NCBI RefSeq assembly: GCF_003072625.1
Contig: NZ_CP027805.1
Span: 1,883,501-1,947,500, forward strand
Reading direction: 5' to 3'
DNA: 64,000 bases
DNA from: Limosilactobacillus reuteri
GTDB taxonomy: Bacteria; Bacillota; Bacilli; Lactobacillales; Lactobacillaceae
Below are positions 1 through 64,000 of the stretch, piece by piece. The position numbers and the translations under genes were made by a program. The notes beneath the pieces were generated by a model, which was not told the DNA's origin, searched no databases, and saw only the letters and a program-made list of their open reading frames with translations. Each line of letters begins with the position of its first letter. Positions within the stretch are counted from its first letter, which is position 1.

Positions 1-225
1 CACATACTGGTCTAAGTATCCAATCTTGACTCCTTTTTGCCATTTAATAGTGCCATCGACCGGGAGGGTTTTTCCGATCAAAATTTTAATCAAGGTACTC
101 TTCCCGGCACCATTTTGCCCAACAATCCCCATGTGTTCGTGCTTTTCTAGTTGAATGCTGGCATCTTCATAGAGCTTTTTGTCGGCATAGCTCATTGTCA
201 GTCCTTCAACATCTAATACTGCCAT
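1..225 (-). CDS. ABC-F family ATP-binding protein, N-terminal 75 residues
   Basis: The gene runs off the left edge. The start is ATG at 225-223, preceded on the minus strand by a GAGGAGA ribosome binding site. The visible part is the beginning of a nucleotide-binding domain with a Walker A motif GQNGAGKST at about residues 37-45 and no membrane segment. The opening MAVLDVEGLTMSYADKKLYE and the segment after Walker A resemble ABC-F proteins, soluble ATPases that act on ribosomes, including EttA-like factors and antibiotic-protection proteins. The second ATPase domain, the linker and the signature motif lie outside the window, so the subfamily and any role in drug resistance cannot be decided. 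An ordinary transporter ATPase is the main alternative. Confidence 0.75.
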   Translation of the reverse strand, partial: MAVLDVEGLTMSYADKKLYEDASIQLEKHEHMGIVGQNGAGKSTLIKILIGKTLPVDGTIKWQKGVKIGYLDQYV

Positions 226-432
226 TATATTCTCTCCTCTTTTTCTTACTTATTACGAGCCAAAACCGCTATCCATACTATCATATTTTAGGCACGAGCT
301 TCAATTTATTGGGATAATTCCAGCAAGTAAGTTATTTACCAAAACTATTGATATAACAAGCATGCAACAAACCCTTGCTAGTTTTTGCTTAATAAATTTC
401 ATATACTTATCCAAAAATACAGGAGCACCATA

Positions 433-867
433 ATGGAATTCGGAAACTATATCAAAAAACAACGCAATAATTTAGGCTTTACTCAAGCTGAAATTGCCGA
501 AAAATTACATGTCAATCGGCAAACAATTTCCAACTGGGAGCAAGGAAAAAGTTATCCCGATTTAGACACACTCGTTAAGATTAGTGACATATATAAAATC
601 TCAATTGACGCTTTGATTAAAGGAGACAAAGATTTGAAAAAATATTTAGATCAAGGAAAGGCTTATAATGCTTTTAGTGTTTTTAAGGGATTATTCTTCA
701 TAATGGAGAGATTATTTTTCTTACTGACAAATTATTTAGTGGATTATAATTCTCTCATCGTTAATTTTTGTACATTTTCCTTTTTAATTACTTTTGGAAT
801 AGCTATTCTTTATAGCGAGCATGTAAAACCGTTCTTTTTAGGAACCCGAAATGTCAATTTAAGTTAG
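433..867 (+). pseudogene. XRE-family HTH regulator with membrane tail, 3' end cut by IS30
   Basis: ATG at 433 is chosen over an upstream in-frame start at 385 because AGGAG lies at 421-425. Residues 1-60 are a Cro/C1-type helix-turn-helix (TQAEIAEKLHVNRQTISNWE). A short linker follows, then one or two hydrophobic segments at about residues 85-125, so this was a membrane-attached regulator of the kind common in Firmicutes. From base 845 the sequence is the end of an IS30 element. The last residues (about RNVNLS) and the stop codon are IS-encoded, so the native C terminus is lost. The IS copy here has no target duplication, which suggests that adjacent host DNA was deleted rather than simply interrupted. 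DNA binding may survive but the native output domain is gone. Confidence 0.75.
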
Positions 868-1823
868 AAAGAAAATAGTTGCTCATCAGTGACGTAAGAC
901 ATGAATACTTCATATGGAGTTCGATAGCCTAGTGATTTACGGGGCAGGTTATTTTGCTTACTCATCAGTTGGGTTACCAATTCATCAGGAAGATTGCGGA
1001 AATCTAGCTGTTTCGTTAAGCCATCCCGGCGTAAAAGACCGTTGTTGTTTTCGTTCAGCCCTCGTTGATTGGGAGCACCAACCTCGGCAAAGTAAGTGTG
1101 AAGGTCAAATTGATTGGCAATCTCGCGCCAGCCGGCGAATTCTTTTCCGTTGTCAAAGGTAATCGATTTGAAGAAGTACCGCGGGAATTTCCGAAGCCAC
1201 TGACTTAAGTGTTGGTTAATCGCATCAGCCGTCTTTTCGTGCACATTGAGTACAATTTCGACCTTCGATTGGCGTTCGGTCAGGGTCATTACCGCCCCTT
1301 GGTGCTTTTTGCCTTGGACGGTATCAGCTTCAAGGTGCCCAAATTCAGTGGCATAGTGCGGAAAGTCCTTGGCACGCTCGTGAATACTTCGCCCCAATTG
1401 GCCAGCCTTCCCGCGGCGCTCGACATAGCCATTCGGGTGCCGCTTACCTCGCATCGGCAAGGAACGGACATCGAAGCCGAACTGGCCACGTTCAAACATC
1501 CGGTAAAGAGTTCGCCGGTTACAACTAATTGGGCGCTCAGCGCGCCCAATAATGGTATCAGGCGTCCACCCCTGGGCAATTTTGTCGTTGATATAAGTGA
1601 GTTCAGCCAGTGACAACTGAGTACGGTTTCGGCGCAACGGTTGATCATTTGGGCCACTCGGTACGCTTTAAGCTTTTGCACGAAAGAATGGGCGATGATT
1701 GTCAGCTCGTTTGTGGTAAGATGGGTGTAAGTCATTTGTGGTTTCCTTTCTTTTGTTTAGGGGTATTCAAAAGTCTACCACAAATGGCTTTTCTATTTTT
1801 CTAACTTAATTTTACAAACGGCG
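845..1823 (-). mobile_element. IS30-family element, subtype A copy 1 (defective)
   Basis: The ends are CCCGAAATGTCAATTTAAG at 845 and, inverted, CGCCGTTTGTAAAATTAAG at 1823, the same ends as the copies at 21728, 25755 and 59674. Against the intact 1085-bp copy this one is 979 bp: 94 bp are missing inside the transposase gene and 12 bp beside the right end. The flanking triplets are GAA on the left and TAT on the right, so there is no 3-bp duplication, unlike the other three copies. This points to later recombination or deletion at this locus. Confidence 0.85.
864..1735 (-). pseudogene. IS30-family transposase, 94-bp internal deletion
   Basis: The start (MTYTHLTTNEL) is at 1735 and the C terminus at 864, as in the intact 321-residue copy. 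A 94-bp deletion near 1626 joins residues about 38 and 70. It removes part of the N-terminal HTH region and shifts the frame. The downstream frame keeps the DDE region, including ITFDNGKEF and GAPNQRGLNENNN. No continuous protein can be made, so this copy could move only if a transposase acts in trans. Confidence 0.85.
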
Positions 1824-1946
1824 TATATTGAAGAAATACTATATGAATATAGATTCCTTCAGCTAACTTGCTACTAGAATAATCATATTTATTGGACATG
1901 GAAACAACAATGTACTTCTATGTCTATTTATGTTTGTTATATATAA

Positions 1947-1992
1947 TTGACATAGAATTTAAGTAATGATAGAATCCCTAGCATAGATGTCA
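1947..1992 (+). promoter_or_regulatory. Promoter and possible operator of the HTH-DUF3278 pair
   Basis: TTGACA at 1947-1952 and TAGAAT at 1970-1975 are separated by 17 bases, a good sigma-A promoter. The half-sites TGACAT (1948-1953) and ATGTCA (1987-1992) are inverted repeats flanking the -10 region and could bind the downstream HTH protein for autoregulation. The operator role is inference. Confidence 0.55.
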
Positions 1993-2021
1993 TATATATG
2001 TGTCACAGGGAGGGGCAATAT

Positions 2022-2246
2022 TTGAACCGTGTTAAACAATTTCGAAAAGATCAAGGATTATCCCAGTTAAAGCTAGCTCAAAAAATTGGAGTAGCTCGGC
2101 AAACTATCAACTTAATTGAAAATAATAAGTATAATCCCTCGTTAGAACTTTGTATTAATTTAGCTAAAGCATTAAACACTGATCTTAATTCACTATTTTG
2201 GGAGGAACGCAAGAATGAAAGAAACAATCAGCACCAAAATCATTAA
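2022..2246 (+). CDS. Small XRE-family HTH transcriptional regulator
   Basis: A 74-residue stand-alone helix-turn-helix protein with the sequence SQLKLAQKIGVARQTINLIE typical of the short YozG/Cro-like regulators. I choose TTG at 2022 because AGGGAGGGG lies at 2008-2016; an in-frame ATG at 1998 has no ribosome binding site and sits about where transcription should begin. The 3' end overlaps the next gene, which starts at 2215, so the two are translationally coupled. This HTH plus DUF3278 membrane-protein pair is a common two-gene arrangement in lactobacilli. The partner is broken here, so the regulator may have no remaining partner. Its target is probably its own promoter. Confidence 0.8.
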   Translation: MNRVKQFRKDQGLSQLKLAQKIGVARQTINLIENNKYNPSLELCINLAKALNTDLNSLFWEERKNERNNQHQNH

Positions 2247-2341
2247 GTGGTTTTACGGTATTCATGGACCATTAGATGAATATCGCCGCAACGAATTCAA
2301 TCGAATCGGTAATAATATTGCCATATTTTTATTATCAATAA

Positions 2342-2448
2342 ACCCGTGGTGCTAGTTAATTTTTTCCTAGAGGAAAATGTCTAAACATGTTGGTAAATCA
2401 ACAAAAAACGCATATAGTAGTCTCAAAACTCCCAAGAAATGAGGACTA
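2342..2448 (+). repeat. Inverted partial copy of the IS982 end
   Basis: Bases 2342-2448 match the reverse complement of 6212-6318 almost perfectly; the one difference seen is six versus seven A/T in one run. The copy stops at GAGGACTA, just upstream of where the IS982 transposase start would be, so only the end and leader are present. Confidence 0.9.
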
Positions 2449-3082
2449 TTTAACAAACTACGATGGTTACGTCGTGACAACTGAACATTTTGTCTTAGCC
2501 AATCCTGTTACTAAAGTCGATGATATCCCCGATTATGAAATGTACAGTCAAACAATCGATAGCTTAAATAAGCGTTTTGGCAATTGTGTTTTAAAAGGCA
2601 TCGAAATCGGTTACATCGCTTCTGAAAAGGATCGGATCATCGACTATTTAGCCGATAAAGATTACGATTTAAAATTACTCAGTGTGCATCATAATGGTCA
2701 ATTTGATTATTTAGATGATGAAGCCAAAGATATGGATCCTGCTATTGTGATTCCTCAGTATTTTGCACAACTTTCAGAAGCACTAGTTGTTATAGAAGCA
2801 GATGTCTTTGCTCATTTTGACTATAGTTTTCGGGTATTTGGTCTATCCGTTGCTGAATTTAAACAATATGAAGCGCAGTTTTTACCGATTCTAGATCAAG
2901 TAATCAAAAATAAATTGGCATTCGAATTAAATGATAAGAGCGCTTACTTGTATGACAATTTAGCGCTATATGAATATGTCATCGATTTATATCTTTCACG
3001 TGGTGGTACCTTGTTTAGTGTTGGATCAGATGGGCATTACCTTGGACGGCACTATGTCCCGTCAAGTATACAGATCAAATAG
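2387..3082 (+). pseudogene. PHP-domain histidinol-phosphatase-like protein, truncated at both ends
   Basis: Motifs GIEIGYI, LLSVHHNGQFDYLDD, DVFAHFDYSFRVFG and FSVGSDGHYLGRH are characteristic of PHP-family histidinol phosphatases (HisK/HisJ type), which use histidine and aspartate ligands for a di- or trinuclear metal site. The N-terminal HxHxxxS metal motif is absent. The first 20 residues (MLVNQQKTHIVVSKLPRNED) are encoded by the IS982 end, read antisense and fused in frame. The C terminus is cut at about base 3047 by the IS3 element, which supplies the last residues. A family member would have about 260-280 residues, so both ends are gone and activity is unlikely. No other histidine gene is nearby. 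Confidence 0.75.
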
Positions 3083-3091
3083 ATAAAAATT

Positions 3092-3910
3092 TTAGGAGGC
3101 TTGATTGCGGAATTGTTCCGCGGTCAAGCCGTTTTTGCTTGTGTAAGCGCGTTTGGTATTAAAGTATTCAATGGCTCCTTTGACGAGCTGTTCTAGCTCT
3201 GCTAGCGTCTTAGGACGATTATGTTTGTTAATCCAGATTAGCTTGAAGTCATTCCACCAACGCTCTATGGGGGAGTTTTCCCAAGGATGACCGGGGTGTG
3301 ACATACTATGAATACAATTTTTAGAGGCTAAGTAGTCGTTGAACATACTTGAGCAGTAAGCTGATCCGCGGTCAGTATGGACCATTGGTTGCGCATCAGG
3401 TTCAACCGTAAAAGCACGATTAAAGGTTTCAATTACTGCTGATGAAGTTTCTGTGTCTGAAATATTGTAGCTTAAAGCGTAACGACCATATAAATCTAAA
3501 ATAACGTGTACTCGTACTTTATGAAGTGTGTGTTCGCCGTAGGCAACTTCCGTTGTGTCGGTAACCCACACTTCATTTTTAGTTTCACGGTCGAATTGTC
3601 CCTGCAATAAGTTGTCATTGATGTATTCTTCATGGCGTTGAATTCGATTGCGCTTCTTCTTCCTAATATTTGCTCTAATTCCATGCTTACGCATGCAATT
3701 AGTTATTCGTTTTAATCCAGCGGTAAAGCTTAAACGGTTTTCAAAGCTTAACTGTGTAGTCATCGCTAAATATCCCAGCGTCCAATTATGTTCTTCTTCT
3801 AACTCTACAATCGCTTCAAGTAACTCTGCTTGCTCATTATGATATCGACTTGGCTTTCGATTGAGCCATTTGTAATAACCATCTCGCGAAGAATCAGCTA
3901 TTTTACACAA
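3092..3910 (-). CDS. IS3-family transposase OrfB (DDE integrase core)
   Basis: This is the catalytic half of the IS150-type transposase. It contains WVTDTTEVAYGEHTLHKVRVHVILDLYGR, MVHTDRGSAYCS and SPIERWWNDFK, which supply the D, D and E of the RNase H-like integrase fold. In the native element it is made as an OrfAB fusion by -1 frameshifting. The orfB frame is open upstream of the listed ATG (GKGLRYQAIKELNQENGWSISQL), overlapping the end of orfA, with an A-run (GGAAAAGG) as a possible slip site. All catalytic residues are present, so this copy may be active. Confidence 0.9.
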   Translation of the reverse strand: MCKIADSSRDGYYKWLNRKPSRYHNEQAELLEAIVELEEEHNWTLGYLAMTTQLSFENRLSFTAGLKRITNCMRKHGIRANIRKKKRNRIQRHEEYINDNLLQGQFDRETKNEVWVTDTTEVAYGEHTLHKVRVHVILDLYGRYALSYNISDTETSSAVIETFNRAFTVEPDAQPMVHTDRGSAYCSSMFNDYLASKNCIHSMSHPGHPWENSPIERWWNDFKLIWINKHNRPKTLAELEQLVKGAIEYFNTKRAYTSKNGLTAEQFRNQAS

Positions 3911-3939
3911 CTGGCTAATTGACCATCCATTTTCTTGAT

Positions 3940-4653
3940 TTAGTTCTTTGATGGCTTGGTACCGGAGTCCTTTTCCACCTCCCGATTGCGTATTTCTGTT
4001 AATTTTTTTGCGAACGCAATCTCCATCTCTTGCTTTTCTAGCTGAGCCCTTAATAAGCGATTTTCTGCCTTGAGTCGGTCAACTTCCGTCCACTTCTCTT
4101 CTGGCTTAGCTTTGCCTCGGCGATCACGAAGTGATTCTGGGTCATTACCGCTTTTGCGATACTTTTGATACCAGCCATAAACTTGTTGGTAACTAATATG
4201 GTACTTTTCAACTGCCCAATTGTAGTTCACATCATGCTTAATCAACTCTTCAATGATAGTAAGTCGTTCTTCAAAGTCAGTCTTTCGTCCACTCATTTTT
4301 GAATCTCGCTTTCTTGGCGTATAGGCCTTTAAGTTAGATTCATTATACCGGATAATCCATTGTTCTAGTTGCCTTTGAGATCGTAAACCGTGTTTTATCG
4401 CAAATAAATCTAATGCCTCATCTGTTTGTTGATATTGTTCAACCAATGAGTTTTTAAATTCTTTAGAGTAGCTTTGATTATGATGACTTGTTTGAAGTCC
4501 TGGCATTCCCTGATACTTGTATAGAAGACTCCACCGCCTGATAGTTTTTTGGCTAATCTTGTACTTAGTTATTACCTTATGGATTCCATTTCGTAAAACT
4601 TCATTGAGGATTAAGAGTTTTTCCTCTGCTGAGTATTTAGATTTTCTTCCCAT
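3940..4653 (-). CDS. IS3-family transposase OrfA (HTH, leucine zipper)
   Basis: A 237-residue protein. I place the start at ATG 4653 (MGRKSKYSAEEK), preceded by GGAGGG, rather than at an upstream ATG that lies outside the element in host DNA. It has two tandem helix-turn-helix units (about residues 15-60 and 130-185) and a C-terminal coiled coil (EVDRLKAENRLLRAQLEKQE) used for dimerisation. It ends with TAA about 30 bases before the listed OrfB start; the two frames overlap for -1 frameshifting. Confidence 0.88.
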   Translation of the reverse strand: MGRKSKYSAEEKLLILNEVLRNGIHKVITKYKISQKTIRRWSLLYKYQGMPGLQTSHHNQSYSKEFKNSLVEQYQQTDEALDLFAIKHGLRSQRQLEQWIIRYNESNLKAYTPRKRDSKMSGRKTDFEERLTIIEELIKHDVNYNWAVEKYHISYQQVYGWYQKYRKSGNDPESLRDRRGKAKPEEKWTEVDRLKAENRLLRAQLEKQEMEIAFAKKLTEIRNREVEKDSGTKPSKN

Positions 4654-4739
4654 AGAAAAAGCCCTCCGAGTATAAGATGAATTTTCTATTTCATCTGTAT
4701 ACTCAGAGGGCATTATAGCCAAAAGTGAGGACGTTTTTT

Positions 4740-5237
4740 TTAGATTTCTTTTTCTAAAATCGGACAAATACGATCTTGTTTTCCTAAAAGAAAATGTTTG
4801 ATCCCGATTTTTTTAAATCCATAACGTTCATAAAAACGAATAGCTGCATGATTTTTTTCATAAACAGCCAAACGTAAATAACGTTTTTGTTTCGTTTTAG
4901 CATAACGATTCGCTTCATCGAGTAACCGTTGCCCTAACCCTTTGTTTTGATAATCTTTGAGCAGATAGATCCGTTGAATCTCTATAGCATCTTTTTCATC
5001 ATTGACTTTCGTATAACCAATGAGTATTTGATGATCCTTAATACCAATAAATTTACTGGTTGACTGTGCCAATTCTACTGCCAATATTTCAGTTGTCAAT
5101 TGTGTCTGTAAATATTCTTGCATATCAAGTGGATCTGCGCCATCGATAAACGATTCATAAAAACTGACAACACTTACAACTTGTAAAGCATCTAGATCAT
5201 CATAATCTAAATACGCTAGTGTGATTTGATTGTTCAT
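4740..5237 (-). CDS. GNAT-family N-acetyltransferase
   Basis: A 165-residue single-domain protein with ATG at 5237 and a strong AAAGGAGGAG site. The acetyl-CoA binding motif A reads IQRIYLLKDYQNKGLGQRLL (about residues 89-108, Q/RxxGxG/A pattern), followed by LRLAVYEKNHAAIRFYERYGFKKIG typical of motif B. The layout resembles PaiA/spermidine-type and general small-molecule acetyltransferases, but the substrate cannot be read from sequence. It is the only intact cargo gene inside the IS982-bounded unit; neighbours are a dead PHP gene and IS3. It ends 19 bases from the IS3 end, with an A-rich tract there that may be what remains of its terminator. Confidence 0.85.
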   Translation of the reverse strand: MNNQITLAYLDYDDLDALQVVSVVSFYESFIDGADPLDMQEYLQTQLTTEILAVELAQSTSKFIGIKDHQILIGYTKVNDEKDAIEIQRIYLLKDYQNKGLGQRLLDEANRYAKTKQKRYLRLAVYEKNHAAIRFYERYGFKKIGIKHFLLGKQDRICPILEKEI

Positions 5238-5276
5238 CTAACTCCTCCTTTTGACATAGTATACTATAAATCACCC

Positions 5277-6318
5277 ACCCGTGGTGCTAGTTAATTTTAA
5301 TATCCTAAAGAATATCTCAAAGTTCCTTCAAAACGTCGTTGTGCTCGACTTAATAGAACACTGTAAGCCAGTAATATGCTTTCAAATCTACTCTCTAGCC
5401 CTTTAACAGAACGTGAGTTGAAATTTTGACAACCTAATTTTTCTAAGGAAGAAAAAACAGTCTCAACTGTTTTTCTTTGTTTTCCAAGTAAGCTGTGGTC
5501 TAGTTTTTCTGATTTATCCATGTTTTTACGTGGCGGAACGGATATAGTAATGCCCTTAAGGGCAAGCTTTTCATGGATTTTATGGCTAATATATCCTTTG
5601 TCCCCTAGGATATTGGGAAGATTCGCTTCTTCCGATAAAGTCTCTAACACTTTCACGTCATGGACACCTGGATTCGTAATTGAGTAAGTAATCGGAAAGC
5701 CAGTCTTAGTAACGATCATATGAATTTTAAGACCATAAAAATAAGATTTTTTTTGTTGAGTTATAGCCAACTTTGGCTATTTGATTCAATAGTTTTGCTT
5801 GTCTATTTCTAACTGGTTTACATAATGGACTAGGAAAACTATCTATAATTCCGACTAGTTCATATTTGGTGAGCTTCTTGATGAAAAAGTATCGAATAAT
5901 CTTGATAGTGTAAGCTAAGTTTGAACTTAAGCGAGTGAATCGACTCCTACTAGGAAAGTCACCATTAGGAAATAGGACGGAACAAACCGCTCTATACGTG
6001 GCTCTTTGGCTAGTATAGCCATTAATTATGCCCCATATAACACAAGCAATAATCACTGTATCGCGTTGCTTCAGTTGATCAGTATTTCTTTGGTTTTTAA
6101 TCTTATCTGGTACACAATTGTGGTATACGTTAGAAACAGTTCTCATAATTTCCTTGAATGTTATAAAAGTATCTGTATAATGTTCAGTATATTTTGATGA
6201 ATGCATATAGTAGTCCTCATTTCTTGGGAGTTTTGAGACTACTATATGCGTTTTTTTGTTGATTTACCAACATGTTTAGACATTTTCCTCTAGGAAAAAA
6301 TTAACTAGCACCACGGGT
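5277..6318 (-). mobile_element. IS982-family element
   Basis: The 1042-bp element has ACCCGTGGTGCTAGTTAATTT at both ends in inverted orientation. It forms the right side of the IS982-bounded unit. The leader between the right end and the transposase start is duplicated at 2342. Confidence 0.85.
5297..6206 (-). pseudogene. IS982-family transposase, frameshifted at an A8 run
   Basis: The N-terminal half (start 6206, MHSSKYTEHYTD) and the C-terminal half (to 5297) lie in different frames that overlap at 5727-5770. The join falls in eight A residues on the minus strand (plus strand T8, 5747-5754); seven would give the continuous STKKSYFYGLKIHMIV. The DDE region is recognisable: IIDSFP, ILGDKGYIS and KTVETVFSSLEK. 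Ribosomal or polymerase slippage on A8 could restore some full product, so it may not be completely dead. Confidence 0.8.
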
Positions 6319-6839
6319 TATCAATAAATATATTATTAAGTTTTATTGCTAGCCTTTTAATGCTTAGTACTAATAATTCTGAACTTATTCTTGATATCGT
6401 AGTAAGCGTCCTACTATTAACTGTTTTCGCTTCTTTAGGCTATATTCTATATGAAACTAAACGCCATCATTTAACAGAAATTGATATTGAAGCCAAACGG
6501 GAGGGCAAGACTAAACAAAAATTTATTAAAAGAGCAATTGGCTTAGGAATTTACTTTGCAATTGTAATGTATGGATTAACAATCCTTATTGATTGGCTGT
6601 CTAATAGAGGAGCCCTAATTCCATTACTTACAGAACCTTCTACAATTAGTAGTACTATTTTCAGTGGCATTGTCTACGGAATATTGATGGGTACTTAGGA
6701 AATACATCAAATTAAAAGCGATCCTAATGACAAAAAAGTAACTCAAAATCACTTACATCAAAAATATTGGTTAGTTTTATTTATTATTATCGTTATTACT
6801 AGCCTTCTATTGATACATAAGTAATTATATTTCCAAAAA

Positions 6840-6950
6840 ATAAAGGCAATAGTTCGTGCGTATGCTGAAGAAAAAGGAATTATTCCAGATACTGCAAAAA
6901 CCTTTGATAATACTGATGACGCAATGAGTGAGCTTTTCAATGACAAATAA
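6840..6950 (+). pseudogene. Unidentified gene remnant, 36 codons
   Basis: An open stretch after the DUF3278 remnant reads KAIVRAYAEEKGIIPDTAKTF and ends with FNDK and TAA at 6948-6950. It has no start codon or ribosome binding site, yet it has protein-like composition. It looks like the 3' tail of a lost gene. No family is recognised. Confidence 0.3.
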
Positions 6951-7019
6951 TAATTGAAAAGTTAGTTTTGACCGCCAATTTCAACTTGATATTGATTTTG
7001 ACTAACATATTTCTCGATT

Positions 7020-7244
7020 TTATTTTAGTTGTTTTCTCAATTTTAAATACTTATCAATTGAGCGCCCCAATTCAAACACAGAGCCTATAAACAAAAAATT
7101 AACAATTGCGTTTAACCAGCTCCACGGAATCATATGTCTTAAACAAAACCCAGCAATTGTTAGTATTATCAAAAATGAATAAATACAAAAATCGCTTCTA
7201 AGCTCTTTCATTTCCCTTTGAATCTCATCATTAGATTTCGTCAT
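7020..7244 (-). CDS. Small two-helix membrane protein, unknown function
   Basis: A 74-residue protein with ATG at 7244 and an AGAAGGGA ribosome binding site. It has a charged N terminus (MTKSNDEIQREMKELRSDF), two hydrophobic segments (about residues 20-37 and 43-58) and a basic tail. The pattern resembles small lactobacillal membrane proteins that accompany HTH or DUF3278 genes, but I do not recognise a named family. It stands alone between gene remnants and the wall-hydrolase gene. Confidence 0.55.
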   Translation of the reverse strand: MTKSNDEIQREMKELRSDFCIYSFLIILTIAGFCLRHMIPWSWLNAIVNFLFIGSVFELGRSIDKYLKLRKQLK

Positions 7245-7608
7245 AATAATTCCCTTCTCGGGAAGAATAATTGTATCTAGTCATAATACCATATGCCAAT
7301 GTAGATACCTTAATAATATCTCTTTAATTATAAGGAATAAAAAAATTGATCGAATTGATTTTAGTTAAAGAAAAACAACCTAAGATTAATTTCCAACCAC
7401 TTTTGCTATACGCCGCAGTCACAGCGCTTTGTTCCGCATGGAGAATTTTTATTCCAATAATTTGAAGAGAAAATTATTACAACAATTTAACAATTATGTA
7501 ACAAGCGCCACCCTTAAGAGATTTTTCATATCTTCTTCACAATATCATCATATAGTAAAAGAGTGCACAAATTAGTTGCATGCATAAAAGAAAAATAAAT
7601 AATAATTT
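7245..7608. other. Intergenic region upstream of the LysM-NlpC gene
   Basis: About 360 bases of AT-rich DNA with no supported gene. It should contain the promoter of the downstream wall-hydrolase gene, but I see no clear -35/-10 pair with good spacing and no convincing terminator. Confidence 0.4.
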
Positions 7609-7619
7609 AGGAGTGAATA

Positions 7620-8666
7620 ATTATCGCTAAGAAAAAAATAATGTCAAAAGTCCTTGCTGCTGCCTTAGGTGCTGCTGGTGCATTAGCTGTTGCTAACACC
7701 GCAAGTGCTGACACACAAGTTCAAGTACAATCAGGAGATACAGTATGGGGATTCGCTCAACAATACGCTACTACTGTTGATTCAATTTCTACTGCTAACC
7801 AATTAGCTGACCCTAACGTAATTTACGTTGGTCAACAATTAGTTATCCCATCTTCTGCTATCAGTGCTGCTTCTGCTGCTGCAACTGTTGCTGCACCTAC
7901 TGCAACTGATAACGCTACTGCTAGTCAAGCAGCGGTTGAAACTACTGAAACAACAGCTACCTCAACTACGCCAGCTGTTTCTACCACAAACGCAAGCAAC
8001 GTAGCCGATCAAGCACAACCAACAACAGTCGTATCTGCTTCTGATAACAATACTGCTGCTCAAGTTAGTGTTGCATCCCAAGCTCCAGCCCAAGTAAGTG
8101 CTGCTTCTGCTACTATTAATGTTGCCCAAACTAGTGCTGCAAATACTAACAACAACGTTACTACTTTAGCGGCTACTACTAACACTGCAGCTCCAACACA
8201 AACTACATACGCTGCTACTGAAGCAGTCGCTACTCCCCAAAGTAACACTACTGTTCAAAGTACTGCAGCTGTAACTGCTACTCCAGCAACTTCAACTGCT
8301 GCTGGCCAAGGTAATGGTTCTACTGCTAATGCGGTTGCTATTGCTCAAGCACAAATTGGTACTCCATATGTTTGGGGTGGTAATCAACCAGGCGGCTTTG
8401 ACTGCTCAGGATTAGTTCAATATTCATATGGTCTTGGTTCAAACTACCGGACTACTTACCAACAAACTAACCTTGGTACCCACCAATACGATATTCAAAA
8501 CGCTCAAAGTGGTGACCTTTACTTCTGGGGTCCAGATAGTGCTCCTTACCACGTTGCAATCGCTACTGGTAATAGTGGCTACATCCAAGCTCCTGCACCA
8601 GGTCAAAATGTCCAAAGTGGTAACATCAACTACTACACTCCTAGTTTCTACATCAGCATGAACTAA
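7620..8666 (+). CDS. Secreted LysM-NlpC/P60 peptidoglycan hydrolase
   Basis: A secreted cell-wall hydrolase. A LysM domain follows the signal peptide (VQVQSGDTVWGFAQQYATT to QQLVIPSS), then a long Ala/Thr/Ser/Gln-rich linker of about 150 residues. The C-terminal NlpC/P60 domain has FDCSGLVQYSYG (catalytic Cys), YHVAIATG (His) and a following polar residue, so it should be a gamma-D-Glu-diamino-acid endopeptidase. The first ATG (7641) lies 27 bases after AGGAG (7609-7613) and would leave a short positive region. ATT at 7620 or ATC at 7623 is correctly spaced and adds AKKKIMSK, a proper signal-peptide n-region, so I propose a non-AUG start. A terminator follows at 8689. Confidence 0.85.
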   Translation: MIAKKKIMSKVLAAALGAAGALAVANTASADTQVQVQSGDTVWGFAQQYATTVDSISTANQLADPNVIYVGQQLVIPSSAISAASAAATVAAPTATDNATASQAAVETTETTATSTTPAVSTTNASNVADQAQPTTVVSASDNNTAAQVSVASQAPAQVSAASATINVAQTSAANTNNNVTTLAATTNTAAPTQTTYAATEAVATPQSNTTVQSTAAVTATPATSTAAGQGNGSTANAVAIAQAQIGTPYVWGGNQPGGFDCSGLVQYSYGLGSNYRTTYQQTNLGTHQYDIQNAQSGDLYFWGPDSAPYHVAIATGNSGYIQAPAPGQNVQSGNINYYTPSFYISMN

Positions 8667-8688
8667 GATACGAGTAGTATTAATTATT

Positions 8689-8727
8689 GAGTAAGATAGA
8701 GGATTTTCTTCTACCTTACTCTTTTTT
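8689..8727 (+). terminator. Rho-independent terminator of the LysM-NlpC gene
   Basis: GAGTAAGATAGA and TTCTACCTTACTC form the stem, followed by TTTTTT. Confidence 0.85.
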
Positions 8728-8750
8728 CTTAGCAAATTTTAATAATTATA

Positions 8751-8779
8751 TTGACAGCTTTATTATCATTGGTTATACT
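8751..8779 (+). promoter_or_regulatory. Sigma-A promoter of the trp-type ABC transporter operon
   Basis: TTGACA at 8751-8756 and TATACT at 8774-8779 with a 17-base spacer. Transcription should start near 8786, giving a leader of about 255 bases before the first transporter gene. Confidence 0.85.
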
Positions 8780-8812
8780 TAACAACAATTAATTAAGTAG
8801 GGAGTAAGTATA

Positions 8813-8863
8813 ATGAACGTATATCAAACTATCAACGTTAATACTCGTTGGCAAAGCCGGTGA
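8813..8863 (+). CDS. Trp-containing leader peptide, 16 residues
   Basis: ATG at 8813 is preceded by GGGAG at 8800-8804. The peptide MNVYQTINVNTRWQSR ends with TGA at 8861-8863. One Trp codon (TGG 8849-8851) lies four codons before the stop. The last codons overlap the 5' strand of an RNA stem (8855-8860), so ribosome position would control folding. The position, directly after a consensus promoter and before two terminators, fits an attenuation leader peptide; it is too short for ordinary ORF detection. Confidence 0.7.
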   Translation: MNVYQTINVNTRWQSR

Positions 8864-8962
8864 TTCAGGTTGTTTCGTCATGGATGCGACCTGAAGAACA
8901 GATTGCATCTGTGCCGGCTGAGTTTGATGTTCATTTCAGTCCGCATGGATCCACATGCGGAC
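8855..8962 (+). promoter_or_regulatory. Attenuator RNA: three-way junction and alternative pairing
   Basis: AGCCGG (8855-8860) pairs with CCGGCT (8914-8919) and encloses two hairpins: TTCAGGTTG (8864-8872) with CGACCTGAA (8887-8895), and ACAGAT (8898-8903) with ATCTGT (8907-8912). GATGCGAC (8883-8890) can instead pair, with one bulge, with GTCCGCAT (8939-8946), the 5' arm of the first terminator, giving a candidate antiterminator. Ribosome stalling at the Trp codon should change which structure forms. The pairings are read from the sequence; the mechanism is inference. Confidence 0.6.
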
Positions 8963-8970
8963 TTTTATTT
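8939..8970 (+). terminator. Attenuator terminator 1
   Basis: GTCCGCATG and CATGCGGAC form a perfect 9-bp stem with loop GATCCA, followed by TTTTATTTT. Confidence 0.8.
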
Positions 8971-8984
8971 TGCCTTTCAAAAAG

Positions 8985-9016
8985 CGAGGGTCCGTCATGT
9001 GGGCTCTCGTTTTTTA
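8985..9016 (+). terminator. Attenuator terminator 2
   Basis: CGAGGGTCC and GGGCTCTCG form a stem with G-U pairs, followed by TTTTTT. It lies only 25 bases before the first transporter start codon, so it can only serve regulation or insulation. Confidence 0.7.
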
Positions 9017-9040
9017 TTATTTTGTGAGGTGAGATTTTAG

Positions 9041-10036
9041 ATGAAAAGAATGTATAGTTTAATTGCAATTATTATCGCTTTCCTTTGTTTCGCATTCTTT
9101 AGAGAAAATAATGGGTTCGTAACTAAGCAGCGAATTCCAAAAGTTGGTGTATTAACTTTAATGCACCATCCCGCGTTGGATGAAATTTATAAAGGATATG
9201 TTGATGAATTAGCAAAGGAAGGTTACCACAACGGTAAGAACATCAAGATTGAGTATCAAAACGCGAATGGTGACCAAAGTAATCTTAAAACAATGGCTTC
9301 AAAACTCGTTGATGATAACTCAACTGTTCTTTTTGGAATTACGACCCCTGCTGCTCAAGCGTTAGCTAATTCTACTACCAAAACACCAATTGTCCTTGGT
9401 GCTGTTACCGATCCAAAAGCAGCTGGATTAGTTAAAAATAATCAGCATCCTGGTGGCAATATTACTGGAGTATCTGACCAAGCACCAATTCGCGAACAAC
9501 TCAATTTGATCAAGCAATTCATGCCGCGAATGAAAACACTGGGAGTCATCTACACTTCAAGTGATGCTTCAGCAGTAGCCGGTTACCACCAAATCAAACG
9601 TGAATGTCGCAAGATGAATATTAATTTGAAGGCCTATTCAATTGCTAACAGTAACGATCTAAATCAGGTTTCCGAGCAAATGCTTAGCCAAGTCGACGCA
9701 GTAATTGTACCAACAGATAATACAATCGCTGGAGCAATGCAAACCTTAGTTAAGAATGCCGATGCCGCTAATAAGCCAGTCTTCCCGGCAACTGACACAA
9801 TGGTTAAGCAAGGCGGCGTTGCAACTTACAGTGTTAATCAACGTGCTTTAGGTGTCCAAGGTGCAAAGATGACGGTCGCAATCCTCAAGGGCAAGTCAAA
9901 GCCAGCTGATACCCCGATTGAGTACATGAAGCACGGGACTCCTGTTCTCAACATTAAGCAGGCTCGAAAACTTAATTTACAAATTCCCGCTCAATTTGAA
10001 AAGGATGCAGAAACGAAAGGAGAGGTTTACAAATGA
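9041..10036 (+). CDS. ABC transporter substrate-binding protein (TrpX-like, COG2984 type)
   Basis: A 331-residue exported binding protein with ATG at 9041 and GTGAGGTGAG upstream. It has an N-terminal hydrophobic segment (residues 5-20, including Cys17, a weak lipobox), then a two-lobed periplasmic-binding fold: VGVLTLMHHPALDEIYKGY, VLFGITTPAAQAL, GAVTDPKAAGLV and VIVPTDNTIAGAM. These match the family that includes streptococcal TrpX and predicted Trp/Tyr transport binding proteins. It overlaps the permease gene by 4 bp (ATGA), so it is translationally coupled. The Trp codon in the leader peptide supports tryptophan as the ligand; this remains inference. Confidence 0.85.
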   Translation: MKRMYSLIAIIIAFLCFAFFRENNGFVTKQRIPKVGVLTLMHHPALDEIYKGYVDELAKEGYHNGKNIKIEYQNANGDQSNLKTMASKLVDDNSTVLFGITTPAAQALANSTTKTPIVLGAVTDPKAAGLVKNNQHPGGNITGVSDQAPIREQLNLIKQFMPRMKTLGVIYTSSDASAVAGYHQIKRECRKMNINLKAYSIANSNDLNQVSEQMLSQVDAVIVPTDNTIAGAMQTLVKNADAANKPVFPATDTMVKQGGVATYSVNQRALGVQGAKMTVAILKGKSKPADTPIEYMKHGTPVLNIKQARKLNLQIPAQFEKDAETKGEVYK

Positions 10037-10932
10037 ATCTAATTGTATCATCAATCGGTCAAGAACTATTATGGGCTTTACTTGGTCTTGGTCTTTACCT
10101 AACCTTTAGAATTCTTGATTTTGCTGACATGACTGTTGAAGGAACGTTCCCTCTTGGTGCCGCCAGTGCTGTTGCTGCAATCACACATGGTATCAATCCT
10201 TTTCTGGCAACTCTAATTGCGATTGGTGCTGGAATGCTCGCTGGTTTGATCACTGGATTGCTCTACACTAAAGGAAAAATTCCAAGTTTGTTAGCCGGAA
10301 TTCTAACTATGACCGCCGCCTACTCCGTTAACCTCCGCATTATGGGTAAATCAAACGTTTCATTGCTTGGCCAAAAGACCCTCTTTAGTGGTGAATTCAT
10401 GCGAAGTTTACCCCAATACTTTGATAGTGTCTTCTTGGGAGTAGTTACGATTGCAATTATTACTGTAATCCTGATCTTCTTCCTTTCAACTGACTATGGA
10501 CAGGCTTTTATCGCAACTGGTGATAATCCGGTGATGGCAAAATCATTTGGGATTCATACCGACACAATGGTCATCATCGGCCTAATGGTGTCAAACGGAA
10601 TCGTTGGCCTTTGCGGTGCTTTGATTGCTCAAAATAATGGGTATGCTGATATTAATATGGGAATTGGAACGATTGTTATCGCCCTTGCCTCAATCATTAT
10701 TGGTGAAGTAGCCTTTGGTGAATTAACGCTTAACCAGCGACTTGTCGCCGTTACTCTTGGTAGTATCATTTACCGAATTATCTTACTTGCTGTGCTACAA
10801 CTTGGCTTCTCCGCCAATGACCTCAACCTTATCTCCTCAGTTGTCCTTGCAATCTGCATGATGTTGCCACAACTTGAAGAACGCATTCACCTTAAAAAGC
10901 CAATTTTGAAGGGAGTCCGGCCTCATGAATAA
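10033..10932 (+). CDS. ABC transporter permease (TrpY-like)
   Basis: A 299-residue integral membrane protein with about eight or nine hydrophobic segments, of the permease family allied to branched-chain amino acid importers. Sequences such as RILDFADMTVEGTFPLGAA and ATGDNPVMAKSFGI, the latter in a cytoplasmic loop that would contact the ATPase, are typical. It begins with ATG at 10033 overlapping the stop of the binding-protein gene and ends overlapping the ATPase gene by 8 bp. It forms the membrane channel of the probable tryptophan importer. Confidence 0.85.
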   Translation: MNLIVSSIGQELLWALLGLGLYLTFRILDFADMTVEGTFPLGAASAVAAITHGINPFLATLIAIGAGMLAGLITGLLYTKGKIPSLLAGILTMTAAYSVNLRIMGKSNVSLLGQKTLFSGEFMRSLPQYFDSVFLGVVTIAIITVILIFFLSTDYGQAFIATGDNPVMAKSFGIHTDTMVIIGLMVSNGIVGLCGALIAQNNGYADINMGIGTIVIALASIIIGEVAFGELTLNQRLVAVTLGSIIYRIILLAVLQLGFSANDLNLISSVVLAICMMLPQLEERIHLKKPILKGVRPHE

Positions 10933-11689
10933 ACCTATTTTAGAATTACAAGGCGTCAAAACCATTGTTAATAAGGGCACATCGAGTGAAACAACTATTC
11001 TTAAGGGCTTAAACCTTAAAATTAATGAGGGAGACTTCATTACGATCGTTGGAACGAATGGTGCTGGTAAATCGACCCTTTTTAATGTCATCGGCGGAAA
11101 CCTACACGCTGACGAAGGAAAAATTTTGCACAATGGACAAGATATTACCAATACGACAGAAGAACAGCGAACGGCCTTCCTATCCCGTGTTTTTCAGGAT
11201 CCAAAACTAGGGACGGCTGCGCGAATGACAGTTGCTGAAAATATGCTATTAGCAACTAAACGTGGTGAACGTCGCCATCTTATTCCACGGAAGCTCAAAA
11301 GTAATATGGACCGTTTCACCAAGCTAGCTGCAACAATGAATAACGGTCTTGAGAATCGCATGAATACAGCTACTGGAGCCCTTTCCGGGGGACAACGGCA
11401 AGCATTAAGCTTTTTGATGGCAACAATCAAACGACCTGACATTATTTTGCTAGATGAACACACTGCTGCTCTTGACCCGCATACAAGTCTAAATTTATTA
11501 CACGCTACTAATGAACGGATCACTAAAGATCATTTAACTGCCTTAATGATTACCCATAACCTTGAAGATGCCTTAGAGTATGGAAATCGTCTAATCGTGC
11601 TTAAAGATGGTGAAATCAAAGCAGATTTTAATGCAGAGCAACGAAAATTTCTTACCCCTGAGAAACTTTATACTTATTTTGAAGGATAG
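10925..11689 (+). CDS. ABC transporter ATP-binding protein (TrpZ-like)
   Basis: A 254-residue ATPase with Walker A GTNGAGKST (about residues 43-51), Q-loop FQDPKLG, signature LSGGQRQ, Walker B IILLDEHTAALDP and switch histidine in MITHN. The order and spacing are those of a complete ABC nucleotide-binding domain. It is the last gene of the three-gene operon and overlaps the permease. No terminator follows before the next promoter, which starts only two bases after the stop codon, so some read-through into cadD is possible. Confidence 0.88.
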   Translation: MNKPILELQGVKTIVNKGTSSETTILKGLNLKINEGDFITIVGTNGAGKSTLFNVIGGNLHADEGKILHNGQDITNTTEEQRTAFLSRVFQDPKLGTAARMTVAENMLLATKRGERRHLIPRKLKSNMDRFTKLAATMNNGLENRMNTATGALSGGQRQALSFLMATIKRPDIILLDEHTAALDPHTSLNLLHATNERITKDHLTALMITHNLEDALEYGNRLIVLKDGEIKADFNAEQRKFLTPEKLYTYFEG

Positions 11690-11690
11690 T

Positions 11691-11743
11691 TTGACTATAT
11701 ATCAAATTCGATATATATTGAGTATATTGAATTTGATATATAG
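11691..11743 (+). promoter_or_regulatory. Promoter with palindromic operator upstream of cadD-arsR
   Basis: TTGACT (11691-11696) and TATATT (11714-11719) are 17 bases apart. The perfect inverted repeats CTATATATCAAATTC (11695-11709) and GAATTTGATATATAG (11729-11743) flank the -10 box, and the second also covers the start of the ribosome binding site. The spacing and AT-rich half-sites suit an ArsR-family dimer, probably the protein at 12366. Confidence 0.75.
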
Positions 11744-11754
11744 GAGAATTAATT

Positions 11755-12318
11755 ATGAATTGGTGGATTATTTTTATCACATTTCTTGCTGTAAACCTCG
11801 ATTTCTTTTTCATCTTAATCTTTTTACTCGAAAAGTATAACCTTCGTGATGTAATCATTGGATATCTCGGCGCCCTTCTTGTTCTGGTTACCATCAGCTT
11901 TTTACTAGGAAAAACACTCGCCATTTTCCTCCCAGAATGGATTTTAGGAATACTGGGGAGCCTGCCTATTTACATGGCTCTCCATGACAACGATGAAGCC
12001 CCAACCCATACCAAAAAACACGGCCCAATTATTACTACATTAATAACTTATCTAGCAGTTTGCACTGGTTGCAACCTCTCAATTTTCTTACCAATTTTAA
12101 CGAATCTTACCTTCCAACAATTTACTCAGTCACTTCTTTTTATCGCAGTCCTTTCAATTGCGATTGTGATTCTCATTAAGGGAATTGGTAATATTCCACT
12201 AATTAAGCAAGCAATGCAACATTATAGCGAAATCTTAATGAAGGTTATCTATATCGGTGTTGGTTGTTATGTTTTTTGGGACAGTGGATTAATTACCCAC
12301 CTTATTCACCTTCTTTAG
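11755..12318 (+). CDS. cadD: CadD-family cadmium resistance/transport protein
   Basis: A 187-residue membrane protein with ATG at 11755 and AGGAG at 11742-11746. It has about five or six hydrophobic segments: an N-terminal pair with VNLDFFFILIFLL, a central hydrophilic loop (DNDEAPTHTKKHG, with His and acidic residues) and LAVCTGCNLSIFLPI, with two Cys in a helix. The length and pattern match the CadD family (cadmium resistance transporters related to LysE-type exporters). Co-location with an ArsR repressor and its operator supports metal-induced efflux of cadmium or zinc. The exact ion is inferred, not shown. Confidence 0.8.
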   Translation: MNWWIIFITFLAVNLDFFFILIFLLEKYNLRDVIIGYLGALLVLVTISFLLGKTLAIFLPEWILGILGSLPIYMALHDNDEAPTHTKKHGPIITTLITYLAVCTGCNLSIFLPILTNLTFQQFTQSLLFIAVLSIAIVILIKGIGNIPLIKQAMQHYSEILMKVIYIGVGCYVFWDSGLITHLIHLL

Positions 12319-12365
12319 TTTGGTATAATAATTACTAAACCGATTAAAAGGAGGAGCAGCAACCA

Positions 12366-12695
12366 TTGTCTTCTATACAAGTCTTTATTGATGAAGCTGC
12401 TAAAATCTATAAAGTCCTAAGCAATAGTACGCGTTTAAACATCTTATATTATCTTCGGCACTATGACGGTGAGGCTGATGTTAAAACAATCGTTAATGAT
12501 CTTCATCTTGCGCAACCGATCGTCTCAAAACAGCTCGGTATTTTATATCGCTACCAGTTAGTCAGTCGCCATAAAGAAGGGACACGCGTTTACTATGCTT
12601 TAGATGATCCTCATGTTATTGAAATGATTGATGACATGCCAAAACACGTTAAACACGAAATAAAGGGGCGAGCCACATCCTCGAAATTTGTATAA
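12366..12695 (+). CDS. ArsR/SmtB-family metal-sensing repressor (CzrA-like alpha-5 site)
   Basis: A 109-residue winged-helix repressor starting with TTG at 12366 after AAGGAGGAG. Residues about 18-75 form the HTH (STRLNILYYL, QPIVSKQLGILYRYQLV). It lacks the N-terminal Cys metal site of CadC. The C-terminal helix carries Asp81, His83, His94 and His97, the DxH-(10)-HxxH spacing of the zinc/cobalt alpha-5 site of CzrA and SmtB. The sensor should therefore respond to Zn or Co, perhaps Cd, and release the palindrome at 11695-11743. It follows cadD by 47 bases, with a short TTTAGT/ACTAAA repeat and a TATAAT-like sequence between. Confidence 0.85.
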   Translation: MSSIQVFIDEAAKIYKVLSNSTRLNILYYLRHYDGEADVKTIVNDLHLAQPIVSKQLGILYRYQLVSRHKEGTRVYYALDDPHVIEMIDDMPKHVKHEIKGRATSSKFV

Positions 12696-12697
12696 AC

Positions 12698-12754
12698 AAA
12701 GAGTGAACAGAAAATAACCTCATAAAAAGGTTACTCTCTATTCACTCTTTTTGT
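12698..12754. terminator. Bidirectional terminator
   Basis: AAAGAGTGAA (12698) pairs with TTCACTCTTT (12741), with an inner AACCT/AGGTT stem; T-run on the plus strand and A-run on the other side. It serves arsR and the converging surface-protein gene. Confidence 0.75.
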
Positions 12755-12760
12755 TATTAA

Positions 12761-13951
12761 TTACTTTTCACTCTTTCGTTTTCCAAAACCAAAGAGACTA
12801 GCAAAAGCAGTTACAAGGCCTAAACCAATAATGGCAGTTGAATCTTGATTACCGGTTTGCGGAAGCGTATTATTCGCTTCTTTATTAGGGGCAACTGGTT
12901 TAGTTGAAACTACTTGGTTAATAGCAGGTGTTTCACTAGGTACTTCGACTGGCTTTGTTGGTTGTGGTTGACTTGGTGTTGGCGTTTTCTCAGCAGGTTC
13001 ATTGGGCTTTTCTGGTTCTGGTGTTGTTGGCTCTTCAGGTGTCGGTTCTTCCGGAGTTGGCTTATTTGGTTCTTCATCTTTAGTATATTTAACAACATAC
13101 TCACGATTTTCGCTATCATAAGTAATTGTCTTTCCTGGAATCTCCGCATGATCCGGTGTAAAGCCTTCAATTGTTGGACTTTCTACTGGATTAATTGTTT
13201 GAGCAGGGCTCCATGTATTAGAAATCACTTCATCCGTCCATGGATCTCTAACAATTGTACGCGTAAAGTCAACAGTAATTGTATTATCTGCTGGAAGAGT
13301 TGGACGACCTTCATTAATCCCATCTTTGTATGCATAATGAACAGTCTGGGTAACCGTTTGGTGTTCAACACTTTCATTTGGTCCAGTGTATTTAACCACA
13401 AAGGTAGTATCTGGCGTATTTTGCGTAACATTCTCATTCCCACCAACAGAAGAAAAGTCCGCATAGAAACCGTCGACTTTAGGAGAATATTCTGGAGCGA
13501 ACTTTTGGGCTGGTGTCCAAGTGTCAGAAATAATATCCCCAGTTACTGGATTGGTAATAGTAGTATACCCTATTGGCCGCTTTTGATCCATTATCAATGG
13601 CTTTTTAAATTAGGGCCTAGTACTTTTGGAATGGAAATACTTTCCAACACCAAAAATTCTAGACCCGATAAAATTAGTGATTTTCTGATAATTGAATGGG
13701 ATATTGGTGGTGTTAATATGAGGAATCATGGTCAATATCTGATTATGATCAATAGGGATCATACCAACGTAGAAGTTGTTTAAATCAATAACGGTCAAAG
13801 AATTAGGACCACGCAGTTTGAGCGCTTCTTGGGCTAAAGCTTTCATATTATAGGCATTATTATCAGATATTAAAGTAATATCACTGCCTTCACAAAGGTA
13901 GAAATCTGCTGAAGCAACATTACCAAGTAGCTGAAAAGTTGACTGATTCAT
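12761..13951 (-). pseudogene. LPQTG wall-anchored surface protein, 5'-truncated with in-frame stop
   Basis: The C-terminal part (13597 to 12761) has two MucBP-like repeats (ITNPVTGDIISDTWTPAQKF and TIVRDPWTDEVISNTWSPAQ), a Pro/Glu/Thr wall-spanning segment with repeated PTPEEP, then LPQTG, a hydrophobic helix and a positive tail, so sortase would anchor it. Upstream, a 113-residue stretch starting at 13951 (AGGGAGA site) reads in the same frame and ends at TAA (13610-13612), only four codons before the repeat region. That stretch (MNQSTFQLLGNVASADFYL) has no signal peptide and no family I recognise. The arrangement looks like a deletion fusion with a nonsense codon; a secreted product is not expected. 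Confidence 0.7.
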
Positions 13952-14070
13952 GATATCTCCCTGACTATTTACAAAAAAGTGCTTTATTTTGCAGAATTAG
14001 GCATGTCATTCTGTTCTACACAGAATATAATTAAAAGTAGGTTAGCTCAATATAAGGGAAGGATTTTATA

Positions 14071-14087
14071 ATGGGAGAAAAGAAATT
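14071..14087 (+). pseudogene. Gene start cut off by IS1182
   Basis: AAGGGAAGG at 14054-14062 precedes ATG at 14071 and the codons MGEKKL, after which the IS1182 end begins. It looks like the first codons of a lost gene. Confidence 0.35.
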
Positions 14088-15904
14088 GAGGCCGGGAAAA
14101 AACTCCTAGTTGAAAATAAAAATCCGTACAATGAATTCTACAAATATTCATTGTACGGATTTTTATGTACACAGGAAATCGTTCCTGATATGATGTAATT
14201 ACCCCTAAAAACAAAGAGGAGCGATTTTCATGTATCAAAATTATATCACAGGGCAAACAGAATTCGTACTAAATTATGATTATAATGTTCCATCAAGACA
14301 TATTGTACGTATGATTGATGCTTTTGTAGATTCGATTCCACAAGAAGTTTTATTGGATGACAAAGTAGCGACTACCGGTCGCCCACTTTCTCATCCAGCG
14401 ATTATGCTTAAAATTTTATTATTTGCCTATTCACGTCAAACTTATTCTGGTCGGAAAATTGAGTTGATGCTTGAAGAGAATTTACCAATGCGTTGGTTGG
14501 CACGTGATCATACCTATAGTTACTATACAATTAATAATTTTCGCCAAAGTCAACACGCTAATAATTTAATCAAACGTTCTTTTGTGTACTTTACGATGGC
14601 ATTAAAGGATCACGGACTAATTCAAAGTGATGCTTTCTTTATTGATGGGACAAAGCTTGAGGCAGATGCCAATAAGTATTCATTTACTTGGCGTCGAGCT
14701 GTTGAAAAATATCATGCAAAATTAAAAGAAAAAACAATCAAACTTTACGAAGATTTAGTCGAAAAACGGGTAGTTAAAGCGATGAGTTCAGAACTAGTGG
14801 GAACCGCTAATGGAATGGCTCTTATGGCTGAAAATATTGATGATAAAATCAGTGAATTGAATGAAGAAATAGCTCAAGAACCTAAAGTAATCAAGAGTGG
14901 TTCAGTTAAGAAACGACGATGCCGTTTCTTAAAAAAGATTCGTCGACAATTAAAAGAAGACTTTATACCTCGTGCTAATAAGTATGAAGAAGCAGAAGAT
15001 ATCTTTAAGGGCCGCAATAGCTTTTCAAAAACAGATCATGATGCCACATTCATGTGTATGAAAGAAGATCCAATGAAAAACCGAGAATTGAAACCTGGAT
15101 ACAACTTACAAATCGCTACCCACAATCAATTTGTTCTTGATTATGCCTTGTATTCTAATCCGACAGATACTAGAACATTAGTACCATTTCTTGCTCAATT
15201 TCATTCTTTAGATTTCTTTGATCATATCGTGGCTGATGCAGGGTATGGTAGTGAATATAATTACACGACAATTATTGATCAGTTTGAAAAACAGCCTGTT
15301 ATTCCATATACGACTTACCAAAAGGAACAGAAACGAAAATACAAAACTGATCCAACTAAATCACAAAACTGGCAATATAATGCCGAAGATGATTATTACA
15401 TTGACCATCTAGGAGTTCGTTTTAGTTTTTATCGTTACAGTCGAAGAATTGATAAATATGGATTTAAACGTGATTTTAAACTTTATCGGGCAGATAAACA
15501 TCAATTATCAGTACAATTAGATCAATTAGCGAAAACACCAAGTGGACGTCAACGCTATATGCAAGTTAATCCAACTTGGAATTACTATAAAGCTAAAGTT
15601 AAAGCAACCCTCTCAAGTGACGAAGGTAAGGCAATTTATCGTCGACGTAAGTACGACGTTGAACCCGTTTTCGGTCACATGAAGAGGGATCGAACACATT
15701 TACGTGGGCAACGAGCTGTGGAAAATGACACCGGATTAACACTAATGGCTATGAATTTAACAAAATTGGGAAAGTTAGTAGCTCAAGCAGGGACAAAATT
15801 AATTGAAAAAGGAAAAATCCGAACCATAATTTCTGGAAAATCAAAAATTATGGTTCGGATTTTAATATTCAGAGGAAGGAATTTAATAGTTAATTCCCAG
15901 CCTC
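14088..15904 (+). mobile_element. IS1182-family element, copy A
   Basis: The outer ends are GAGGCCGGGAA (14088) and TTCCCAGCCTC (15904), matching copy B at 34989-36819. A perfect hairpin lies inside each end: 14120-14166 (ATCCGTACAATGAAT arms) and 15818-15863 (ATCCGAACCATAATTT arms), each followed by T-runs, so they should act as terminators shielding the transposase. No clear target duplication is visible. Confidence 0.8.
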
Positions 15905-15966
15905 CTTTATTTGGCTCTACGTCGGCAAGAATGTCAATAGGCCGGACAAAAGAAGTTACGTTCTGA
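14230..15966 (+). CDS. IS1182-family transposase, FGIR-deleted variant
   Basis: A 578-residue DDE transposase with ATG at 14230 and AGAGGAG upstream. Visible parts are the N-terminal DUF772-like region (PSRHIVRMIDAFVD, HPAIMLKILLFAYSRQTYS), the first catalytic Asp in FFIDGTKLEADANKY, the second in HIVADAGYGSEYNY, and the Glu region RRRKYDVEPVFGHMKRD. Compared with copy B the segment FGIR after HMKRD is missing, an in-frame loss of 12 bases at a conserved position near the catalytic Glu that may impair activity. The frame has no stop before the IS end and runs about 20 codons into flanking DNA. Confidence 0.82.
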   Translation: MYQNYITGQTEFVLNYDYNVPSRHIVRMIDAFVDSIPQEVLLDDKVATTGRPLSHPAIMLKILLFAYSRQTYSGRKIELMLEENLPMRWLARDHTYSYYTINNFRQSQHANNLIKRSFVYFTMALKDHGLIQSDAFFIDGTKLEADANKYSFTWRRAVEKYHAKLKEKTIKLYEDLVEKRVVKAMSSELVGTANGMALMAENIDDKISELNEEIAQEPKVIKSGSVKKRRCRFLKKIRRQLKEDFIPRANKYEEAEDIFKGRNSFSKTDHDATFMCMKEDPMKNRELKPGYNLQIATHNQFVLDYALYSNPTDTRTLVPFLAQFHSLDFFDHIVADAGYGSEYNYTTIIDQFEKQPVIPYTTYQKEQKRKYKTDPTKSQNWQYNAEDDYYIDHLGVRFSFYRYSRRIDKYGFKRDFKLYRADKHQLSVQLDQLAKTPSGRQRYMQVNPTWNYYKAKVKATLSSDEGKAIYRRRKYDVEPVFGHMKRDRTHLRGQRAVENDTGLTLMAMNLTKLGKLVAQAGTKLIEKGKIRTIISGKSKIMVRILIFRGRNLIVNSQPPLFGSTSARMSIGRTKEVTF

Positions 15967-16073
15967 CGAAGGCACTTGGTTATTTCTTAAATTCACGCAT
16001 CATCAGGTCGTACAATACCCCTTAGGGTTGACACTTTAAATAATAAAAGTGTCATCTCTAGGGGGTGTTTTGA

Positions 16074-16781
16074 ATAGGAACATATTCAACGACGGAAAAA
16101 TTAAGGTTACTCAGTAATTACCAAGATTCAGACTACTCACTCGGGGTATACGCGGATTATCACCAGATGCGGACCTCTAGCCTTAACAGATGGATTAAAC
16201 AATTTTTAACGGCTGGTTTGGCTGGATTGATTCGCCCTGAACACAATCACAGGTACACACTTCAAACCAAGCGATCAGCCGTTAAAGCTTACCTTTCAGG
16301 TACCCTGTCAGGCCAAGCAATTCTCAATAGATATCAAATTCGTAGTCTTTCCCAACTACATCAATGGATTGTCCGGTACAATAGTGGACAATTAAGTGTT
16401 GCTTACGCAACAAGAAAGCGAGCTAGGAAAGTGGGCCGAAAAGTTACTTTTGAGGAGAAACGGCAAATTACTCAATGGACAATTGATCATGAGTATAACT
16501 ATCAAGCCGCGGCCGAAAAATTTAATGTCAGTTATCAACGGGGCTATTCATGGGTACGAAAGTACCAAAGAACTCACGATTGGGAATCCCTTCAGGATAA
16601 CCGGGGTCGCCATAAAGGCAAAACACCAACCAATGAAGTGGAAAGATTACGACAAGAAGTAAGGCAGCTGAAAGCTAAAGCGAAGGAACGGGAGGTACAG
16701 ATTGCCTTCGCAAAAAAATTGGTCGAAATACACAATCGGAAGGTGGAACGGCCGGACGATATCAAGCAATTCAGGAAATGA
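16074..16781 (+). pseudogene. IS3-family OrfA with ATA in place of the start codon
   Basis: The frame from ATA at 16074 reads (M)GTYSTTEKLRLLSNYQ and continues for 235 codons, the family's usual length, with AGGGGGTG at 16060-16067 at the right distance. The first in-frame ATG is at 16167, well inside the first HTH and without a ribosome binding site. The likely history is ATG to ATA. The rest is normal: two HTH units and a C-terminal coiled coil (NEVERLRQEVRQLKAKAKER). It overlaps orfB by 4 bp. Either a weak AUA start is used or the element is silent. Confidence 0.7.
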
Positions 16782-17623
16782 GCCAAAGTGGTTATAAGGT
16801 ATCTGATCTAGTTAAAGTAGCCGGGGTAAGTCGGCAGGCTTACTACAAGTGGCTTACCCATGAACCGACGGTTCATGATATTCAAGATCAAGAAATTCTA
16901 AAGCTCGTTAAACAGTTAGAAGCACAACATAAACACTGCGTTGGTTATGACAAGATGACCCGTTTGATAAAGCAGGAAAGATTATCATACACAGTTAACA
17001 AGAAGCGCGTCATGCGCATTATGAAGGAACACAGTATTAAAGCGGACTATCGTCAGCCTAAGAGAAAACGTGTGCAGGAGCAGGAAACTTATGAAGCACA
17101 GAATACCCTGAACCGCCAGTTTGAACAAGCTGCCGCAAATCAGGTGTGGGTGACGGACACGACGGAAATTGCCTACAACATTCGTAAGTACAAAGTCCGT
17201 CTACACGTTGTCCTGGATCTATACGGTCAATACCCACTTAGCTGGATTATTACGCCTACAGAAACGAGTACTGGGGCTATTAAAGTATTTCAAATGGCCA
17301 AGCAGAAAGCCGGAGGTCTGGCACCGCTAATCCACACTGATCGCGGAGCAGCATATACTTCCAAAGCATTCAACCACTACTTAGCTAGTAATAACAGCCA
17401 ACATAGTTACTCAGCCCCAGGAACGCCAGCTGATAATGCGGTGATGGGGCACCGGTGGGCTGATTTTAAATCTATCTGGTTAGCACACTCACCACAACCA
17501 CAAACGTTTGAAGACTTAGAACAGCTGGTGACAGAAGGTATCGATTACTTTACGCATTCCTTTATTTCAGGCAAAAAAAATGACCTTACCGCAGCAGAAT
17601 ATCGCTTCGGCAAGGCCAACTAG
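16778..17623 (+). pseudogene. IS3-family OrfB lacking the catalytic glutamate
   Basis: A 281-residue integrase-core protein with the first two catalytic residues in VWVTDTTEIAY and LIHTDRGAAYTS. At the third position related proteins have E followed by a Trp pair (for example PIERWWNDFK). Here the sequence is DNAVMGHRWADFK: glycine replaces glutamate (GGG for GAG or GAA) and arginine replaces one Trp. Without the third metal ligand the enzyme should be inactive. The reading frame is otherwise intact. Confidence 0.8.
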
Positions 17624-17708
17624 TTTTTATTATTTAATGTGTCAACTTGACAGGGTACAGTACCAGTAGATTATAGCCGTTTTTTCATATTAAAACGTCT
17701 ATTAATTT

Positions 17709-18611
17709 TTATTCTTTACTGTGCTGCCAATTAACATGGTATCTTTTGCGTTGATAACTAAAGCCCTCTCCAATCACTTCATGGGCATCCAGTACCGTCA
17801 CAAATACCCGTTCATCAATCGCTTTAATTAATTGCTTCAATTGTGGAACTTCCCGCGGTTGAACCACCAAATAAATCACTTGCTTTTGATCATGCTGATA
17901 ACCACCTTCAGCTTGCAAATATGTCAATCCTCTATTTAAAGAAACATCAATTAATTGGGAAATTTTTTGGTTTTTATCTGACACAATGAATAATACCTTA
18001 GCACGATTGGGCCCTTCTTGGACCATATCAATTACTTTAGATAATACGAAACTAACAATTAGCGAGTACGCGATGTGATACAGATCTAAGTATGATAGTG
18101 ATAGCCCTAATACTACGTAGTCAATAATCAAAATTCCTTTTCCCGAAGAAAATCCAAAACTTCTCTGACCAACCCGAGCAATAATATCACTACCACCAGT
18201 AGTTCCGTTATAACGAAAAACCAGACCAATTCCCAACCCTGATAATACCCCTGCAACCAGTGATGACAATAATAAATCATTTCTCAATGGTAGTGGTTGA
18301 ATCAGAGGCTGCTGTGACCATATTATTAGAAATAGTGATAAACAAATGGTGCCATAAATAGTGTAAGCCATCATGCGCTTGCCTAAGTAGCGCAACCCAA
18401 TTAGTATCAATGGAATATTCAGAAATAAAGTACTAATTCCCAAGTTAATATGAAAGAAATGACGAATAATCAGAGTTATTCCGCTCAGACCGCCGTCTGC
18501 CAAGCCACTTGGAATAGAGACTAAATCTAGACTGAACGCATAAATGCTACATCCCAACGTAATCATAACTAATTCGAAACTATTGTATTTTGTCCAATCT
18601 TTAAAAAACAT
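17709..18611 (-). CDS. YitT-family membrane protein (DUF161 plus DUF2179)
   Basis: A 300-residue protein with ATG at 18611 and a TTGGAGATG ribosome binding site. Residues about 15-190 form five or six membrane helices (SIPSGLADGGLSGITLIIRHF, GIGLVFRYNGTTGGSDIIARV), the classical YitT signature. Residues about 205-290 are the soluble C-terminal DUF2179 domain (ILFIVSDK-like KVLFIVSDKNQ, GLTYLQAEGGYQHDQKQVIYLVV). YitT proteins are widespread in Firmicutes with unclear function. The gene is intact but isolated between IS3-B and an IS30 element; it may be monocistronic. No terminator is evident on its 3' side apart from the IS3 end. Confidence 0.85.
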   Translation of the reverse strand: MFFKDWTKYNSFELVMITLGCSIYAFSLDLVSIPSGLADGGLSGITLIIRHFFHINLGISTLFLNIPLILIGLRYLGKRMMAYTIYGTICLSLFLIIWSQQPLIQPLPLRNDLLLSSLVAGVLSGLGIGLVFRYNGTTGGSDIIARVGQRSFGFSSGKGILIIDYVVLGLSLSYLDLYHIAYSLIVSFVLSKVIDMVQEGPNRAKVLFIVSDKNQKISQLIDVSLNRGLTYLQAEGGYQHDQKQVIYLVVQPREVPQLKQLIKAIDERVFVTVLDAHEVIGEGFSYQRKRYHVNWQHSKE

Positions 18612-18762
18612 AGTTCATCTCCAAAATGTTTTATCAATGTAAGTGCTTTATTATTTGACCGATGGTCCCTAAAAAACACTAACTTGTCCTGTAGGCCCTA
18701 GCTATTCACTTCCCTTTTGAGAGTGCCTAAGTCTCAAACTTTTAAAGCATATTCTTTAATAC

Positions 18763-19817
18763 GGCAGATTGCAAGAAATAACTTGAACGAATTTAGTGAC
18801 GTAGATTAAGCAAGAAGATCTCGATTGGTGTGTGCCAGTTAAGACATTTAAGTGGTCGGGAATTCAGATACCAATTGATTTGAACCAGCTGGCGATCGCT
18901 CAGCTCTTCAATGGCTTGTCCCTTGGGAATAAACCGTCGCAAAACTCGGTTACGGTTCTCATTACTACCGCGTTCATGTGGTGAATAAGCATGGGCAAAA
19001 TAAACCTGAGTACCTGTTAGCTGTTCAATTGCCTGATAGTTAGCGAACTCTTTCCCATGATCCACGGTAAGCGTCTTGAGCTTGTCTTGAAGTTGACTAG
19101 CTAGTTCAAGTACGGCTTGAGTCATGGACTGACTGTCGCGACCATGGAGCCGTTTAACAATTGTCAGGCGACTCTTACGCTCCACAAAAGTCGCCACAGC
19201 TTGACCTTTACGTTTGCCAGAAAGTACGGTATCAGCTTCAAAGTGGCCGAATTCTTGGGGAGTTTCGACTTTATGAGGACGCTCCTCAATGGAGCGGCCG
19301 TGACTGAACGTACCACGCTTTTCTTTAGCACGATGACGACGAATTCCATGATCAGGCAAATCGGGTAACTGTACATCAAGCCATCCTTGATCAATCCAGT
19401 TATAGACCGTCTTGTAGGCAATCCCAACTACATGGGCAACTTGTTCAGGGGACCACTTCTGGACTTGAATCTTTTCCTCAATCAAGTGCTTAAGGCTTTT
19501 AGTGAGTGAAGACTTCCGCCCCCGTTGACTAACCTTGCGTTCAAAGTCAGTTTGCGCTAGTTCAGCTTGATACTCACCGTTGAGCCGGTGAAGTTCGTTA
19601 AAGACTGTGGTTTTACTAAAGCCTAAGTAATTAGCGATGTATCGTAAGGAACGTCCTTCATTATGAAGCGTTTCAATGACAATGCGGTTCTGGAATGATA
19701 AAATAGTGGTGCCCATTAAGGTCCTTCTTTCTAATGGAATGTTGTGGCAACACCATTAAAGACCTTGATGGGTTTTTCTGTCCACTTAAATGTTCAACTC
19801 AAATTTTACAATCTGCC
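18763..19817 (-). mobile_element. IS30-family element, subtype C
   Basis: Inverted ends GGCAGATTGCAAGAAATAAC (18763) and GGCAGATTGTAAAATTTGAG (19817, minus strand). The same end occurs at 32191, where a decayed relative lies. It carries one transposase gene, apparently intact. Confidence 0.82.
18793..19716 (-). CDS. IS30-family transposase, subtype C
   Basis: A 307-residue protein with ATG at 19716 and AGAAAGAAGG upstream. The N-terminal HTH is RSLRYIANYLGFSKTTVFNEL, and a second HTH (SPEQVAHVVGIAYKTVYNWI) follows near residue 100. The DDE core shows EFGHFEADTVLSGKRKG (D), LTVDHGKEFANY (D) and SPHERGSNENRNRVLRRFIP (E). Length and motifs are complete, so this copy should be functional. It differs strongly from the subtype A and B transposases in the window. 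Confidence 0.88.
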   Translation of the reverse strand: MGTTILSFQNRIVIETLHNEGRSLRYIANYLGFSKTTVFNELHRLNGEYQAELAQTDFERKVSQRGRKSSLTKSLKHLIEEKIQVQKWSPEQVAHVVGIAYKTVYNWIDQGWLDVQLPDLPDHGIRRHRAKEKRGTFSHGRSIEERPHKVETPQEFGHFEADTVLSGKRKGQAVATFVERKSRLTIVKRLHGRDSQSMTQAVLELASQLQDKLKTLTVDHGKEFANYQAIEQLTGTQVYFAHAYSPHERGSNENRNRVLRRFIPKGQAIEELSDRQLVQINWYLNSRPLKCLNWHTPIEIFLLNLRH

Positions 19818-19951
19818 ATTTTAATAAACTTACGCAAAGAATACATAAATAATTAAATGGTTTAAATTAAGCATATACTAAAAATCTAATTAAGTTTTAA
19901 TTTAATATTAATGACAATAACATGTTCTGCCCCGCTTAGCATTATTTAAAA

Positions 19952-19999
19952 AGACAAAAAAAGCACCCTATTCTTGTCTTTTTCAACAAGATGGGTGCT
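19952..19999 (-). terminator. Terminator of the PucR-like gene
   Basis: Read on the minus strand, AGCACCCATCTTGTT pairs with CAAGAATAGGGTGCT and is followed by TTTTTTTG. It overlaps nothing and lies directly after the reconstructed stop at 20004. Confidence 0.75.
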
Positions 20000-20003
20000 G
20001 TCG

Positions 20004-21560
20004 TTATACTAAATCTCCATGCACGAGTCTAAATACACCAGCTAGTTGGTAAATGGCAAAAGATTCTGGCATAAGGCCTAACCTAAAACCTAGTTGATTA
20101 TTTAACTTATTGATTCAATATTTAACAGTATTAGGATGAATATAAAGTTGTTTAGCGGTTTGTTCAACATTTTCTTTAGCATCAAGACAAAAAGCCAATA
20201 AAGTCTCAAGTAAATCAGCAGATAATTGTTCTAGTTTATACAGTCGGCTTTTATAATCATCCCGATTAATTAATTGCTGACAACTATGAGCAAATATTAA
20301 GTCTTGCTCTGAAAAATAATCTTTGTGTGGAAAAATGATTTTGGTTATTGCTAAAGTATCACGGTTCTTGATGTAGGCTGCTCTGATTTTCGCTGGCTGA
20401 GCCAGCGACACAAAACGTGTCGAGGTCAAGGCAACCCCATGCTCATGTCCATACTGACTAATTGCTTTTTGCCAACGATTCCAACTTTGAAAGTCACTAA
20501 CTGGTATCAATGGGAATATAAATAGTTCATTACCATATGTCTCACAAAAAATAGTAGCTGTAAATGATGCGGCAATTTGGACCATATCTGTTTTGATCTG
20601 CGTTATACGACCAATACTTTGATCACTATTATTGATGATTAATAAACTAGTTAGTTGCTTGAGATCAATCTGGTATTGTTTCGCCAATTAAAATTGTTTT
20701 TGCGGTTCATTTTGAATGATGGTCTCCAAAAGATCGGCCAAATTGGGCGTTGTATTTAGATCACCCCATAAATTTAGTCCGATTTGGACAGTTTCGATAG
20801 CTTGCTCCTGCGCAATATGATTTAAATTACCTTGCTCTTTATAAATCAGTAACTTACTTTTAGCTTTATCTAAATCAAACTGAATTAAGTCAGGTATTGT
20901 TTGCCGCTTGCGATTCATTAATTGACGCAACTTAGTCCAGTTTAAATGATTGGTTTGCGGCCAATTCTGAGCAACAACCACCTTATCTCGGTCATTGAGC
21001 AAAGCCAATGACGCGTGTATCCGATCACTGATCAAGCGCAGTACCATGTCCATATTCTGTTGGTAGTCAGGCATTGTTGAAATCTTTTTTATTAATAGTG
21101 GCGCAAAATTAGGATTGGCAACTTGATCATTAAAAACAGCGAACATAATTTCGGTAATCACGCTACTGTATGTGATATTGGGTTCATTCTTAGGCATACA
21201 CAGTAATAGAAAATCATGCTGCTCAGCAGTCGCAATTACCCTAGGATCAATTGTCGGTACAATAAGCCCAACATAAAAGAGAATTATGCCAATCTCACCA
21301 GCAGTAGCCAGAAGGTCAATATTACGACATTGAGCCGTTATATCGTTCTTGATACTAGCAAAAGCAGTTAGAACAATTTCATCATGGTTAAAATTAATAT
21401 GTTGCAAAATTTCATTTTGAACCATTGTTGGCTGTGAGTACTCAAGTACACTAACTGAACCCACAATTTTATCTAAAGCTGCAGCGCCAGCAATAACCTT
21501 AGCGCCCTTCAAAGCAGGCAACTTTAGTATTTCATGCGTTGTAACGCCCAATAGACACAC
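20004..21560 (-). pseudogene. PucR-family regulator with two nonsense codons
   Basis: One frame runs from ATG 21560 to TAA 20004, 518 codons, interrupted by TAA at 20688-20690 (after PQKQF) and TGA at 20115-20117 (after IHPNTVKY). The N-terminal half is a PucR domain (LPALKGAKVIAGAAALDKIVGSV). The C-terminal part is the HTH of this family (ENVEQTAKQLYIHPNTVKY, where an Arg codon normally follows; CGA to TGA fits), and the remaining tail continues in frame to 20004. Both lesions are single-base type, not homopolymer slips. The protein would have controlled purine or amino-acid catabolic genes; the nearest candidate is the permease beyond the IS30 element. Confidence 0.8.
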
Positions 21561-21727
21561 CTCGTTTATTTGGAAATATGGACAACAATTGTTAACTCAT
21601 ACCATAAAAATAGCAAATAAATTCTTAACCATATTATTAAACCACAATTAAATATAGTTAACAGGCAGATTAAGATATTTAAATTTAACTATTAACAATT
21701 TTAATAATCAGTCGTATACTTTAATTA

Positions 21728-22802
21728 CGCCGTTTGTAAATTTAAGTTAGAAAATAAGTTAGAAAAATAGAAAAGCCATTTGTGGTAGACTTTTGAATAC
21801 CCCTAAACAAAAGAAAGGAAACCACAAATGACTTACACCCATCTTACCACAAACGAGCTGACAATCATCGCCCATTCTTTCGTGCAAAAGCTTAAAGCGT
21901 ACCGAGTGGCCCAAATGATCAACCGTTGCGCCGAAACCGTTTATCGCGTTTATCGTTACCTGGAAATCGGTGCCTCAATTGCTGATTATCAAGATCACTA
22001 TATGCGCAATAAGCAACGTTGTGGCCGAAAACGTACTCAGTTGTCACTGGCTGAACTCACTTATATCAACGACAAAATTGCCCAGGGGTGGACGCCTGAT
22101 ACCATTATTGGGCGCGCTGAGCGCCCAATTAGTTGTAACCGGCGAACTCTTTACCGGATGTTTGAACGTGGCCAGTTCGGCTTCGATGTCCGTTCCTTGC
22201 CGATGCGAGGTAAGCGGCACCCGAATTGCTATGTCGAGCGCCGCGGGAAGGCTGGCCAATTGGGGCGAAGTATTCACGAGCGTGCCAAGGACTTTCCGCA
22301 CTATGCCACTGAATTTGGGCACCTTGAAGCTGATACCGTCCAAGGCAAAAAGCACCAAGGGGCGGTAATGACCCTGACCGAACGCCAATCGAAGGTCGAA
22401 ATTGTACTCAATGTGCACGAAAAGACGGCTGATGCGATTAACCAACACTTAAGTCAGTGGCTTCGGAAATTCCCGCGGTACTTCTTCAAATCGATTACCT
22501 TTGACAACGGAAAAGAATTCGCCGGCTGGCGCGAGATTGCCAATCAATTTGACCTTCACACTTACTTTGCCGAGGTTGGTGCTCCCAGGCTGAACGAAAA
22601 CAACAACGGTCTTTTACGCCGGGATGGCTTAACGAAACAGCTAGATTTCCGCAATCTTCCTGATGAATGGTAACCCAACTGATGAGTAAGCGAAATAACC
22701 TGCCCCGTAAATCACTAGGCTATCGAACTCCATATGAAGTATTCATGTCTTACGTCACTGATGAGCAACTATTTTCTTTCTAACTTAAATTGACATTTCG
22801 GG
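21728..22802 (+). mobile_element. IS30-family element, subtype A copy 2 (defective)
   Basis: 1075 bp with the same ends as the 1085-bp intact copy. The flanking TTA (21725-21727 and 22803-22805) is a 3-bp target duplication. The 10-bp length difference is explained by a 9-bp and a 1-bp deletion in the transposase. Confidence 0.88.
21828..22783 (+). pseudogene. IS30-family transposase with small deletions
   Basis: Two lesions relative to the intact copy: GAPNQRGLNE has become GAPRLNE (9-bp in-frame loss next to the catalytic glutamate region), and one T is missing in NLPDELV, which makes NLPDEW followed by a stop at 22671-22673. The original frame resumes as MSKRNNLPRKSLGYRTPYE to 22783. The listed reading frame gives 281 residues. 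Confidence 0.85.
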
Positions 22803-22831
22803 TTAGTTTTTGTAGAGAGAGAAGGCAAATA

Positions 22832-24346
22832 ATGAATAAAAACACAATAGGAAAAATTAGTCTGATGAGTTTGGTTCTAATTATCTTCTCATCGATTTAT
22901 GGCTTTAGTAACGCCCAAAATGCTTACTTTCAAATGGGCTACGCTAGTATTATTTGGTATATTTTAACTGCAGTCCTCTTTTTTGCACCGTCTTCACTGA
23001 TGTTTGCTGAATATGGGGCCTCATTTAAAGATACTCATGGGGGGGTCTTTTCGTGGTTACGGGGATCGATTGGGGAAAAGCCCGCTTTTATTGGTTCCTT
23101 TATCTGGTTAGCGGCGTGGGTTGTGTGGTTAGTTTCTTCAACTCAGTTTTTCCTGGTTTCTGTTTCAACGATGATCTCTGGAACTGATAAGACCCAGACC
23201 TGGCATCTTTTTGGCCTCGGCGCCAATGAAACACTAGGAATTTTAGAAATAATTTTTCTCTTTATTGTTACACTGATTGCTTCGCGAGGGATTAATATTA
23301 TTTCACGAATTGCCTCAATTTGCGGTACCTTCATAATTGGAATTGCGGTTCTCTTTGTCGTCTTTAGTTTAATTATCTGGCTGATGCAAGGTGGTCATTT
23401 AGCAGAGCCACTAACTGCAACTGCGTTGATCAAATCGCCCAATAGTAGCTTTACTTCGCCAATTGCGGTAATTTCCTTTATTGTATATGCCCTATTTGCA
23501 TACGGTGGAATGGAAACCTCCGCAGGGTTAATTGACTTCGTTAAAAAACCCGAAAAAACTTTCCCGCGAGCAGTAATTATTGCAACTGTTATGATGACGA
23601 TTTTCTATATTATTACCATTTTTGCTTGTGGTGTTACTGCTAATTGGCATCGCTTACTTGGCAAATCTAGTGTAAATTTAGCAAATGTCGAATATGTTTT
23701 GATTGAAAACATGGGGATCGTTTTTGGTGATAAATTAGGCTTTAGTCACGCTGGTGCGCTGTTAATGGGAAAAATTTTTGCTCAGTACACGGCCTTTACG
23801 GATGTTTTTGGTGGCCTTGGGGCGGCATTCGTAATGACCTATTCGCCAATTAAATCATTTATTGAAGGCTGTGATCCACGGTTATTACCTAAAAAATTAA
23901 CTAAACTAAATGATGTTCAGATGCCAGCCAATGCAATGTGGATGCAGGCGGTACTAGTTAGTGCCATTATTCTATTTATTTCCTTTGGTGGGGATACGGC
24001 TGGTAAGCTTTATACAGTTCTCACTGATATGATGAATGTTTCTTCATCTGCACCGTACTTATTTTTGATTGGAGCATTTCCATTCTTTAAGATGAAGAAG
24101 ACCATTGACCGTCCCTTCGTATTTTATAAAAGTATGACAACAACCTGGATTGTTAGTATCATCGTTTGGTTGGTTGTCGCAATTGGGATTCTTTTTACCT
24201 GCATCGAACCAGTATTAGAGCATGATTATTCAACTGCTTTTTGGACTGCTTTTGGACCTGTTTTCTTTGGATTTGTTGCGTGGGCTTTCTATTCAATAGC
24301 AGAAAAACGAGGCTATACGTCAAGTAGTGTTGATACGCAAATATGA
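22832..24346 (+). CDS. APC-superfamily amino acid permease, YjeM-like
   Basis: A 504-residue transporter with ATG at 22832, preceded by GAGAGAAGG. An upstream in-frame ATG at 22790 is IS30-derived and rejected. Twelve hydrophobic segments are visible. The opening MNKNTIGKISLMSLVLIIFSS and the segments GGVFSWLRGSIG and YALFAYGGMETSAGLIDFVK match the glutamate:GABA-antiporter-like branch of the APC family that contains E. coli YjeM. The substrate is unknown. The IS30 copy ends 30 bases upstream and must have displaced the native promoter, unless IS30 now supplies one. A terminator follows at 24374. Confidence 0.82.
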   Translation: MNKNTIGKISLMSLVLIIFSSIYGFSNAQNAYFQMGYASIIWYILTAVLFFAPSSLMFAEYGASFKDTHGGVFSWLRGSIGEKPAFIGSFIWLAAWVVWLVSSTQFFLVSVSTMISGTDKTQTWHLFGLGANETLGILEIIFLFIVTLIASRGINIISRIASICGTFIIGIAVLFVVFSLIIWLMQGGHLAEPLTATALIKSPNSSFTSPIAVISFIVYALFAYGGMETSAGLIDFVKKPEKTFPRAVIIATVMMTIFYIITIFACGVTANWHRLLGKSSVNLANVEYVLIENMGIVFGDKLGFSHAGALLMGKIFAQYTAFTDVFGGLGAAFVMTYSPIKSFIEGCDPRLLPKKLTKLNDVQMPANAMWMQAVLVSAIILFISFGGDTAGKLYTVLTDMMNVSSSAPYLFLIGAFPFFKMKKTIDRPFVFYKSMTTTWIVSIIVWLVVAIGILFTCIEPVLEHDYSTAFWTAFGPVFFGFVAWAFYSIAEKRGYTSSSVDTQI

Positions 24347-24373
24347 ATCATCGCCAATTAAATTGGTCTAGTT

Positions 24374-24402
24374 AGAACTGTCATTTGTGACGGTTCTTTT
24401 TA
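24374..24402 (+). terminator. Terminator after the YjeM-like gene
   Basis: AGAACTGTCA and TGACGGTTCT form a stem with loop TTTG, followed by TTTT. Confidence 0.8.
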
Positions 24403-25686
24403 GTTAGTTTGAATTTGGTGGCCAATAATTAAATAAATCCGAGTTTTAAATGCCGTAAAGTAACGATAACCACAGGCAACTCGTTTGATAGTCTTAATTC
24501 GATTATTAATCCCTTCGGTTCGACCATTTGAGAACTTAGTCTCAAAGCCACACTTAATCCCCTCTTTATAACGCGCTAAAACCTGGCAACGGTGGATTGT
24601 ATAATGGCTAACACTGTCTGGCCGAAGTTTAAGTAATTGAAAGAAAGTCGTAAAATCACGTTGATTATAAGCATGCTTCAAGGATTGGATAAAATTATAG
24701 GTGGCTCTTAACTCTTGGTCATACCCTAACATTAAGTCTAAGATTATCATGGAATTAACAACGCGATTAAAATAACGTCCTTCGTAATACAATTTTGTAC
24801 TTAAATTTTCTCAATCTTGAAGAAATAGCCGCCAATAATGTTTAAGACGACGAGCTTGTTTCTGCTCCGCTGAATCACCTTTTCGCAAACGGTTAAAAAC
24901 ATGAATTCGCACATGATTCATCGTGTCATTAAGGTGTTTGGCAATATGAAAGCGATCATAAATAATTTGAGCACAGGGAAAAACCGTTTTAACTAGTTGG
25001 TCATAAGCAGCGTTCATATCCATCACCAGATATTTCACTCGGCAACGAGCACGACGTGTAAACTGTTGATAATGTTTAAATAAGCTACGTAATCGGCGAT
25101 CTTCAAGGAGCTCAAATAAGCAACCTCGATCACCATCAACGGCGATAAAACTCATCTTGCCTTTAGCGCTCCGCATTGATTTAAATTCATCAATACATAA
25201 TGTTTCCGGTAGATAATTTAAATTTGGTTTATATTGATCGGCGAGGTCCAAAAGGACCCGCTGGACTGAAGCTTCACTGATGAATAAGTCATGGGCAATA
25301 TCTTTAATTGTTTGAATCCGCGTTAATCGAAGAATGATTTCATGCTTTAAATCTCGACTAATTGTCCGTTGATGCTCAAAGAGATAACTAGTTGCGTTAA
25401 ATGTTGTATGACAATCAGGACATTGAAAACGTTGAATCTTAACAAGCAACATTAATGGTTGAGCTCTAAATTGTCCATATTTGTGTTTAGCTTGATAAAA
25501 GCCATATTTTAAGATTTGACCACGATTAATGACTCCACAATTTGGACAAGCCCGTGGTGTATAAGAAAGGGTACAGGATATTTGTGCCACCCGAACTTTT
25601 TTAATTGTTTTATATTTAAGCCAATGATGAGGAAAATTTAAATGAGGGTCTGTTAAATTGAGAAGAGTTCTTGTATCATTATCCAT
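24400..25686 (-). pseudogene. ISL3-family transposase with TGA interruption
   Basis: ATG at 25686 (MDNDTRTLLNLTDPHLNFPH) opens a frame of about 428 codons to 24400, broken by TGA at 24811-24813 after WRLFLQD. Before the stop: a zinc-binding N terminus (CPNCG and CPDC), an HTH (TIKDIAHDLFISEASVQRVLLDLA), and catalytic Asp residues in LCIDEFKS, FIAVDGDRG and LVMDMNAAY. After it: NGRTEGINNRIKTIKRVACGYRYF with the final Glu. A single substitution is enough to explain it. Confidence 0.82.
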
Positions 25687-25754
25687 GGAGGTTACCTTCT
25701 TTACTATGTGATTTGGCGATTTCATTGTATTAGAGGGCGAGCCTCTTTTTTAGT
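24400..25754 (-). mobile_element. ISL3-family element, copy 1 (defective)
   Basis: Bounds are approximate. The left limit is the transposase stop near the permease terminator; the right limit is where IS30 copy 3 begins at 25755. I could not align clear inverted ends, so an end may be lost. Confidence 0.6.
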
Positions 25755-26839
25755 CCCGAAATGTCAATTTAAGTTAGAAAGAAAATAGTTGCTCATCAGT
25801 GACGTAAGACATGAATACTTCATATGGAGTTCGATAGCCTAGTGATTTACGGGGCAGGTTATTTCGCTTACTCATCAGTTGGGTTACCAATTCATCAGGA
25901 AGATTGCGGAAATCTAGCTGTTTCGTTAAGCCATCCCGGCGTAAAAGACCGTTGTTGTTTTCGTTCAGCCCTCGTTGATTGGGAGCACCAACCTCGGCAA
26001 AGTAAGTGTGAAGGTCAAATTGATTGGCAATCTCGCGCCAGCCGGCGAATTCTTTTCCGTTGTCAAAGGTAATCGATTTGAAGAAGTACCGCGGGAATTT
26101 CCGAAGCCACTGACTTAAGTGTTGGTTAATCGCATCAGCCGTCTTTTCGTGCACATTGAGTATAATTTCGACCTTCGATTGGCGTTCGGTCAGGGTCATT
26201 ACCGCCCCTTGGTGCTTTTTGCCTTGGACGGTATCAGCTTCAAGGTGCCCAAATTCAGTGGCATAGTGCGGAAAGTCCTTGGCACGCTCGTGAATACTTC
26301 GCCCCAATTGGCCAGCCTTCCCGCGGCGCTCGACATAGCCATTCGGGTGCCGCTTACCTCGCATCGGCAAGGAACGGACATCGAAGCCGAACTGGCCACG
26401 TTCAAACATCCGGTAAAGAGTTCGCCGGTTACAACTAATTGGGCGCTCAGCGCGCCCAATAATGGTATCAGGCGTCCACCCCTGGGCAATTTTGTCGTTG
26501 ATATAAGTGAGTTCAGCCAGTGACAACTGAGTACGTTTTCGGCCACAACGTTGCTTATTGCGCATATAGTGATCTTGATAATCAGCAATTGAGGCACCGG
26601 TTTCCAGGTAACGATAAACGCGATAAACGGTTTCGGCGCAACGGTTGATCATTTGGGCCACTCGGTACGCTTTAAGCTTTTGCACGAAAGAATGGGCGAT
26701 GATTGTCAGCTCGTTTGTGGTAAGATGGGTGTAAGTCATTTGTGGTTTCCTTTCTTTTGTTTAGGGGTATTCAAAAGTCTACCACAAATGGCTTTTCTAT
26801 TTTTCTAACTTATTTTCTAACTTAATTTTACAAACGGCG
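25755..26839 (-). mobile_element. IS30-family element, subtype A copy 3 (intact)
   Basis: The 1085-bp reference copy, with AGT on both sides (25752-25754 and 26840-26842) as the 3-bp target duplication. The left flank is the ISL3 element. Confidence 0.9.
25774..26739 (-). CDS. IS30-family transposase, subtype A (intact)
   Basis: A 321-residue protein with ATG at 26739 and AAAGGAAA upstream. An N-terminal HTH (KAYRVAQMINRCAETVYRVYRYL) precedes a second HTH around residue 95 (TPDTIIGRAERPISCNRRTLYRM). The DDE core shows EFGHLEADTVQGKKHQ, SITFDNGKEFAGW and GAPNQRGLNENNNGLLRR. It is the only uninterrupted subtype A transposase of four in the window, so it may be the trans-acting source for the others. 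Confidence 0.92.
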   Translation of the reverse strand: MTYTHLTTNELTIIAHSFVQKLKAYRVAQMINRCAETVYRVYRYLETGASIADYQDHYMRNKQRCGRKRTQLSLAELTYINDKIAQGWTPDTIIGRAERPISCNRRTLYRMFERGQFGFDVRSLPMRGKRHPNGYVERRGKAGQLGRSIHERAKDFPHYATEFGHLEADTVQGKKHQGAVMTLTERQSKVEIILNVHEKTADAINQHLSQWLRKFPRYFFKSITFDNGKEFAGWREIANQFDLHTYFAEVGAPNQRGLNENNNGLLRRDGLTKQLDFRNLPDELVTQLMSKRNNLPRKSLGYRTPYEVFMSYVTDEQLFSF

Positions 26840-26854
26840 AGTTTAAAAACAAAA

Positions 26855-26901
26855 ATCTGATATTGGTATAGAAAGTGATATTTCTATATCAATACCAGAT
26901 A
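26855..26901. repeat. Long imperfect hairpin
   Basis: ATCTGATATTGGTATAGAAA pairs with TTTCTATATCAATACCAGAT over about 20 bp with a five-base loop. No T-run follows. It lies between IS30 and IS5 and may be a relic of another element's end. Confidence 0.5.
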
Positions 26902-26966
26902 TTGTAGAGCCAAAAACGAGTTCTGTAAATTAACATTTAAATTACTATATTTAGTTGTTCAATTTA

Positions 26967-27820
26967 GGGACTGTCTGAAAACTAAAAATTCAGGTATAAT
27001 CTGAGGAAAAACGAATCGAGGCATTCCGATGACAACACCTAAACGATACGAACTGGAAGATGCTCAGTGGGACCGAATCAAAGGATACTTCCCGCCATAC
27101 CGGACTGGCCGTCCATCAAGCCTAGACAACCGTACCGCCCTCAACGCTATCCTCTGGCTCATGCGCAGCGGGGCTCCTTGGCGTGATCTACCTGAACGCT
27201 ATGGCTCTTGGAAAACGGTGTATAGTCGCTTCCGAGCCTGGGTAAGTTCAAACTTGTTCGAACAGGTTTTTCTCAAATTGATTGACGATCCCGACATGGA
27301 AAACTTGAGCTTAGATTCAACGATCGTTCGAGCGCATCAAAAGGCCACTGGGGCAAAAAAAACGCCGAATGTATGGTCGAAAATCAAGCTATTGGACTAA
27401 GTCGAGGTGGCCGAACGACCAAGATTCACGCACTCGTTGACGGATTAGGGAATCCCTTGGGTTTTCGCCTAACAGGTGGTCAAGTACATGATAGCCAAGT
27501 TGCCAGTGAGTTGCTGGAAGGCTTCGATATTTCTCAATCAAATATTATCGCGGATAAAGCCTATGGCACCGCGAAACTTCGCCAGTATATTAAAGATAAA
27601 GCAGCCGTCTATACCATTCCGCCAAAGGAAAATACCAAAGACAAGTGGACCTGTGATTACCACGTTTATTGTGAGCGCCATTTGATTGAGAACTTCTTCA
27701 ATCAGTTGAAGAACTTTCGTAGGATTGCAACGCGTTATGATAAAGCTCGCTCATGTTTATCTGGCTACAGTTTACATTGCCTCAATTTGCATCTTACTTA
27801 AGTAGTTTTCAGACGGACCC
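26967..27820 (+). mobile_element. IS5-family element (IS427-like)
   Basis: Inverted ends GGGACTGTCTGAAAACT (26967) and GGGTCCGTCTGAAAACT (27820, minus strand), with TA on both sides, the usual target of this group. 854 bp with two overlapping transposase frames. Confidence 0.85.
27029..27801 (+). CDS. IS5-family transposase in two frames (probable programmed frameshift)
   Basis: Frame 1 (27029-27400) has the DUF4096-type N terminus (YELEDAQWDRIKGYFPP, SGAPWRDLPERYGSW) and the first catalytic Asp in LSLDSTIVRAH. Frame 2, open from 27373 or earlier to 27801, holds GGRTTKIHALVDG, IIADKAYGT and ERHLIENFFNQLKNFRRIATRY with the second Asp and the Glu. The overlap contains eight A residues (27357-27364); a -1 slip there gives continuous AKK to NAECMVENQ. 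IS427-group elements commonly encode transposase in this way, so I treat it as probably functional. Confidence 0.8.
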
Positions 27821-28076
27821 TAGTTTTACAAGAAAATAGTTAAAGTGTATTACTCAAGTTAAATTAAAGAATCGTTTTTGGGGGATGAATGAAATTTCCA
27901 ACAAATAGTGATAAGGCAGCTTGCAGTCCAGTGACTCATTGTTAAGTTGAAACATGCGAGCCTGGATGGAAGAAAAAGAAATTTATACAGAACGACTAGT
28001 TTTTTAGAGTTAATCCCGGATATACAATCTAAGTGCAACGTCATAAATTAAACAAAAAGGCCATGAAGACCTAAAC
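27821..28076. other. Intergenic stretch between IS5 and an IS3 remnant
   Basis: About 255 bases with no supported gene. Weak open frames have neither ribosome binding site nor protein-like composition. It is probably decayed DNA. Confidence 0.4.
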
Positions 28077-28665
28077 GGCTATAATGCCCTCTAAGTATAC
28101 AGATGAAATAGAAAATTCATCTTATATACTTGGAGGGCATTTTTTGTGGATAGGAATTCAAAATACAGTACAGAAGAAAAGCTATCGATATTAAACGAAT
28201 CAAGTCATTCTAGTGTTAAAGAGGTTGCTAGAAAGTATTCAGTTAATGACAGTACCATTTCACATTGGCAATTACTTTATAAATACCAAGGGATTGATGG
28301 ATTGCGATCTACTCACCACAATCGTAGCTATTCAAAGGAATTCAAGCTGGCTTTGGTTCAACAATATCAGGAATCAACAGATTCCCTTGAAGTATTCGCA
28401 ATCAAACATGGACCAAAATCAAAAAGTCAATTATCAAATTGGATTATCCAGTATAATGAATCAAAACTGAAGGTTTATACGCCAGGAAAGCGAGATTCAA
28501 TTATGCCAGGATGGAAAACTACTTTTGAAGAACGATTATCGATAATTGAGGAACTGATTAAACATGATATCAACTACAATTGGGCAGTAGATAAGTACCA
28601 TGTTAGTTACCAACAAGTCTATGGTTGGTATCAAAAATACCGTAAAAGTGGTAATGACCCGCAAC
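28077..28665 (+). mobile_element. 5' remnant of an IS3-family element
   Basis: The left end GGCTATAATGCCCTCTAAGT matches the right end of the IS3 copies at 3048 and 54087. Only the end hairpin (28086-28143) and most of orfA remain; at about 28665 the sequence switches into ISL3 DNA. Confidence 0.75.
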
Positions 28666-28682
28666 TGCTCAGTTGTCTTTAG
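28146..28682 (+). pseudogene. IS3-family OrfA, 3'-truncated
   Basis: GTG at 28146 follows GGAGGG inside a hairpin. The frame (MDRNSKYSTEEKLSILNESS) is homologous to the OrfA at 3940 but clearly diverged. It keeps both HTH units and stops after KSGNDPQ, where LLSCL and the stop are encoded by the adjoining ISL3 sequence. The coiled coil and all of OrfB are absent. Confidence 0.8.
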
Positions 28683-30057
28683 AAAGGATTATTCCTCATG
28701 ACTAATGATATCAACTTTTTAACAGGAATCAAGGATCCTTACCTAAAACCCGCCAAACCTTTTCTAACTGAAGATAAAAGACTAAAGGTTATTCACTTAA
28801 TTCAATCTTATCCTATGCACTGTCCCCTTTGCGGCCAGTTGATGCGGCGAAACGGTTTCCGCAAAAAGCCAGTAACGATCAAAATCCTGCCAATTGCCGG
28901 AAAGACAACTGTACTAAAAATCAAGAAACAACAGTACCTTTGCCCACCATCGGCCAGCTGTCCCCAACGCATTACCCGGGTTGCCCAAGTCCAGGGAGTT
29001 AAGTTTGCTTGTCGAATTGCGAATAACGTTAAATACCACATTATCCAGGAACTCAGTGATAATGAATCCACGCGGACCATTGCCAGCCATCACCACGTTT
29101 CCGTTAACACCGTTGAACGTCAGCTTATGGGATTAGAAGCTACTTTTAAGCCTAATCGTCACTGGCTACCGGTAACGATTGCTTTTGATGATTTTGCGTC
29201 TGGTAAATTTGCCCAAAGTAAGATGAACATGATTTTAATGAATCCGCAGAATCATCGTACGATCGATATTATCCAGTCTCGTAATTTGCACTTTATGCGG
29301 AGTTATTTTCTTTCTCACTACTCTAAAAAGGCTCGCTGGTCGGTTAAGCTGGTCGTGGTCGATCTATTTGAGCCTTATCGTAACCTTATCCATGATTTAT
29401 TCCCCAAGGCAATTATCATAGCTGACCATTTTCACGTCGTTGTCCAGGTTTACCGGGCACTCCAAAGTGCCCGGCTAAAGGTAATGAAAGAATCCGGGTC
29501 CAATACTCATGAATACCGCGCTTTGAAACATTACCGAAAGTTACTAATGGCTAAGGAAGGCCAACTGGATTACCTGCACTACTATCCGCGACGTAACTTT
29601 CGCTATGCCTGGTTATCTAACCAGGAGGTTGTAAAACGGCTGATTAACTTCTCATCAGAACTACGAGCCGCTTACGAATACTATCAAGATCTAATAACCG
29701 CAATTAATCAACGTAGTCAATCATTACTAAACCAGTTAATCAAACAACATAACTTACCGGTTACAATGAGACGGGTTAAACGAACCCTCACTAAACATCG
29801 TCAAGAGATTATTGCCAGTTTCTACACGCAACTAACTAACGGACCAATCGAAGGCACTAATAATAAAATCAAAGTAATCAAGCGAACGGCCTATGGCTAC
29901 CGTAACTTCTTTCATTTCCGTATCAGAATTCTTATTTCGTTGAAGACCTCTAATCTGATGAGTCGTGAATTATCAAAAAAGAGAACTAGACCAATAGCCA
30001 ATGTGGCTTAGTCTAATTCTCAAGAATCTCTTCATCCTTACCGATTGACAAAGAGCC
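28666..30057 (+). mobile_element. ISL3-family element, copy 2
   Basis: The right end reads, on the minus strand, GGCTCTTTGTCAATCGGTA (30057), typical of ISL3 ends. No matching GGCTCTTT end is found on the left, where the DNA joins the IS3 orfA remnant, so the left end may be deleted. Confidence 0.65.
28698..30011 (+). CDS. ISL3-family transposase (full length)
   Basis: A 437-residue protein with ATG at 28698 and AAAGGA upstream. It has the N-terminal zinc motif MHCPLCGQLMRRNG with CPPSASC, an HTH (STRTIASHHHVSVNTVERQLMGL), catalytic Asp residues in TIAFDDFASGKF and LVVVDLFEPY, the DHFHVV motif, and NGPIEGTNNKIKVIKRTAYGYRNF with the Glu. It differs from the ISL3 transposase at 24400. The protein appears intact although the element's left end is not. 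Confidence 0.88.
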   Translation: MTNDINFLTGIKDPYLKPAKPFLTEDKRLKVIHLIQSYPMHCPLCGQLMRRNGFRKKPVTIKILPIAGKTTVLKIKKQQYLCPPSASCPQRITRVAQVQGVKFACRIANNVKYHIIQELSDNESTRTIASHHHVSVNTVERQLMGLEATFKPNRHWLPVTIAFDDFASGKFAQSKMNMILMNPQNHRTIDIIQSRNLHFMRSYFLSHYSKKARWSVKLVVVDLFEPYRNLIHDLFPKAIIIADHFHVVVQVYRALQSARLKVMKESGSNTHEYRALKHYRKLLMAKEGQLDYLHYYPRRNFRYAWLSNQEVVKRLINFSSELRAAYEYYQDLITAINQRSQSLLNQLIKQHNLPVTMRRVKRTLTKHRQEIIASFYTQLTNGPIEGTNNKIKVIKRTAYGYRNFFHFRIRILISLKTSNLMSRELSKKRTRPIANVA

Positions 30058-30098
30058 AATTTTTCTAACTTAGTTGTTGCACTTAAACTACTGCATAC

Positions 30099-32135
30099 TC
30101 ATTTTTCAGTCTTACTTAATCTGCCTCGATGATAAATTTTCTTTTGGATTAAGTATTGATCCTGATCTTGAGTAATAAATAACGGAGAACTTTCTTCTAT
30201 GACATTGCTAAACTCCAAACCATACCATGAAATAGGTGAGGCCGTAATATTCTGCAAATAGATGCGCCCACGAATCAATCTTCTATCTAACGAGCTTAAC
30301 TTATCATTGACAATTAAATCTGCTGGTTGTTCCTTTATAATAACAAACTTAAAGTCGCCGACTTTCCGTTGTCGCTCTGTTGAATACTTGGGTATTTGTG
30401 GTTCTAAAATACCTTGTTCCACTAGTTGATTTACAACTTGATGTAAATAGACACTAACGGATTGAGATTTCCTAAACCCTAAGTAAAATTGAACGTTAAC
30501 AACATTATGCGTCTCAAGTAAATCAACTGTATAATTGCTTTCATAAGGTGTATTGGTTTCATTGACTGTAACAAACCAATAAACTTTAGCTCTTTTAGGT
30601 TGTCTGTCGAGAATAGAATACATGGTACTACGTTTAATTTGGTAATCACCCTTAACTTTAGTCATATACACTAAGTTAGTCGTGAACAAAGGTACTGTAT
30701 TGTCTGCGCTTAATTTAGAGAGTTGATCACGATAGTCAAGAAGTGAAACATACTCGCTTTCTTTCTCATAATGTTCTCTTCGTTTATTTCCAAAGTACCA
30801 AAGCCACATAATATAAAGAATGCCCAACATAATTGTTAACGTAACGTAACCGCCATGAATAAACTTAACCAAACTTGAAATTAGAAAGATTAACTCAATA
30901 AAACCAAAAAACAAGGCAATTATAAGTGCTGTTCCCTTAGCCAGGTGTTCCTTTAAGAATTCATGCAAAAGCACAGTAGTCATAAGCATGGTAATAGTGA
31001 TCGCTAAACCATACGCGGCTTCCATTTTTTGTGAACTACCAAAGAACCAGACTACACTAATTGTTATTATACATAGCATCCAGTTAACAGTTGCAATATA
31101 AATTTGATTTTTTATATTACTTGGATGTCTAATAACCAGTCTAGGTAAAAATTTTAAGCCAATTGCTTCATCGACTAAAGTGTAAGAACCCGTAATCAAC
31201 GCTTGAGAGGCAATAATTGCAGCGAGTGTGGCTAGCAAAATGCCAACTAGGCGCCAAGTTTCGGGGAGCATTTCATAAAAGGGATTTAAGTTCGATAAGT
31301 TCCTGTAAGCAGTATCACCTGCATGTCTAATTATCCAAGCACCCTGACCTAAGTAATTTAAAAATAGGGTACTATATACTAGTGGCCATGTTACATAAAT
31401 ATTCTGCTTGCCAACGTGACCCATATCGGAATATAAAGCCTCTGCTCCTGTGGTTGCCAAAAAGATGCTTCCAAGTATAAAGATTCCCACTTTGTTAACT
31501 GGACTGAATAGTATCCTAATTGCATAATAAGGAGAAATAGCCTTCAATATCATTGGATAATTGATTAGATTAACGATTCCAAAGACAGCCAAAAAGCCAA
31601 ACCATAAAATCATCACTGGTCCAAAGGATTTCCCAATCACACCTGTTCCAAAACGTTGAATCATAAATAATACGAGTAGAACAACTGTTGTGATAATCAA
31701 GACGTTATGTTGAGAATTACTAAACACCACAGGGCCAAGGTGTTGTTTTTTTAATCCCTCAATGGCTGAAGTCACAGTTACTGCAGGAGTTAATGTTCCA
31801 TCGGCCAAAATGGCCGCCCCACCAATCAAGGCTGGCCAAATTAACCATTTTGAATTTTTTCGAACCAATGCATATAAAGCAAAAATTCCGCCTTCACGCT
31901 TATTATCGGCTTGCATTGCAATGACAACATACTTCAACGTTGTAATGATCATTAATGTCCAAAAAATCAAAGAGATCGATCCAATCACGTAATTGGGAGA
32001 AATATTTCCCATTTTACCGGCGTCACCAATCAATGCATTCATAACATACAATGGTGAAGTGCCAATATCACCGTACACAATTCCTAAAGTAACAAGTGCC
32101 CCCGCAAAAGAAACACGTTCTAGTTGCTTATTCAT
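30099..32135 (-). CDS. kup: Kup-type potassium uptake permease
   Basis: A 678-residue protein. ATG at 32135 is preceded by AGGGGG; further upstream in-frame codons lie in a leader next to an IS30 end and are rejected. About twelve membrane helices occupy residues 1-450. Family motifs include [20 protein letters not shown] near the N terminus, [18 protein letters not shown], and [19 protein letters not shown]. The C-terminal about 200 residues form the cytoplasmic domain. Kup imports K+ with protons and is usual in lactobacilli. Only 55 bases of native upstream DNA remain before the IS30 remnant at 32191, so expression may depend on a promoter in the IS end. Confidence 0.93.
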
Positions 32136-32480
32136 ATTTGCTTGCCCCCTAACGCTAATTATTGAAATATAGCACTGCAAAATAGTAAGCGGCAGATTGT
32201 AAAATTTAAGTTGAACATTTAAGTGGACAGAAAAAACCACCAAGGTCTTTAATGGTGTTTACCACAAACCCATCTTTTAGGAGCTGATCTTTTGTCTAGT
32301 ATAACCTATTCCGAACGAATTAAAATCGAAACCTTTTGTGAACTAGGGCTGTCCAATATCCAAATGGGCGTTCGGCTGAACCGATCACCGTCAACAATTT
32401 CTTATGAATTATCTCGATGTCAACCTTATCAGGCTAAATTAGCACAAACAGATGCCGAATACAAGCGATCACGATGAAAT

Positions 32481-34050
32481 GTATCTGTCAAGTTTTCATA
32501 GGTAGCCTTTAAATATACAGTTTTAGTGGGTTAGTGCCTTAAAAAGTTGTCCCATTGGTCTACTTGTGACCGTGTTAATCGGAATTATTCCTTGTACTGC
32601 TCCAATTGACGGCTTTGTCGGTGCCTTTCTTAGAAACTCTCCAGTTCGAATATGCATTTCCTGTAATAGGCTGGTTTGAGCCACTCGAGGAAGAACTGTT
32701 AATTGTTCTAGGATTGTATTTAAACTAGCTTGCAGTTCACCATTCATTCGGGCTTCAATTAAACCAATCATGGCTTTAGCCCCCTGCTTAGTCCATGACT
32801 TGCCCTGTTTCTTCATCCGGTAAGTAAAAGCCCGGTGAGAACTTTCGACTGAACCAATTAAATGAATATCCTTAAATCCACGCATTTGTGGTGAGAGGAT
32901 ATACCGCCAATTTCGCTGTAGATACTTTCTTAAACGCATTAGGTCGTCTGCTTGTTTTTCCGTTAGGTTTTGTGATTCATAAGTATCTAAAATTATTGTT
33001 AGCTCTGCTTGATCATGATGACGAACGGCTTTAATTGCTCGCATGGCTAATTCGTTGTGCCGGCCTAAAGTATGTTCAATTTTCTGTAAACAATGATAGC
33101 GGTCGAGAAAGTATTCACCATGTGCACCTTGAGGAACTAGACTTAATAGCTTAGCTGGTTCGTAACCTGGGCCAGCGTCACTGGCCAAAAAGATCGTTTG
33201 ACCGGCAAGCTTATAATGGCGGTCTAAATAATCACTTAGTCGTGCTTCAAGCCGTCCTTGGTGCCCAACACTGAGAAAGTCATGCCGATTAATGATTTGA
33301 TTAGCTACTCGCTCATAAACCCGATAATGGTGCACAAGAGTCAGCTGACCTGCTTCTTTTTTACCTTTAATCATAAAGGCATCACCCTCAATAGTTAAAT
33401 TTTTAGGCATATGGCGAGGAGTAGCTTGGTGTTCTTTTGCTTGAGTTTGTTTAGCTACCTGATTTCCTAACTCATGCACGGCGTGCATTACCGAATCGGC
33501 AGTAATTCCGCTGTCAAATACAAGGTTCAAAATGTCGGCAGTATTGCGCATTGTAGTTGTTTGGGCAATCTTAGCCATCATCATTAAGTAGTGTGGCGAT
33601 AAACGACGACGTGGTTTAATTTTTAATTGTTGGTCTAAGTAAAATTCACGTTTCTTTGTCCCTGCCTGATAATACCGTCGTTGAAAAGTCACCGGGCCAA
33701 AGATAAAATTAAGCGTCCGTGGCTGTTTATTGATTACTTGATAGTTCGCTGGAGCTTGGGACTTTAAGCTTCGATCTAAGCTTTCCAAAAAGTTTTGCAT
33801 GATTACTTGTCCTAACTCCAATACACCTTTTAAAATAATCTGTTCAGCTTCAAATAAACTGCCTGATTTCACCAAATTCTGCTCGATTTCTGTTAAAATA
33901 TCCATGAGGAAAGACCTGCCTTTGCTTAGTATTCGACACACTAAAGGCTACTGGTCTTTTCTTTTTTTGTAAATAAGTAAATTGGTCTACAAAAAAGATT
34001 TCCACGACCAGATGAATTATTCATCCAACCTATGAAAATCTTACACTAAC
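32481..34050 (-). mobile_element. ISLre2-family element, copy 1
   Basis: 1570 bp, bounded by GTATCTGTCAAGTTTTCATAGG (inverted partner GTTAGTGTAAGATTTTCATAGG). CGATGAAAT flanks both sides (32472-32480, 34051-34059) as a 9-bp target duplication. Same length as copy 2 at 60609. Confidence 0.9.
32523..33905 (-). CDS. ISLre2-family transposase (UPF0236 type), copy 1
   Basis: A 460-residue protein. I use ATG 33905 (MDILTEIEQNLVKSGS), after CAGGTC; a longer in-frame start at 33941 lies in the IS leader. Recognisable family features are the N-terminal RRYYQAGTKKREFYLDQQLK, LTIEGDAFMIKGKK, LASDAGPGYEPAKL, FLDRYHCLQKIEHTLG and SVESSHRAFTYRMKKQG. These are conserved acidic and aromatic motifs of the UPF0236/ISLre2 transposases. 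It differs from copy 2 by one residue that I can see (MIGLIEARM versus MISLIEARM). Confidence 0.9.
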   Translation of the reverse strand: MDILTEIEQNLVKSGSLFEAEQIILKGVLELGQVIMQNFLESLDRSLKSQAPANYQVINKQPRTLNFIFGPVTFQRRYYQAGTKKREFYLDQQLKIKPRRRLSPHYLMMMAKIAQTTTMRNTADILNLVFDSGITADSVMHAVHELGNQVAKQTQAKEHQATPRHMPKNLTIEGDAFMIKGKKEAGQLTLVHHYRVYERVANQIINRHDFLSVGHQGRLEARLSDYLDRHYKLAGQTIFLASDAGPGYEPAKLLSLVPQGAHGEYFLDRYHCLQKIEHTLGRHNELAMRAIKAVRHHDQAELTIILDTYESQNLTEKQADDLMRLRKYLQRNWRYILSPQMRGFKDIHLIGSVESSHRAFTYRMKKQGKSWTKQGAKAMIGLIEARMNGELQASLNTILEQLTVLPRVAQTSLLQEMHIRTGEFLRKAPTKPSIGAVQGIIPINTVTSRPMGQLFKALTH

Positions 34051-34331
34051 CGATGAAATCACTAAATCTATTTATAATTGGCTAAATCAGGGGAGAATTG
34101 GTTTCTCCTTGAATGATCTACCTGAACATGGCGTACGCCAACGGCGTAACGTTGACCAACGATCCAAATATAATCAATCTTTGGGGCGATCAATTGAACA
34201 GCAAATTGGCGATGAATGGGAACATTGATTTTCTTTGATTGTGTTCTTTTTACTTTGAACTGCTTCGGTAATTTAAGAGAACCTTTTCATTACTGAAGTT
34301 TAATAAGCTAGTTTAACTTGTTGCTAATTGG

Positions 34332-34877
34332 CTAAAAAATTCGTTTCCACCACGACTTACTATCGTTGCTATTACTAGCATTTAAGCTGTTTTCGGTTGT
34401 TTCCGTTTCTTGTTTCCGATCGGTTTTTGTTTCCTTATATTCGCCATCTTGAACTTGAGATTCATCGGTTTTACCATCATGAGTTAAAGCTAGTAAATGC
34501 TTGTTTTCAGACTGCGTGTTTAACAATAGTTGTTGGTTCTGATCCGTTAGCTTCTGCATATTGGCAATTTGGTCGTCTTTTGCTTTAAGTTGGGCCTTTA
34601 AGAAAGTAATTGTCTCATTTTTTGCATTTAAAACTTTATCATTATCGTTGCTAGAAACTGTTTGCTTTTGTTTCTGGGAGCTATCTTTTGTTTCTGTTTT
34701 ATGGTTATCAAAATGGTCTCTAATTACCTTTGCTCCCGCTTCATTGATTAATATGCGGTTTCCAGTAATAGTCGTATACTGTTTGCGGAAACTAGAATTC
34801 ATGAGTTTCCTTATGCCTGGTTTGGTTACTCCTAATTCATCGGATAGCTGCTTAATCGTATATCTATTGGTAGACAT
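34332..34877 (-). CDS. DUF536-type plasmid replication-associated protein
   Basis: A 181-residue protein with ATG at 34877 and AAGGGGGG upstream. An N-terminal MerR-like HTH (RYTIKQLSDELGVTKPGIRKLM) is followed by a long coiled coil (about residues 75-130, NETITFLKAQLKAKDDQIANMQKL) and a polar tail ending in KSWWKRIF. This is the pattern of DUF536 proteins encoded next to repB on theta-replicating plasmids of lactobacilli and lactococci, where they are linked with replication or copy control. No rep gene, iterons or partition genes are seen nearby, so it is probably a relic of plasmid integration among IS elements. Confidence 0.75.
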   Translation of the reverse strand: MSTNRYTIKQLSDELGVTKPGIRKLMNSSFRKQYTTITGNRILINEAGAKVIRDHFDNHKTETKDSSQKQKQTVSSNDNDKVLNAKNETITFLKAQLKAKDDQIANMQKLTDQNQQLLLNTQSENKHLLALTHDGKTDESQVQDGEYKETKTDRKQETETTENSLNASNSNDSKSWWKRIF

Positions 34878-34956
34878 AGAACCCCCCTTTAGATTCCTAG
34901 TTTCCTTCTTCTGGCTTCTAATTATAATATTTTATTCAGTTGATTAGGTTTAATTT

Positions 34957-36675
34957 TCAAATTGATTTTATATTTGTTTCTTTGAAAAGAGGCTGGGAAT
35001 TAACTATTAATTCTTGGTTCTCTAACAATAAAATCCGGACTATGATTTTTGATCGATCCAAAAATCGTAGTTCGGATTTTAAATTAGTTATGAAATTAGT
35101 CTTCAATTGACTAATTGATTGGCCAAATTTCGTTAGATTTAATGCCATCAGGGCTAGCCCGATATCATTTTCCACAGCCCGTTGGCCACGGAGGTGAGTT
35201 CGGCGTATGCCAAAATCCCTCTTCATGTGACCAAAGACTGGTTCAACGTCGAACTTCCGTCGACGATAAATTGCCTTGCCTTCGTCACTTGAGAGGGTAT
35301 CTTTAACTTTAGCTTTATAATAATTCCACGTTGGGTTAACCTGCATATAGCGTTGCCGACCACCTGGTGTCTTCGCTAGCTCATCTAATTTAACTGATAG
35401 TTGATGTTTATCAGCACGATAGATTTTAAAGTCACGCTTAAAGCCATACTTATCAGTGGATTTACTGTAGCGATAAAAACTAAAACGAACTCCTTGATGA
35501 TCAATGTAGTAGTCGTCATTAGCGTTATATTCCCAATTCTGTGACCTAGTTGGATCATTTTTAAACTTACGTTTCTGTTCCTTTTGATAGGTTGTGTATG
35601 GGATAACCGGCTGCTTTTCAAACCGATCAAGAATCATTGTGTAATTGTACTCACTACCATAGCCTGCATCGGCGACGATATGTTCAAAGAAATCTAAAGC
35701 ATGAAACTGGGTAAGGAATGGCACTAAGGTCCTGGTGTCAGTTGGATTTGAAAACAGCCCGTAATCAAGGACAAATTGCTTATGGGTAGCGATTTGCAGG
35801 TTATAGCCGGGCTTCAACTCCCGATTCATCATCGGATCTTCCTTCATACACATGAAGGTCGCATCGTGGTCAGTTTTGGAATAGCTATTACGACCTTGGA
35901 AGATATTTTCAGCACGTTCATACTTTTTGGCACGCGGAATTAGGTCGTTGCTTAATTGGTGACGAAGCTTTTTTAGAAAACGACGGCGCCGTTTTCTCAC
36001 TGAAACGCCTTTGATGATTTTTGGTTCTTGCCTAATCTTTCCATTTAGCTTAGTGATTTTCTCCGCCAGTTCTTGTTCCATTACTTCCATGCCTTCGGCG
36101 GAAGTAACCAACTCCGGTGCCATTTCTTGCACCACTTGCTTTTCTACTAGTTCCTCATAAAGCTTACTTGTCTTTTCTCTTAACTTGGCGTGATGCTTTT
36201 CAACTGCCCGTCGCCAAGTAAATGAATATTTATTGGCATCGGCTTCTACCTTGGTCCCATCGATAAAAACTGCATCATTTTGAATTAGTCCGTGATCTTT
36301 CAAAGCCATGGTAAAGTAAACAAAGGCATGTTTAATTAGCTTACTAGCGTGCTGACTGCGTCGAAAGTTATTGATGGTATGGTAGCTATAAGTATAATCA
36401 TGAGCTAACCAACGCATTGGCAGGTTCTCATCCAACATCATTTCAATCTTTCTTACAGAATAAGTTTGACGTGCGTAGGCAAACAAGAGAATCTTAAGCA
36501 TAATTGCTGGATGCGATGAAGGGCGGCCGGTAGCCGCTCCTGAATCTTCTAATAGCACATTTTGTGGAATCAAGTCGACAAAATCACTAATTAGCCGCGC
36601 AATATGATTCTGTGGTAAATCATAGTTATAGTTTAGTGCGAATTCGGTTTGCCCTATGGTATAATTTTGATACAT
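34957..36675 (-). CDS. IS1182-family transposase, copy B
   Basis: A 572-residue DDE transposase with ATG at 36675 and AAGGGAGCG upstream. It has the same domain order as copy A: HPAIMLKILLFAYARQTYSV, AVFIDGTKVEADANKY, HIVADAGYGSEYNY and RRRKFDVEPVFGHMKRDFGIRRTHL, and it keeps the FGIR segment lost in copy A. The two proteins are diverged by many substitutions, so they arrived separately. The frame crosses the IS end at 34989 and stops about ten codons later in host DNA. Confidence 0.88.
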   Translation of the reverse strand: MYQNYTIGQTEFALNYNYDLPQNHIARLISDFVDLIPQNVLLEDSGAATGRPSSHPAIMLKILLFAYARQTYSVRKIEMMLDENLPMRWLAHDYTYSYHTINNFRRSQHASKLIKHAFVYFTMALKDHGLIQNDAVFIDGTKVEADANKYSFTWRRAVEKHHAKLREKTSKLYEELVEKQVVQEMAPELVTSAEGMEVMEQELAEKITKLNGKIRQEPKIIKGVSVRKRRRRFLKKLRHQLSNDLIPRAKKYERAENIFQGRNSYSKTDHDATFMCMKEDPMMNRELKPGYNLQIATHKQFVLDYGLFSNPTDTRTLVPFLTQFHALDFFEHIVADAGYGSEYNYTMILDRFEKQPVIPYTTYQKEQKRKFKNDPTRSQNWEYNANDDYYIDHQGVRFSFYRYSKSTDKYGFKRDFKIYRADKHQLSVKLDELAKTPGGRQRYMQVNPTWNYYKAKVKDTLSSDEGKAIYRRRKFDVEPVFGHMKRDFGIRRTHLRGQRAVENDIGLALMALNLTKFGQSISQLKTNFITNLKSELRFLDRSKIIVRILLLENQELIVNSQPLFKETNIKSI

Positions 36676-36819
36676 GGAAATCGCTCCCTTTGGTTGTTTT
36701 TAGGGGTAATTACATCATATCAGGAACGATTTCCTGTGTACATAAAAACCGGATGATGAATTGTTCAAAAAATTCATCATCCGGTTTTTATTTTGGACTA
36801 GGAGTTTTTTCCCAGCCTC
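34989..36819 (-). mobile_element. IS1182-family element, copy B
   Basis: Ends GAGGCTGGGAA (34989) and TTCCCAGCCTC (36819). Internal hairpins lie at 35030-35082 and 36746-36790, at the same positions as in copy A but with different stem sequences. It is inverted relative to copy A. Confidence 0.85.
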
Positions 36820-36971
36820 ACTTCACTTGTATCGGTTGGTATCGTTGCACTACTCTGACTGGTGACATCCGCATGTACAATCCCAGCAGATCCCAATACG
36901 GCAGCAGAAATCATCGCTATCATCCAAAGCTTCCCTGATTTGTAAAGCTTATAGTGCTTCTTTTCTTCCAT
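36820..36971 (-). pseudogene. N-terminal fragment with KxYKxGKxW signal peptide
   Basis: ATG at 36971 follows AAGAGGGGC. The first residues MEEKKHYKLYKSGKLW contain a perfect KxYKxGKxW motif, followed by a hydrophobic core (MIAMISAAVLGSAGIVHA) and a Ser/Thr-rich mature start (DVTSQSSATIPTDTSE). IS1182 copy B then cuts the gene after about 50 codons. This signal type is found on lactic acid bacterial glucansucrases and on large Ser-rich adhesins. Which one it was cannot be told. Confidence 0.75.
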
Positions 36972-37276
36972 GATTTTGCCCCTCTTCTTTTAACTTCCCA
37001 CTCATTATAAAATTTAAAAATCCTTTTTACTACAAAAGTTATAAAAATGTCAATTAAAAAAATGATTGTTTAACACGCAATAGCAAAAGTTTAAACACTG
37101 AGAGTAAGACGATTGTTAATAAAAAGTTTTTAAAATTGTTAAAATATTTTATTTTTGTTATCTGCAGTTAACCACTTTCAAGCTTTTGTATAAAAAATTT
37201 AATAAAATAATCAGTCTTTCACTTTGTATTCTGATTAGCGTAAAATGATTAGCAGATTGTTAAAAGGAGTTTTAAA
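36972..37276. other. Intergenic region upstream of the MATE gene
   Basis: About 300 bases, very AT-rich. It contains the divergent upstream regions of the signal-peptide fragment and the MATE gene. AAAAGGAG before 37277 is the MATE ribosome binding site. I see no clear regulatory structure. Confidence 0.4.
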
Positions 37277-38600
37277 ATGGACGAGTTATTTGAACATTCT
37301 TCAATCAAGCGGGCATATTTTACACTAGCCTTACCTGTTGTGTTAAGCATGGCTGTAACCTTGATTTATAACATGGTTGATGCTTTTTTCGTAGCCAAAA
37401 CTGGGAACCCCAATTTAGTTGCCGGTGTTTCTCAGGGTGCACCAATTTTTACGTTAATGATTGCTCTTGGGGATATTTTTGGCCTTGGCGGAAGCTCAGT
37501 TATTTCACGCTTATTTGGTGAACATCGTGATAAATTAGCGCGCTTTGTCAGTGGTTATTGCTTCTATGCACCAATTATTTGTGGAGTCATCGTAACTGCA
37601 ATAATGATTATCTTTCAAACACCAATTTTACATTTATTAGGTGCCTCGCCAGCTACTTGGCAATATGCACGAGAATATTACTCAGTGATTGCTTGGGGCG
37701 CAGTTTTCATTATCTTTGGTCTTTCACCAACTAATATTTTACGAACAGAAGGTCTAGCTGTTCAGTCGATGATTGCTAGTATGGTAGGAACCGGAATTAA
37801 CATCATTTTAAATCCGATCTTTATTTTCACATGTGGGCTTGGTGCGGCTGGATCAGCACTGGCTACTGTAACAAGTACTGTTATTGGTGATATTTTAATG
37901 ATTTATTATTTGCGAACAAAGAGCAAAAAGCTAACGACTTCAATTCACAAAACGAAAATCAATTGGAAGCTTCAATTCGAAATCTACGCCATCGGAATCC
38001 CGGCCTCGGTTACTAACATTATGGCAACGTTTGCTGTCGCTTTAACTAATCGTTACTTGATTGTTCATGGTGCAGATAGTGTAGCGGCCATGGGGATTGC
38101 GATGAAAGCAAATATGATCATCAATATGGTGATGGTTGGTTTTGCATTTGGCGCGCAACCCTTGATTGGCTACGTATACGGCGCTAAAGATGAGCAACGG
38201 TTTAATAAAGTTATCAAATTTGATATTCAAGTCGTTGCTAGTCTTGCCTTATTTCTCACAGTTATCCCTTTCATTTTCGCCCCCCCAGGTTATTCGCATT
38301 TTCATGAACGATCCTCAAATAGTAAAAGAAGGTGCTTTGATGCTTCGCTGGCTGTCAGTTTCGACTACTCTTGCTGGTATCATTCTTGTTTTTACAACCA
38401 TGTTCCAATCGATGGGAAAAGCAACGCCTGCATTTTGGTTATCATTCTGTCGTCAAGGATTGATTTTCGGGGTAGTGATTAGTATTTCCGCAAAATTATT
38501 TGGTTACACTGGAATCATTGCCGCTCAAGCTGTTTCCGATTGTTTAACCTTCATCCTGGCACTTATTTTCTTTTACTTCTATCGCCCACATTTTAAATAA
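37277..38600 (+). pseudogene. MATE-family efflux transporter, frameshift in a C7 run
   Basis: ATG at 37277 (AAAAGGAG upstream) opens a typical MATE protein: LALPVVLSMAVTLIYNMVDAFFVAK, AGSALATVTSTVIGD, GFAFGAQPLIGYVYGAKDEQRF. At 38280-38286 seven C residues shift the frame after PFIFAP; six would give FAPQVIRIFMNDPQIVKEGAL, which continues in the other frame to 38600. The repaired protein would be about 440 residues with twelve helices, the usual length. Drug or metabolite export driven by Na+ or H+ is the family role. The lesion could be a sequencing error or a phase-variable tract. Confidence 0.82.
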
Positions 38601-38617
38601 AATAGATTTTGACAGAC

Positions 38618-38667
38618 AAAAAAAGCCTCTACCGTTCAACTTTTTCAAACGTTAGAAGCTTTTTTAA
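38618..38667. terminator. Bidirectional terminator
   Basis: AAAAAAAGCCTCTACCGTT pairs with AACGTTAGAAGCTTTTTT, with A- and T-runs on either side. It separates the MATE gene from the converging trxA-terC pair. Confidence 0.8.
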
Positions 38668-38668
38668 T

Positions 38669-38986
38669 TTATTCAGTTATTTTTCGTTCAAAATAATGAG
38701 CTAGTTTAATCTCTGGATAATATCCAGTTACCTTTTCTTTCGCCTGTCCGTCTTTAAAAAGGACCAGACTTGGGACACTCATTACTTTATACCGTTGTGC
38801 AATTTCTTGATTTCCATCAACATTCATCCGCACAAACTTGATTTTATCGCCGTATTGTTTTTCAAGCTTCTGCATAGCTGGTTCCATCATTTTACATGGA
38901 CCACACCATGGTGCCCAAAAATCAACAACCGTCATCGAGCCTTGAACATCCTTATCAAAGGTCTCAGCTGTTGCATCAATTGCCAT
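38669..38986 (-). CDS. trxA: Thioredoxin
   Basis: A 105-residue protein with the active site WCGPC (Cys28 and Cys31), preceded by VDFWAP, and cis-Pro in SVPSLVLFKDG. It is a single cytoplasmic thioredoxin fold that reduces protein disulfides with NADPH and thioredoxin reductase. ATG at 38986 lies one base after the stop of terC, with AGAAGGTAG inside the terC 3' end, so the two are cotranscribed and translation is coupled. Confidence 0.93.
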   Translation of the reverse strand: MAIDATAETFDKDVQGSMTVVDFWAPWCGPCKMMEPAMQKLEKQYGDKIKFVRMNVDGNQEIAQRYKVMSVPSLVLFKDGQAKEKVTGYYPEIKLAHYFERKITE

Positions 38987-38987
38987 T

Positions 38988-39743
38988 TTATTCTACCTTC
39001 TTTTTCTGTGATCTACGTATAAAGTGAATAATAATCGTTACCGCAAAAACAAGCAAGATAAAACTACCGAAAATCCCCGATGGAATCTCGATGTCAATCG
39101 CAGGAATCATTAAGAAGAGCTTAATAGCAATCACAAAGATTAAGATATATGCCATCGGTTCTAACTCAGGAACTTTGCGCATCAGTTTCATAATAACTTC
39201 AGCAATTCCTCGCATACATGCAATCCCAATCAGACCACCGATTAAGACAATAACCGGATTATTGGAGACAGCTAATGATGCCAAAACAGAATCAATGGAG
39301 AAAATAATATCCATAAATTCGATCTGTAAAACAACTGTCCAAAAAAGCTTTCGTCCAGTTAAACGCGTTTTACCTTCACGGGTCTTTCGCATTGCTCGCT
39401 TACCAAAGAACTTATTATGAAAGTAACGATAGACAAGGTAAATTAAGTAAGCAGCTCCGATAACTTTGATTTCCCAAAAGTTAATGAGATATACTCCGAT
39501 TCCAATAATTAAGAACCGAAAAATGTAAGAACCCCAAATGCCATAGAAAAGTGATTCTTCTTGTTCTTTTAACGTTGGTAATACACGTGTCTGAGCCGCT
39601 AACACAACAGCATTATCAACTGACAGTAAACATTCAATCATAACCAACGAAAAGATGATTAACCAATCCTGTCCTGATGTAACGACTGTTGCCCAGTTAT
39701 GTGGATCAAAAAATGGTCCATACAACTTCTCTAAAAGTGACAA
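38988..39743 (-). CDS. TerC-family integral membrane protein
   Basis: A 251-residue protein with ATG at 39743 and AAGGGAGGA upstream. Seven hydrophobic segments are visible. Family motifs are MIECLLSVDNAVVLAAQ and IEFMDIIFSIDSVLASLAV, each with acidic residues inside a helix that are thought to bind metal. TerC/Alx proteins are linked to Mn2+ export and metallation of secreted enzymes. It forms an operon with trxA. Confidence 0.87.
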   Translation of the reverse strand: MSLLEKLYGPFFDPHNWATVVTSGQDWLIIFSLVMIECLLSVDNAVVLAAQTRVLPTLKEQEESLFYGIWGSYIFRFLIIGIGVYLINFWEIKVIGAAYLIYLVYRYFHNKFFGKRAMRKTREGKTRLTGRKLFWTVVLQIEFMDIIFSIDSVLASLAVSNNPVIVLIGGLIGIACMRGIAEVIMKLMRKVPELEPMAYILIFVIAIKLFLMIPAIDIEIPSGIFGSFILLVFAVTIIIHFIRRSQKKKVE

Positions 39744-39761
39744 TTAATGTCCTCCCTTAAT

Positions 39762-40682
39762 TTAAATTTGCTTTTTAGCTAAGTTATATTTTACCAAATA
39801 ATTTTCAAAATACGACGGTAATGGCGCACCAATATTTAAAGATTTCATTACGAAAGGTAATATGAGTTTTTGCGACACACCATGAAGCAGCATCCCCTCT
39901 GTTGATAAGGAATTATAAAGTGGATCGCCAACAATCGGATGACCACTATGCGCCAAATGAACCCTAAGTTGGTGTGTACGGCCAGTTACTAAGCGAAGTT
40001 TCACCAAGGAATGTTCACAATTACTTGCCAGTGTATCATAATAGGTCAAGGCCGGCTGCGCGTTTTGTCCGTTTACTTGATGAAGATGGGGATTCACTGG
40101 ATTACGCCCAATTGCCCAATCGAACTTTCCACTCTGAGCCATCTTACCCTCCACTACCGCCAAATATTGTCGGTGAATTTGTCCATCACTAATTAATCGG
40201 TTAAGGATTGGGACAACAATTGGATTCTTAGCAATAATTACTGCTCCACTCGTTTGTAAGTCTATCCGATGAACCATATAAGCATTGTTTTGACTATGCG
40301 CTAAATAGCCTGCAACATCGTTCATTAACGTTCCTGTTTCACCATGGTAATTAGGGTGAGTTTTTTGTCCCCGCGGTTTATTTACTACTAACAAATCGCG
40401 ATTCTCATAGAGGACCTCTAAATGTGATTGCGAAGACGGAATATAATCATTTGCGGTGGGGGTCCGAATTTCATCACCACAAAATAGTAACTGAATATTA
40501 TCGTTTTTTTCCACCAGTTCATTCATTGACCGATATTTACCATTAACAAGCACTGTCCGCCTAATTCTTAAATAGTGAATTAACCGACTAGGAAGCAGCC
40601 ATTGATCATGCAGCAACTTGCGTAATGGTTTTGTCTCCTGGTCATCAGTTAATTTTTCATTAATTTGCCACCGATACTTCAT
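39762..40682 (-). CDS. RluD/RluA-family 23S rRNA pseudouridine synthase
   Basis: I choose ATG at 40682, with AGAGAGG at a good distance; a GTG three codons earlier sits too close to that site. An S4-like N terminus (LLPSRLIHYLRIRRTVLVNGK) precedes the catalytic domain: VVNKPRGQKTHP, then YMVHRIDLQTSGAVIIAK with the catalytic Asp (family consensus HRLDRxTSG, so the usual Arg is Leu here), GRTHQLRVHLAHSGHPIVGDPLY and a C-terminal LHG segment. The protein isomerises uridines in rRNA. It ends 18 bases upstream of the terC start and may be in the same transcript. Confidence 0.88.
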   Translation of the reverse strand: MKYRWQINEKLTDDQETKPLRKLLHDQWLLPSRLIHYLRIRRTVLVNGKYRSMNELVEKNDNIQLLFCGDEIRTPTANDYIPSSQSHLEVLYENRDLLVVNKPRGQKTHPNYHGETGTLMNDVAGYLAHSQNNAYMVHRIDLQTSGAVIIAKNPIVVPILNRLISDGQIHRQYLAVVEGKMAQSGKFDWAIGRNPVNPHLHQVNGQNAQPALTYYDTLASNCEHSLVKLRLVTGRTHQLRVHLAHSGHPIVGDPLYNSLSTEGMLLHGVSQKLILPFVMKSLNIGAPLPSYFENYLVKYNLAKKQI

Positions 40683-40828
40683 TTTACTCACCTCTCTTTC
40701 GCCTAAATTCTGATAAGATTATTTTACTGTATTTCCCAGGAAATATTTAGAATATTTTTAAGCTGGTTTACTTTTATCCGATAATAGCGTTGAATAGAGT
40801 ATGAGTAAATTTAAGGGGATGGGTACTG

Positions 40829-41746
40829 ATGTTAACAACAGAACAAATTAATGATCATAGTAAATGGATAAGTATATTCGAACCTCTCCCCCATGAACGA
40901 TTAGATTTAATTGAAAAATACGAGGTTACTCAAGAATTACTTGATTACGCAATTGACCCCTACGAAAAAGCCCGGGTTGAAATTGATCCAGATGCAGGAG
41001 TTACATTATTAATTTTCGATGTCTATGTGCCAACTCATGCTGTAACAGCTCCACAGACTGCACCAATTGGCATCATGCTAACCGCTAATAATATTATTAC
41101 TTTTACAAATGCAAAAACGAATTTTGTAAATGGAATCATTGCCAATCAGCTACAGTTATTAAAGAAGCATGGTGAAAATGATGACAAATTAAACTTAGTC
41201 TTCCCAGTTCTTTATCGGCTTTCAACTAACTATTTTGGCCCCCTTCGTCGTGCAGACCAGCAGCGACAAGAAATTCAACAAAATCTTCAACGGCGAAGGG
41301 GCCGCCAAGCTATTGCTCAATTTATGGAGATTGAAACTGGATTAGTTTACATTCTTACCTCGCTCAAAGGGAATGTGTCTCTACTTGAAGAATTTAAACG
41401 CCGCTTTGTCAATCACATTACCACTAAACAATATAATGATCTCGATGATGTAATTGTCGAAGCCCAGCAAGGTCTAGAGATGGCACAGATGACTTCAGAT
41501 GTTTCTGCCCGTGTCTCTAATGCCTATAGTAAGGTTCTTGACAGTGACCTAAATCAAACGATGAAATATCTAACCATTTATTCAATTGTTCTCTCAATTC
41601 CAACAATTGTATCTGGCTTTTACGGCGAAAACGTCAAATTACCCCTCGCAAACGGGACCTATTCATGGGTTTTTACAATCTTCATTACTATTGTCTTAAT
41701 GTTGGCATGTGTTATCTTTCTTATTAATCGTCATTGGTGGAAATGA
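40829..41746 (+). CDS. CorA-family divalent cation transporter with YGEN signature
   Basis: A 305-residue protein with ATG at 40829 and AAGGGGATGGG upstream. The large N-terminal cytoplasmic domain ends in a long helix; two C-terminal helices follow (MKYLTIYSIVLSIPTIVSGF and WVFTIFITIVLMLACVIFLI). Between them the selectivity motif, normally YGMN, reads FYGENVKLPL. The loop has fewer acidic residues than classical CorA. CorA pentamers carry Mg2+, Co2+ or Zn2+. The Met-to-Glu change in the filter may alter ion preference. A strong terminator follows. Confidence 0.88.
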   Translation: MLTTEQINDHSKWISIFEPLPHERLDLIEKYEVTQELLDYAIDPYEKARVEIDPDAGVTLLIFDVYVPTHAVTAPQTAPIGIMLTANNIITFTNAKTNFVNGIIANQLQLLKKHGENDDKLNLVFPVLYRLSTNYFGPLRRADQQRQEIQQNLQRRRGRQAIAQFMEIETGLVYILTSLKGNVSLLEEFKRRFVNHITTKQYNDLDDVIVEAQQGLEMAQMTSDVSARVSNAYSKVLDSDLNQTMKYLTIYSIVLSIPTIVSGFYGENVKLPLANGTYSWVFTIFITIVLMLACVIFLINRHWWK

Positions 41747-41788
41747 AAATCGGAAGCTGAGAACTTTTTCTCAAGCTTCCGATTTTTT
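41746..41788. terminator. Bidirectional terminator for corA and pepD
   Basis: AAAATCGGAAGCTGAGAA pairs with TCTCAAGCTTCCGATTTT, followed by TT. It overlaps the last codon region of pepD at 41787. Confidence 0.85.
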
Positions 41789-42018
41789 ATAAGTTATCGC
41801 CACGTTCAAATTGGAACTTAGAATTTAACAACGCTTCATGCAAAAGCCGGTTAATCAATTCATGCGTTTCATTCAGAATATGATTAGCGGGTTTCATATT
41901 TTGTTCAGTTAGGTAGTTAATTAAATTAGCTGAATTTTGAATCTGGGCTGTTCTTATAATTGTATCTACTCGTCCTACGCCATAGCTTTGACACCGATCA
42001 CGGAAATCATTTACTTCA

Positions 42019-43094
42019 CCTGAAATGTCAATTTAAATTAGAAAAAAGGTGAAAGTTGTTCTTCTGTGACATGACTCAAGAATACTTCTAATGGTGTACG
42101 ATAATTAAGAGATTTTCGTGGGATATTGTTGCGACGATGCATTAGCTGAGTGACTAGTTCGTCTGGTAAATCGCGAAAATCTAGCTTTTTACTAAGACCA
42201 TCACGACGCAAGAGGCCGTTATTATTTTCGTTTAGCCCTCGTTGATTGGGAGCACCGACTTCCGCAAAATAGGTGTGAAGATCATACTTATTGGCTATTT
42301 CTCGCCATCCAGCAAATTCTTTCCCGTTATCAAAAGTAATTGATTTAACAAAGTGACGTGGCAGTTTAGCGAGCCATTGATCAAGCTGGCAATTCACTGC
42401 TTCGTCTGTTTTATGATGAATATTAAGGACAATCATTACTTTGGATTGTCGCTCTACTAGCGTCATTACCGCTCCGCGGTGAGCTTTACCTTGAACTGTA
42501 TCAGCTTCAAAGTGCCCAAATTCATGTTGGTAATGCGGAAAATCACGATATCGTTGATAGATACTGCGTCCTAATTGGCCAGCTTTACCACGACGTTCCA
42601 CATAGCCATTGGGATGGCGTTTCCCTTTCATCGGTAGCAGTTTAACGGAAAATCCATACTGATTGCGGGCAAACATGCGATAAAGGGTGCGCATACTGCA
42701 GCTAATTGGGTGTTCATGACGACCAATAATAGTATCAGGAGTACAACCTGCCTTGATTTGCGCATGGATATAGTTAACTTCGATAGTTGGCAGTTGGGTC
42801 TGCTTCCGACCACAACGACGCTTATGTCGCTGATAAGTCTGAAGATATTGGTCGATGGTTTTACCGCCGTTGAGGAAACGATAAACACGATAGATGGTTT
42901 CTTGACTACGCTGAAGTAATTTAGCAGCCCGATAAGCTTTAGTACCTTGATACCAAAAATCAGCTATGAGAGTTAATTCACGTGTGGTAAGATGTTTATA
43001 GGTCATTTGTGATTGCCTTTCTTTTGATTAGGGATATTCAAAAGTCTATCACAAATGGCTTTTTATTTTTTCTAACTTAATTTTACAAACGACG
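42019..43094 (-). mobile_element. IS30-family element, subtype B, inside pepD
   Basis: 1076 bp with ends CCTGAAATGTCAATTTAAATTAG and (inverted) CGTCGTTTGTAAAATTAAG, related to subtype A. TCA at 42016-42018 and 43095-43097 is the 3-bp target duplication within pepD. Confidence 0.9.
42038..43006 (-). CDS. IS30-family transposase, subtype B
   Basis: A 322-residue protein with ATG at 43006 and AAAGGCAA upstream. It is collinear with the subtype A transposase but clearly diverged (for example TYKHLTTRELTLIADFWYQG at the start). The DDE segments EFGHFEADTVQGKAHR, SITFDNGKEFAGW and GAPNQRGLNENNNGLLRR are complete, so it is likely active. Confidence 0.9.
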   Translation of the reverse strand: MTYKHLTTRELTLIADFWYQGTKAYRAAKLLQRSQETIYRVYRFLNGGKTIDQYLQTYQRHKRRCGRKQTQLPTIEVNYIHAQIKAGCTPDTIIGRHEHPISCSMRTLYRMFARNQYGFSVKLLPMKGKRHPNGYVERRGKAGQLGRSIYQRYRDFPHYQHEFGHFEADTVQGKAHRGAVMTLVERQSKVMIVLNIHHKTDEAVNCQLDQWLAKLPRHFVKSITFDNGKEFAGWREIANKYDLHTYFAEVGAPNQRGLNENNNGLLRRDGLSKKLDFRDLPDELVTQLMHRRNNIPRKSLNYRTPLEVFLSHVTEEQLSPFF

Positions 43095-44480
43095 TCATTA
43101 ATAAATTCATGATAGCGTGGTTCTACAATCACTTCTAACAGTTTATTTAGCCAATAAGCACTCTTATCCGGCTGGGTATCATCGGTTGCATACTTATATT
43201 TTGCCGGAGTATCACTAATATTTGTAAAGAACGGAACGTAAGGGCTATAGCAATAAAAGCCAAAATTAATCCATTGAATAGCAGCATATTGTGCTGGGAC
43301 GTCATTCCGAATTTGCAAAATACATGAACTTTGATTACGATCAAGTGCAATTGAACGGAATTTTCGCTGTTCCTCTGGTGTTCCAGAAGCATAAGTTCCC
43401 GTTGGATCATAAGGGGTACCGTTATAATGCGATGAGAGGAAGTACTCTACATCCTCAACGGCAATTTTCTTTTCTGCACGTTGAATAAATGGAATTTTTT
43501 GGCTGGTAGGCTCCTGTTTTAAGGATGGAGTAAAGAGCTTTTGACCATACCAGGAACGAGGGGTGTTGTAGTAGGCATCTGCCTCATCTTGTGTACCAAA
43601 AATATTCCGGAAATTAAATGTTTGTGGATCAGGATTTAAATGATATTTTTCAACAAAATCTTTAATTTGCGGCGCATACATGAAGCTATCGTGATCGTTA
43701 AAGTCGACCTCTTCGATACACATAATATTTGGTGCAATTGCATAAGCATCATCAGGAATCCGCTGGGCAACCCATTGATGACCTCCACCGGTCTCAAAAT
43801 ACCAAACTTCATCCTTATCGCTAAAGGCAATCCCATTGCTTTCACCAGTACCGTACTTTTCAATTAATGATCCAAGCCGTTGAACACCTTCACGGGCAGA
43901 CTTAATAATGGTAGGACAAGATAAACCATTGAGTCTTCATTAATTCCGTTTTCTACTAACGGATCATGACCAAGCACCCTGGCATTTGTCATTTCGGTTT
44001 CTGTCGCACTCATTGCAACATTATATTCATTAATGCCTTGCTCATCCCAGCGTCCTTCATCAAGCACGCCATTGGGAGTTGCCGTATAACGGCATCCCTG
44101 TCCCTTCATCTCAACAGTTAACCCATTATATTTTGAAACATAATGTTCACCGGTGTAATCCTTGGCTGGAAATACTTTGAAAGTCTTGGGATTGACTCCA
44201 TCTTCAGCATCTTCATCACGTGCAATAATTGTTGAGCCATCAATCGTAGCATTCTTTCCAACAAGCATTGCCGTACAACTACTCATTAGCTTTTGCATAA
44301 TATACGCTTCCTTCCACAGTAGTTACTGTACTTTCTAATAATACCACTATCTGGAATTAACCGGATCATAAGAAAAAAGCTGAACGTTAGTAATACAAAT
44401 CAATCTAAAACATCATTAATACCGAACAAAGCATTGAAAATGTTCGGTATTAGTGCTAGGATAACTACATTAAATAAATA

Positions 44481-44640
44481 GCCTATATAATACCGAAATA
44501 TGGTCGGTTAGTCTCTACCTAAAGCCGTAAACTTTAGACTATAAGCGCTTCTTAAAAACTGACACTGTCTGTTTTTAACTTCAAGCTTTTAAGAATCGGT
44601 AGAGAGGCTGAATTTTTTCAGTCTCTTATTTTTATTTAGG
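44481..44640 (+). promoter_or_regulatory. Purine (guanine/xanthine-type) riboswitch with terminator
   Basis: The aptamer spans about 44481-44546. Conserved parts are TATAATACCG, AATATGG, GTCTCTACC, CCGTAAA and GACTATAAGC, in the right order for the purine class. The specificity base in GACTA is C, which indicates guanine or xanthine rather than adenine. A terminator follows: AGAGAGGCTGAA (44601-44612) with TTCAGTCTCT (44618-44627) and a T-rich tail. CTCTACC in the aptamer can pair with GGTAGAG at 44598, the terminator's 5' arm, giving the alternative fold. Confidence 0.88.
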
Positions 44641-44666
44641 CGTGTTAATTTTTGGGGAGGTATATT

Positions 44667-45995
44667 TTGAAAGAACCTGTTTCATCTATTCAAGCACCTA
44701 GTCGTCACACTAAAATCTATTTCACTCGTCAATGGCAAAATTTTGTCCTTGGTTTCCAGCACTTACTTGCAATGTATTCTGGAGACGTTCTTGTTCCGTT
44801 ATTAATTGGACATTACTTACACTTCTCCACACTTCAAATGACTTACCTGGTCTCGATCGATATTTTCATGTGTGGTGTTGCAACCCTCTTACAATTAAAG
44901 CGAACACCATTAACTGGGATTGGCTTGCCAGTTGTCCTCGGGTGTGCAGTTCAAGCTGTTACTCCCCTCGAAACAATTGGTGGAAAGCTAGGAATCACTT
45001 ATATGTATGGGGCCATTATTGCAGCTGGGATCTTTGTTTTCCTAATTGCTGGCTTTTTTGCCCGCTTAAAGAAGTTTTTTCCACCGGTCGTTACTGGATC
45101 TTTAATAACTATTATTGGATTTACCCTTGTTCCAGTAGGTTTTCAAGACTTAGGAGGAGGTACGCCAACTGCTGCTTCATTTGGTGATCCTGCTAACCTC
45201 CTTATCGGCTTTCTAACAATTGCTATCATTCTATTATTCAATGCCTTTGCTCGTGGCTTTATGAAGTCAATCGCTATTTTATTAGGAATTTTAATTTCTT
45301 CTTTCATCGCGGGCGCATTAGGCTTTGTCTCTCTTAAACCGGTTAGTGAAGCTGCTTGGTTCCACGCTCCGCAATTATTCTTCTTTGGCGTTCCACGTTT
45401 TGATATGAGTGCCATGATCACAATGATTCTTGTTTCGCTCACGACAATGATTGAGTCAACCGGTGTTTTCTTTGCCCTCAGCGACATTACTGGCCGGCAA
45501 TTAACAACCACCGACTTAGAACGTGGATACCGCGCTGAGGGGATTGCTGCTATTTTAGGCGGACTTTTTAATACCTTCCCTTATTCTACTTTCTCTGAAA
45601 ATGTGGGTGTTCTTAAAATGTCCGGAGTAAAAAGTCGCCAACCCGTTTACTATGCCGCCTTTTTACTCTTATTACTTGGTCTTTTACCTAAAGTCAGCGC
45701 CCTCGCAACGGTTATTCCAGAACCTGTCCTTGGGGGTGCAATGATTGTGATGTTTGGGATGGTCGGTGTTCAAGGAGTTCAAATTCTCCATAAAGTTGAT
45801 TTCTCTAACAATGCCAACCTTCTTACTGCATCTGTTTCAATTGGACTAGGATTAGGGATTACCATGTATCCGCAACTGTTCCAGCATATGCCAACTGAAC
45901 TTCAAATCATCCTGGGTAACGGAATTGTCGTCACCAGTCTTTCAGCCGTTCTTCTTAATCTGTTATTTAATCACCGGTGGGCTAATCATAATTAA
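44667..45995 (+). CDS. pbuX: NCS2-family xanthine/uric acid permease
   Basis: TTG at 44667 has GGGGAGG (44654-44660) at good spacing; an upstream TTG at 44652 overlaps that site and is rejected. The 442-residue protein has about twelve to fourteen helices. Family motifs are GFQHLLAMYSGDVLVPLLIG, GTPTAASFGDPANLLIGF, STGVFFALSDITG and NTFPYSTFSENVGVLKMSGVKSR, the nucleobase-binding signature of the xanthine branch. Control by a C-type purine riboswitch fits salvage of xanthine or guanine, taken up with protons. The exact substrate within the branch is inferred. Confidence 0.88.
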   Translation: MKEPVSSIQAPSRHTKIYFTRQWQNFVLGFQHLLAMYSGDVLVPLLIGHYLHFSTLQMTYLVSIDIFMCGVATLLQLKRTPLTGIGLPVVLGCAVQAVTPLETIGGKLGITYMYGAIIAAGIFVFLIAGFFARLKKFFPPVVTGSLITIIGFTLVPVGFQDLGGGTPTAASFGDPANLLIGFLTIAIILLFNAFARGFMKSIAILLGILISSFIAGALGFVSLKPVSEAAWFHAPQLFFFGVPRFDMSAMITMILVSLTTMIESTGVFFALSDITGRQLTTTDLERGYRAEGIAAILGGLFNTFPYSTFSENVGVLKMSGVKSRQPVYYAAFLLLLLGLLPKVSALATVIPEPVLGGAMIVMFGMVGVQGVQILHKVDFSNNANLLTASVSIGLGLGITMYPQLFQHMPTELQIILGNGIVVTSLSAVLLNLLFNHRWANHN

Positions 45996-46020
45996 TTCTC
46001 ATTCTTTTTTAATTTAGTTG

Positions 46021-46049
46021 TTGACATTCAAATCTCAGCACGATATTAT
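46021..46049 (+). promoter_or_regulatory. Promoter of the T-box leader
   Basis: TTGACA at 46021-46026 and TATTAT at 46044-46049, 17 bases apart; TATAAT at 46047 is an overlapping alternative. Confidence 0.7.
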
Positions 46050-46074
46050 AATTTCAACAATTATCGTTTCAGTA

Positions 46075-46283
46075 GAACCTTCGTTGGGCGTAAGAGAGCC
46101 GGTGGTTAGGTGTGAACCGGTCAGGCGGAGTGTTTCGAATTATCACGTGATCTGAATTATCCGGCCATATTCAGTGCCGTTACCACCTGATATGAGTGCG
46201 CATAAAATCAAGATGCGTAGGTGGGTGGTACCGCGATTAAAATAATCGTCCCGTTGATACTTTTATCAACGGGACTTTTTTAT
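46075..46283 (+). promoter_or_regulatory. T-box riboswitch upstream of an NhaC-type carrier
   Basis: The Stem I features AGAGAG (46094-46099) and GGTGGTTAGGTGTGAACC lie upstream, and the T-box sequence GGTGGTACCGCG lies at 46224-46235. A strong terminator follows (GTCCCGTTGATA with TATCAACGGGAC, then TTTTTT, ending about 46283). Uncharged tRNA should stabilise the antiterminator. The specifier codon is probably TAT (Tyr) at 46141-46143, just before CAC, but I cannot place it with certainty without folding Stem I. Confidence 0.88.
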
Positions 46284-46306
46284 TTCTTTTCTAAGGAGGA
46301 ACAACG

Positions 46307-47716
46307 ATGAAGAGTATTCGTTTTAAAGAAGCAGTGACCCTCTTACTTATCATGCTAATAATTTTAGGGACTGCCGTGATTAAGTTTGGCTTGTCACCAC
46401 AGATCCCCGTCCTATTTGTCATTGCTTTACTTATTTTTTGGGTTAAGCTTCGTGGTGCTAGTTGGGACGAGATTCATAAAGGTATCCAAGAAGGAATCGG
46501 TACCGCAATCATCCCCATCTTTATCTTTATCCTTATTGGCGCATTAATCGCCGTTTGGATTCAAGCTGGGGTTATCCCTACAATTATGATTGTCGGCTTC
46601 AAACTGATTAGCAGTCAATTTTTTGTCCCATCAACATTCATTGTCTGTTCTTTAGTCGGTCTATCCATTGGTAGTGGTTTTACAACTATTTCGACAATCG
46701 GAATTGCCCTATTTGGAATGGGAGTTGCACTTAATGCTAATCCTGCGCTAGTAGCGGGTGCGATCATTTCGGGGGCTGTTTTTGGTGATAAAATGTCGCC
46801 GCTCTCTGATTCAACTAATCTTGCCTCGGCAATCGCAGGCAGTGACCTTTTCGCCCATATCAAGAATATGATGTGGTCAACTATTCCTTCTTTTATCGTT
46901 TCGCTAATTCTATTCTGGTTCTTTGGTAATTCCAGTTCCCATATGAGCGCCGGTAAGATCGCTCACACAATGACTATCCTTAATCAACAATTTACGATTT
47001 CATGGTGGGCCCTCTTACCAATCGCCTTAATGTTTATCTGTGCATGGCGCCACATTCCAGCCATCCCAACCCTATTTATCAATATCATCGTTACAGTAGT
47101 CATGATCTTCTTCCAAAAATCAGGAACATCTCTTCAATCCCTCGCTAAATTAATTAGTGATGGCTTCGTTGCTCACACTAGCGATGCAACTGTTAATACA
47201 TTGCTTACCCGTGGTGGGATTAGCAGTATGATGGGAACAGTTTCCCTGATCATCGTTACCCTTTCGCTTGGGGGAATTTTGATGAAGTTTAACATTGTTC
47301 AGTCAGCAATGCGGCCGCTCGTTGACCACCTTCATAAGCCTGGCAGCCTTATTACTGTTACAATTCTTTCGGGTATTGGAATCAATCTTTTTGTTGGGGA
47401 GCAATACCTTTCCGTTATTCTTCCAGGTAAGGCATTTAAGGGTGCGTTTGATAAAATGGGCCTTTCACCATTAGCCCTTAGTCGTGTCCTTGAAGATGGT
47501 GGAAGTGTTATTAACTACTTAATCCCATGGGGAGTTGCCGGATCATTCGCCGCCTCAACCCTTGGTGTACCAGTCCTTCACTTCCTACCATTTGCTTTCT
47601 TTAGTCTTTTTTCACCAGTTTTCTCAATTTTAAGTGGAGTTACGGGAATTGGTTTGAAGTGGCAAAAAGGAAAGCAACGCAATACTACGAATGAAAATCA
47701 AATAAAGGAAGCTTAA
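46307..47716 (+). CDS. NhaC-family carrier, probable amino acid (tyrosine) transporter
   Basis: A 469-residue protein with ATG at 46307 and AAGGAGGAA upstream. About eleven helices are visible, with the family signature GAIISGAVFGDKMSPLSDSTNLASAIAGSDLF and a repeat-like second half (GGISSMMGTVSLIIVTLS). NhaC members include Na+/H+ and malate/lactate antiporters, but members behind T-box leaders are predicted amino acid transporters, for Tyr in several Firmicutes. Control by tRNA charging strongly argues for amino acid uptake here. A terminator follows and is shared with the converging YfcC gene. Confidence 0.82.
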   Translation: MKSIRFKEAVTLLLIMLIILGTAVIKFGLSPQIPVLFVIALLIFWVKLRGASWDEIHKGIQEGIGTAIIPIFIFILIGALIAVWIQAGVIPTIMIVGFKLISSQFFVPSTFIVCSLVGLSIGSGFTTISTIGIALFGMGVALNANPALVAGAIISGAVFGDKMSPLSDSTNLASAIAGSDLFAHIKNMMWSTIPSFIVSLILFWFFGNSSSHMSAGKIAHTMTILNQQFTISWWALLPIALMFICAWRHIPAIPTLFINIIVTVVMIFFQKSGTSLQSLAKLISDGFVAHTSDATVNTLLTRGGISSMMGTVSLIIVTLSLGGILMKFNIVQSAMRPLVDHLHKPGSLITVTILSGIGINLFVGEQYLSVILPGKAFKGAFDKMGLSPLALSRVLEDGGSVINYLIPWGVAGSFAASTLGVPVLHFLPFAFFSLFSPVFSILSGVTGIGLKWQKGKQRNTTNENQIKEA

Positions 47717-47758
47717 AAAAATCTGGGTTTGAGAATTTCTCTTACCCAGACTTTTTTA
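47717..47758. terminator. Bidirectional terminator
   Basis: AAATCTGGGT pairs with ACCCAGACTTTTTT across the short spacer, with an A-run on the left for the minus-strand gene. Confidence 0.8.
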
Positions 47759-49307
47759 TTATCCCGCAATTAATACTTCTGTTACCAATAATCCACCACC
47801 AAAGATTAAAACAAAGACAACTACCGGCCACACGAACCGCAGCCAATGGGAATATCGCATATCAAGCATTTGCAAAGTTGCCATTACTAATCCAGTCGGT
47901 GCTAAGAATAACATTGCATATTGCCCAAATTGATATGCAGTAACAACCGTATACCGTGGAATGTGAACCGTATCAGCTAGTGGCGCTAAAATTGGCATTG
48001 CTAGCACTGCTAAACCAGATGATGATGGAACGATAAAGCCTAAGACAAAGAATACCAACATCATCACAATAATGAAAAATGATCCGTTCATATGTACAAC
48101 CATTTTTGAAGAAGCATAGAGAATTGTATCAGAAATATAGCCGTCATTAAGCACTTTATTAATTCCCCGTGCCAAACCAATAATTAATGACACACCGACT
48201 AAACTAGCCGCTCCATCAGAAAAAGCTGTTGTGGTCTTATATTCGCCTAAACCATCTTGGCGCCCGAAACAAGTTAAAAACATAATAATAATAGCAATTG
48301 TTAAGAAAGCTGATGCCATGTTAGGAAAGGCCCATCCTTTGGCCATTACTCCCCAAATCATAATTGGGAAAGCACAAGCAAATAAAATTAAAATAATTTT
48401 TTAAAGTAAACCGCTGATCTTTTTCTTCGCTAGTAGTCATTCCCCACATTTGATCAAATTTTTCTCGGTCATCATAGGAATAAGAAAACTGTGGATCCTG
48501 TTGTACTTTGCGTGCATACCAATGCAGGTAAAATAATAAACAAGTAACTGCAATTACCAAACCAAAAATTCGTCCTGCCATTCCTTGCGTAAAAGTTGTC
48601 CCAGCAGCATTTGACGCAATTACAACTGAAAACGGATTGATTACTGAAAATGTTGTTCCAAGCGAACTTGCTAAGAAAATAGCCCCAACACAAACAATTG
48701 AATCATAATCCATCGCAATAAAAACTGGGGCTAAGATTGGATAAAAGGCAACCGCTTCTTCTTCAATCCCACATAGGGTTCCGCCAAGTGCTAGTAAAAC
48801 TGTCACGAGGAACACTAAAATAAATTCTTTCCCCTTAGTCTTGGTAGATAGTGCGGCCAGCCCAGATTCAAAGGCTCCACTTGCTTTAACAACACCAATC
48901 AAACCACCTAAGACTAGGATAAAATCATAATATCAACTGATTCAATCGTACCGTCGACCATACTAGAAAAAATATCGCTGACCGAAGCAGGATGCTGTTC
49001 AAGCCGCTTATAAGTTTCCGGCACTGAAATTGGCTTATTGATTGCACCGGATTTAAACTGGTCGACATCAATCTGAATGTGCAATTTATCTAATGTTGCC
49101 TGTGTTGCCGGATAACTAATTTTTTCTCCAGTTGGTTGTGTTACTTGGAGATGATCATTGACATATGCTAGCTTAGAATAGCTTCCTGCTGGAACAATCC
49201 AAGTTAACATTACTGCAATCACCGTTAGAAAGAATAAAATCGTAAATGCACCTGGCATTTTTAATTTAAACCGATGCTTTTTTTCCTGCTGTTGCTTCTC
49301 CCATCAT
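47759..49307 (-). pseudogene. YfcC-family carrier with three frameshifts
   Basis: The native start is probably ATG at 49307 or 49304 (AAGGAGTGAGG upstream). The first frame stops after about twelve codons; a one-base change in an A7 run (49279-49285) leads into HRFKLKMPGAFTILFFLTVI. A second shift near 48915 separates SVDIMI from ILVLGGLIGVVKASG. A third lies in an A6 run (48399-48404), between FTLK and IILILFACAFPIMIWG. Repaired, the protein would be about 515 residues with twelve helices. YfcC/DcuC-like carriers move dicarboxylates or amino acids such as ornithine or arginine. All three lesions are single-base events. Confidence 0.83.
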
Positions 49308-49410
49308 CCTCACTCCTTAAGTCTTCTTTCTCCCTTCTATTAATTTTAGCAAGCGTTTTCAACAAACTTCGTAATAAGTCAGATTAATTCAACAAATGCA
49401 TATTTATTAT

Positions 49411-49452
49411 TTAAAAAGCAGGTTAAACCCATTAGATTTACCTGCTTTTTAA
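49411..49452. terminator. Bidirectional terminator
   Basis: TTAAAAAGCAGGTTAAA pairs with TTTACCTGCTTTTTAA. It lies downstream of the phosphoglycerate mutase-like gene. Confidence 0.82.
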
Positions 49453-49475
49453 CATTTTCACCTTTATTACTTAGG

Positions 49476-50129
49476 CTACTTATTATATTCAACAATTTCC
49501 ATATTGTTATCAGTCAACGTTGCGCGCGTCAGGCTTCCATTTGCTGGGCGCTCAGTCACATCATACTTTCCATGACCAAACCGCTCTACTAAGCTTAAAA
49601 CAGTATTTCCATGACTTACCCATAAAACATTGGCGTCGTCAGGTAAATCAGCATTCCGAATTAATTCAATTCCTTTGTCCATTCGTTGCCAATACTCTTC
49701 ATTGTTTTCGGCGTCATGAAATGGATCAGCATCCTTTAACCAGTCTTTGGTTTGACCGATGGAATATGCGGTTACAATTTCACGGAAGTTCTTAAAGCCA
49801 TGAGGGGCACCCGCATTGTACCAAGCAAGATCCATATTTGTTCCTTCATATGATCCATAAAACTCTTCCCGAAAATAAGGAGCGGTGACTGGATGAGCTA
49901 CAGAATTAGCGTTATTAAGATTTAAAATCACTTGTGCTGTTTCCATGGCTCGGGAAAGGTCACTACAAAAGGCACCATCAAAGTGAATATTCTGCAACTT
50001 CTCACCAGCTACCTTTGCATCTTCTTTCCCCTTCATAGTTAGGGGAGAATTACTCCAACCTTGCAATTTATTGTAAATATTAAAGAAAGTCTGTCCATGG
50101 CGAACAAGATAAATATTCAATTTAGTCAT
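49476..50129 (-). CDS. Histidine phosphatase (phosphoglycerate mutase family)
   Basis: A 217-residue protein with ATG at 50129 and ATGGAGGGA upstream. The phosphohistidine loop is LVRHGQTFFN (His11). FCSDLSRAMETAQVIL, the acid residue region REEFYGSYEG and a second His in WVSHGNTVLSL complete the active site. This is the cofactor-dependent mutase/broad phosphatase (GpmB/PhoE-like) family; several such paralogues are usual in lactobacilli and most act as phosphatases rather than glycolytic mutases. The gene is monocistronic, with its own terminator. Confidence 0.88.
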   Translation of the reverse strand: MTKLNIYLVRHGQTFFNIYNKLQGWSNSPLTMKGKEDAKVAGEKLQNIHFDGAFCSDLSRAMETAQVILNLNNANSVAHPVTAPYFREEFYGSYEGTNMDLAWYNAGAPHGFKNFREIVTAYSIGQTKDWLKDADPFHDAENNEEYWQRMDKGIELIRNADLPDDANVLWVSHGNTVLSLVERFGHGKYDVTERPANGSLTRATLTDNNMEIVEYNK

Positions 50130-50260
50130 AACAATCCCTCCATAATTTTATTGTACCGCTTACAAGTCCTTAAAACTATTTAAGTATTAACTTTGAGCTT
50201 TAAACACATATTCTTCATATTCTCCACGTAGACTAAAAAATATAGAAGGAAGGAATTATT

Positions 50261-50524
50261 ATGAAGCTTAGAGATACTAGTCAACCAAATATTGTTGCTG
50301 CTAAGATTATTAATGTTACTCCGAAAAATGTTACCGTAATTACTGAAGAAGGCCACTTACTCAAGATTCCATTAACTAAACAGTATCGGGAAGATAAAAC
50401 TTTACGGGCATCATTGGTTGATATCTTGAAAGCAGGGATATGGATTCCAGTAAATAAAAAGCTAAAAAAATTATTTAGTTATGACTGGCTTTCTGTTCCT
50501 GCCTTGATCCCAGCAAAGAATTAA
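50261..50524 (+). CDS. Small conserved-looking protein of unknown function
   Basis: An 87-residue, basic protein with ATG at 50261 and AGAAGGAAGG upstream. The first half alternates hydrophobic and polar residues (AAKIINVTPKNVTVITEEGHLLKIPL), suggesting a small beta-barrel or KOW/SH3-like fold. The second half has two Trp and a Lys-rich patch (PVNKKLKKLF). No membrane segment or signal is present. It lies 126 bases before ltaS, on the same strand, and could share a transcript. I do not recognise a family. Confidence 0.65.
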   Translation: MKLRDTSQPNIVAAKIINVTPKNVTVITEEGHLLKIPLTKQYREDKTLRASLVDILKAGIWIPVNKKLKKLFSYDWLSVPALIPAKN

Positions 50525-50649
50525 GTTTCTTCAACGATTTCCATAAAAAGAATGTTTTATAGTAATCTATGATAAAATAATTCTTGATTTGTCGAAATTG
50601 CACTTCGATAACATAGAACAAACCATATTGATTGCGAGGAACATTCCTA

Positions 50650-52779
50650 ATGAAAAAATTAAGCAAATTTGTGGATACTAGGATTGGTTTTTTCACCCTC
50701 CTAGTTATCCTTTTTTGGTTAAAGACCCTGTTTGCTTACTTTACTGACTTTAAGCTTGGCGTTACGGGAATTTTTCAATACCTTATCTTAATTTTTAACC
50801 CGTTAGCGACCACCTTTTTTATTTACAGTTTAGCATTCTACTTTAAGCGTTCGCGGTTCTTCTACCCGGTTATTATGGGCTTAGACATTGCAAACACATT
50901 ATTACTCTATTTAAATGTCATCTATTATCGTGAATTTACCGATTTTATGACAATTGCTACGATGACTGGCTATTCAAAAGTTAATCAAGGTTTAAGTGGT
51001 AGTTCACTTGCCCTCACTAACTTCCATGATGTCTTTTACTGGTTAGATATCGTTGTAATTCTTATTTTAATGCTCTGTAAAGTTATCAAATTTGATCCAC
51101 GAGCAATTGGAACAAGGTTAGCATTCGCATTTAGCTCCGTTGGCCTTGTCTTATTTGGGGTTAATTTGTCTTTTGCGGAAATGAGTCGTCCGCAACTGCT
51201 TGGCCGGACATTTGATCGTTCCTACATTGTAAAATATCTCGGTATTGATACTTTTACTGGTTATGATTTAGTAAAATCGCAACATATCAATAATATGCGA
51301 CAAAGTGCTACTAAACCTGAGCTACTAAAAGTTAAGAAGTTCACTGATAAGCACTACGCTCCGGCCAATCCGCAAATGTATGGAATCGCCAAGGGTCGTA
51401 ACGTGATTATCATCCACCTTGAAAGTTTCCAACAATTTTTAATTAACAAGAAGATCAACGGTCAAGAAGTTACCCCATTCCTTAACTCACTTTATAACGG
51501 CAAGGATACCTACTCGTTTGATAATTTCTTCCACCAAGTCGGTCAAGGTAAAACCAGCGATGCAGAAAACCTCCTAGAGACTAGTACATTCGGATTGCCA
51601 CAAGGATCTTTATTTGCCGCGTTAGGAAGCGACAACACTTTCCAAGGCGCTCCAGCTATTCTTAATCAACGTGCCGGTTACACGAGCGCTGTTTTCCACG
51701 GAAATGTCGCTAGTTTCTGGAACCGCAATAATGTATACAAGAATTTAGGTTACCAATATTTCTTTGATGCTAGTTATTACGATACTTCTGGAGACAAGGC
51801 TACCGGATATGGACTTAAAGATAAGTTATTATTCAAAAATTCGATCAAGTATCTCCAAAGTTTACAGCAGCCATTCTACGCTAAATATATCACTGTTACT
51901 AACCACTTCCCTTACACGCTTGATGATGAAGATAAAGATCCAAACTTCCAAACAACTAATACCGGGGATAGTAACGTCGATAATTACTTTGTAACAGCTC
52001 ATTATCTTGATCAATCAATTCAGGAATTCTTTAATTATCTCCAAAAGACTGGTCTTGATAAGAAATCAATTATTATGATTTATGGTGACCATTATGGGAT
52101 TTCAAACAGCGAGAATACTTCCTTAGCAAGTGTTCTTGGAAAGAGTGCAGATGATTGGACTGACTTTGATAATGCTCAGCTTCAACGCGTACCACTAATG
52201 TTTGTCATCCCTGGTACGGGTCACGGAAAAGTTTATCATACTTATGGTGGAGAAGTTGATGTTCTTCCAACCCTCCTTCACTTATTAGGAATTAGCAGTA
52301 AACGCTATATTCAATTTGGAACCGATCTCTTCTCTAGCAAGCATAATCAAGTGGTTGCCTTCCGTAATCGGGATTTTGTTACGCCAACTTATACGAGTGT
52401 GGGTGGAACAATTTACAATAATAAGACCGGTAAAGAAGCTAAACTTACCAAGAAGCAGCAAGAGAAGTTAAAGAAGGATCAAGAGTTTGTAAATGAAGAA
52501 CTAACTCTTTCTGATTCGTTAAATGAAAAGAATCTCTTACGGTTCTACCATCCAAAAGGGTTTAAAAACGTTAACCCAGCTGATTACAATTACTCAAACG
52601 GTCTAAAACGCGCACAGCGAATCGAAAAGAAGAAGGGAATTAAATCAACAAGTATTTACTCAGAAAATGGTGACCGTTCAACTGTAGATGACTACAGCAC
52701 TGACGCCCCTGAGCAAAACCACTCTTCCACTGATTCCAACCGTATTAAGATCACTAACCCAGACGATAATAATAAATAG
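50650..52779 (+). CDS. ltaS: Lipoteichoic acid synthase family protein (LtaS)
   Basis: A 709-residue protein; ATG at 50650 with GCGAGGA upstream (an in-frame alternative at 50632 has no site). Five membrane helices occupy residues about 10-170. An extracellular sulfatase-fold domain follows with Glu258 (LESFQQF), the nucleophile Thr302 in GKTSDAENLLETS and metal ligands Asp480-His481 in YGDHYG. This matches LtaS, which polymerises glycerol phosphate from phosphatidylglycerol on the outer membrane face. The C-terminal 60 residues are highly charged (KGIKSTSIYSENGDRSTVDD). A strong terminator follows. Paralogues (LtaP, YvgJ) are possible alternatives. Confidence 0.92.
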   Translation: MKKLSKFVDTRIGFFTLLVILFWLKTLFAYFTDFKLGVTGIFQYLILIFNPLATTFFIYSLAFYFKRSRFFYPVIMGLDIANTLLLYLNVIYYREFTDFMTIATMTGYSKVNQGLSGSSLALTNFHDVFYWLDIVVILILMLCKVIKFDPRAIGTRLAFAFSSVGLVLFGVNLSFAEMSRPQLLGRTFDRSYIVKYLGIDTFTGYDLVKSQHINNMRQSATKPELLKVKKFTDKHYAPANPQMYGIAKGRNVIIIHLESFQQFLINKKINGQEVTPFLNSLYNGKDTYSFDNFFHQVGQGKTSDAENLLETSTFGLPQGSLFAALGSDNTFQGAPAILNQRAGYTSAVFHGNVASFWNRNNVYKNLGYQYFFDASYYDTSGDKATGYGLKDKLLFKNSIKYLQSLQQPFYAKYITVTNHFPYTLDDEDKDPNFQTTNTGDSNVDNYFVTAHYLDQSIQEFFNYLQKTGLDKKSIIMIYGDHYGISNSENTSLASVLGKSADDWTDFDNAQLQRVPLMFVIPGTGHGKVYHTYGGEVDVLPTLLHLLGISSKRYIQFGTDLFSSKHNQVVAFRNRDFVTPTYTSVGGTIYNNKTGKEAKLTKKQQEKLKKDQEFVNEELTLSDSLNEKNLLRFYHPKGFKNVNPADYNYSNGLKRAQRIEKKKGIKSTSIYSENGDRSTVDDYSTDAPEQNHSSTDSNRIKITNPDDNNK

Positions 52780-52798
52780 CACGGGTACAACATAGCAT

Positions 52799-52845
52799 AA
52801 TAGAGCCTAGCAGAACATTTTGTTTTGTCTAGGCTCTATTTTTTA
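52799..52845 (+). terminator. Terminator of ltaS
   Basis: AATAGAGCCTAG pairs with CTAGGCTCTATT, followed by TTTT. Confidence 0.87.
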
Positions 52846-52936
52846 AGTTTAAGCTAATTTCAATCAACTAAACTTTTCCTCCAGTAGCAAAAGTGATATT
52901 GTTAACTTATACACAAAGAATAATGGAGGGATTTTT

Positions 52937-54058
52937 ATGGTTGAAGAATTTGGCTCACCATCGTCGTATATTCAAGGTAAAGGTGTCCTTTTTGAAAGTG
53001 ATAAGTATCTTAAAAACTTTGGTACAAAGCCGTTACTATTGGCTGGCGAAACAGTCTATAAAATTGTAGGTAAGCGGTTTGAACAATATCTTCAAGAAAG
53101 CGGTTATGATGTCACCCGTGTTCAATTTAATGGTGAATCATCCACTAACGAAGTAAACCGGGTCACAGAAATTGGTAAAGAAAATAATGTAACTGTCGTT
53201 TATGGTCTTGGTGGTGGTAAAACAGTTGATACTGCCAAAGCGATTGCCGATAACCTTAACTTACCAGTTGTAATTATGCCAACATTGGCTTCAAATGATG
53301 CACCTTGTTCTCGTCTTTCAGTAATCTACACTGTTGACGGTGGCTTCGATCATTATCGTTTCTACAACCAAAACCCTAATCTGGTTTTAGTTGATACTCA
53401 AGTTATCGCTAATGGTCCCGTTCGGATGCTTATTTCTGGAATTGCTGATGCTTTAGCTACCAATATTGAGGCACAAGCAGTTGCTCAGGCTCATAGTGAT
53501 ACAATGCTTGGTGAAAAACAAACCCTTGTTGGAAATGCAATCGCCCAGAAATGTGAAGAGACATTATTTAATTACTCGCACCTAGCTGTAGCGGATGCGG
53601 AAGCACATGTCGTTACGCCAGCATTTTCTAATATTGTTGAGGCTAATACCCTGATGAGTGGTCTTGGTTTTGAAAGTGGTGGTTTATCCGGTGCTCATGC
53701 TATTCATGATGGCTTAACAATTTTAGAAGAAACACATGATTTAACACACGGTGAGAAAGTTGCATACGGAACACTTACCCAATTAATGCTCGAAGGTGCT
53801 GATAAAGAACGTTATAATAAATACTTCCAATTTATTCTTTCTTTAGGCCTCCCAACTACTCTTGCTGATCTACATTTAGAAAATGTTACTGATGAAGAAT
53901 TGCTCAGTGCTGGAAAAGCCGCCTGTTCAGAACAAGATACCATGGATCGTTTGCCATTTAAGGTAACTCCAGATGACGTTGCGCAAGCATTACGAGCAGT
54001 TGATGTATATACTAAACAATATTTAAATAGTCACCATTGTTATCATAGCCAGATGTAA
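52937..54058 (+). CDS. gldA: Glycerol dehydrogenase (iron-containing ADH family)
   Basis: A 373-residue protein with ATG at 52937 and AATGGAGGG upstream. The NAD-binding loop is YGLGGGKTVDTAKAIAD (about residues 93-109), with PTLASNDAPCSRLSVIY for substrate and cofactor contacts. Metal ligands are the Asp in SGIADALAT and His residues in SGAHAIHDGL and LTHGEKVAYG. It oxidises glycerol to dihydroxyacetone, or works in reverse in redox balance, consistent with glycerol use in L. reuteri-group bacteria. The terminator after it is split by IS3. Confidence 0.93.
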   Translation: MVEEFGSPSSYIQGKGVLFESDKYLKNFGTKPLLLAGETVYKIVGKRFEQYLQESGYDVTRVQFNGESSTNEVNRVTEIGKENNVTVVYGLGGGKTVDTAKAIADNLNLPVVIMPTLASNDAPCSRLSVIYTVDGGFDHYRFYNQNPNLVLVDTQVIANGPVRMLISGIADALATNIEAQAVAQAHSDTMLGEKQTLVGNAIAQKCEETLFNYSHLAVADAEAHVVTPAFSNIVEANTLMSGLGFESGGLSGAHAIHDGLTILEETHDLTHGEKVAYGTLTQLMLEGADKERYNKYFQFILSLGLPTTLADLHLENVTDEELLSAGKAACSEQDTMDRLPFKVTPDDVAQALRAVDVYTKQYLNSHHCYHSQM

Positions 54059-54130
54059 TAAAACAACCTAAGATTAGTTCAGGACAGGCACTATGTCCCG
54101 TCAAGTATACAGATCAAATAGATAAAAATT

Positions 54131-54949
54131 TTAGGAGGCTTGATTGCGGAATTGTTCCGCGGTCAAGCCGTTTTTGCTTGTGTAAGCGCGTTTGGTATTA
54201 AAGTATTCAATGGCTCCTTTGACGAGCTGTTCTAGCTCTGCTAGCGTCTTAGGACGATTATGTTTGTTAATCCAGATTAGCTTGAAGTCATTCCACCAAC
54301 GCTCTATGGGGGAGTTTTCCCAAGGATGACCGGGGTGTGACATACTATGAATACAATTTTTAGAGGCTAAGTAGTCGTTGAACATACTTGAGCAGTAAGC
54401 TGATCCGCGGTCAGTATGGACCATTGGTTGCGCATCAGGTTCAACCGTAAAAGCACGATTAAAGGTTTCAATTACTGCTGATGAAGTTTCTGTGTCTGAA
54501 ATATTGTAGCTTAAAGCGTAACGACCATATAAATCTAAAATAACGTGTACTCGTACTTTATGAAGTGTGTGTTCGCCGTAGGCAACTTCCGTTGTGTCGG
54601 TAACCCACACTTCATTTTTAGTTTCACGGTCGAATTGTCCCTGCAATAAGTTGTCATTGATGTATTCTTCATGGCGTTGAATTCGATTGCGCTTCTTCTT
54701 CCTAATATTTGCTCTAATTCCATGCTTACGCATGCAATTAGTTATTCGTTTTAATCCAGCGGTAAAGCTTAAACGGTTTTCAAAGCTTAACTGTGTAGTC
54801 ATCGCTAAATATCCCAGCGTCCAATTATGTTCTTCTTCTAACTCTACAATCGCTTCAAGTAACTCTGCTTGCTCATTATGATATCGACTTGGCTTTCGAT
54901 TGAGCCATTTGTAATAACCATCTCGCGAAGAATCAGCTATTTTACACAA
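54131..54949 (-). CDS. IS3-family transposase OrfB, copy 2
   Basis: Residue-identical to the 272-residue OrfB at 3092-3910, with the same catalytic segments VTDTTE, HTDRGSAY and PIERWW and the same open upstream frame for -1 frameshift fusion with OrfA. Identity between copies implies recent transposition. Confidence 0.9.
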   Translation of the reverse strand: MCKIADSSRDGYYKWLNRKPSRYHNEQAELLEAIVELEEEHNWTLGYLAMTTQLSFENRLSFTAGLKRITNCMRKHGIRANIRKKKRNRIQRHEEYINDNLLQGQFDRETKNEVWVTDTTEVAYGEHTLHKVRVHVILDLYGRYALSYNISDTETSSAVIETFNRAFTVEPDAQPMVHTDRGSAYCSSMFNDYLASKNCIHSMSHPGHPWENSPIERWWNDFKLIWINKHNRPKTLAELEQLVKGAIEYFNTKRAYTSKNGLTAEQFRNQAS

Positions 54950-54978
54950 CTGGCTAATTGACCATCCATTTTCTTGAT

Positions 54979-55692
54979 TTAGTTCTTTGATGGCTTGGTA
55001 CCGGAGTCCTTTTCCACCTCCCGATTGCGTATTTCTGTTAATTTTTTTGCGAACGCAATCTCCATCTCTTGCTTTTCTAGCTGAGCCCTTAATAAGCGAT
55101 TTTCTGCCTTGAGTCGGTCAACTTCCGTCCACTTCTCTTCTGGCTTAGCTTTGCCTCGGCGATCACGAAGTGATTCTGGGTCATTACCGCTTTTGCGATA
55201 CTTTTGATACCAGCCATAAACTTGTTGGTAACTAATATGGTACTTTTCAACTGCCCAATTGTAGTTCACATCATGCTTAATCAACTCTTCAATGATAGTA
55301 AGTCGTTCTTCAAAGTCAGTCTTTCGTCCACTCATTTTTGAATCTCGCTTTCTTGGCGTATAGGCCTTTAAGTTAGATTCATTATACCGGATAATCCATT
55401 GTTCTAGTTGCCTTTGAGATCGTAAACCGTGTTTTATCGCAAATAAATCTAATGCCTCATCTGTTTGTTGATATTGTTCAACCAATGAGTTTTTAAATTC
55501 TTTAGAGTAGCTTTGATTATGATGACTTGTTTGAAGTCCTGGCATTCCCTGATACTTGTATAGAAGACTCCACCGCCTGATAGTTTTTTGGCTAATCTTG
55601 TACTTAGTTATTACCTTATGGATTCCATTTCGTAAAACTTCATTGAGGATTAAGAGTTTTTCCTCTGCTGAGTATTTAGATTTTCTTCCCAT
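54979..55692 (-). CDS. IS3-family transposase OrfA, copy 2
   Basis: Residue-identical to the OrfA at 3940-4653. ATG at 55692 follows GGAGGG; upstream in-frame codons to 55821 lie in the IS end and in host DNA and are not part of the protein. Confidence 0.88.
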   Translation of the reverse strand: MGRKSKYSAEEKLLILNEVLRNGIHKVITKYKISQKTIRRWSLLYKYQGMPGLQTSHHNQSYSKEFKNSLVEQYQQTDEALDLFAIKHGLRSQRQLEQWIIRYNESNLKAYTPRKRDSKMSGRKTDFEERLTIIEELIKHDVNYNWAVEKYHISYQQVYGWYQKYRKSGNDPESLRDRRGKAKPEEKWTEVDRLKAENRLLRAQLEKQEMEIAFAKKLTEIRNREVEKDSGTKPSKN

Positions 55693-55788
55693 AGAAAAAG
55701 CCCTCCGAGTATAAGATGAATTTTCTATTTCATCTGTATACTCAGAGGGCATTATAGCCACAAAAATAATTACTGTCCTGGACTTTTT

Positions 55789-55985
55789 TATTATTCTGAA
55801 GATAGAGCTAAGATCGATCATGCTCCCAAGGACTTCGAGTCCGTATTATAAAATGATCTCCGCTATCTTTGATTTGATATTTTGCTTTTAGGCTGTGGAA
55901 CTACGAGTTCGAGTATTTAGGAAATGAAGTACAAATCTAGGATAGCGGTTATATCTAGCTCTATTTATAGAAAGGAAGTTTTTTT
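55789..55985 (+). ncRNA. Candidate IS110 bridge RNA region
   Basis: The roughly 200-base noncoding stretch before the IS110 gene is rich in nested pairings. TAGAGCTAAGAT (55803-55814) pairs with ATCTAGCTCTA (55953-55963); CCGCTATC (55860-55867) pairs with GATAGCGG (55941-55948); GGACT/AGTCC (55830-55842) is a small hairpin with loop TCG. IS110 elements of the IS621 type encode a guide (bridge) RNA in this non-coding end. The pairings are seen; the function is inference. Confidence 0.5.
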
Positions 55986-57206
55986 ATGGCTGATATATTT
56001 GCCTTGGATGTTTCAATGGGGAAAAGCTACTGTGTCTGGTATCGAGGGAAACACTGTTTAAAAGAGTTTTCTTTAGTAAACACGAAAGCGGGGGTTAATG
56101 CTCTACGAGATATGATTAAGAAAGCTCAGAAGCCAATTATCTACTTTGAAGCGACTGGAATTTATTCGCGAGTAATTGAACATTTCTGCGAGACCAATGG
56201 TCTCCGCTTTTGCCGTCTTAATCCACTAGAACTTCATTTAAAGTCCGAAAGTCTACGACGAGTTAAGACCGATCAGAAAGACGCTCACCGGATTGCGCTC
56301 ACTGTCCAGGAAAATACTTTTCGATTAACAGTTCCTTGGAAAAAAGACTATCTTCAGCTACATGAGCTTAGTCGGTTCTATAATCAGCTCAACGCTGATT
56401 GGAACTATCGTCTAAATCATCTTCATACTGCACTTGAACAAGTTTTTCCAGAACTTAAGCAATTATTTGTAAATAGAACATCTAAATTAGCGTTGAATAT
56501 CGTGGAGCTTTTTCCTCATCCAGCACTAGTTAGGCCTTATTCGAGAGTTAAATTAAAGAATATTCTAATGGCATCTACAGATAAACGAATATCTAAGATG
56601 AAAGCTTATAAGTATGCCGATCGATTAATCGATCTCGCCCAAAAATCATATCCGGCTGTTTCTGGTGATGCCATTCAGGTTGATGAAGTTCGCTACTATG
56701 CTCGCCAATTAATTGCCCTAACCCGTAAAAAGGAAGAGGTTATCAAGCGGATGGAATCTATTGCCCAGCGCTTGCCAGAGTATATCCTATACTGCTCTTT
56801 TCCGAGAATTGGGAAACAAACTGCGGCTCAGTTAATGGGAGAATTGGGCGACATTAGTCGCTTTGACAATGCTAATCAGCTTAATGCCTTTGTCGGAATT
56901 GATGTTCGTCGTTACCAATCTGGAACCTATTTAGGTCAAGATCACATTAATAAGCGTGGAAACCCGATTGCCCGTAAGCTCTTATATTTTACTGTAGGTA
57001 ATATGATCCGCCAACAACACGCTAATTCTAATCATATTGTTGACTATTACTATCGTTTAAAAGAAAAACGACCTCATCCAAAACTGAACAAGGTCGCCAT
57101 GGTAGCTTGTATGAATAAAACTCTGAAATGTCTCTTATCCATGATTAAGCACCATGAAAAATACCACTATCGGTATACGGACTCAATGGTCCCTGTGAAG
57201 GTATAA
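55986..57206 (+). CDS. IS110-family transposase (DEDD recombinase)
   Basis: A 406-residue protein with ATG at 55986 and AAAGGAAG upstream. The N-terminal DEDD RuvC-like domain shows Asp8 in FALDVSMGK, Glu in YFEATGIYS and KTDQKDAHRIA with further Asp residues. The C-terminal transposase-20 domain shows FPRIGKQTAAQLMGELGDISRF, NAFVGIDV and the conserved Ser-containing SGTYLGQDHINKRGNPIARKLLY. Full length for the family. IS110 elements lack long inverted ends and usually leave no target duplication; the element boundaries cannot be fixed here. Confidence 0.92.
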   Translation: MADIFALDVSMGKSYCVWYRGKHCLKEFSLVNTKAGVNALRDMIKKAQKPIIYFEATGIYSRVIEHFCETNGLRFCRLNPLELHLKSESLRRVKTDQKDAHRIALTVQENTFRLTVPWKKDYLQLHELSRFYNQLNADWNYRLNHLHTALEQVFPELKQLFVNRTSKLALNIVELFPHPALVRPYSRVKLKNILMASTDKRISKMKAYKYADRLIDLAQKSYPAVSGDAIQVDEVRYYARQLIALTRKKEEVIKRMESIAQRLPEYILYCSFPRIGKQTAAQLMGELGDISRFDNANQLNAFVGIDVRRYQSGTYLGQDHINKRGNPIARKLLYFTVGNMIRQQHANSNHIVDYYYRLKEKRPHPKLNKVAMVACMNKTLKCLLSMIKHHEKYHYRYTDSMVPVKV

Positions 57207-57309
57207 TCACCTCACAATTTTAATATACCACTAATTCTCGATTTTTGAAGAAGAACCGGGTTGGTTTAGTATACTCTTCTTTTCTAAATATTTTTCTTGA
57301 CTAATCGTA

Positions 57310-57437
57310 GGAAAAGGGAGCGAGGCAGAAGTCACTTGTGACTTCGTTTTTCGACGCGAAGCTAGCCTCTGGGAGCCCCCGCAAGCAACAATAGGCCTCT
57401 AACGTCCGGCAAAACCGAACGTTAGAGGCCATTATTG
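57310..57437. repeat. Intergenic palindromic repeat cluster
   Basis: Two structures. GAGGC (57322) with GCCTC (57365) encloses the perfect palindrome GAAGTCACTTGTGACTTC (57328-57345). Then GGCCTCTAACGTCCGG pairs with CCGAACGTTAGAGGCC (57394-57430), extended by CAATA/TATTG-type pairs. The second lacks a strong T-run. It looks like a REP- or BOX-type intergenic element, or the IS110 right flank plus a terminator for the converging hydrolase gene. Confidence 0.5.
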
Positions 57438-57493
57438 TACTGTGTATTTGCTTTTTATGAAAGTAACTTAACTTATGTCACAGTTCCTTTTTG

Positions 57494-58318
57494 TTATTTA
57501 CCCCACAAGAAATTAATTAATGCCTTATCAACTTGAGCATTATTATGAAGTTTCGAATGTTGAGCATCTTTCCCTGTTATTTTTAGGACACGGTACGACT
57601 TTGCCCGAGCAGCTACTAGGTACTTGAGTGATAATGACGATGCATTATCAACAGTTCCATCTGTATGATTACCAATATCACCGATAATATTAAGAACTGC
57701 TACTTGACCTTTAGGATAGGTTTGCCGTACTTTTGTCATTTGACGATATGTAGCGTTCATTTCATTTGGCTTCCCGTCTTTATTTAATTTCATTCCAACT
57801 GGTTGCTGGATAGCAGCAGGTACTTGTTTAAAATTTAATCCAGCAAAATACCCTGCAATATCAACCTGCTTTTGCAATTGAAGCATATTCTGATTCTTAC
57901 CGTTTTGCAACATATAGTAAATAATCGAAATATTTCCCAGGGAATGACCAACCATATTAATCTTAGTTATGCGATAGCGTTTCTGTAATGCCCTTACAAC
58001 ATTTGTCGCATATTCGCCATGCTTATTAAAATTCAACTGTCTATTGTTATCATAATTTACCTCAACAATTGGATTGATAGCCCCTTTATGCATTGAACCA
58101 TGAAGGGTAACTTTCCCGTTATTAGCAACATCAGCTCGCAGAACTGTACTCGTTACCCCGGCTTTTTTAGCAGCATTTACCATGTGTTCTTCTGCATGAT
58201 AACTGCTGCCTCCACCATGGAAAAATAGCGTTGGCGTTGTTGATTGCACATATTTGCTATGTTTTTGCTGATGCCAAACTGCCCCACCAATTATTGCCAG
58301 GATAACAATTACTATCAC
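57494..58318 (-). CDS. DUF915-type alpha/beta hydrolase, membrane-anchored
   Basis: About 274 residues from GTG 58318. An N-terminal hydrophobic segment (IVIVILAIIGGAVW) anchors the protein outside the cell. The hydrolase domain has an oxyanion-loop region FFHGGGSSYHAEEHMV, the nucleophile elbow INMVGHSLGNISIIY (Ser in GHSLGN), an acid in IGDIGNHTDGTVD and His in KDAQHSKLHNN. This matches the DUF915 lipase-like family of lactobacilli; the substrate is unknown. The frame is open further upstream to ATT ATA AAA AAA AGC, which would add the positive residues KKSH before the helix, but no standard start codon is available there, so the start is uncertain. Confidence 0.8.
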   Translation of the reverse strand: MIVIVILAIIGGAVWHQQKHSKYVQSTTPTLFFHGGGSSYHAEEHMVNAAKKAGVTSTVLRADVANNGKVTLHGSMHKGAINPIVEVNYDNNRQLNFNKHGEYATNVVRALQKRYRITKINMVGHSLGNISIIYYMLQNGKNQNMLQLQKQVDIAGYFAGLNFKQVPAAIQQPVGMKLNKDGKPNEMNATYRQMTKVRQTYPKGQVAVLNIIGDIGNHTDGTVDNASSLSLKYLVAARAKSYRVLKITGKDAQHSKLHNNAQVDKALINFLWGK

Positions 58319-58415
58319 TACCCCAATCCCAATATGGCTTTTTTTTATAATTTCACCCGCTTTTTTGTTTACTTAGATTATAAACCTAAGAACAATAATG
58401 CAGTCAAAACTTATT

Positions 58416-59627
58416 TTAATGCAGGAGGCGTTGCCAGAAGTTCCCGCGCCGGACATCGGTAGCACTATATAGGGAATAAGTTAAAGGCTCACCATTAAGC
58501 GTTTCCAGCTGATCACTCGTTATTCTTAAACTGCCCACACGTTCCCCCTTCCAAATAGGTGCTTCTAGTTTTTTCTTTTTATATTGTGTTCCAAGTGTAT
58601 AGTTAGTTTTTGTATCGTACGGACTCCAAATGGTTACATGTTGTGGCGTAAGTTTCATTGTTTTTTCAACACCATTAGCTACTTTACGCGTTGTTACTGA
58701 TGATGGAACTTTTATTTTTTGTAAATGATCCTCTGTCTTAAGGATCTTATATAAATTCTGAGTAGCCTTAAATCGATTATCTTTATTGCTTCCCTTTGAA
58801 TGTAAGATAACAGTAATAATGCGATGTCCCTGATACTTACCTGTACTTGCAAAACAAGCTCCTGCTCTGTCAGAAGTTCCCGTCTTCAGTCCATCAATCG
58901 TTACTCCTTTTACAGCGTACTGCTCTCCCGGTAACATCTTATTAAGATTTTTTTCAGTCTTAACTTGATCTTTCGCTATTTGAAATTTTATTTCTTTTTG
59001 TGCTGTAATTTGCAAAAGTTCAGGATAATGTGTCACAAAGTATTGCGATAAAATGGCAACATCACGTGCACTCATTGTATTAGCAGCATTATTTGGAAGA
59101 TCAGCTAACTTAAAACTTTTCATATCTCCATTATCTAATCCAACTGAATTAACAATGTTGGTCTTAGTCATTCAAATTTTTTTGGCTTTTTGCATCATTT
59201 TAAGATTAAATTCATCGGTTCCATCCCCGGTAGCGGTCGCAAGTGCCACGGTAGCTCCATCAGCTGACTTTACAAGGGCTGCATTGATTAATGTCCGAAC
59301 CGAATAAGATTGACCAGATTTTAGGCCGATTGAAGAATAAGCAGCATCATTAGAAATAGCCACAATTTCAGGAGTTATTTTTACTTGAGTATCCCATGAG
59401 AGTTGCTTCTGTTGGATTTCATCTTCTATTACCAAAATAGTTAATAATTTTGTAATTGAGGCCACTGGAAGAGCCTTATCTACATTTTGCTTATAGATAA
59501 TTTGCCCCGTTGAAGCATCAGCCATGATCGCTGCAGAAGCATCAATTCGATTATTTGCTAATACCGATTGACTTCCTACCATTAGCATCATGAATAGAGA
59601 TAAAATAAAAACTGTCAATTTTTTCAT
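58416..59627 (-). pseudogene. dacA: D-alanyl-D-alanine carboxypeptidase (DacA-like) with in-frame stop
   Basis: ATG at 59627 begins a signal peptide (MKKLTVFILSLFMMLMVGSQ), followed by the penicillin-binding-protein motifs SITK (SxxK), KSADGA at the SxN position (with Asp instead of Asn) and LKTGTSD (KTG). After KMMQKAKKI the codon TGA (59172-59174) interrupts; the same frame resumes at once with MTKTNIVNSVGLD, where AKKFGM would be expected. The C-terminal beta-rich domain to 58416 is complete. A full protein would be about 402 residues. The N-terminal fragment lacks KTG and cannot be active; restart at the ATG after the stop could give only an inactive, unexported tail. Confidence 0.85.
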
Positions 59628-60608
59628 AAAATCTATTCTCCTATTTTCTCCAAGTACGGTAAGATAAACTTAACCCGAAATGTCAATTTAAGTTAGAAAG
59701 AAAATAGTTGCTCATCAGTGACGTAAGACATGAATACTTCATATGGAGTTCGATAGCCTAGTGATTTACGGGGCAGGTTATTTCGCTTACTCATCAGTTG
59801 GGTTACCAATTCATCAGGAAGATTGCGGAAATCTAGCTGTTTCGTTAAGCCATCCCGGCGTAAAAGACCGTTGTGTTTTCGTTCAGCCCTCGTTGATTGG
59901 GAGCACCAACCTCGGCAAAGTAAGTGTGAAGGTCAAATTGATTGGCAATCTCGCGCCAGCCGGCGAATTCTTTTCCGTTGTCAAAGGTAATCGATTTGAA
60001 GAAGTACCGCGGGAATTTCCGAAGCCACTGACTTAAGTGTTGGTTAATCGCATCAGCCGTCTTTTCGTGCACATTGAGTACAATTTCGACCTTCGATTGG
60101 CGTTCGGTCAGGGTCATTACCGCCCCTTGGTGCTTTTTGCCTTGGACGGTATCAGCTTCAAGGTGCCCAAATTCAGTGGCATAGTGCGGAAAGTCCTTGG
60201 CACGCTCGTGAATACTTCGCCCCAATTGGCCAGCCTTCCCGCGGCGCTCGACATAGCCATTCGGGTGCCGCTTACCTCGCATCGGCAAGGAACGGACATC
60301 GAAGCCGAACTGGCCACGTTCAAACATCCGGTAAAGAGTTCGCCGGTTACAACTAATTGGGCGCTCAGCGCGCCCAATAATGGTATCAGGCGTCCACCCC
60401 TGGGCAATTTTGTCGTTGATATAAGTGAGTTCAGCCAGTGACAACTGAGTACGTTTTCGGCCACAACGTTGCTTATTGCGCATATAGTGATCTTGATAAT
60501 CAGCAATTGAGGCACCGGTTTCCAGGTAACGATAAACGCGATAAACGTTTTCGGCGCAACGGTTGATCATTTGGGCCACTCGGTACGCTTTAAGCTTTTG
60601 CACGAAAG

Positions 60609-62178
60609 GTTAGTGTAAGATTTTCATAGGTTGGATGAATAATTCATCTGGTCGTGGAAATCTTTTTTGTAGACCAATTTACTTATTTACAAAAAAAGAA
60701 AAGACCAGTAGCCTTTAGTGTGTCGAATACTAAGCAAAGGCAGGTCTTTCCTCATGGATATTTTAACAGAAATCGAGCAGAATTTGGTGAAATCAGGCAG
60801 TTTATTTGAAGCTGAACAGATTATTTTAAAAGGTGTATTGGAGTTAGGACAAGTAATCATGCAAAACTTTTTGGAAAGCTTAGATCGAAGCTTAAAGTCC
60901 CAAGCTCCAGCGAACTATCAAGTAATCAATAAACAGCCACGGACGCTTAATTTTATCTTTGGCCCGGTGACTTTTCAACGACGGTATTATCAGGCAGGGA
61001 CAAAGAAACGTGAATTTTACTTAGACCAACAATTAAAAATTAAACCACGTCGTCGTTTATCGCCACACTACTTAATGATGATGGCTAAGATTGCCCAAAC
61101 AACTACAATGCGCAATACTGCCGACATTTTGAACCTTGTATTTGACAGCGGAATTACTGCCGATTCGGTAATGCACGCCGTGCATGAGTTAGGAAATCAG
61201 GTAGCTAAACAAACTCAAGCAAAAGAACACCAAGCTACTCCTCGCCATATGCCTAAAAATTTAACTATTGAGGGTGATGCCTTTATGATTAAAGGTAAAA
61301 AAGAAGCAGGTCAGCTGACTCTTGTGCACCATTATCGGGTTTATGAGCGAGTAGCTAATCAAATCATTAATCGGCATGACTTTCTCAGTGTTGGGCACCA
61401 AGGACGGCTTGAAGCACGACTAAGTGATTATTTAGACCGCCATTATAAGCTTGCCGGTCAAACGATCTTTTTGGCCAGTGACGCTGGCCCAGGTTACGAA
61501 CCAGCTAAGCTATTAAGTCTAGTTCCTCAAGGTGCACATGGTGAATACTTTCTCGACCGCTATCATTGTTTACAGAAAATTGAACATACTTTAGGCCGGC
61601 ACAACGAATTAGCCATGCGAGCAATTAAAGCCGTTCGTCATCATGATCAAGCAGAGCTAACAATAATTTTAGATACTTATGAATCACAAAACCTAACGGA
61701 AAAACAAGCAGACGACCTAATGCGTTTAAGAAAGTATCTACAGCGAAATTGGCGGTATATCCTCTCACCACAAATGCGTGGATTTAAGGATATTCATTTA
61801 ATTGGTTCAGTCGAAAGTTCTCACCGGGCTTTTACTTACCGGATGAAGAAACAGGGCAAGTCATGGACTAAGCAGGGGGCTAAAGCCATGATTAGTTTAA
61901 TTGAAGCCCGAATGAATGGTGAACTGCAAGCTAGTTTAAATACAATCCTAGAACAATTAACAGTTCTTCCTCGAGTGGCTCAAACCAGCCTATTACAGGA
62001 AATGCATATTCGAACTGGAGAGTTTCTAAGAAAGGCACCGACAAAGCCGTCAATTGGAGCAGTACAAGGAATAATTCCGATTAACACGGTCACAAGTAGA
62101 CCAATGGGACAACTTTTTAAGGCACTAACCCACTAAAACTGTATATTTAAAGGCTACCTATGAAAACTTGACAGATAC
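60609..62178 (+). mobile_element. ISLre2-family element, copy 2
   Basis: 1570 bp, same ends as copy 1. CACGAAAG flanks both sides (60601-60608 and 62179-62186), an 8-bp duplication inside the IS30 transposase. Confidence 0.9.
60754..62136 (+). CDS. ISLre2-family transposase (UPF0236 type), copy 2
   Basis: A 460-residue protein from ATG 60754, essentially identical to copy 1 (one visible substitution, Gly to Ser in the segment AKAMISLIEARM). All family motifs (IEGDAFMIKGKK, SDAGPGYE, DRYHCLQKIE, SSHRAFTYRM) are present, so it should be functional. Confidence 0.9.
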   Translation: MDILTEIEQNLVKSGSLFEAEQIILKGVLELGQVIMQNFLESLDRSLKSQAPANYQVINKQPRTLNFIFGPVTFQRRYYQAGTKKREFYLDQQLKIKPRRRLSPHYLMMMAKIAQTTTMRNTADILNLVFDSGITADSVMHAVHELGNQVAKQTQAKEHQATPRHMPKNLTIEGDAFMIKGKKEAGQLTLVHHYRVYERVANQIINRHDFLSVGHQGRLEARLSDYLDRHYKLAGQTIFLASDAGPGYEPAKLLSLVPQGAHGEYFLDRYHCLQKIEHTLGRHNELAMRAIKAVRHHDQAELTIILDTYESQNLTEKQADDLMRLRKYLQRNWRYILSPQMRGFKDIHLIGSVESSHRAFTYRMKKQGKSWTKQGAKAMISLIEARMNGELQASLNTILEQLTVLPRVAQTSLLQEMHIRTGEFLRKAPTKPSIGAVQGIIPINTVTSRPMGQLFKALTH

Positions 62179-62362
62179 CACGAAAGAATGGGCGATGATT
62201 GTCAGCTCGTTTGTGGTAAGATGGGTGTAAGTCATTTGTGGTTTCCTTTCTTTTGTTTAGGGGTATTCAAAAGTCTACCACAAATGGCTTTTCTATTTTT
62301 CTAACTTATTTTCTAACTTAATTTTACAAACGGCGTAATAATAAATAATAAAGGAATTCATT

Positions 62363-62944
62363 ATGAATAAAGAACTTAAATCTCTGCTTTTCATTGCAAC
62401 TGGCCTATTCCTTATTTTTGTTCTAATTTTTAATCTTTATACATATAATGCTGCTAGATTTATTCCCCAAGCTAGCAAAACAAGCCAAATTCTTAACCAA
62501 AATCGACTTCGCGCCCCTAACATCCACCGTTCCTCGGAAAATTGGGCATACCCTAAGATCGATAACGATCCTATTGAATTGGTCGCCGTCAAACAAGCAA
62601 AAAGAATTCTAGTTATCAACTCAAATAAGCGACAAGTTATTTACATCATCCACGCACAAATTAATTTACCAGCACAAAAAAATTCTTTTCGCTTACTTCA
62701 TGCTCGGGGGCAGCAAATTTATCACATTAATGGTTCCCAGCAAGCCATCGCTAAGAACTGGTTAGGCGTTAATGATGGGAACCACATTGAAACCCCCGTT
62801 ACAGATATGAATAATCATCAGGTCCCACGCAATCTACGAAAAGCACCCAAGATCGAAAACACTATCCAAGTGTCAACCCCCGATGCTAAATGGCTTCAAA
62901 CTTTGCCTGAAAATACACCCTTAATAGTTAAGGAGGACTATTAA
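62363..62944 (+). CDS. YkuD-like exported protein lacking the catalytic motif
   Basis: A 193-residue protein with ATG at 62363 and AAAGGAAT upstream, and an N-terminal membrane segment (LLFIATGLFLIFVLIFNLY). From about residue 60 it parallels the L,D-transpeptidase encoded at 63143: SENWAYPKIDN aligns with SETVPYPDLNK, RILVINSNKRQVIYIIHAQ with VDLKNNRTYLYDGSKVIYT, and STPDAKWLQTLPENTPLIV with SVPDAQWMEKNLPVGTKIEIV. The catalytic block SHGCIRLS is replaced by ENTIQVS, so the active-site His and Cys are missing. It may bind peptidoglycan or regulate the active enzyme. It is coupled to the next gene. Confidence 0.7.
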   Translation: MNKELKSLLFIATGLFLIFVLIFNLYTYNAARFIPQASKTSQILNQNRLRAPNIHRSSENWAYPKIDNDPIELVAVKQAKRILVINSNKRQVIYIIHAQINLPAQKNSFRLLHARGQQIYHINGSQQAIAKNWLGVNDGNHIETPVTDMNNHQVPRNLRKAPKIENTIQVSTPDAKWLQTLPENTPLIVKEDY

Positions 62945-62945
62945 T

Positions 62946-63146
62946 ATGATTTCACGCCTAAAACAAGGACGTTTTTTTAATCACTTACTTGGAAGCAATC
63001 TTATTTTATTAATTATAATTTGCTTTTATAATCTTCTTACGTACTTCATCCCATTAATCAAAATTTCAATCACTCAAATAATTTTCTTCTTTCTAATAAT
63101 TGATCTACTCTTGATTATCTTTAAGATTTTAGCGTTACACAGTTAG
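62946..63146 (+). CDS. Small two-helix membrane protein
   Basis: A 66-residue protein with ATG at 62946, one base after the preceding stop codon; the ribosome binding site AAGGAGG lies in the end of the upstream gene. Two hydrophobic helices (about residues 18-35 and 42-62) and a positive N terminus (MISRLKQGRF) are visible. Translational coupling suggests a joint role with the YkuD-like protein. It overlaps the converging L,D-transpeptidase gene by 4 bases. No family recognised. Confidence 0.65.
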   Translation: MISRLKQGRFFNHLLGSNLILLIIICFYNLLTYFIPLIKISITQIIFFFLIIDLLLIIFKILALHS

Positions 63147-63784
63147 CCGACAATCTCAATCTTAGTACCGACTGGCAAATTCTTTTCCATCCATTGAGCG
63201 TCTGGCACCGAAAGCCGAATACACCCGTGAGAACCCTGTGTTTTTCCAAGTTTAGCAGCTTCTTGTTCATTATATTTTCCTTCTGCTTTAGTCGGAACAC
63301 TATGGAACAAGTATTCTCCATGATTCTTCCAAGAAACGTAGTAATTAGCTCCCTCTTTCAACGATTGATTGAAGAAGCTATCTCCTCGCTCTTGTTGAGC
63401 ATAAAATGTTCCTGTCGGGGTCACACTTTTCAGCTTACCAGTTTTAGGATCTTTTTTATAAATTCCACCTGTGCTATACATTGTATAAATGACTTTTGAA
63501 CCATCATACAAATATGTCCGATTATTCTTTAAGTCAACTTTAATCCAAAAGTCCTTCACCTTATTCAAATCTGGATACGGAACTGTTTCCGAGGACTTAT
63601 GCCAATCAATTGGGATTCTCATGTGACTTTCGCTGTTATCGATTTTCTTTTCTTGTGCTGGCTTTTCAACTACTGCTTTTTTGGGATGTGCATTTGAAGC
63701 AGCATGTAATTCTAGACCAATTGCAATTATTGCTACTAATAAGCAAAATATTCCATAAATCCAATGCTTTACTCGTAAGTTCAA
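63143..63784 (-). CDS. L,D-transpeptidase (YkuD family)
   Basis: A 213-residue exported protein with ATG at 63784 and GAGGAGAAA upstream. A membrane segment (IYGFCLLVAIIAIGLELH-like, residues 8-25) and a Lys/Glu-rich linker precede the YkuD domain: KVIYTMYSTGG, TPTGTFYAQQERGDSF, GEYLFHSVP and TQGSHGCIRLSVPDAQW, with the catalytic His and Cys in SHGCIR. It forms 3-3 or modified cross-links in peptidoglycan, or anchors proteins. With dacA broken nearby, the supply of tetrapeptide donors for this enzyme may be affected. Confidence 0.9.
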   Translation of the reverse strand: MNLRVKHWIYGIFCLLVAIIAIGLELHAASNAHPKKAVVEKPAQEKKIDNSESHMRIPIDWHKSSETVPYPDLNKVKDFWIKVDLKNNRTYLYDGSKVIYTMYSTGGIYKKDPKTGKLKSVTPTGTFYAQQERGDSFFNQSLKEGANYYVSWKNHGEYLFHSVPTKAEGKYNEQEAAKLGKTQGSHGCIRLSVPDAQWMEKNLPVGTKIEIVG

Positions 63785-64000
63785 ATTAATTTCTCCTCGT
63801 ATTCTATAAATATATCCTTACGGATTTTGTTACATTACAACTTGTTTTCTGGTCACCGCATGATAACCTCTAATTATCATTGGCTTTGGTCAGCTGGTAT
63901 AGGTTATTTTCTCCTGTAGTTTTAACTACTTAAAAAGTCTGCCGCCCAGACAATCAACTGATTTTCGAACTCTCATGCTGTATCGATTAGAAAGTTTGCT
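63785..64000. other. Intergenic right edge
   Basis: About 215 bases upstream of the L,D-transpeptidase gene with no supported gene. Its promoter must lie here but no consensus pair stands out. TGATAACCTCTAATTATCA is a short inverted repeat (63862-63880). Confidence 0.35.

Follow-up and report, generated by a model that had tools for sequence, protein, structure and literature searches.

A predicted tryptophan leader-peptide attenuator upstream of trpXYZ in Limosilactobacillus reuteri, homologous to the RNA family RF04312

We analyzed a stretch of 64,000 nucleotides (the window; position 1 is its first letter) from a Limosilactobacillus reuteri genome of 2.04 Mb in a single contig. An earlier note on this DNA had described a TrpXYZ-like ABC transporter operon, and the family searches agree: the operon starts at 9041, and its first product, 97% identical to TrpX of Limosilactobacillus caviae, exceeds the equivalog cut-off.

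9041..10036, + strand: trpX, tryptophan ABC transporter substrate-binding protein (NCBIfam equivalog NF041285, 469.2 bits, cut-off 390; PF04392)
10033..10932, + strand: trpY, permease (PF02653), named from its position after trpX
10925..11689, + strand: trpZ, ATPase (PF00005), named from its position after trpX

Past trpZ, the window carries a cadmium-resistance-type transporter and an ArsR-family regulator (11755-12695). The sole Rfam match in the window at the curated threshold is a purine riboswitch at 44463-44561 (70.9 bits).

The region preceding trpX contains a promoter-like site and a short open reading frame (ORF) with a Shine-Dalgarno (SD) sequence:

8751..8779, + strand: predicted sigma-70-type promoter, TTGACA-17-TATACT (consensus match alone, 11 of 12 positions)
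8799..8807, + strand: SD region of the leader ORF, AGGGAGTAA, with the SD AGGGAG
8813..8863, + strand: leader ORF, MNVYQTINVNTRWQSR and a stop, 16 codons, ending RWQSR-stop; SD-preceded, and the same kind of ORF stands before TrpX relatives
8849..8851, + strand: single Trp codon (putative sensor); Tyr/Phe, His or Leu codons occupy this position before other genes

It should be noted that the promoter scan, taken overall, returned 4 sites versus 3.4 expected by shuffling. The Trp codon is the only one of the leader ORF and lies four codons ahead of its stop. The minimum free energy of the leader RNA is unusually low (z = -8.1), with 0 of 200 shuffled sequences reaching such a value; the predicted fold is a three-way junction, the outer stem of which begins within the Ser-Arg codons, and two terminators follow, at 8938-8963 and 8979-9015 (2 found versus 0.6 expected). 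The promoter, leader ORF, fold and tandem terminators of the earlier note were all recovered.

The same note had proposed a comparison with Rfam, and a search by E-value revealed homology to the family RF04312 (trpB motif), below its gathering score; the proteobacterial Trp and His leader families gave no match in this search of the window leader.

8877..8972, + strand: stretch matching RF04312 (48.4 bits, E = 6.6e-6, gathering score 59)

The alignment runs end to end (model positions 1-107), with the P1 hairpin and the terminator hairpin in the consensus layout, and begins 3' of the leader stop codon. The closest relatives of the window copy are likewise under the gathering score (53.7 and 52.1 bits), whereas further copies in the genus exceed it (60.1, 60.2, 62.9 and 71.3 bits). 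A search limited to the gathering threshold would not have revealed the homology found by E-value. The same genome has another copy, at 86.6 bits, with its own leader (MSYQTLQLNHSWQSR and a stop). That copy (L166, G000:C1:26700-34700) is followed by a reverse transcriptase ORF, presumably of the group II intron type, and then by a broken trpX paralogue in two pieces; another reverse-transcriptase-like ORF was seen by eye 3' of the attenuator terminator at L152.

RF04312 was introduced in 2024 as one of the strong riboswitch candidates, and its >900 representatives come from Firmicutes and Fusobacteria (PMC11109978). Its authors reported a terminator, with an antiterminator in the right side of P1, and stated that a classic attenuator remains possible; the accessible part of their account of the family describes no uORF or other ORF (PMC11109978).

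We sampled the family at several taxonomic levels. At the family level, matches were obtained in 188 of 201 genomes at the loose limit of E <= 1, at which 4 of 14 control genomes matched too, and 7 of the 201 passed the cut-off; 77 of the 85 matches with E < 0.001 were examined, the remaining 8 and weaker matches being left out. At E <= 1e-4, the class yielded 13 genomes with matches out of 299 and the phylum 3 out of 398, and an order of another class had matches in 29 of 147 genomes at E <= 0.001, none of them above the cut-off. All 16 matches at the class level, those at the phylum level and all 44 of the other-class order were examined; searches around two further genomes (G278, 1 of 5 genomes; G258, 1 of 1) gave no additional match.

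A short ORF ends just 5' of RF04312 in 129 of the 133 distinct matches examined. Automatic detection found it in 124 of 133, one of which (L161) was judged spurious, and six more were read by eye (L051, L055, L112, L117, L123 with a weak SD, and L138, where the model was misplaced). The four matches that have no leader (L142, L161, L164 and L165) score approximately 38-40 bits and were taken as chance matches to the model. The last codons of the 129 leaders fall into several types, and the genes behind them were identified by tblastn comparison of the DNA 3' of the motif, with which family searches of representative downstream genes agree:

Trp leaders (WQSR/WQxWR-like), 75: trpX 61, trpB 6, peptide-binding protein 1, no assignment 7 (three of them resembling peptide-binding proteins)
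His leaders (HHH(H)), 10: hisS 8, hisZ 2
Leu leaders (LLLLANLR-like), 7: one SNF transporter subgroup in 7 of 7
Phe/Tyr leaders (FF/YY-rich), 29: an SNF subgroup distinct from the Leu type 17, TrpX-like 6, branched-chain-type transporters 2, transketolase 2, permease 1, no assignment 1
VVF leaders, 4: permease in all 4
Other leaders, 4: SNF 3, family-3 binding protein 1

The TrpX-like proteins behind Tyr/Phe leaders were under the TrpX equivalog cut-off of 390 in all three cases tested (384, 342 and 250 bits), the 384-bit one barely so and the other two being incomplete sequences; the one TrpX tested behind a Trp leader passed at 467 bits. The codons thus differ from gene to gene on an unchanged RNA architecture, which a single aptamer would not explain and codon sensing does. 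By comparison with the other leader types, the Trp codon is the predicted sensor. A distinct lactobacillal class, as suggested in the earlier note, is too narrow a description, since the RNA groups with RF04312 and versions of it for His, Phe/Tyr and Leu are present in further families of the class and in another class of the phylum.

We also assembled a second sample by protein similarity alone, the best 80 of 551 confirmed TrpX loci; it should be noted that the titles of these loci are nearly all Lactobacillaceae and that the sample overlaps in kind with that of RF04312. For the leader counts at these loci, and for the folding of 70 leaders and the peptide-motif count described below, the SD pattern was widened by AAGTTGG. 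A Trp leader was present at 75 of these best 80 loci: 74 SD-preceded ORFs with WQ near the end, and one WWRF. When a slightly wider upstream stretch was searched, WQ leaders appeared at 75 of 80; the controls gave 3 of 80 for the opposite strand and 24 of 1600 for shuffled sequences. RF04312 itself was detectable at E <= 0.05 in 31 of 80. The WQ leaders have one Trp in 62 of 74 and two in 12 of 74; in 56 of 74, Trp occupies the position four codons ahead of the stop. Five of the 80 loci have no Trp leader. By eye, trpX seems to lie directly behind another gene in two of these (L221 and L222) and does not in the other three (L187, L191 and L223), which count against the model. One locus (L179), on a contig bearing the title Faecalicatena absiana, combines a lactobacillus-like trpX with a WWQFR leader; the assembly may be mixed or mislabelled.

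To describe the RNA, we denote the following segments:

8855..8861, + strand: segment 1 (Ser-Arg codons and the first stop base), pairing with 8913-8919 in ribosome-free RNA (helix 1:3)
8864..8873, + strand: segment A, pairing with 8886-8895 of B
8879..8895, + strand: segment B, of which 8886-8895 pairs with A and 8879-8889 with 8903-8913 of C
8903..8919, + strand: segment C, with the antiterminator part 8907-8919 pairing with D
8920..8937, + strand: C-D linker, with complementarity, judged by pairing energies, to the region around the start codon of the leader (helix 0:L)
8938..8963, + strand: terminator T1, D (8938-8950) and E (8952-8963), by D:E pairing
8979..9015, + strand: terminator T2, F (8989-9001) and G; if T1 cannot form, F is predicted to pair with E

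Covariation was assessed in an alignment of 70 Trp-type leaders selected by the DNA pattern TGGCA[AG], in which TGG is invariant by construction; it was obtained from 75 candidates by removing L037-L039, L064 and L138, and includes the window itself (L075). Five mutually exclusive helices covary, i.e., 1:3, A:B, B:C, C:D and D:E, every one of them with paired cells far above its slid versions, and kinship among the sequences inflates the covariation counts that follow. The B:C helix, which is the first hairpin of RF04312 in the cmscan alignment, has 91.4% of cells paired and 75 doubly changed cells versus 13.2 in shuffles; the corresponding values are 94.3% and 83 versus 18.0 for D:E, 95.7% and 22 versus 3.7 for C:D (8907-8919/8938-8950), and 80.7% and 39 versus 14.9 for A:B. 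Helix 1:3 is 98.4% paired with 27 doubly changed cells versus 5.2, in 3 of 7 pairs; however, two of its five covariation measures are not above shuffles (doubly changed pairs, 3 versus 2.3; further pair types, 9 versus 10.2).

The antiterminator of the earlier note, 8883-8890 with 8939-8946 (B:D), was rejected, and the C:D pairing is supported instead. B:D had 31 doubly changed cells versus 23.7 in shuffles among the 70 relatives, with 82.4% of cells paired versus 80.8% in shuffles and single pairs broken in <=26 of 70. Its paired share is above that of its slid versions and not below that of A:B; thus, the pairing was rejected for want of compensatory changes exceeding those in shuffles. The central proposal, a Trp leader-peptide attenuator preceding TrpXYZ, draws strong support from the conservation at the TrpX loci and from covariation. 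Sequence comparison shows a leader ORF with a cognate codon, together with segments 1 and A to G that can pair in two exclusive registers.

We then predicted folding with the ribosome at defined positions. For RNA up to the end of B, A:B was predicted in 62 of 70 leaders when the ribosome was placed on Trp; when it was placed on the stop codon, this dropped to 1 of 70. With the A site 9 nt beyond the Trp codon, A:B was kept in 22, 0 and 1 of 70 for three footprints; the ability to form A:B disappears 3 to 12 nt beyond the Trp codon, depending on the footprint assumed. The window leader folded up to D gave A:B and C:D (0.70-0.83) with the ribosome masked on the Trp codon, B:C with the ribosome on the stop codon, and 1:3 and A:B when ribosome-free. 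In equilibrium folding of whole leaders up to D, a stall-specific C:D was found in 14 of 70 and the opposite direction in 2; when A:B was held, C:D went up in 21 of 63 and down in 1 of 63, the others showing no clear direction. Since B:C often wins at equilibrium (full switch in 14 of 70), the order of folding during transcription must matter, and the model needs such folding for the window as well, where a complete T1 outcompetes C:D at equilibrium; this folding-order step is an inference. When the window sequence was cut just before the Trp codon, C:D was already present in the free state, unlike in the whole leader, where the C-D linker is taken up by the leader start.

This start-region pairing (helix 0:L) has an energy of -9.2 kcal/mol for own pairs versus a mean of -6.3 across all leader-linker combinations; 32 of 70 are at or under the 5th percentile (median percentile 0.18), hence it applies to only a fraction of the leaders. 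Pairing of AUG or SD with the linker is seen in many leaders of Limosilactobacillus and in some others. Such pairing would close the leader after the decision, and E. coli trpL does something similar.

T2 is present in 66 of 70 sequences, and E, the 3' arm of T1, has complementarity to F, which comprises the left arm and the loop of T2. In 59 distinct pairs, the own E:F pairing was -12.3 kcal/mol, compared to -8.8 with the T2 of other species with differing E (p = 3.4e-7) and -7.5 with shuffled E (p = 8.1e-11), the statistics ignoring kinship. The best partner of E was inside T2 in 50 of 59, versus 0.65 for shuffled E; only 16 of 59 are at or under the 5th percentile when compared to other species, and 36 of 59 when compared to shuffled E. 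The unrestricted test was weaker (own -12.5 versus -9.9; 20 of 70 at or under the 5th percentile). With C:D held in the window, E:F reached 0.99 and T2 was abolished even in the full transcript, whereas with T1 held T2 can form. One way to view the RNA is as a chain A-B-C-D-E-F-G, in which the modelled registers would be A:B, C:D and E:F (on) or B:C, D:E and F:G (off).

These results suggest that the window element is a leader-peptide attenuator homologous to RF04312, and RF04312 as a family is, judging from its leaders, best read as an attenuator of this kind with exchangeable sensing codons. It is very probably a ribosome-mediated transcription attenuator for tryptophan, in which a starved Trp codon is the ON signal. 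With charged tRNA-Trp, the ribosome would reach the stop codon and cover A; B:C would form, D:E would make T1, T2 would form too, and trpXYZ would be off. When Trp-tRNA is scarce, the ribosome would halt on UGG and cover segment 1, leaving A free; A:B, C:D and E:F would form, neither terminator would form, and trpXYZ would be on. If the ribosome is released, or there is no translation, segment 1 would pair with C, the C-D linker would bind the leader start, and the default state would thus be off.

Several alternatives have to be considered. The published view would make RF04312, including the window copy, a metabolite riboswitch with an incidental ORF, and it is consistent with the covarying hairpins, the expression platform and the transporter genes (PMC11109978). 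However, the ORF codons change with the gene under a constant RNA architecture, a single aptamer would need to bind Trp, His, Phe/Tyr and Leu, and the conserved stretches are explained by mutually exclusive pairings; with the authors themselves keeping a classic attenuator possible (PMC11109978), we consider the riboswitch very improbable. On the sequence side, the window RNA has the same two hairpins, similar genes and an antiterminator in the right side of P1, whereas RF04312 was presented without a uORF in the accessible part of the account (PMC11109978) and the window copy scores 48.4 bits, under 59. Control of the trpX gene by a T-box is known in Streptococcus suis (PMC9382623), with the same transporter genes and the same expected signal, uncharged tRNA-Trp; the difference is that the T-box binds tRNA and the window has a translated leader. 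No RF00230 match was found in the window or the leader, and the four matches in the best 80 of 551 TrpX loci are all on the opposite strand. A TRAP leader has about 11 (G/U)AG repeats with a spacing of 2-3 nt, whereas the longest such chain in the window leader is 2. T-box or TRAP control was therefore rejected for this leader, with hardly any probability left to it.

TnaC is a short leader with a single conserved Trp codon, a property shared by the leader described here, and the nascent chain could by analogy sense free tryptophan, high tryptophan stalling the ribosome and turning the genes on. In contrast to this expectation, the downstream genes serve uptake and synthesis, not breakdown; His, Leu and Phe/Tyr codons replace Trp in homologous leaders; and a ribosome on the stop codon is predicted to favor B:C, hence termination. 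We consider TnaC-like sensing very improbable as well. A different role of the nascent chain would add to codon sensing rather than replace it: the motif [QKN][LVI]N-x-x-W in the exit tunnel may sensitize the ribosome, so that one codon is enough. A lone Trp in 62 of 74 TrpX leaders (best 80 of 551 loci) is in line with this, as is the motif itself. Written as [QKN][LVIMF]N and allowed a distance of 0-3 residues from the sensing codons that follow, the motif was found in 93 of 164 distinct leaders versus 14.8 in shuffles (maximum 26), counts that are inflated by the kinship of leaders (6 of 170 distinct peptides, in which no sensing run was recognized, were skipped and L138 was left out). By type, the motif is present in 61 of 119 Trp, 22 of 29 Phe/Tyr, 7 of 7 Leu and 3 of 9 His leaders, the last value not being above chance (shuffles gave 1.1, with a maximum of 4). 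At the hydrophobic position 15 different codons occur, which speaks for the amino acid. Conversely, the strict motif is missing in 71 of 164 leaders, and its Asn is AAT in 85:8 versus 182:88 elsewhere in leaders, hinting at some constraint on bases. Of the two ways of stalling named in the earlier note, by a specific nascent peptide or by one starved codon, the conserved motif makes a contribution of the first possible beside the second, and we regard such help as a tentative addition, less likely than not.

Base constraints were also seen at the sensing codon itself. Gln after Trp is CAA in 119 of 119 cases and Arg before Trp is CGT in 48 of 51; in the 74 WQ leaders of the best 80 of 551 TrpX loci, CAA follows TGG in 74 of 74, versus CAA:CAG of 993:515 in the trpX genes. 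The fixed CAA and near-fixed CGT suggest some base constraint, which codon sensing alone does not explain. A GGC-AAA-GCC hairpin was considered as the reason for the fixed TGGCAA and was rejected, because WQNR and WQFR leaders break its pairing (by eye).

Leader-peptide attenuation is classical: the E. coli trp, his and pheA attenuators have cognate codons in a leader ORF, and the position of the ribosome picks the terminator or antiterminator. The class described here shares the first property and is predicted to share the second. It differs in having mostly one Trp codon (62 of 74, best 80 of 551 loci) instead of tandem codons, and adds the predicted seven-segment chain with two coupled terminators and the 1:3 lock. 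In Firmicutes, His-codon leader ORFs before hisS/hisZ and his operons are in print (PMC2965389, PMC9413887); the His type described here likewise precedes hisS or hisZ. Those cases were reported as separate and local, and the portions considered draw no link to RF04312 or to versions for Trp, Phe/Tyr and Leu. In the literature searched, mostly papers outside subscription and without supplements, nothing ties RF04312 to leader peptides, and no Trp leader peptide is described before lactobacillal trpXYZ.

The attenuator reading would give a concrete function to an orphan RNA family of >900 members and redirect the search for a ligand to a translation assay. It also suggests a route by which lactobacilli sense tryptophan. 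The leader codons may predict the substrates of uncharacterized transporters, for TrpX-like proteins with Tyr/Phe leaders and for SNF transporters preceded by leaders of the Phe, Tyr or Leu kind. How one codon can give tight operon control is a question posed anew by the relay between the two terminators and by the peptide motif. One answer, which we offer as a conjecture that is more probably wrong than right, is a widespread Firmicute class in which the conserved nascent peptide [QKN][LVI]N-x-x-sensor lets one starved codon halt the ribosome, and the halt is passed along the seven-segment RNA, opening two serial terminators.

Some leaders were found before unexpected genes. A YYWFS leader precedes a transketolase gene (L126 and L128), an unexpected target for aromatic amino-acid sensing. 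Trp leaders also precede peptide-binding proteins, at L032 (by Pfam) and at L134, L139 and L144 (by eye), which suggests that peptide uptake may be Trp-controlled there. At L162, a case that counts against the model, the Trp codon of the attenuator has turned into Leu (the leader ends in IRLRSQ and a stop), ahead of a family-3 solute-binding protein.
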